DNA of 20,979 bases from a virus: positions 1 through 20,979 of the IMG/VR virus record IMGVR_UViG_3300033153_006308. One strand, 5' to 3'. The notes under the pieces were generated by a model. It had not been told where the DNA came from and ran no database searches. It saw only the letters and a list, made by a program, of their open reading frames with translations. Positions 1-20,979 of this stretch are shown piece by piece (the stretch's first letter is position 1; every line of letters begins with the position of its first letter). Made by a program: the position numbers and the translations under genes.

Positions 1-13
1 CATGGCATTTCAT
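1..13 (-). CDS. Start of a gene running off the left edge
   Basis: An ATG at 13-11 overlaps the TGA of the preceding small gene (ATGA), the coupling used across this operon, and GGGGGTGGT lies just before it. Only four codons (M K C H) are inside the window, so nothing can be said about the product. If the membrane protein before it is a holin-like accessory, a lysis or structural gene would be a natural follower, but this is a guess. Confidence 0.3.
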
Positions 14-186
14 ACCACCCCCACAAGACCTATCAACCCGCAGACAATAACAAACAATCCTCCAATCGCTTTCGTATGCCAGTTTACAGTCCCGTTTGTT
101 TTGGTTACTTGTTTTTCGATATTTGTAAGTTTCTCGAATATGTCCTTGTTTGTGATTCGTTTGGTTAGAAATGTCTGGTCTTCCAT
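10..186 (-). CDS. Small coiled-coil protein with C-terminal membrane segment (XhlA-like)
   Basis: Encodes 58 residues. Residues 1-32 are polar and helical (KLTNIEKQVTKTNG), followed by VNWHTKAIGG and a hydrophobic C-terminal stretch from about 41 to 58 (LFVIVCGLIGLVGVV). This coiled coil plus membrane tail is the plan of the XhlA/hemolysin-type small phage membrane proteins that accompany holins. The start is supported by GAGGTTAGAT just before the ATG, which overlaps the end of the preceding gene, and its TGA overlaps the next ATG. Family membership is by architecture only; it could be any small viral membrane protein. It lies downstream of the virion genes, where lysis genes often occur. 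Confidence 0.6.
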   Translation of the reverse strand: MEDQTFLTKRITNKDIFEKLTNIEKQVTKTNGTVNWHTKAIGGLFVIVCGLIGLVGVV

Positions 187-456
187 TCAATCTAACCTCA
201 CATATCTGCTGTCTGGTACGCGTTTGATTATATTCTCATTCTCGCCGACTTCGTTCAGGTTAAGGTGTTGTGTCGGGTTTAATGTCCGTTCTCTGGACGG
301 GGTGATGTATTCTGATTTTTGGCTTATTGAAGTAGGTCCTTGAAGTGGATATACAATATCCCCTGTATGCGGCGCAGTTACTACGCTTTGCCTTGTATAT
401 GGGTCGATTCTTACACCTCTATGCTTCAATCCTAAATATCTTCTTTCGAGTCTCAT
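187..456 (-). CDS. Hypothetical protein, 89 residues
   Basis: The start is taken at the ATG at 456, not the one 18 bases upstream, because it forms an ATGA overlap with the preceding 47-residue gene and has GGAGAG ten bases before it. The product is basic at the N terminus (MRLERRYLGLKHRG), then proline- and threonine-rich with no helix-rich core: RIDPYTRQSVV, DIVYPLQGP, TPSRERTLNP. It ends in VPDSRYVRLD, whose codons supply the Shine-Dalgarno of the next gene. I do not recognise the family. Its position among virion genes suggests a small structural or assembly protein, but the sequence does not prove this. Confidence 0.6.
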   Translation of the reverse strand: MRLERRYLGLKHRGVRIDPYTRQSVVTAPHTGDIVYPLQGPTSISQKSEYITPSRERTLNPTQHLNLNEVGENENIIKRVPDSRYVRLD

Positions 457-596
457 TTTTTGCTCGCTCTCCATAGATAAAACAGAAATGGATCGAATCT
501 TATTCCTGTGTTATTCGGTACGTTTTCTGATGCTTTCATTATGTCCCTTATCTCGAAAAGGAACTGTTTTATCTCGAATTCGTATCTGCCTGCCAT
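453..596 (-). CDS. Small hypothetical protein, 47 residues
   Basis: A short gene with a clear ribosome-binding site (AAGTGATAAT before the ATG at 596). Product begins MAGRYEFEIKQFLFEIRDI and ends FYLWRASKK. It is probably one amphipathic helix followed by an aromatic segment. It starts four bases after the stop of the upstream membrane-anchored coiled-coil gene and its TGA overlaps the next ATG, so it sits in a translationally coupled run. No family recognised. Confidence 0.6.
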   Translation of the reverse strand: MAGRYEFEIKQFLFEIRDIMKASENVPNNTGIRFDPFLFYLWRASKK

Positions 597-600
597 ATTA

Positions 601-915
601 TCACTTTTCTTTCTTGAATCGTAAATCTCGGATGTCTGTATTCATATTGGTTAAACATTTAGACACGCTTTTCAATGATACTTTCAGTTCTGTTACATCC
701 ACTTTTAAATCAAGCATAATATCTTTTATCTGGTCGTTCAGGTGGTCTTTTGCTTTGTCCAGTTCTTCTTTAGTTTCTTCTAATTCTTCTTTTAATGCTT
801 TCGTGGTTGACATATTCATCCTGATTACCGCCGCCAACACCATAATCAATATCAGACTAATTATGCTCATCGGCTTCATTTCAACCGGTACTATTGAAAA
901 AATACTTTCAAACAT
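601..915 (-). CDS. Membrane-anchored coiled-coil protein, 104 residues
   Basis: Residues about 12-33 form one hydrophobic membrane segment (MKPMSIISLILIMVLAAVI). Residues about 35-104 are a charged coiled coil (STTKALKEELEETKEELDK, LKVDVTELKVSLKSVSKCL) ending RDLRFKKEK. This matches the topology of small phage lysis accessories such as spanin-like or holin-associated proteins, but the family is not identifiable by eye. Start at 915 has GAGGTAAT upstream; Met13 is a possible alternative. It follows the virion protein gene by 11 bases and is co-transcribed with it. Confidence 0.7.
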   Translation of the reverse strand: MFESIFSIVPVEMKPMSIISLILIMVLAAVIRMNMSTTKALKEELEETKEELDKAKDHLNDQIKDIMLDLKVDVTELKVSLKSVSKCLTNMNTDIRDLRFKKEK

Positions 916-926
916 ATTATTACCTC

Positions 927-1781
927 TTATTCTTCATGCCAACTATATGACATGTTAATATCTGCTGCTGCGCCTTTCTTGTTTGTGACTTTCAGCAGAT
1001 AGTTGGTTGATTTCTTGAACAGGAAATAACAACCTGCCGCACTTATACCGCCTGCGCCTTCTTTCCTGCCTGCTGTACCTAGCATAGAGCAGTTAAGTTG
1101 TGTTCCGTCTGCTGCTATTGTTGGCGTATGCCATAAAGTAGCTGTGGGGGTCCCTAATGTTTGCCGGTTCACTGATAGGATAGTTTCAGCCGTCCCGTCG
1201 AGTGTTATTGTTGGCGCTTCGTATAGTTCTATATACACTTTGCCTTCACTTGATACCCGGAAGTCGCCGTGTGCGTTTTTGTCTGCACCTACTTTCCCCA
1301 ACAGATAGACGCTTGCATTGTCGGCAACTGCAAGATATCTATGACAACCACAAAACTCTAATGATTTTACTATCCGTGAATGTTGCGCTCTGGATGTGTA
1401 TAGTGCTTGTGCTGCGGGATTTACATCTACATCTGTAATGTCATTTGTTAATTTCACTTTTCCTAATAGGTTTGTGCCGGCGGGTAATGATGCGATCACA
1501 TCTACTTGTCCGTGCCGGTCAGAATCTACAAGCATTCTCCTGCCATTTCCAGCCGCGTTTCTGAATCCTTGTGTATGTAATTTGCCTGTTGAGCCGATAA
1601 TACCGTAATATGTATCGCCCGCACCATCAACAGCAGAATTACCAATCAATTCTTTATTTATTATGTCAACTCCTACGCCGTTGCTGCCAGTAGCATAAAC
1701 AGCAAGTTTATTATCATTAGTTACTTCTGCCCTGTGTGTTGTTCCTGTCAGACTTCCAGATGTACCTTCAATACCACTCAA
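927..1781 (-). CDS. Probable virion structural protein (decoration/fibre-type)
   Basis: The 284-residue product is rich in Gly, Ala, Thr and short beta-strand repeats with few charged helices. The C-terminal third resembles phage virion proteins that carry an 'extra-DGT...P...DGT' beta pattern and end in 'YLLKVTN...AADI...W-E': here PTIAADGTQLN, FKKSTNYLLKVTNK and MSYSWHEE. The start codon is TTG at 1781, nine bases after GGAGG; the ATG inside that region opens only a three-codon frame. It lies downstream of portal-MuF and the small zinc protein, where head genes are expected. It could be a decoration protein, fibre or part of the shell; no HK97 major capsid signature is visible by eye. Confidence 0.75.
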   Translation of the reverse strand: MSGIEGTSGSLTGTTHRAEVTNDNKLAVYATGSNGVGVDIINKELIGNSAVDGAGDTYYGIIGSTGKLHTQGFRNAAGNGRRMLVDSDRHGQVDVIASLPAGTNLLGKVKLTNDITDVDVNPAAQALYTSRAQHSRIVKSLEFCGCHRYLAVADNASVYLLGKVGADKNAHGDFRVSSEGKVYIELYEAPTITLDGTAETILSVNRQTLGTPTATLWHTPTIAADGTQLNCSMLGTAGRKEGAGGISAAGCYFLFKKSTNYLLKVTNKKGAAADINMSYSWHEE

Positions 1782-1785
1782 CTTA

Positions 1786-1941
1786 TCATTCCTCCAATAG
1801 TATTTTCTCTTTTAGTTTTTTGATTTTCTCTTGAACTCTGATTAAACATGCCGAACATACCCACATGCCATTTATCATGGTTATTGCTTCGTTTCCGCAT
1901 CTATCGTAATTCTTGCATAGGGGTTTGTTTCTTATGTTCAT
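1786..1941 (-). CDS. Small zinc-ribbon protein, 51 residues
   Basis: Start is placed at the ATG at 1941, which overlaps the portal-MuF stop (ATGA) and has GGTGAT five bases before it; an upstream in-frame ATG at 1968 would overlap the portal gene with no ribosome site. Cysteines fall in CKNYDRC and CSAC, a plausible zinc knuckle, followed by a charged helix (RVQEKIKKLKEKILLEE). Its final codons give the GGAGG of the next, TTG-initiated gene. Function unknown; small zinc proteins are common between viral head genes. Confidence 0.65.
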   Translation of the reverse strand: MNIRNKPLCKNYDRCGNEAITMINGMWVCSACLIRVQEKIKKLKEKILLEE

Positions 1942-3809
1942 TTTTCTATCACCGACAATAATGAACATCTGCAGCGCGGATGTGCGGGGGGAGGGCTAAC
2001 TGTATTTATATCAAACACTTGGCCGTGTAATGCGTTGCATATCTCGCAAGTTCTTTCAGAAGCGGCAGCCAACCATCTGACTTTTTTTATGCCTGCTCCT
2101 TTATACGTGTCTATCAGTCCGATATTAGCCAGTCTGATTGTTTCTGTTCTTGCGATTATGTCCGGCCTTCTCTTTGATTTCAAAATAACTTTTCCGTCTT
2201 TTTTTACGTCTTTTAGTTCTAATTGCTTTATTTCTGATTTTATTTCTGTAATAGTCTGGTTTTCCTTGAATCCGGTCTCGAATATAGTTCTTAGTTTCTC
2301 TATCTCCGGTTCTGATAGTTTACCGTCTGCGATGTCTGACTTTTTGAAAGCGGCCAGATATTCAAATTTGTCTATCTTTAATTTCTTCAATATATTTTCG
2401 AGATAGTCGGAATATTTTAGTTTTGCGGTCTCATTTAGATTAGAGAATTCTTTTAATGACATATCACTGGTTTGTTCTATTTCCAGTTCTGATAATTCAA
2501 AATGATTTTCAATGTATTTTTCTTCCGGTTCTTCATCTTCTGGTTTTAGTTCTGGCTTCTGGTCTTCGGGCTTTTCCTTTTCTGGGGGGGATAGATATTT
2601 AGGCGCATCTTCCATGTTCAATAGTTTTGCTATCTCTAACTCTGCCATTCTCCTAAGCGGTTCTGACGTGTTCATGCTCTCGATGAGTTTAGTTAGCCGG
2701 TCTATCCTGTTGTTTATCTCCTCTTCGCCTGGTAGATTCCAAGTAAAATCAACTTCGTCATTACTTCCATGTTCTTCTAATAATGGTTTGAATATCTGCT
2801 CTTCGATTACGCTCTCTATTTCTTCCTGGATTACTGACATTTTTCTTTGGAATATCTCAGACTGCGCTTTTGCCAGACCTTCGGGTATATTACCGCCGCC
2901 GAATAATACTATCGGTATCTCCATCCCGAAAGCGACAAGTAACATATCATGGTCCAATACGTCTGTTAGGTTTTTGCCTATCTGGCCGAAGTCTATCACG
3001 TTCATTTTTACATTAGAATCAGTTACCCATTCCGTGCGGTTGTTCATCACTTGTAAGCTATCTTTGAAAGCGTCAATATGCTTAGTATTTACCGCTTCGC
3101 CTTCACGACCTACTGCAGCATGAATCGGCGCGCCCGCTTTTCTGCTGATTAGTTTCTGTAAGTCCTGTTCGTTCAGTACCATGTTCTCTATTGTTCTTTC
3201 GTTAGGGTATATTATACCTATACCGTATGGTTCGCCGGCTATTTTGTTTATTCTCAGGTGCGCAATGTGGTCGGGTTTGAAGTTATTTACTTCTTTTTTG
3301 TTTTTTCTATATCTCTTTAAATCGCCTATCCATTGATTATAGCCTTTGACGTTTCCTTTGTCGTCACGTACAACGTACATAGTATTTGCATTCAATACCT
3401 GTATGCCTTTTCCTTTTAGGTCTAGCTCTAAGAATCCGTTTCCTTTCGAGAATCCTTCCCTGATCCATTCTCTTAGAACAGAAGTGAAATTAGTATTTTT
3501 GATGAAATCAGATATTATCTGGTCTGCTTTCTTTGTTTTTGTAGTATAAGAGAAATCGCCAACTACAGAATCAGTGATTTTATTTATACCGCCGTTAATT
3601 ACTCCTATTGTCTTATATACATCTTCCATAGCTTCAAAACTAAACGGATGTGCTGCGCCTAACGATTTCGGGAAATTAATAGGTATGTCGCTTACTTCGC
3701 CTTTGAATGCTTCTTTAGTCTCGTTTTTAGAAGATATATATCCGAGTTTACCTGTTGATTTTTCAGAGAATAATTTAGATAGATTAAACTGCATGGGAAG
3801 ATATTGCAT
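1938..3809 (-). CDS. Portal protein fused to MuF/SPP1 gp7-type minor head domain
   Basis: The 623-residue product has two parts. Residues about 1-400 fit a phage portal protein: an early segment in a dodecameric DNA-entry channel, with KGNGFLELDLKGKG, PDHIAHLRIN and AFGMEIPIVLFGGG followed by AKAQSEIFQRKMSVIQEEIES. A linker rich in Pro and Glu (about 403-435) leads to a C-terminal part with the MuF hallmark: RPDIIARTETIRLANIG, then WLAAASERTCEICNALHG and a PPAHPRCRCSLL end. Cys588 and Cys591 and the final HPRCRC are the conserved metal/disulphide residues of that family. In SPP1 and Mu these are separate proteins; the fusion delivers one gp7-like domain per portal subunit. No good Shine-Dalgarno precedes 3809; the ATG at 3794 is an alternative start. 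Confidence 0.9.
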   Translation of the reverse strand: MQYLPMQFNLSKLFSEKSTGKLGYISSKNETKEAFKGEVSDIPINFPKSLGAAHPFSFEAMEDVYKTIGVINGGINKITDSVVGDFSYTTKTKKADQIISDFIKNTNFTSVLREWIREGFSKGNGFLELDLKGKGIQVLNANTMYVVRDDKGNVKGYNQWIGDLKRYRKNKKEVNNFKPDHIAHLRINKIAGEPYGIGIIYPNERTIENMVLNEQDLQKLISRKAGAPIHAAVGREGEAVNTKHIDAFKDSLQVMNNRTEWVTDSNVKMNVIDFGQIGKNLTDVLDHDMLLVAFGMEIPIVLFGGGNIPEGLAKAQSEIFQRKMSVIQEEIESVIEEQIFKPLLEEHGSNDEVDFTWNLPGEEEINNRIDRLTKLIESMNTSEPLRRMAELEIAKLLNMEDAPKYLSPPEKEKPEDQKPELKPEDEEPEEKYIENHFELSELEIEQTSDMSLKEFSNLNETAKLKYSDYLENILKKLKIDKFEYLAAFKKSDIADGKLSEPEIEKLRTIFETGFKENQTITEIKSEIKQLELKDVKKDGKVILKSKRRPDIIARTETIRLANIGLIDTYKGAGIKKVRWLAAASERTCEICNALHGQVFDINTVSPPPAHPRCRCSLLSVIEK

Positions 3810-3849
3810 AGGTTAGTACTTATTATTTGGACAGAACACGTTAAGGGTA

Positions 3850-4020
3850 TTTATTATTTAGAACTAGAATTGATAATTACATCTTGCGCGGGTAAATGTT
3901 TCCATTTTCCGTTTTTGTCTTTCTCTACGAAACCGTTACCGAAAATCAATTTATCTAATTCAACTTTTTCTTTTATATCATCGGGAATAGTATCATACTC
4001 TTGTTGCGGTATCTTTTTCA
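3850..4020 (-). CDS. Small hypothetical protein, 56 residues
   Basis: Begins MKKIPQQEYDTIPDDIKEK and ends LPAQDVIINSSSK. The ATG at 4020 overlaps the TGA of the preceding gene, and GAGGATGAT (encoding the EDD of that gene's tail) lies just before it, so the call is firm despite its length. The middle, KLIFGNGFVEKDKNGKWKHL, looks like a short beta hairpin. No family recognised. The 40 bases after it, before the portal start, contain AT-rich stretches but no clear promoter. Confidence 0.7.
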
Positions 4021-4254
4021 TTTCAAATCATCCTCTGTTATGTTGAATTTCTCTTTTATGTATTTTACGGCTGACTTATTAGATGAATCACCTACAACAG
4101 ACCATTCGCCAGATTCTTCTTTTTTATCACGTTCTATGTCTTCTTTTTGTAATTCTTTTATATCGTCTATTGCTGATTGTCTTAGTTCTTCTGGTTCAAC
4201 CATTTCAGGTCTGTCTGATTCTTCAATCAAGTCTTTCAATGTCTTCAATGTCAT
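4018..4254 (-). CDS. Paralog 1 of the LRQS-IDDI / KFNITEDDLK small-protein family
   Basis: Product of 78 residues: MTLKTLKDLIEES at the N terminus, EELRQSAIDDIKELQK in the middle, a charged stretch, and a KYIKEKFNITEDDLK end. The ATG at 4254 is preferred to the one nine bases upstream because GAGATGAT precedes it. Two other genes in the window (14180-14443, 18395-18661) share the N-terminal TLKD, the LRQS-IDDI core and the KFNIT-DDL tail. The tail's codons form the Shine-Dalgarno GAGGATGAT and overlap the next ATG. I do not recognise the family; it is mostly helical and acidic, with no cysteines in this copy. Confidence 0.8.
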   Translation of the reverse strand: MTLKTLKDLIEESDRPEMVEPEELRQSAIDDIKELQKEDIERDKKEESGEWSVVGDSSNKSAVKYIKEKFNITEDDLK

Positions 4255-4259
4255 GTTTA

Positions 4260-4421
4260 TCATCTCATCGACAAGTTATTCCTTATACAAGCTCCTATAA
4301 AACTATCTGGGAGTAATACAACTGTTTTATCCTCGCATTCAATCACAGTCATAGAATCAGGACATCCTTTGATTGTTCTGTCTGGCATTGTATTATATAC
4401 TTTTTTTATTTTGTCCTTCAC
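4260..4421 (-). CDS. Small hypothetical protein with GTG start, 53 residues
   Basis: GGAGAGTGAT lies four bases before a GTG at 4421. The product begins MKDKIKKVYNTMPDRTIK and ends IGACIRNNLSMR, with cysteines in IKGCPDSM, VIECEDK and GACIR. The Shine-Dalgarno is encoded by the last codons of the upstream 42-residue gene, and its own TGA overlaps the ATG at 4263. Three cysteines and the beta-like core TVIECEDKTVVLLP hint at a small folded domain. No family recognised. Confidence 0.6.
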   Translation of the reverse strand: MKDKIKKVYNTMPDRTIKGCPDSMTVIECEDKTVVLLPDSFIGACIRNNLSMR

Positions 4422-4426
4422 GTTTA

Positions 4427-4555
4427 TCACTCTCCTTGATTAGACCAAAAAGGACATTGCTTTTTTTCGTGGTCAGTTCCAGAACACTTAGCATATATCC
4501 CTCCTCGTGGAGTTGCAATACTGCACTCTCCTCGAATTGAAAATTTACATCCCAT
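4427..4555 (-). CDS. Small four-cysteine protein, 42 residues
   Basis: ATG at 4555 has GGAGAGTGAT five bases upstream. The product MGCKFSIRGECSIATPRGG continues to KCSGTDHEKKQCPFWSNQGE. Cys3, Cys11, Cys24 and Cys34 could bind one zinc or an iron-sulphur cluster, a frequent pattern in short archaeal and viral proteins. Its last codons give the ribosome site of the next gene. Function unknown. Confidence 0.6.
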   Translation of the reverse strand: MGCKFSIRGECSIATPRGGIYAKCSGTDHEKKQCPFWSNQGE

Positions 4556-4612
4556 AGTTATCACTCTCCTTAATTATTAATGCGCATCATCGTTTCCTCA
4601 GCGCACAAGTTC

Positions 4613-4840
4613 TTATGCTTGTTGTTTTTCCCTGTCCTCACAATGGTCCGCGTATTCTTTAGGTAATGGCTTACTCTCCGCCTCAAGAACTTTTCCAGCC
4701 CACATTTTGGCTTCTTGTAGTTTTGTTCTTACAAGAGAATAAGCTCTGCCTTGGTCTGAATTAAGCATCTCTCCTTTTAGTCTCTCCTCTACGATGAAAA
4801 CCAATCCATCAATCTGTTTTCTCAAGTCTTTTACATCCAT
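4613..4840 (-). CDS. Acb2/Tad1-hook-like small protein (possible anti-CBASS nucleotide sponge)
   Basis: Start at the ATG at 4840, preceded by AAGGAGGTTATTA; an upstream in-frame ATG would begin inside the folded RNA at 4862-5008. The 75-residue product is all-helical: MDVKDLRKQIDGLVFIVEE, then SLVRTKLQEAKMWAGKVLE and PLPKEYADH. The segment 'S-L-TKLQEAKMW-GK-L' resembles the short phage proteins annotated as Acb2/DUF7681, which bind cyclic oligonucleotides and blunt CBASS immunity. This is recalled similarity, not a search result, and the family's usual Arg-Glu before the Ser-Leu is here Arg-Ala-Tyr. It could instead be an unrelated two-helix phage protein. Confidence 0.5.
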   Translation of the reverse strand: MDVKDLRKQIDGLVFIVEERLKGEMLNSDQGRAYSLVRTKLQEAKMWAGKVLEAESKPLPKEYADHCEDREKQQA

Positions 4841-4861
4841 ATTAATAACCTCCTTGCTTAT

Positions 4862-5008
4862 TGTCGGCGGCAACATTGCAGTTGCGGATGGGGTTGACGA
4901 GATATGATGGGCATTCTTCGGGTCTGTCCCAAGTTCATGGGAACCACGTCATGCCACAAACCCACCAATCCATCAGTTACAAGACCTGCGTTTACCGCCA
5001 CGCCGACA
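4862..5008 (-). ncRNA. tRNA-like cloverleaf element B with expanded central arm
   Basis: On the minus strand 5008-5001 (TGTCGGCG) pairs perfectly with 4869-4862 (CGCCGACA). Counting seven acceptor-like pairs, two bases TG follow, as at tRNA positions 8-9, then a small hairpin GCG-GTAAA-CGC. The 3' arm GCAAC-TGCAAT-GTTGC (4885-4870) abuts the closing stem exactly as a T arm does, though its loop is six bases and lacks TTC. Between them lies a long nested arm: TGATG/CATCA, GGCAT/ATGCC and TCCCA/TGGGA. It is too long for a normal tRNA and no anticodon can be assigned. It may be an intron-bearing or decayed tRNA, or a separate structured RNA. Confidence 0.5.
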
Positions 5009-5019
5009 TTATGAATATT
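5005..5019 (-). repeat. 15-base leader repeat, copy 2 (before element B)
   Basis: AATATTCATAATGTC on the minus strand, identical to 5144-5158. Its last three bases are the first paired bases of element B, so the repeat covers the 5' leader and the beginning of the RNA. Confidence 0.9.
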
Positions 5020-5022
5020 GAT

Positions 5023-5145
5023 GTCAGACGACAGGATTCGAACCTGCAACGACCACCACACTGGTTACGACGAACCGTTTGCACACTGCTAAATTAAGGT
5101 GTCTGTCTATACAGCTTATCGGCTTTCCTCTCCGCCCTCGTCTGA
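5023..5145 (-). tRNA. tRNA-like gene A with oversized central region (isotype unassigned)
   Basis: A canonical T arm is visible on the minus strand: GCAGG-TTCGAAT-CCTGT, followed directly by CGTCTGA and a discriminator C at 5023. The seven bases TCAGACG at 5145-5139 pair with it perfectly, and the pairing extends to GTCAGACGA/TCGTCTGAC (nine pairs). A D-like arm follows: GGC-GGAGAGGAAA-GCC. The total of 123 bases is about 50 more than a standard tRNA, and I could not fit a five-pair, seven-base anticodon arm. Possible readings are an archaeal-type intron, a very long variable arm, or a tRNA-like regulatory RNA. CCA is not encoded. Confidence 0.55.
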
Positions 5146-5158
5146 CATTATGAATATT
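5144..5158 (-). repeat. 15-base leader repeat, copy 1 (before tRNA-like A)
   Basis: AATATTCATAATGTC on the minus strand, repeated exactly at 5005-5019, 139 bases away. It overlaps the stop codon region of the upstream gene and ends in the acceptor strand of element A. This suggests tandem duplication of a leader-plus-RNA unit. Confidence 0.9.
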
Positions 5159-5441
5159 ATTCTTCTTTTATTACACCAAGATACATAAGATAACCTTTTA
5201 CACCACCATATTTTTCAATTAATTCTTTATGTTGGTCTTCAGTTCTATCATTAATAGGTACGGTTTCTAAGCATACTGGAACATTGACATATTCACCACC
5301 ACTTGCAGAATGTGTTTGTAGCCATTTCCATAATTTGTTTTTATCTTCGTTATTGTCTAAATCTATTACAATCTTTTCCCGATAACCACATTCTCTGCAT
5401 CTAAACTCTAAATTATCTTCTTTTCCATTAAATGTAGACAT
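5157..5441 (-). CDS. Hypothetical protein with zinc-knuckle start, 94 residues
   Basis: GGAGAGGATATAA precedes the ATG at 5441. Residues about 12-22 read EFRCRECGYREK, a CxxC knuckle typical of a rubredoxin- or ribbon-type zinc site; the partner could be Cys57 in VPVCLETVP, though a second CxxC is missing. The C-terminal half (HKELIEKYGGVKGYLMYLG) is helical. The gene lies between folded RNA C and tRNA-like A, so it is embedded in an RNA-rich stretch. No family recognised. Confidence 0.7.
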   Translation of the reverse strand: MSTFNGKEDNLEFRCRECGYREKIVIDLDNNEDKNKLWKWLQTHSASGGEYVNVPVCLETVPINDRTEDQHKELIEKYGGVKGYLMYLGVIKEE

Positions 5442-5467
5442 TTATATCCTCTCCATATTCTTTAATG

Positions 5468-5550
5468 AGCAGGTCTTGGAGGGCACTTCCCCTCATGCCG
5501 GCGCTATTGTGGTTGCTCTTTATACCTACACGCCATCAAGACTTTCTGCT
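5468..5550 (-). ncRNA. Folded RNA element C next to the tRNA
   Basis: On the minus strand AGCAG (5550-5546) and GTCTTG (5542-5537) pair with CAAGAC (5478-5473) and CTGCT (5472-5468), giving an 11-pair closing stem with one three-base bulge. Inside are GGCG/CGCC and a hairpin GAGGG-GAAGTG-CCCTC that abuts the closing stem, like the six-base-loop 3' arm in element B. It begins eight bases after the tRNA's 3' end and ends before the Shine-Dalgarno of the 5441 gene. It could be a decayed tRNA-like RNA or a leader structure. Confidence 0.45.
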
Positions 5551-5558
5551 TAAATATA

Positions 5559-5631
5559 TGGAATCGGTAGGATTTGAACCTACGTCACATGGCTCCAGAC
5601 CACGAATGATACCAAACTACACCACACTCCA
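5559..5631 (-). tRNA. Divergent tRNA, anticodon loop TCTGGAG (Pro-TGG or Gln-CTG)
   Basis: The T arm GTAGG-TTCAAAT-CCTAC and the anticodon arm CGTGG-TCTGGAG-CCATG are clean, with a four-base variable loop and a D loop AGTTTGGTA that carries the conserved A14, GG and A21. The acceptor stem is poor: TGGAGTG against CGATTCC leaves mismatches unless one base is bulged. Read conventionally the anticodon is TGG (proline), but base 33 is C instead of the nearly universal T; a one-base shift gives CTG (glutamine). No CCA is encoded. It starts five bases after a stop codon, so it is part of the mRNA run. It may be functional or decaying. Confidence 0.65.
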
Positions 5632-5635
5632 ATTA

Positions 5636-5875
5636 TTATGAATTATTAGGACAGATAATATTAAACCTATCTGGTTCGCCGTTGTTATTGCAAAATACCA
5701 CCGGTAGCATATTAGCACGAAGAGCAACAAACGTCATATTATGATTTTCACATACTTTTATTGCAGTCGGTCTACAGTTATTGTTTTTTGTTGTTTTATT
5801 CGTATCAATCAAATAAAATACGCCAATCATCACAACTACTATAATTGTGATATTAATCCAATATTTTTTATTCAT
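5636..5875 (-). CDS. Small protein with N-terminal membrane anchor and four cysteines
   Basis: Product of 79 residues. MNKKYW is followed by a hydrophobic segment at about 7-23 (INITIIVVVMIGVFYLI), which is either a signal anchor or an uncleaved signal. The rest is an extracytoplasmic-looking domain with Cys34, Cys42, Cys62 and Cys75, likely forming two disulphides (CRPTAIKVCENHN, LPVVFCNNNGEP, IICPNNS). GAGGCGATAAT precedes the ATG. The tRNA begins just after its stop. No family recognised; exported four-cysteine viral proteins can act at the host envelope. Confidence 0.7.
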   Translation of the reverse strand: MNKKYWINITIIVVVMIGVFYLIDTNKTTKNNNCRPTAIKVCENHNMTFVALRANMLPVVFCNNNGEPDRFNIICPNNS

Positions 5876-5884
5876 ATTATCGCC

Positions 5885-6091
5885 TCAATATCCTTGTTTC
5901 AAACCGGTTATTTCTTCTTTTAGTTCGGTTTTTAGGGCTTCTATTTCATCGCTTAACTGCTTATGCTCTTTTTTCAGGTCTTCATGCGCCGTGTATCCTT
6001 CCAATACGATCTTAATTGCCTTATGCGGATTCTCATCTATGGCTTTAAGTTTTCTTTCGTTCTCGTCTGTTAATCTGAATACTGCGCCCAT
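5885..6091 (-). CDS. Small protein: ribbon-helix-helix-like head and coiled-coil tail
   Basis: 68 residues. The first 33 (VFRLTDENERKLKAIDE, then NPHKAIKIVLEGY) fit the strand-helix-helix spacing of small ribbon-helix-helix DNA-binding proteins. Residues about 37-64 are a coiled coil (LKKEHKQLSDEIEALKTEL). GAGTGAAATAAC precedes the ATG. A DNA-binding regulator with a dimerising tail is plausible but unproven; the gene is nine bases upstream of the membrane-anchor gene. Confidence 0.65.
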   Translation of the reverse strand: MGAVFRLTDENERKLKAIDENPHKAIKIVLEGYTAHEDLKKEHKQLSDEIEALKTELKEEITGLKQGY

Positions 6092-6092
6092 G

Positions 6093-6293
6093 TTATTTCA
6101 CTCTTTTTCCATTTTCAAATATTATATCTTTTAGTCCGTCACGCATAGGAATTAATTTAAAAGTGCCAGGATTACCTATGTCCTTATAATATCTGACAAC
6201 CTCGTAATCATTGATGTGTTTTATTTCTTCAGCAGATAAATCTTTTTTAGCGATAAATGCGCCATCTAATTTTATTATGTCTTCTTCGCCCAT
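6093..6293 (-). CDS. Hypothetical protein, 66 residues
   Basis: Start at the ATG at 6293, one base after the upstream stop, with GAGTGAT before it; an earlier in-frame ATG at 6314 lies inside the upstream gene and has no site. Begins MGEEDIIKLDGAFIAKKDL and ends KDIIFENGKRVK. It is mixed alpha/beta with no cysteines. No family recognised. Confidence 0.65.
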   Translation of the reverse strand: MGEEDIIKLDGAFIAKKDLSAEEIKHINDYEVVRYYKDIGNPGTFKLIPMRDGLKDIIFENGKRVK

Positions 6294-6294
6294 G

Positions 6295-6573
6295 TTAATC
6301 ACTCGGATATTCACTTAGATAAAAACGCCTATAATATATTGTTTTTTTGTTGTATTCTAAAGTATAAATATTTCTGGTATCTTTTGGTTTTTCATCAAAA
6401 TAAAGTGTCAATACATAAACTGGATTAATATCTGGTCCATCTATTATAGTTTTTTGGTGTTCTATAGTTGAAAATGGAAACTTTTTTACATTATGTCTTG
6501 GTTTATCTGCTTTTATTCCGTTTTTTGTTCCAATCACTATATCTTCAAGTAAATTTAGTGTTCTATTCGCCAT
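6295..6573 (-). CDS. Hypothetical protein, 92 residues, leaderless-type start
   Basis: Begins MANRTLNLLEDIVIGTKNG and ends YYRRFYLSEYPSD; the C-terminal half is rich in Tyr and beta-like. The frame is open for another 48 codons upstream to a GTG at 6717, but that extension is hydrophobic, promoter-like AT-rich DNA, so ATG 6573 is chosen. There is no Shine-Dalgarno here, unlike almost all other genes in the window; a TATA-like box is centred 27 bases upstream. It is the first gene of the transcription unit after the terminase. Its last codons (PSD) form the GAGTGAT site of the next gene. Confidence 0.65.
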   Translation of the reverse strand: MANRTLNLLEDIVIGTKNGIKADKPRHNVKKFPFSTIEHQKTIIDGPDINPVYVLTLYFDEKPKDTRNIYTLEYNKKTIYYRRFYLSEYPSD

Positions 6574-6594
6574 GTAACATATATTACTGCCAAT

Positions 6595-6618
6595 CTTTAA
6601 ATAAGTAACGGTTGTTAC
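6595..6618 (-). promoter_or_regulatory. Probable leaderless promoter with adjacent inverted repeat
   Basis: On the minus strand TTATTTAAA (6604-6596) is centred 27 bases before the ATG at 6573, the distance from an archaeal TATA box to the transcription start. Directly upstream, touching the box, is the inverted repeat GTAAC-AACC-GTTAC (6618-6605), which could be an operator. The intergenic region 6574-6732 is the longest one in the window free of RNA or genes; a further TATA-like CTATTTATATTTATG lies farther upstream. Confidence 0.45.
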
Positions 6619-6732
6619 AATGTATTTACTCCATGCGAAACATAAATATAAATAGATTGAACGAAATAAATATACATTATGCTTGAGGATGTGGAATCCG
6701 CTTGGGTTCGCATCCACTCTCCTTCTTATGGG

Positions 6733-8076
6733 TTATACAGATATATACGGCTTGTATGGTTGTCGTAACTCGAAAAATAGCCTGAACATTAATGAATCTC
6801 CGATGTCCGGTGAGCGCTTTAAGTCCTCGAATATGTTTTCTTTTGTCGATACCCTAAATGCCTGGTCTTTGCCGATGTTTATCTGTTTCATAGCATCTAG
6901 GTCTTCTATCAATAGGTCTTTATATTCCTGCGGGATGTCTCGATAGATTCCTATCAGCCCGGCGTTTACATAATTAGCTAACATATCCCAGCATTGCGCC
7001 TTTAAATTAGCATAGTTTGTCTTGATTTTGTCTTGGTCTTGTGCTTCTTTGAATTCCTTTATTGGTGATGCATTGTTTACAAAACCTTTTATTCCTGGTA
7101 AATCCTTGACTAGCCCGAATCCTACCCCGTCTTCATCTGCAACGCATCGGCTTCTTGGGATGTTTTCGTCTGTGAGTATCTTATCTAAGGTCATGCTGCT
7201 TATTCCTTCTTTGAAAGTTAGTATCTTATAAATATAAAACCCGCGCCAAAGAGTGACTACGGCTTTGTCTCTACCTCTGCCTGATTGGTCTACAGAACAA
7301 TAAGAAATACCAGGTTTTATACTGTTTGTGAATAGGTCGATTATTGAATCATAGTTGAATAGTCTGCTTGGATCGGAGTCGTATTCCCATTCACCATGCA
7401 TAAGTCTGTCTTTCATAACTCTGTCTGTAATACTGGACAGGTTCTCTTTATATTGTTCTTTAGTGTATGGATTGTCGTAATAAAGCGATTGGATGAAGCA
7501 TTTGTCTTTGTCTAAAGTGCCGTCACGCCACGGTTTGTAGAACAATCTATAAGCCCAATTCTTTTTAGGGTTGCAGGTCAATAGTATCTTAGAAGGGATG
7601 TTATATTTTGTGTTAAGACACCGCCCTAAACGTGATTTCAGCATGTCAAACCCGGCAAAGTTAATCTCGCCTACTTCTTCAAGTGCTCCGCCTGTGAATT
7701 CCATACTGCCGAATCTTTCATATAGCGGGTCGCTGGGTAAGTATTTCATATCCAATAAATCTACCCTACTTCCGTTTTTGTATTGGATGTAATTATATTG
7801 ACCGTTTAAGTCCCATAGATTTCTGTCTAGATTATGGTCTTTTGCAACCATACAGAAAGTAAGATAAGTGCTTCCCATGAGCCTTTTTAGTTCTTCACGA
7901 CCTATGAACCATTTAGTACCGGGATATTTCAGGCACATATAATGTAGCCAGTCACATATCATGTAACTTTTGCCCCCGCCTGCCCCGCCGCCCAGCATTA
8001 TAAATTTAGTGGTTCTGTCAAACAATTTATTCCATGCTAAGTATTGTTTATAAGTAGGCTTTATTTTCAGTTCCAT
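6733..8076 (-). CDS. terL: Terminase large subunit (packaging ATPase-nuclease)
   Basis: Motor that cuts concatemeric DNA and pumps it through the portal. In the 447 residues, the Walker A loop GGGAGGGKS is at 29-37. The Walker B/catalytic glutamate region is FTGGALEEVGEI (127-138), and a coupling motif LLTCNPKKNW follows at 166-175. The C-terminal RNase H-like nuclease shows the acidic residues Asp263 (SVDQSGRGRD), Asp316 (DEDGVG) and Asp427 (PDIGDSLMF). Length is typical for the shorter terminase group. It starts eight bases after the small terminase stop without a strong ribosome site, so it is probably translated by coupling. Confidence 0.95.
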   Translation of the reverse strand: MELKIKPTYKQYLAWNKLFDRTTKFIMLGGGAGGGKSYMICDWLHYMCLKYPGTKWFIGREELKRLMGSTYLTFCMVAKDHNLDRNLWDLNGQYNYIQYKNGSRVDLLDMKYLPSDPLYERFGSMEFTGGALEEVGEINFAGFDMLKSRLGRCLNTKYNIPSKILLTCNPKKNWAYRLFYKPWRDGTLDKDKCFIQSLYYDNPYTKEQYKENLSSITDRVMKDRLMHGEWEYDSDPSRLFNYDSIIDLFTNSIKPGISYCSVDQSGRGRDKAVVTLWRGFYIYKILTFKEGISSMTLDKILTDENIPRSRCVADEDGVGFGLVKDLPGIKGFVNNASPIKEFKEAQDQDKIKTNYANLKAQCWDMLANYVNAGLIGIYRDIPQEYKDLLIEDLDAMKQINIGKDQAFRVSTKENIFEDLKRSPDIGDSLMFRLFFELRQPYKPYISV

Positions 8077-8084
8077 GAAACCAT

Positions 8085-8675
8085 CTATTTAGTGGTCTTA
8101 TGCGGTATAGGTATAGAATCTTCTGCATCGGGTAAATATGATTTCGGAGTGATATTTTTGAACTCTTTTGGTACTTCAAATTTAATGTCTATTTTAGTCA
8201 GATTAACGTCTATCTTTGTTTCGTGTTTTGTTGTATCTTCCCAACCTCTTTTTTTGCCTTTAGATTTTAGCGCGAATAAAGTAGCTATAACATTACCGCT
8301 ATCTATAAGCTCATGTAGTCTCTTTTCGTAATGGTCTAATGTCATCTCTGGGATGTCGTCTACAGCTTGTTTGAATTTCTTATCTTTCTCCATCCAATCA
8401 TAATAGGTTGCCCTGTTTATGTTTGTCTTAATACATGCGGTGGTTATGTTACCGTATGAGCTTATCAGTTCTTTTAGCATGATTTCTTTTGCTTTCTTGG
8501 TGCGCAGTTGATCTTCTCTTTTTGTTGGCTTTTTGTTGGGTTTCGTGGGTTTGGTTTTTTGTATTTTGGTTGTATTTTTTACTTTAGGTCTGGTCTTTTT
8601 GATAGTGCGCGCCAAGTTGCCTGTGCCTTTCTCGACTGCCTTTTCAGTTGACTGTTTTTTTGGTTTCTTTTTCAT
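8085..8675 (-). CDS. terS: Terminase small subunit (HTH, phBC6A51-type)
   Basis: Recognises the packaging site and brings DNA to the large subunit. The helix-turn-helix is at about 75-105: YGNITTACIKTNINRATYYDW followed by MEKDKKFKQAVDD. The segment LFALKSKGKKRGWED is typical of the family's end of domain. Residues 1-62 are an unusually long, almost pure Lys/Thr/Pro/Arg tail (PKKQSTEK, KTKPTKPNKKPTKRED), likely disordered and DNA- or RNA-binding. A C-terminal extension (about 150-196) is beta-rich and may contact the large subunit. The start has GTGATAAC before it. Its position directly before terL confirms the role. Confidence 0.9.
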   Translation of the reverse strand: MKKKPKKQSTEKAVEKGTGNLARTIKKTRPKVKNTTKIQKTKPTKPNKKPTKREDQLRTKKAKEIMLKELISSYGNITTACIKTNINRATYYDWMEKDKKFKQAVDDIPEMTLDHYEKRLHELIDSGNVIATLFALKSKGKKRGWEDTTKHETKIDVNLTKIDIKFEVPKEFKNITPKSYLPDAEDSIPIPHKTTK

Positions 8676-8687
8676 GTTATCACAAGA

Positions 8688-8945
8688 TCATTTCTTTATT
8701 CTCCAAAGGTTGCTTCTGTATCTGAAAATAGTTACTTTGCATTCAACGTGTTTTTTAATGTATAGCAATAACAAATATTTAGTTAAAACGTGATGAGATG
8801 GATAAATACCATGAATTAATTTATGCGCTTTTTGAATATCTGCATTATTGAAATATGTATTATTCTTAGTATTTACAGACATAAACTTTAGTGTATTGAA
8901 TACTCTTTTTTCATATTCTGATAGTTCTACTTCTTCAAGTTTCAT
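8688..8945 (-). CDS. Small winged-helix-like protein, 85 residues
   Basis: Start at the ATG at 8945, preceded by GAAGTGATAAC; five further codons upstream have no site. Pattern: helix EYEKRVFNTLKFM, helix NNADIQKAHKLI, helix SHHVLTKYLLLLYIKKH, then strands VECKVTIFRYR and SNLWRIKK. This order of helices and a terminal wing resembles winged-helix DNA-binding domains, so a viral transcription regulator is possible. It ends 12 bases before the small terminase start. No family recognised with certainty. Confidence 0.65.
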   Translation of the reverse strand: MKLEEVELSEYEKRVFNTLKFMSVNTKNNTYFNNADIQKAHKLIHGIYPSHHVLTKYLLLLYIKKHVECKVTIFRYRSNLWRIKK

Positions 8946-8949
8946 GTTA

Positions 8950-9219
8950 TCACTTCTCAAACATATTACCGTTTTTACAATCCCAACAGATAACGGTTTT
9001 GCCGTAGTTCTTACAGGTCAGGCATTCTTCAAATATCCAGTTCCTTTTTATGTCCTTGCGGCGCTTGCATTTATCGCAAAAGTAAGCTCTGTTTTTCCAT
9101 CCTTTTACATCAGTTGGTATGTGTTTGTTGTATGCCTTATTTGTTGCCGGTTCTGTGCATAGTAAGCATTTGTAAGGCATATAAAGCACTATATCTTGTG
9201 TTAGTTCTATATCTGACAT
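8950..9219 (-). CDS. Double zinc-ribbon protein, 89 residues
   Basis: Four CxxC pairs: CLLC, CDKC, CLTC and CWDC, at about residues 18, 48, 66 and 78. They would build two zinc ribbons separated by a basic segment (KRRKDIKRNW). Such proteins often bind nucleic acid or act as assembly factors. Starts one base after the preceding stop; its last codons (EK, stop) carry the Shine-Dalgarno of the 8945 gene. Specific function not recognised. Confidence 0.75.
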   Translation of the reverse strand: MSDIELTQDIVLYMPYKCLLCTEPATNKAYNKHIPTDVKGWKNRAYFCDKCKRRKDIKRNWIFEECLTCKNYGKTVICWDCKNGNMFEK

Positions 9220-9220
9220 A

Positions 9221-9334
9221 CTATATGTTGTGTTTCATCCTTATTATCTCAACTTCTGATTCTGCGCCTTCTATTGATTCTGCCTCTATTTCTGCTACTT
9301 GTTTATGGTTTACGAGTACTTTGTATTTGTTCAT
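9221..9334 (-). CDS. Very small protein, 37 residues
   Basis: ATG at 9334 has AAGTGAT five bases before it. The product begins MNKYKVLVNHKQVAEIEAES and ends EIIRMKHNI: strand, strand, helix. The pattern is like many short phage proteins of the form 'KYKV-V......V.A.s..eA'. Acidic; no cysteines. Confidence 0.55.
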   Translation of the reverse strand: MNKYKVLVNHKQVAEIEAESIEGAESEVEIIRMKHNI

Positions 9335-9356
9335 TGTATCACTTATATATGGAGAG

Positions 9357-9387
9357 GATTGCGGCGGCGAGTCATTCCGCCACAATC
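9357..9387 (-). promoter_or_regulatory. Strong hairpin between two small genes
   Basis: On the minus strand GATTGTGGCGG pairs with CCGCCGCAATC around a nine-base loop AATGACTCG, giving 11 continuous pairs with one T-G wobble. On the plus strand the same position would be a C-A mismatch, so the structure fits minus-strand RNA only. No T-run follows, so it is not a classical intrinsic terminator. It lies 20 bases upstream of the next Shine-Dalgarno and could be a processing or attenuation element. Confidence 0.55.
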
Positions 9388-9406
9388 GTATATGGGGTGA
9401 AAATGC

Positions 9407-9586
9407 TTACAATTTTAGTTTCGGCATCTGGAATCTTGCGCCGTTTGCTGCTTCGATAGCGAACTTAGACGGGTCTTTTACGATTATGTCGCCTTCTATC
9501 TCTTCAAGTAGCACGTATCCGTATTTCTCTATTAGCTCTTGTTTCTTTTTTGTTTGCTCTTCTGAAAATCCTTTTTCTCTTGGCAT
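9407..9586 (-). CDS. Small hypothetical protein, 59 residues
   Basis: GGAGTTGATATAGA precedes the ATG at 9586. Begins MPREKGFSEEQTKKKQELIE and ends GARFQMPKLKL, with a beta-like middle (YGYVLLEEIEGDIIVKD). Helix then strands; no cysteines. It follows the 68-residue coiled-coil gene by 15 bases. No family recognised. Confidence 0.65.
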   Translation of the reverse strand: MPREKGFSEEQTKKKQELIEKYGYVLLEEIEGDIIVKDPSKFAIEAANGARFQMPKLKL

Positions 9587-9601
9587 TCTATATCAACTCC
9601 A

Positions 9602-9808
9602 CTACATATTCTTTAATAATTCTTCATATTCTTGTATTTGTTGTTTGTTAACCATTATATCATTTTCAGACTCAATAATATTTTGTTTTGCTCTTTTTAG
9701 AGAATTTTCATTTAAAAACACAGAACATTTTAATATTCTTAGGGCTCCTTCTATTCTTTTTCTTATAAGTGGAAATCGTGGTATTACTTCTTCATTTTCG
9801 TTTTTCAT
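9602..9808 (-). CDS. Small coiled-coil protein, 68 residues
   Basis: Begins MKNENEEVIPRFPLIRKRIE and continues as one long helix to QQIQEYEELLKNM. The ATG shares an A with the TAA of the upstream gene (TAATG) and GGAGTTGAT lies before it. Likely a dimeric or trimeric helical protein; function unknown. Confidence 0.65.
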   Translation of the reverse strand: MKNENEEVIPRFPLIRKRIEGALRILKCSVFLNENSLKRAKQNIIESENDIMVNKQQIQEYEELLKNM

Positions 9809-9996
9809 TATCTATCAACTCCTTCGTTTTTTATTTCAACAAACGTAAACGGCCTTTCGTTTCCTTTGCTTGTTTTCCTGAACAGTTTTTTACAGCCGTA
9901 GCAGATATAAATCACGTCATGGCGTTTGTCGTCGCGCATCAGCATTTTTATTTTCCTGCCACAGCCGTAATTACACCAATAGGCTCTTTTTTTCAT
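9808..9996 (-). CDS. Small zinc-ribbon protein, 62 residues
   Basis: Cysteines are placed as CNYGC (8, 12) and CYGC (about 32, 35) in MKKRAYWCNYGCGRK and DVIYICYGCKKLF, fitting one zinc ribbon. The basic C-terminal part FRKTSKGNERPFTF could touch nucleic acid. It starts four bases after the 197-residue gene's stop and its end supplies the site for the next gene. Function unknown. Confidence 0.65.
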   Translation of the reverse strand: MKKRAYWCNYGCGRKIKMLMRDDKRHDVIYICYGCKKLFRKTSKGNERPFTFVEIKNEGVDR

Positions 9997-10000
9997 CTGC

Positions 10001-10594
10001 TCACGATTTATCCGGGGTCTTATCTGTGCTACCCTTCAGGCTATCAATTATGTTCTTTTTCTTGCTTTTTCTGTCATAGCGCTTGCTGACTTTTTCCGCT
10101 TTTGATATTTCGTCAAATGGCTTGTTATCGTATTCTGCTTTTAGTCTCTTTACTGCGTCTGATTCGTCTTCCATTATTGAGATATTATGATCGTTTCCGG
10201 GGTTATATCCGTGATATTTATATCTGAATGTCCTTACGAATACTTCAAACGGCTGTTTCTTGCTGGCGTATGAATCTCTTTGTACTATCATTTCAATTAG
10301 TTCGATATTGTTTGTAGAACTGTATTTCTTCCAGTCTATCTTAATCGGTTGGATGTCTTCCTGTTTTAGAAATCCGTTTTTCCTTACTGATTTTTTGACC
10401 TCTTTTTTATAGTAATCGTCAAAGTCGTCCATTGCTGCCTTTTTGAAGAATGGTATCTTGTTTTTTGTGCATTCTTGACGTACATGTGCTAATTCGGTCA
10501 AGAAGTTTGTTGTTACGTCTTTTGTTTTTGTTGGTCCAATGTCTCGAAAGTCTGCTTTTTCATCAGAATTTGGAGGCCGGAATATTCCTGTCAT
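10001..10594 (-). CDS. Hypothetical protein, 197 residues
   Basis: GAGGGTGATTAA precedes the ATG. The N-terminal region MTGIFRPPNSDEKADFRD is followed by a helical part (TTNFLTELAHVRQECTKN), a central part with KIDWKKYSSTNNIELIEMI and FVRTFRYKYHGYNPGND, and a lysine-rich, probably disordered tail (ISKAEKVSKRYDRKSKKK). No cysteine pairs or catalytic motif visible. It is preceded directly by a coiled-coil protein with which it may form a unit. I do not recognise the family. Confidence 0.75.
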   Translation of the reverse strand: MTGIFRPPNSDEKADFRDIGPTKTKDVTTNFLTELAHVRQECTKNKIPFFKKAAMDDFDDYYKKEVKKSVRKNGFLKQEDIQPIKIDWKKYSSTNNIELIEMIVQRDSYASKKQPFEVFVRTFRYKYHGYNPGNDHNISIMEDESDAVKRLKAEYDNKPFDEISKAEKVSKRYDRKSKKKNIIDSLKGSTDKTPDKS

Positions 10595-10897
10595 TTAATC
10601 ACCCTCTTGGTTTTTAATCTCTACACCGTCTTTTATATGGCTGCGTAGTTCATTTAATGTGTCGTGTTTGCTCTTCAAGTCCTGGCGCATATAGTCCATT
10701 GTCTTTTTGTCTTTGGCTTCTTTTTGTTTTTTTAGATATGGTCGTGCAAAATCATTGTAGTCTTCTTGCGCTTTCTGGAATTTGATTGTCTTTTCGTTGA
10801 ACTCTATGTTTTCTTTTAGTTCGATTATTTCTTTGCCTAGTCTTGTTATTCCTTTGTTTGTCTTTTCTATTTCTTCTGCTGTTAGTTTTCTTTTCAT
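10595..10897 (-). CDS. Coiled-coil protein, 100 residues
   Basis: Start chosen at the ATG at 10897, two bases after the stop of a 33-residue gene in another frame and with GAGGCAGAT before it. The same frame is open to an ATG at 10978, but that part overlaps the better-supported small gene and has no site. The product (MKRKLTAEEIEKTNKGITR to SHIKDGVEIKNQEGD) is almost entirely helical with heptad-like leucines and isoleucines. It may be a scaffold-like or regulatory partner. Function unknown. Confidence 0.7.
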   Translation of the reverse strand: MKRKLTAEEIEKTNKGITRLGKEIIELKENIEFNEKTIKFQKAQEDYNDFARPYLKKQKEAKDKKTMDYMRQDLKSKHDTLNELRSHIKDGVEIKNQEGD

Positions 10898-10898
10898 G

Positions 10899-11000
10899 TT
10901 ATCTGCCTCGTCCTGTTTTTCGTGTTGTACTACAATTTCCTCTGCCTTTGTTTGCTCTTTTTCCTTGTCCGCTTCCATCCTTTTTAGGTTTTCCGTTCAT
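10899..11000 (-). CDS. Tiny Gly/Lys/Arg-rich protein, DUF5320-like motif
   Basis: GAGGAAGTGAT lies three bases before an ATG at 11000 that overlaps the upstream TGA (ATGA). This is one of the best start signals in the window. The 33 residues contain DGSGQGKRANKGRGNC and end RKTGRGR. The 'DG-G-G...GRG-C' arrangement resembles the short glycine-rich DUF5320-type proteins common in archaea and anaerobes. The competing frame (start 10978) runs through the same bases, so one of the two is an overprint. Function unknown; a basic glycine-rich peptide could bind nucleic acid. Confidence 0.55.
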   Translation of the reverse strand: MNGKPKKDGSGQGKRANKGRGNCSTTRKTGRGR

Positions 11001-11257
11001 ATTATCACTTCCTCATAAGTCTTTTTGAATATGTCTGGTTTACATGGATAGAAATGTTCTCCATCCAGTTCAGGTATTACCCAGTCACCAACTTCTAAAT
11101 TTACAATTTGGTTATTATGTATTGTATGGACATGAGGTTTATCGTTGCCCTTTTCAAAACAAATCGTAGAATTACACATGCCTTTTACGAGTTGTCCATA
11201 TTTGGTATATTGTTCTGCTTCTATTACTATTGGTTTCTTTCGATATTTCTTAATCAT
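10997..11257 (-). CDS. Conserved small phage protein of the 'KKYRKKPI-IEA-QY' family
   Basis: 86 residues with the layout of a widespread phage protein: N-terminal IKKYRKKPIVIEAEQYTK, middle HTIHNNQIVNLEVGDWVIPE, and HFYPCKPDIFKKTYEEV at the end. Family members are of similar length, occur in many tailed-phage genomes and have no established biochemical role that I can name. The ATG is at 11257 and the gene ends in an ATGA overlap with the tiny glycine-rich gene. It sits between the glycosyltransferase C half and the small-gene block. Confidence 0.85.
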   Translation of the reverse strand: MIKKYRKKPIVIEAEQYTKYGQLVKGMCNSTICFEKGNDKPHVHTIHNNQIVNLEVGDWVIPELDGEHFYPCKPDIFKKTYEEVII

Positions 11258-11271
11258 ATTTAACTACTCCA

Positions 11272-11892
11272 TCAAATTAGGTCGCAAATCAGGTCTGCGC
11301 TCTTAGTCCATGTATTATCTCTTGCGGTCTTTAGTGCTGCTTCGCCTAGTTTTTTCATCTCTTCCGGGTGTTCGTATGCGTATCTTAGCTTTTTTCTTAA
11401 ATCGGGAATAGAAGGGGTCGCCCAAGAACATCCCTCGTACATGACTTCAAATTCTACCTCGTCGAGTTTATAGTTTACATATAATCCGTTTACTTTGTCT
11501 TTTATGTAATCAGTCATACCCCCATACGCCGTCACAATGCTCGCAAGTTGACAAGCTGCCGCCTCGATACAGGGCAGATTATAGGCTTCTGCTCGCGTGG
11601 GGCTTACAAATACGGTGGCTGAGTTGTAGAGGTCTACCATCTTGGAGTATTCTATGTTTTGTGTGTTGATAATCAGTTCCGGTAAGTTCTTTTCTCGCGG
11701 GCTTATCTGTTTTATTAGGTTGTTTAGGTCGGGTATGCCGTAGGCGGGGTTTATTTTTAATATCGCGCTAACATCATCTTTATCGGTGAATTCTTGAAAG
11801 TATGCTTGTATAAAATATTGAGCGCCGCCTCTATCCTGCATACCTCTCCATCCTTTTACAATTAAAAACACACATTTTTTATTTGAGTCCAT
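11272..11892 (-). CDS. GT4 glycosyltransferase, C-terminal Rossmann half (split gene)
   Basis: 206 residues that match only the second, nucleotide-sugar-binding half of a GT-B fold family-4 enzyme. It begins at the strand that follows the interdomain linker (KKCVFLIVKGWRGMQDRGG). It carries the donor-binding E-x7-E signature as Glu102 and Glu110 in SPTRAEAYNLPCIEAA, and ends with the usual terminal helix (NTWTKSADLICDLI). The first half is the separate gene 12715-13203, on the far side of an HNH gene. Start ATG 11892 overlaps the HNH end; GAGGGG lies five bases before it and an in-frame TAA directly precedes it, so it must be a new polypeptide. The two halves may assemble non-covalently. Confidence 0.85.
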   Translation of the reverse strand: MDSNKKCVFLIVKGWRGMQDRGGAQYFIQAYFQEFTDKDDVSAILKINPAYGIPDLNNLIKQISPREKNLPELIINTQNIEYSKMVDLYNSATVFVSPTRAEAYNLPCIEAAACQLASIVTAYGGMTDYIKDKVNGLYVNYKLDEVEFEVMYEGCSWATPSIPDLRKKLRYAYEHPEEMKKLGEAALKTARDNTWTKSADLICDLI

Positions 11893-12691
11893 TTATACCC
11901 CTCATCTTTTGTATATAAAATGCTTTCCAATAATCCCTTTTTTTATTTGCTTTCGTATTGCAAATATTACATAAAGTAATTAAATTTTCTTCTTTATTAT
12001 TTTTTTTATTATAATCAATATGATGAACACTTATAAATACTGTTGGGCTTTGCTTTTCTATTTTTAACCCACATTTTTTGCAAGTAAAATCATCTCTTTT
12101 CAATATTTTTAGTCTCTTTTTATAAAATTCTGATGTATAAGGTTCAAAACTTCTACCATCAATCCATGCCGGATTTTTATCACCTAAAAATGATTCTTTT
12201 TGATATTTTTGTGAACAGTTCAGTGAGCAAAACTTTTGTTTTACATTCGGTTGAACATAAATTGTCTTTCCACATTGAGCGCATTTATCTTTTTTTCCAG
12301 TTCTATGTGCTAAACCCATACATTTTCTTGAACAAAATTTACCATTATTTTTTTTAATTTGACGTGGATGTACCATAAATTCTTTTTTGCATACTTTACA
12401 TATTCTTTTAACTTTCAAACAATTTTCTCCAAATCTTTTTTTAACACTCTCTAAATGTTTTTTAATTATTTCTGGTCTTTTCATCGGATTTTTATCCCCC
12501 AACATTTTACCTTTTAATGGCGCATATCCATTTTTATATTTCTCTTTCATAAGAAGACTTTGATTCGGTCTTTTTTTACCTTTCTTAGATTCATTATAAC
12601 ACTTCATTGAGCAAAATTTTCTTTTATTACATTTATACTGAATTGTTTTTACCCCGCAATTTAAACAAATTATTTCTTCTTTTTTTATCAT
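11879..12691 (-). CDS. HNH endonuclease with zinc fingers, inserted in the GT4 gene
   Basis: 270 residues. The N-terminal two thirds hold three C-x2-C...C-x3-C fingers (CLNCGV/CSMKC, CKVCKK/CSRKC, CAQCGK/CSLNC) and two NUMOD-like GDKNP motifs (GDKNPMKRPE, GDKNPAW). The C-terminal HNH domain has DDFTCKKCG, the catalytic SVHHIDYNKKN and LITLCNICNT. This is the domain set of free-standing or intron-borne homing endonucleases, which cut an intact allele so the element is copied in. The gene looks more AT-rich than its neighbours, in line with mobility. It starts 26 bases after the first GT4 half stops and its end overlaps the second half. No room remains outside the ORF for a group I intron core. 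Confidence 0.9.
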   Translation of the reverse strand: MIKKEEIICLNCGVKTIQYKCNKRKFCSMKCYNESKKGKKRPNQSLLMKEKYKNGYAPLKGKMLGDKNPMKRPEIIKKHLESVKKRFGENCLKVKRICKVCKKEFMVHPRQIKKNNGKFCSRKCMGLAHRTGKKDKCAQCGKTIYVQPNVKQKFCSLNCSQKYQKESFLGDKNPAWIDGRSFEPYTSEFYKKRLKILKRDDFTCKKCGLKIEKQSPTVFISVHHIDYNKKNNKEENLITLCNICNTKANKKRDYWKAFYIQKMRGINGLK

Positions 12692-12714
12692 TAATATTCT
12701 TAGGTAATAAAGGG

Positions 12715-13203
12715 TTATAAAACTATCTTTTTAGGGTAGAACAATTTTAAATCACATCCATGCGGGATGAGTTTTAGTTTTTTCCTTATTTCAGGATATA
12801 TGTCACCGCAAATATATTTATTGTCAATTCCGCATTTAGTATTAAGTAGCGCATCCATCGTGTGATAACTTGGAACAAAAATAAATTCAATATTCGGATT
12901 CATGCATTCTTCTATAAAGCATTTCGGAATCTCTGAACCCTCCCAAATCAAGTACACCCAATTCCTTTTTGCGGTTGCGTTCAATTTCCAGTGCAAAGGG
13001 TTTGTGATTATTAGATTTATTTCGTCTTCTTCTGCTGGGCGTTTTAGTAGTTCTAGCTCTCTGTCGTCTACAAGTCTTTCCCAGTTTGGAACTCCACCGG
13101 TGGTTACTCTTACGTCTGTTATTTTGTCTAATGCTCGTACTAGGTTTCTAACGTGATTTGAGTATCCGTCGCATCCAAAAAAATTACCTATGATTGAAAT
13201 CAT
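12715..13203 (-). CDS. GT4 glycosyltransferase, N-terminal Rossmann half (split gene)
   Basis: 162 residues corresponding to the acceptor-binding first half of a family-4 GT-B enzyme. It has the opening glycine loop MISIIGNFFGCDGYSNHVRN, a middle strand INLIITNPLHW, and the end-of-domain motif KLIPHGCDLKLFYPK that normally leads straight into the second domain. It then stops after three extra residues (IVL). GGGAGTGG precedes the ATG at 13203. The missing half is at 11272-11892. If both polypeptides fold and pair, activity may be kept; otherwise this is an interrupted gene. Confidence 0.85.
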   Translation of the reverse strand: MISIIGNFFGCDGYSNHVRNLVRALDKITDVRVTTGGVPNWERLVDDRELELLKRPAEEDEINLIITNPLHWKLNATAKRNWVYLIWEGSEIPKCFIEECMNPNIEFIFVPSYHTMDALLNTKCGIDNKYICGDIYPEIRKKLKLIPHGCDLKLFYPKKIVL

Positions 13204-13204
13204 T

Positions 13205-13297
13205 TTACCACTCCCATCCGTAATATTTTATCATCGTATCCATAACAACCAAATAAATGAATATGCAATTTGTCAGTAGGTTTATTTCTTGTATCAT
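13205..13297 (-). CDS. Possible small hydrophobic peptide, 30 residues
   Basis: GAGGTAATTGA before the ATG at 13297 is a good ribosome site directly after the GT2 stop, and the peptide (MIQEINLLTNCIFIYLVVMD to KYYGWEW) has one short hydrophobic segment. Its last codons form the GGGAGTGG site of the GT4 N half. Another frame through the same bases, continuous with the GT2 frame after its stop, reads KLHIHLFGCYGYDDKIL and looks more like a soluble protein, but lacks a good start. Either may be real, or neither. Confidence 0.3.
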   Translation of the reverse strand: MIQEINLLTNCIFIYLVVMDTMIKYYGWEW

Positions 13298-13301
13298 TCA
13301 A

Positions 13302-14183
13302 TTACCTCAAATTAGTCTCTTTAAGCAGTTCAAGTTCGCTGGGCATATTTTCATGTGTGAATATCTTATTTAGTTTGTCTTTGTGTTTCTTTGTGAATTC
13401 AACTAATATTTTCTGGTTGAATAAAGTTAGTTCTCTTTGGTCTGGGAATCTCTCGCCTCCTGAGGGTGTGCACTGATGTCTGTTTACCGCGCCAGTGTCC
13501 ACTCCTATCTTAAAGCCGTTCATCAAAGCGTTATAAGAAAAAATCTGTTCTTCCCTAAAACCGTGCTTGCTTAATCTTGTCGGGTAGTATTTCACTTTCT
13601 CATGGACTTCTTTTTTTATCATTGCACAACTTCTAAAATGATGTGCTGGAAGTATCACCGAGTCAGTATAAGCCCATCCACAATCATCACCGTTCATAAT
13701 ATAATTGCCTTTTTCGTCTAGTATCACCCTGTTTACTATGCCTTTCAGGTGTTTTGGATCTCTTTTGAAGACCGGTCCAATCATAGGAATAGTTACACCG
13801 CTTGCTATGTCGTAGCCAGATTCTATCACTTTCAGCAGTCTTTCTATGTAGTCCGACTCTAAAATCACATCATCATCGAGGCGGACGAAGTAATCGTAAT
13901 CGCCTTTAGAGTTTGCATAGTCTACTATTGCCTGTCTTGCTCTGCTTACGCCGTGTGGGAATTCTGTGCGCTTTAGGAATAGTTTGTGGTCTTCTAGTTT
14001 CATTCTGGTTATTACGCAGTTAAAAAAGTGATAGTTAGTTAGCGGTGTGCCTGAGCAATCGTCTAAGATGAATATATCCAGATTTTTTATTGTCTGTGTT
14101 CTTATGCTTTGGAGTAGTAATGCGCATTCCGTAGGCCTGTCTTTTAAGCATATCAACACCGCAATGGGTCTATTTATTTTCAT
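13302..14183 (-). CDS. Glycosyltransferase family 2 (GT-A fold), 293 residues
   Basis: Transfers a sugar from a nucleotide donor by a metal-dependent GT-A mechanism. The N-terminal strand-loop PIAVLICLKDRP and DIFILDDCSG bind the nucleotide. FVRLDDDVI (Asp103-105) is the metal-binding DxD, and HGFREEQIFS near residue 210 matches the ED acceptor-side motif. A histidine-bearing GAVNRHQ segment is typical of the late catalytic domain. The C terminus (about 250-293) is a helical tail without membrane segments, so the enzyme is soluble. The start overlaps the stop of the upstream paralog-family protein, whose final codons give the ribosome site. Confidence 0.9.
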   Translation of the reverse strand: MKINRPIAVLICLKDRPTECALLLQSIRTQTIKNLDIFILDDCSGTPLTNYHFFNCVITRMKLEDHKLFLKRTEFPHGVSRARQAIVDYANSKGDYDYFVRLDDDVILESDYIERLLKVIESGYDIASGVTIPMIGPVFKRDPKHLKGIVNRVILDEKGNYIMNGDDCGWAYTDSVILPAHHFRSCAMIKKEVHEKVKYYPTRLSKHGFREEQIFSYNALMNGFKIGVDTGAVNRHQCTPSGGERFPDQRELTLFNQKILVEFTKKHKDKLNKIFTHENMPSELELLKETNLR

Positions 14184-14443
14184 TTTAAATCATCCTCTGT
14201 GATGTTGAATTTCTCCATGATGTATTCGATTTTATTATCAAATTCATCTTCACATCTACAATCATACTTATCTTGTTTACAATAAAGACACATATTATGA
14301 AGTTTAAGTGATTCACGAATATCTGCTATTTTAATATTATAATTATTTATGTCGTCTATTGCTGATTGTCTTAGTTCTCTTTCATGTCTTTGGAAACAAC
14401 AACTTTCATTACCGCAACTTGAAAAATCATTCAAAGTTTTCAT
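14180..14443 (-). CDS. Paralog 2 of the LRQS-IDDI / KFNITEDDLK small-protein family
   Basis: 87 residues: MKTLNDFSSCG, then RELRQSAIDDINNYN, then EYIMEKFNITEDDLK. This copy adds seven cysteines (SCGNESCC, MCLYCKQDKYDCRC), suggesting a metal site absent from the other two. The DNA for the LRQSAIDDI segment is identical over 27 bases to the copy at 4163-4189, so exchange was recent. GGTGAAGAA precedes the ATG, and the tail's GAGGATGAT serves the GT2 gene, whose ATG overlaps the stop. Confidence 0.8.
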   Translation of the reverse strand: MKTLNDFSSCGNESCCFQRHERELRQSAIDDINNYNIKIADIRESLKLHNMCLYCKQDKYDCRCEDEFDNKIEYIMEKFNITEDDLK

Positions 14444-14769
14444 TTCTTCACCTTTGGCTTTATTGGAACCAATTTAAACTCGTCACCATTCGCAAATACT
14501 AATCGGGTCTTGTCTTTAGATATATTTACTATTTCTTTAGTTGGGATTGGTAATTTTGGTTTTTTCGGTTTGAAACCTTGACGATATAATTCTTTACAGC
14601 AAGCCATCCTTAGTTTTCGTTCTTCATCTGTTTTTACTGGGTTCATATCAAAAAGACTTATGAATTTACCAAGCCATATATAAAATTGTGCAAGGTTGCA
14701 TTTATCCGTATGATAATAATCCGTTCCTATTTTATATCCTTCACAGCAGCTTATTTTTTCTTTTTTCAT
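14440..14769 (-). CDS. Hypothetical protein, 109 residues
   Basis: Begins MKKEKISCCEGYKIGTDYY with further cysteines at HTDKCNLAQF and MACCKELYRQG, then a proline/lysine linker (PKKPKLPIPTKE) and a short beta segment (RLVFANGDEFKLVPIKPK). The ATG overlaps the aminotransferase stop (ATGA), and its own stop overlaps the next ATG. Four or five cysteines could hold a metal. No family recognised; position in the sugar operon is the only functional hint. Confidence 0.7.
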   Translation of the reverse strand: MKKEKISCCEGYKIGTDYYHTDKCNLAQFYIWLGKFISLFDMNPVKTDEERKLRMACCKELYRQGFKPKKPKLPIPTKEIVNISKDKTRLVFANGDEFKLVPIKPKVKK

Positions 14770-15776
14770 CTCAAAACCTCTTTCAAGTTCTCGTCCTTAC
14801 CCGGATAAATGATAAATCCTTTTCGCTTTAGCCTATCGTGTATGTATCCGAATGTAAACCCTTTTGGTATGATTACATTTACCATCGTATGCGCCATTCT
14901 ACCGGGATTTATAAGATAGAACTTCAAGCCAAGCATAGCTAATTCGCCTTTTAAGAATTCGCAGTTTTCTTTATAGCGTCTTATTCTGTTGTCTACTCCT
15001 TCTTTTAGTAAGTCTGATAATGTTTCGTTCAGTATATAGAATAATGGAATTACCGGGGTGAATGGGGTCTGGTTCTTTTTGCCGTATTTCAGATATTCGC
15101 TAAGGTCCAGATACATATTCCTTTTTTTCAGGTTATTTAGTTTGGATTTCCTGCAGCATACCATACCTATAACTATCGGACCGCCTATGCCTTTGTTTGA
15201 ATTGAATGCGCAGAAGTCGATATTAAACTCATTCATGTCAAGTTTTTCGCAGCCTATAGCGCAGACAGAATCAACAAGATAAGTCTTATTGTACTTCTTG
15301 CATAGTTTTCCTACTTCTTCTACGGGGTTCAACATACCCGTACTTGTTTCCATGTGTACCATGTAAATAAAGCCGATGTCTTTGTTTTCTTTCAGTATCT
15401 TTTCTATTTGTTCCAGGTCTGGATATTCGCCCCAGTTGTATCTTAGGTATGCTCTAGGTAATCTGTAGATTGAACTGATTTTATATGCCCGTTCTCCGAA
15501 TGCGCCGTTACTGATTACAAGTATTTTCTTGTTTACTACCGATGAAATCATAGATTCTATTGCTGATGTGCCGGACCCGCCGATTATTGCTATCTCGAAT
15601 TCGTCTGGGTTTGCGTTGAGTACATTGAATAGTTTGTCTTTTACGCTTTTGTATAGTTCTTCAAACTCTGGCTCTCTGTGTCCTATCTCTGGGAACGGGT
15701 TGTATTTCTTAAGGTTTTTGGATATGTTTACGGGTCCCGCCACCATAAGCTTGTTTGTTTTTTTGTTCCAAATCAT
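14766..15776 (-). CDS. Class V aminotransferase (PhnW/alanine-glyoxylate type), C-terminally short
   Basis: A PLP enzyme of fold type I. AGPVNIS near residue 13 and GHREPEF (32-38) are the usual N-terminal motifs of the PhnW/AGT group. GGSGTSAIES (66-75) binds the PLP phosphate, Asp169 (YLVDSVCAIG) contacts the pyridine nitrogen, and Lys195 in FNSNKGIGGP is the Schiff-base lysine. PhnW exchanges 2-aminoethylphosphonate and pyruvate for phosphonoacetaldehyde and alanine. The true substrate here is unknown and could be an amino sugar or cysteine. The protein stops at GKDENLKEVLR, about 20-30 residues before the FRIG-type end of relatives, so the carboxylate-binding Arg may be the last residue or absent. 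Start overlaps the HAD stop. Confidence 0.85.
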   Translation of the reverse strand: MIWNKKTNKLMVAGPVNISKNLKKYNPFPEIGHREPEFEELYKSVKDKLFNVLNANPDEFEIAIIGGSGTSAIESMISSVVNKKILVISNGAFGERAYKISSIYRLPRAYLRYNWGEYPDLEQIEKILKENKDIGFIYMVHMETSTGMLNPVEEVGKLCKKYNKTYLVDSVCAIGCEKLDMNEFNIDFCAFNSNKGIGGPIVIGMVCCRKSKLNNLKKRNMYLDLSEYLKYGKKNQTPFTPVIPLFYILNETLSDLLKEGVDNRIRRYKENCEFLKGELAMLGLKFYLINPGRMAHTMVNVIIPKGFTFGYIHDRLKRKGFIIYPGKDENLKEVLR

Positions 15777-16285
15777 TTTATTGCCTCAAACTCTTTTATG
15801 CTCATATTTCTATCATCAACATACACGTGTGCATTCGCTTTCCCAAAGTTTATACCGTGATATAGTACCTCATTTTCTATCAGCCATGCGACTGTCTTTC
15901 TTGCGAATTCCCACGGTCTTGATGAATGGATTATAATTGTGTTTCCTTTGAAGAATAACTGGTTTACTATCTCTATGTTTTTCTTGTTTGGTGTCGGTCT
16001 GTCGTCTTCCAGCCAGGGTTTGTTGTCTCCAATCGTTAAAGTATTATCGAAGTCTATTGCATAGCGTTTTTTTTGTATATTTACATCCTTAATAGCGCCC
16101 GTACCATTACATTTATTACAAGATACGTCTACATATATGCCATTCTTTTTGACTTTAGTATATCCATGACCATTACACTCAATACATTTCTTTTGTTTAG
16201 TTGATGTATCATTTTCTAATTCATCTGGTAATTCACTTGCACAAGTAAGCGGGTTATCATGTAGGTATATTTTTTTGTTTTTCAT
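15773..16285 (-). CDS. HAD-type phosphatase with N-terminal DnaJ-like zinc finger
   Basis: 170 residues in two parts. Residues 34-63 carry two CxxCxGxG-type knuckles, CIECNGHG and CNKCNGTG, as in DnaJ (which normally has four). Residues 74-170 are a small HAD domain: motif I YAIDFDNTLT with Asp78 and Asp80, motif II IIIHSSRPWEF (Ser121/122), and motif IV VYVDDRNM (Asp157/158). It lacks the large cap, like short BT0820-type phosphatases found in polysaccharide clusters. It would release phosphate from a small sugar phosphate or similar substrate. The fusion is unusual; the finger may tether it to a partner. Overlaps both neighbours by ATGA. Confidence 0.8.
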   Translation of the reverse strand: MKNKKIYLHDNPLTCASELPDELENDTSTKQKKCIECNGHGYTKVKKNGIYVDVSCNKCNGTGAIKDVNIQKKRYAIDFDNTLTIGDNKPWLEDDRPTPNKKNIEIVNQLFFKGNTIIIHSSRPWEFARKTVAWLIENEVLYHGINFGKANAHVYVDDRNMSIKEFEAIK

Positions 16286-16503
16286 CTTAAATCATCTTTA
16301 GTTGATTCATCAATCTCTTTTTGTTGTTTTAGTTTTACAACACACCAATCATCCGCATAATAGTCTTCTCTGCATAATTTATATGGTGTGCCATCATTCC
16401 AATACCATTCATCATTTTTTTCAAATATATAAAGTACACACCAACACTTACGCATTACTTTTTTGCGTTTTATCAGTCTGTTGATGGCGCAGTTTATTTT
16501 CAT
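16282..16503 (-). CDS. Hypothetical protein, 73 residues, coupling tail
   Basis: Begins MKINCAINRLIKRKKVMRKC and has an aromatic/cysteine centre (CWCVLYIFEKNDEWYW, LCREDYYADDWC). It ends in STKDDLR, similar to the last residues of the three-copy paralog family, though the body is unrelated. The tail codons (AAAGATGAT) serve the next gene and the TGA overlaps its ATG. It starts directly after the CapK-like gene's stop with GGGCGGTTGA before the ATG. Function unknown. Confidence 0.7.
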   Translation of the reverse strand: MKINCAINRLIKRKKVMRKCWCVLYIFEKNDEWYWNDGTPYKLCREDYYADDWCVVKLKQQKEIDESTKDDLR

Positions 16504-17721
16504 TCAACCGCCCACAATCTCTAAAAGTTTCATGCGCCCTCGATTACTCATGTTTTTTTGTGTTCTGATTACTAAGTCAAGTCCTGATTCTTTTTTTATC
16601 CATTCTTTGTATGATGTTAATTCAATATTGGTTATCTCATACGACCCGGTTTCGGTCTCAAATGTCAGTGGTTTGTCAGACCAGACAACATAAAGTATAA
16701 ACTTATTCTTCTTCAAGTCAACTTTCACTTTCCATTGCTTGATTAAATGTCCATAATCATTCGATATGGGCGACAAAATCCACCACCCGATAGGTTTCTT
16801 TGTTTTTGGTCCGTCATAATAGTCTATGCCTCGTCCTACGATGTCGTATAAAATATCGTGCTTTCTGCCGCATTTACAATCGCTTTTCCTGAGTTTGCCG
16901 TAATCTTTCGTTCTATATCGGATGATTTGGGTAATGTCATTGAACAAGTCAGTAACTACTATCTCGCCTTTTATGATTTCAACTATACAGGTTTCCATGT
17001 TGACGTGATAGTTGCCGTATTTGCATTGCGAAGCGACTGTGCATAGTTCTGCTAACCCGTATCCTGAATAGACGGCTTTGTAGTATTTCTTTAGCTCTTT
17101 TGTGTGTTTTCGTGTATCTTCACTCATCAAGTATAATGTTATATCCTTCAGACATTCTTCTCTGCCTAGTTTTATCATTCCGGTTGTTATCTCTCTTATT
17201 GCGCCTGATCCTCCGTGTATAAGAAAAGGTTTGTTTTTCATAATCCAACTATAATGTTCATAACCTATTGTCCTGTAATTCATAGGCTTGACGTTTCTTA
17301 GCCAGTCGAAAACTTCCCATTGTGGTCTGCCTGCTGTGAGTCTTAGTATCTTGTCTTTGCCGTTCCAGCCGACAGATTTCCATGCTCGCTCGAATACTGT
17401 GGGCTTGATTGATTGTAAGAATTCAGGTCCGTAAGTCTTAAGTGGTTCGCCTGTCGAGCCGGATGAGAAGTGTGTTGTTTCGTTTCCTTTTAGGGTCGGT
17501 TTGAAGTTTCTTAGGTCTTCTTTTGTTGTTAGTTTGATTTTCTTAAAATCAGCCCATGAAACAATACCATATTGATGTTTACGACAAATATGTCTCATCA
17601 AGAAAAATTCATTATTTAACAGATTAAGATAAGACGCATTTGTAAACTCACTCAAATAATCTCGCCATACTGTTATGTTCTTTGTCATTCTGTCGTAGAT
17701 TTTGAATATTTTGTCTTTCAT
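16504..17721 (-). CDS. PaaK/CapK-like adenylate-forming enzyme, about 405 residues
   Basis: Belongs to the phenylacetate-CoA ligase / coenzyme F390 synthetase group, whose members activate a carboxylate with ATP; CapK-type relatives occur in capsule and exopolysaccharide clusters. Visible motifs: the phosphate-binding SSGSTGEP loop (86-93), YSGYGLAELCT in the adenine pocket region, DITQIIRYRTKDYGKL with the conserved Arg-x-Arg-Thr-x-Asp, and CKCGRKHDILYDIVGRGIDY at the hinge. Start is taken at the ATG sharing its A with the GT2 stop (TAATG) and preceded by GGGGATTAT; another ATG lies 12 bases upstream. Substrate unknown. Flanked by GT2 and HAD genes, so glycan acyl or amino-acyl modification is plausible. 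Confidence 0.85.
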   Translation of the reverse strand: MKDKIFKIYDRMTKNITVWRDYLSEFTNASYLNLLNNEFFLMRHICRKHQYGIVSWADFKKIKLTTKEDLRNFKPTLKGNETTHFSSGSTGEPLKTYGPEFLQSIKPTVFERAWKSVGWNGKDKILRLTAGRPQWEVFDWLRNVKPMNYRTIGYEHYSWIMKNKPFLIHGGSGAIREITTGMIKLGREECLKDITLYLMSEDTRKHTKELKKYYKAVYSGYGLAELCTVASQCKYGNYHVNMETCIVEIIKGEIVVTDLFNDITQIIRYRTKDYGKLRKSDCKCGRKHDILYDIVGRGIDYYDGPKTKKPIGWWILSPISNDYGHLIKQWKVKVDLKKNKFILYVVWSDKPLTFETETGSYEITNIELTSYKEWIKKESGLDLVIRTQKNMSNRGRMKLLEIVGG

Positions 17722-18398
17722 TATAATCCCCATTTCTTTTTGAATAGTTTTCCGTTTTTCTCTATCTTTTTTGTTATCAATTCTCCGTTTACTTTGTCTT
17801 TTTCAGTATGAAATTCTACTTTGCGATGATGGTCAACCCAATAGTTTATCATATAATAAATCAGTCCTGCTTCTTTGATGGCATAACAAAAATCTATATC
17901 ATCTCCGGGTCCGCAATATCGTTCATCGAATAATCCTACTTTATTGATTGTGCTTCTTGGCAGATATGCGCACCAAGTACCAATCCACACGAATCCTTCT
18001 AAATAATCCTTGCCGCTTGTACCGCCGCCTGCGAAACATGTAACCAATCCACAGTCTTTATTATGTTTAGCTGATTGTTCCATCTCAAACAGCCAGTCCG
18101 ATTCATATTTTTTTGGAAATAAAACGTCTGATTGTGTCAGGAATACGTCCAATTCACCTGCTTCTTTTATACCTGTGTTTAGTGCATTTGTAGCTCCTTT
18201 TCGTTCTTTTTGATGTATTACGGTTATTCTTTCGTATCTTTTAGCGTATGCGTCGCATATTTTGTCGGAGCCATCAGTACTGCCGCTTTCTACGAGTATT
18301 ATTCTTGAATAGTTGTTTGTGCTGGCTTGTATGCTGTCTATGGTAGCTATAAGGCTTTTACCGCTATTATAAACAGGGATTATTATTGCTGGTTTCAT
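17721..18398 (-). CDS. Glycosyltransferase family 2 (GT-A fold), 225 residues
   Basis: Opens with the classical GT2 start PAIIIPVYNSGKSLI and RIILVESGSTDGSDKICDAY, followed by KGATNALNTGI. The metal site reads LTQSDVLF, with a single Asp91 preceded by Gln-Ser, an altered DxD. GPGDDIDFCYAI near residue 170 is the ED/D acceptor-side motif. NYWVDHHRKVEFH may complete the active site. Soluble, no membrane segments; it ends with a lysine-rich helix. Compact relative to many GT2 enzymes but with all core elements. Start overlaps the stop of paralog-family copy 3, whose AAAGATGAT gives the ribosome site. Confidence 0.9.
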   Translation of the reverse strand: MKPAIIIPVYNSGKSLIATIDSIQASTNNYSRIILVESGSTDGSDKICDAYAKRYERITVIHQKERKGATNALNTGIKEAGELDVFLTQSDVLFPKKYESDWLFEMEQSAKHNKDCGLVTCFAGGGTSGKDYLEGFVWIGTWCAYLPRSTINKVGLFDERYCGPGDDIDFCYAIKEAGLIYYMINYWVDHHRKVEFHTEKDKVNGELITKKIEKNGKLFKKKWGL

Positions 18399-18661
18399 AT
18401 TAAATCATCTTTTGTTATGTTGAATTTTCGCATTAAATAAAATCTTACCGGTTTCATTTGTTCTGCTTCTCGAATATATGACATTGAATAAGAGATGTTT
18501 TCTTTTGCATCTACATCTAAATCCAAAATTGATTTAGGTTCAATATAAGGCATTTCTTTTATGTCGTCTATTATGGATTGTCTTAGTTTCAATACTTCTA
18601 CACTTAAGCTTCTATTTGTATTTGGCGCAGTCCATAATTCATGGTCTTTCAAAGTCTTCAT
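18395..18661 (-). CDS. Paralog 3 of the LRQS-IDDI / KFNITKDDL small-protein family
   Basis: 88 residues: MKTLKDHELWTAPNTNRS, then LKLRQSIIDDIKEMP, an acidic stretch, and RFYLMRKFNITKDDLI. More divergent than the other two copies (LRQSII, DDLI tail), with no cysteines. GAGTGATTGA before the ATG is formed across the radical SAM stop. It precedes a GT2 gene, as does copy 2. Function unknown. Confidence 0.8.
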   Translation of the reverse strand: MKTLKDHELWTAPNTNRSLSVEVLKLRQSIIDDIKEMPYIEPKSILDLDVDAKENISYSMSYIREAEQMKPVRFYLMRKFNITKDDLI

Positions 18662-18669
18662 TCAATCAC

Positions 18670-19776
18670 TCATGCGAATTCATAAGACATATTATTCTCG
18701 ATTATTGCCTTCTCATATATCTTATTATGCGGGGTTCTTATGCATCTGCCACATGTTTGTGGGTTTATGTTCTTTGTGATTTCGAGATGCTCTTTTGTAC
18801 CCCAGTATTTCTTGAATTGTTCCATAGTCATGTTCTCATGTGTCAATCTGGGGTCGCCTCTGCGGTCACAACAAAGAAGTACATTGAATCCTTTTCCTTC
18901 TGTGGTTGGCGGCTGGAATGTTGAACTCATATAAATCGCATAGCATTTCTTAAAGTCGTTTTTGCCTACAAAATTACCGTCAAACTTATGAGTTATGCCA
19001 TAGACTGAAAAGTTCTTGTCTTCAAGCTCTCTGGCTTTTTTTAGTTGGAATCGAAACTCTTTTATATCGCCTTCTGAAAATGCGCTGCCTTGACCTTTAT
19101 ATGGTATCATGAACGGTCTTATATGGATGTTCCGGCATCCTATCTCTTTTGCAACTTTAGATGCTTCAAATATATCGTCTATGTTCTGCGGGTGCATGAC
19201 GTACTTATAACTTATACCGTGTCCTAACTGTGGATTATTTACTGTGCCTTTTGTTTCTGTTAGTTTTTTTATGTTGTCGATTACTTTGTCAAAGCAGTCT
19301 TTTCCTTTGAGTCTTTTGAATGTCTCTCTTGTGCCGGCATCTACACTCACTCCCGCCCATTCACATCCGCTTAAATCGAATTTGTCTAAAGCGAGTCCGT
19401 TAGTCACTACAGACGGCTTTATTCCAAGTTCTATTACTCTGTCTATGAAGTCCTGTGTTGCTGGGTTTGTCAATGGGTCGCCGCCGCCGCCGATACATAC
19501 TGCCTCTACACTATGCCATGTTGGGTGAGTTGTGAAGTTCTTTAAGCCGTCTGCGATCTCTAAGAGTGATTCTTTGTTTATCATTTTCGGGTTATGTTTT
19601 CTGATATAGGCACTGTTGCACCACAAGCAATCTAATTGGCATACGTTAGACGGGTCTATACTCACCATTGCCGGAGCTGGTGCGGGGGTTTTGCCTATCT
19701 CTCGCCATCGGTATATCTGTGCAAAGTATTTTGTCCAATTGAAAGGATTGAAATCATTGGTCCACTGTTCTATCAT
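18670..19776 (-). CDS. Radical SAM enzyme with SPASM-like C-terminal cysteines
   Basis: 368 residues. Cys46, Cys50 and Cys53 in SNVCQLDCLWCN form the CxxxCxxC that binds the [4Fe-4S] cluster used to cleave S-adenosylmethionine. AVCIGGGGDPLTNP is the glycine-rich SAM-contact motif, and SVVTNGLAL and AGVSVDAGT are further barrel strands. Additional cysteines (278, 302-303, 342, 345 in KKCYAI, LLCCDRRGD, CGRCIRTP) would bind an auxiliary cluster, as in SPASM/twitch proteins that modify peptides or sugars. The substrate cannot be read from the sequence. Within the sugar operon it might dehydrogenate or rearrange a sugar, or modify a peptide. GGTGATTAA precedes the ATG. Confidence 0.9.
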   Translation of the reverse strand: MIEQWTNDFNPFNWTKYFAQIYRWREIGKTPAPAPAMVSIDPSNVCQLDCLWCNSAYIRKHNPKMINKESLLEIADGLKNFTTHPTWHSVEAVCIGGGGDPLTNPATQDFIDRVIELGIKPSVVTNGLALDKFDLSGCEWAGVSVDAGTRETFKRLKGKDCFDKVIDNIKKLTETKGTVNNPQLGHGISYKYVMHPQNIDDIFEASKVAKEIGCRNIHIRPFMIPYKGQGSAFSEGDIKEFRFQLKKARELEDKNFSVYGITHKFDGNFVGKNDFKKCYAIYMSSTFQPPTTEGKGFNVLLCCDRRGDPRLTHENMTMEQFKKYWGTKEHLEITKNINPQTCGRCIRTPHNKIYEKAIIENNMSYEFA

Positions 19777-19786
19777 TTAATCACCA

Positions 19787-20032
19787 TTAAGATAATTTTT
19801 TTAAGTCATTATATGTGGAGTCACTTGTAATTATATATGATGGGTTTATTGGTTGTTGGTATTTCTTTTTTCCTCGTCTCCATCGAACTGGTAACATTTC
19901 ATAATGGTATGAATCATCCCCATCATTTTCAACTCTTTTTTTTGCATATTTTGTTGGATATTTTGGAACATACCAATAACCATGTTTACATTTCCGTATT
20001 GCCTTTTTTAATTCAGTCATTAATTCACTCAT
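19787..20032 (-). CDS. Hypothetical protein, 81 residues
   Basis: Begins MSELMTELKKAIRKCKHGYW and is basic and Tyr/Lys-rich (YPTKYAKKRVENDGD, RWRRGKKKYQQP). GGAGGGTGATTAA precedes the ATG, which overlaps the upstream stop; a second ATG four codons on is possible. The C terminus (SYIITSDSTYNDLKKLS) is followed by the GGTGAT of the radical SAM gene. No family recognised; a small partner of the radical SAM enzyme is one possibility given the spacing. Confidence 0.65.
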   Translation of the reverse strand: MSELMTELKKAIRKCKHGYWYVPKYPTKYAKKRVENDGDDSYHYEMLPVRWRRGKKKYQQPINPSYIITSDSTYNDLKKLS

Positions 20033-20979
20033 TTAATCACCCTCCAACAATCTATTAGTTTGTCTTTATTGTAATTTAATTTAAGATATTCCTTGCATGG
20101 GTTTGCTAGTACTACTAGGTCTGCCTCATCTATTGCTTTTTGTACGTCTGTAATGTATTTTACTTTGTCGCCTAGTATTTTTTTTGTGTTCTTCATTGCT
20201 AGTGGGTCGTGTACTGAAATATTAAATCCAATTCGACCTAATCTATCCAATATCTTTATTGAAGCGCTTTCAACTACTACATCAGTTCCAGACTTAAACG
20301 ACGTACCTAAAAATAATATGTTCTTTCCTTCTCCAATCAAGTCAAAATATATTCTATCAACAATCCTTTTAATTTGATGGTCATTCATTTCAGTCATTAT
20401 TCTCGGAAAGTTTGTTTCAATTCTACATTGTTTAAAATAATATTCTAATGCTTCATTATCTCTGGGAAAACACGTCCCGCCATAACTCAACCCCGCAGTC
20501 AGGAACTTTCGACCTATCCTGGAGTCATGCCCTAGTATGTCGCTTATAGTGTCCGGGTCGGTTCCGGGAGTATTATCGCAAACTTCGCCTATCATATTTG
20601 CAAAGTTTATCTTCATAGTGATGTAGTTATTCGCCATTAGTTTAGCTAATTCGGCGTTTCTTAGGCTTGTTCTGATAATCGGCGCATTGTTCTCCAGGAC
20701 TTTTTTGCAGATAGGTACATATAAATCGCCTGCTTGTTTGTCATGCTCTCCAATCAAAACATATTCCGGGTTTCTTAGGTCTTCGGTTTCTGTCCCTAAA
20801 GCCAAGAACTCAGGACTATGTATCATTCCGAAGTCTTTTCCGCACGTTTTACCGGATGCTTTCTCTATCCGTTTTATTACGTCTTCTGTGGCTCCTGGTA
20901 ATACTGTGCTTCTGAGTACAATAAGATGATAAGTGTTTTTGTTCTTTAGTGCAGTTCCTATATTATCTGCCACTTCATT
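20029..20979 (-). CDS. UDP-glucose/GDP-mannose-type dehydrogenase, 5' end outside window
   Basis: Oxidises a nucleotide sugar at C6 to the uronic acid in two NAD-dependent steps. Visible parts: STVLPG of the N-terminal domain, SPEFLALGTE, the central helix ELAKLMANNYITMKINFAN, the catalytic-cysteine loop SYGGTCFPRD, and the C-terminal UDP-binding domain with ILFLGTSFKSGTDVVVESAS and FNISVHDP. The NAD-binding glycine loop lies beyond the right edge, and the frame is open to base 20979. The end CWRVIK matches the short C terminus of the family. The product (for example UDP-glucuronate or an N-acetyl uronate) could feed the downstream glycosyltransferases. The exact sugar cannot be assigned. Confidence 0.92.
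   Translation of the reverse strand, partial: NEVADNIGTALKNKNTYHLIVLRSTVLPGATEDVIKRIEKASGKTCGKDFGMIHSPEFLALGTETEDLRNPEYVLIGEHDKQAGDLYVPICKKVLENNAPIIRTSLRNAELAKLMANNYITMKINFANMIGEVCDNTPGTDPDTISDILGHDSRIGRKFLTAGLSYGGTCFPRDNEALEYYFKQCRIETNFPRIMTEMNDHQIKRIVDRIYFDLIGEGKNILFLGTSFKSGTDVVVESASIKILDRLGRIGFNISVHDPLAMKNTKKILGDKVKYITDVQKAIDEADLVVLANPCKEYLKLNYNKDKLIDCWRVIK

Follow-up and report, generated by a model that had tools for sequence, protein, structure and literature searches.

A free-standing HNH endonuclease gene separates the two halves of a GT4 glycosyltransferase gene in an uncultured phage

Organization of the locus

The window analyzed here is the entire record of an uncultured virus (IMG/VR record IMGVR_UViG_3300033153_006308; 20,979 bases), which contains terminase and portal genes and carries on its minus strand a long row of glycan genes, including those for GT2 enzymes, a class-V aminotransferase, a radical SAM protein, and a UDP-glucose/GDP-mannose dehydrogenase. 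Within this row, a GT4-type glycosyltransferase is encoded in two pieces, and the gene of an HNH endonuclease lies between them. The N-terminal part, the HNH gene, and the C-terminal part follow one another in the order of transcription, all on the minus strand, with the following features.

12715..13203, minus strand: N-terminal half of the GT4 glycosyltransferase, 162 amino acids (open frame and one-piece alleles)
12715-12726, minus strand: final three codons and stop of the N-terminal half, derived from the insert
11878..12726, minus strand: insert of 849 nt that takes the place of 9 nt in the intact allele L008 (right edge uncertain by about 15 nt)
11879..12691, minus strand: free-standing HNH endonuclease gene, 270 amino acids, 26% GC (PF01844, PHROG 1271)
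11942..12082, minus strand: HNH domain, residues 204 to 250 (PF01844; HH...N...N type, as in several relatives)
11898..11903, minus strand: GAGGGG, ribosome-site-like sequence for the C-terminal half (-8.7 kcal/mol with the anti-SD)
11879..11892, minus strand: 14 nt shared by the 3' end of the HNH gene and the start of the C-terminal half
11272..11892, minus strand: C-terminal half of the GT4 glycosyltransferase, 206 amino acids (open frame; PF00534, E value of 5.9e-13)

No host is assigned to the phage because a genome scan with the intact alleles described below returned only one distant match, in an Ignavibacteriaceae MAG (28%). The window also contains a tRNA gene at 5559-5630 on the minus strand (Rfam RF00005, 38.3 bits). 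In addition, small minus-strand frames at 4018-4263, 14180-14443, and 18395-18661, together with the end of 16282-16503, have in common an ELRQS(A/I)IDDI motif and a C-terminal FNIT(E/K)DDL. Two of these frames lie upstream of GT2 genes, and their stop overlaps the start of the next gene. The repeated DNA at their 3' ends (GAGGATGATTTAAAATGA) contains the ribosome site for that start, and the small frames are possibly a spreading gene-start cassette.

One-piece alleles and the position of the cut

IMG/VR scans with each piece as the query returned largely the same contigs, in which both pieces are encoded by one uninterrupted frame of 363 to 368 amino acids. One-piece alleles are present in five related contigs from other uncultured phages. 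The closest, L008, shows 91% identity to the N-terminal piece and 85% to the C-terminal piece, and identity is about 70% for those of L012 and L005/L031. One-piece forms are also found in L007 and L032, distant relatives with identities down to 26 to 32%, which indicates that the split is the derived state. The initial annotation, made from the window alone, described a GT4 enzyme present as two genes with an HNH gene between them, and this description is borne out by three open frames at these positions and by relatives that carry the glycosyltransferase gene whole.

The N-terminal part ends in ...HGCDLKLFYPKK followed by IVL and a stop codon, and the C-terminal part begins with MDSNKKCVFL..., while the intact alleles read ...HGCDLKLFYPKKKPDKCTFL... 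at the junction. The one-piece protein has LFYPKKKPDKCTFL at this place; in the window, LFYPKK is followed by IVL and the stop, and the sequence resumes with MDSNKKCVFL. Aligned to the intact relatives, the two halves tile the whole protein, with about three linker residues (KPD) replaced and no other loss; both this alignment and the search for an uninterrupted allele in related viruses had been proposed as checks in the initial annotation, and both agree with it. The E-x7-E motif of the C-terminal half is retained as EAYNLPCIE, and the KG(F/W)R...DRGG loop is also there in the alignment.

A structure model of the L008 protein, built from a five-sequence alignment (mean pLDDT of 77, pTM of 0.80), places the last strand of the N domain at residues 143 to 145, a loop at residues 146 to 163, and the first strand of the C domain at residues 164 to 171. 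The cut falls after residue 159, four residues before the first strand of the C domain; in this model it is in the interdomain linker of the GT-B fold, where it had been placed from sequence at the outset. The model of the intact relative matches GT4 structures, and fold and profile searches returned GT-B/GT4 enzymes (GlgM, MshA, glycogen synthases, and the chlorella-virus enzyme 3oy2), in agreement with the PF00534 (Glycos_transf_1) match of the C-terminal half.

A further peculiarity in the same glycan region is seen in L010. The contig of L010 (IMGVR_UViG_3300033143_003234) is 98.7% identical to that of L008, and their similarity begins abruptly at L010:1418. Directly upstream of position 1412, L010 carries an IscB-like gene (L010:2-1411, with RRXRR and HNH domains), also found in L009, where the L008 contig has the end of an aminotransferase. 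The IscB-like gene looks like a recent mobile-nuclease insertion.

Translation signals at the C-terminal half

The 3' end of the HNH gene holds both a GAGGGG ribosome site (11898-11903) and an overlapping ATG (11892-11890) for the C-terminal half, as first proposed; the two stand at suitable spacing inside the HNH frame, and the genes overlap by 14 nt. When the HNH sequence was shuffled, an equally strong ribosome site with a start at this place was obtained in 0.35% (ATG) to 0.8% (any start) of placements. The ribosome site of the HNH gene itself is nearly nil (-1.3 kcal/mol), as it is for half of T4's free-standing endonucleases (PMC2988022).

The initial suggestion that the insertion was tuned for the C-terminal half is not supported, since the same restart arrangement is present in most of the nearer HNH relatives. 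In these, the ribosome site lies in or at the end of the last codons (L033, L038, L039, L041, L042, L043, L046, L047, L049, L050, and L014; -6 to -14 kcal/mol) and serves a start that coincides with the HNH stop or follows it closely, in a comparison made among HNH relatives. Tuning of the restart signal to this enzyme is thus improbable; judging from sequence comparison, the signal seems to belong to the element or to come with compact phage gene order.

The HNH gene and its relatives

The HNH protein matches Pfam PF01844 (E value of 4.9e-6; 27 bits, above the curated cut-off of 21.4) and PHROG 1271, which comprises phage HNH endonucleases (E value of 3.8e-30). No NUMOD model was matched at an E value of ≤0.01, and of the original label "HNH/NUMOD-type" only the first part is kept. 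Repeated CxxC...FCSxxC motifs can be read in the N-terminal region of the protein. The gene has 26% GC and 17% GC3, whereas the enzyme halves have 36 to 42% GC and 34 to 43% GC3; this composition suggests a newcomer, though some small genes of this phage are AT-rich as well. With the HNH residues present and empty alleles in existence, the protein is a candidate homing endonuclease. An exact internal 23-mer of the HNH gene, used to look for a second copy of the insert, was absent from other IMG/VR contigs, and the HNH gene was not found in the contigs of L008, L010, and L012; the L005 contig has a weak partial HNH match elsewhere on the contig.

Related HNH loci lie mostly between genes. In L042 (IMGVR_UViG_3300031746_000004, positions 1921-4011), however, a related HNH gene, with 41% identity to that of the window over residues 130 to 265, splits a gene of a BT1-family transporter. 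The upstream piece has 84 amino acids and covers BT1 positions 1 to 53 (E value of 0.005, below the curated cut-off), and the downstream piece has 368 amino acids and covers positions 58 to 408 (E value of 5.5e-17). In L060 and L061 the same transporter is a single frame reading ...WGFFIDQ(F)(M/L)SRK..., and in L042 ...WGIMID is followed by the HNH gene and then by ...FLSRK. As in the window, the insertion is tight and within a gene, one-piece alleles exist, and the restart ATG overlaps the HNH stop (ribosome site of -10.2 kcal/mol). Unlike in the window, the target is a membrane transporter and the cut, after profile position 53 of 432, is not between two domains. Two unrelated genes have thus been split by related HNH genes, with like anatomy. 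No second half-gene pair was found by Pfam in the genes flanking the HNH gene in L037, L038, L043, L046, L049, L052, and L054.

Several other features were seen beside HNH relatives. Some adjoin glycan genes, namely, GT2 (L015), DUF3431 and a fucosyltransferase-like frame (L026), and Polysacc_synt_2 (L052). In L037, a second short HNH frame (3078-3317; PF01844, E value of 1.9e-11) follows directly after the HNH relative, and in L038 (3143-5407) the gene downstream of the HNH relative has an intein-splicing domain.

We raise only tentatively the idea that these genes represent a widespread phage HNH group that carries its own restart signal in its last codons, whose insertion is thereby survivable, and that repeatedly makes two-piece proteins, some of them functional. 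A recurrent gene-splitting habit of the HNH group is possible and is the aspect most worth following.

Origin of the insert and fate of the enzyme

The locus is probably the product of the insertion of a free-standing, homing-type HNH gene, without an intron or intein, in the interdomain linker of a phage GT4 gene whose halves still reassociate into a working enzyme. Three genes on one transcript would then give three proteins. The N-terminal half would terminate at the new stop three codons into the insert, the HNH protein, with almost no ribosome site, would be made at a low level by ribosomes reading on, and the C-terminal half would initiate at the GAGGGG/ATG within the HNH end. The two domains would rejoin non-covalently, like the split NrdA of Aeh1, into a working enzyme of the phage glycan gene cluster.

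HNH genes often reside within group I introns, such as that in the tape measure gene of ICP1 (PMC10448857), and the ends of the insert can pair, so a self-splicing intron carrying the HNH gene, with the joined mRNA giving a one-piece enzyme, was considered; it is very improbable. All but about 36 nt of the insert belongs to the HNH frame, the predicted folding of the insert does not exceed that of shuffled versions, and the scan for intron RNA families that the initial annotation had called for gave no Rfam match in the insert, either at the gathering cut-off or at an E value of ≤10, and thus no catalytic core RNA of a group I or II intron. In addition, the sister case L042 has neither the end pairing nor an RNA family match at its split. 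An intein was rejected as well, since stop codons end the N-terminal and HNH frames; neither kind of element surrounds the endonuclease gene. The pairing of the insert ends (11878-12726; -14.8 kcal/mol) would cover the ribosome site of the C-terminal half, but it was noticed post hoc, is reached by 2% of random pairs within the insert, and is absent from L042, and it is not relied on as a signal. An assembly chimera of an HNH gene and a glycosyltransferase is slightly less probable again. Only one known contig has the insert, but the homology resumes on both sides of it within one contig, phage HNH genes typically have such a composition and overlap, and L042 is anatomically alike. We give least credence to the two halves being ancestral and the one-piece alleles fusions. 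Split GT-B pairs do exist in cells (PMC8993221), but near and distant relatives (26 to 32% identity in L007 and L032) are all one-piece, the HNH composition is alien, and the split allele is nested among one-piece alleles.

The insertion may instead have been recent and have broken the enzyme, with halves that are perhaps made but do not reassemble and a non-essential cassette gene that is starting to decay. We consider this unlikely, although less so than the preceding readings. The insertion is undated, the HNH composition is still alien, and window-only replacements in the C-terminal piece outnumber those found only in L008 (10 versus 5). Five of these 10 lie within the 18 alignment columns that follow the junction (p of ~0.001), among them F172W at an otherwise invariant Phe; repair or co-conversion when the gene inserted may account for this cluster, as may adaptation of the new end. 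On the other hand, both halves are fully open and their motifs are kept, replacement counts are even beyond the first 18 codons, the C-terminal half has a good restart site, and the cut lies exactly in the linker. Unique replacements in the N-terminal piece number three in the window and five in L008. The dN/dS values relative to L008 are 0.06 for the N-terminal piece and 0.18 for the C-terminal piece, with no stops or frameshifts, and the constraint that they record may predate the insertion, which cannot be dated. For this reason, these values and the replacement counts are compatible with a two-piece enzyme that functions as well as with a recent insertion. Where the cut falls, the motifs that survive, the restart site, and the precedents below make reassembly into a working enzyme likely, though short of proof since the insertion is undatable.

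Comparison with known systems

Two-chain GT-B enzymes are known, contrary to the initial remark that no GT-B example was known. Alg14/Alg13 and EpsE/EpsF are cut between the same two domains (PMC8993221), which speaks for the feasibility of a two-chain GT-B enzyme here. They resemble the window in having the GT-B domains as separate polypeptides and differ from it in belonging to another GT family, in their ancient split, and in having no endonuclease. What appears unreported in the GT-B split is solely its origin from a homing endonuclease; no report of a glycosyltransferase interrupted by a homing endonuclease was found in the titles and abstracts of a partial literature search. With the window and L042, gene splitting by homing-endonuclease genes reaches beyond replication and nucleotide enzymes and now includes accessory glycan enzymes and, in a relative, a membrane transporter. 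Both cases are natural two-piece proteins whose one-piece relatives are known, which suits them to testing whether split proteins function, and an element that brings its own restart site suggests a reason why such insertions survive.

Phage genes split by free-standing endonuclease genes have been described in several systems. In T4, gene 39/60 is split with mobA (gene 60), and gene 43 of Aeromonas phage 25 with seg43 is possibly the same kind of event, with the order of events unclear (PMC2988022). Both resemble the window in this respect, with other targets and, in phage 25, an enzyme of another family. The precedent cited in the initial annotation, nrdA-a/mobE/nrdA-b of Aeromonas phage Aeh1, in which an enzyme gene is split by mobE and the split enzyme is active, is the same kind of split (PMC2988022, PMC3653736). 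The HNH protein of the window matched 23 phage records, and mobE is none of them. The host enzyme in Aeh1 is another one, and the function of the split enzyme has been demonstrated there and is predicted for the window; in both phages, a free-standing HNH gene lies inside an enzyme gene, with no intron, and leaves two separate coding regions.
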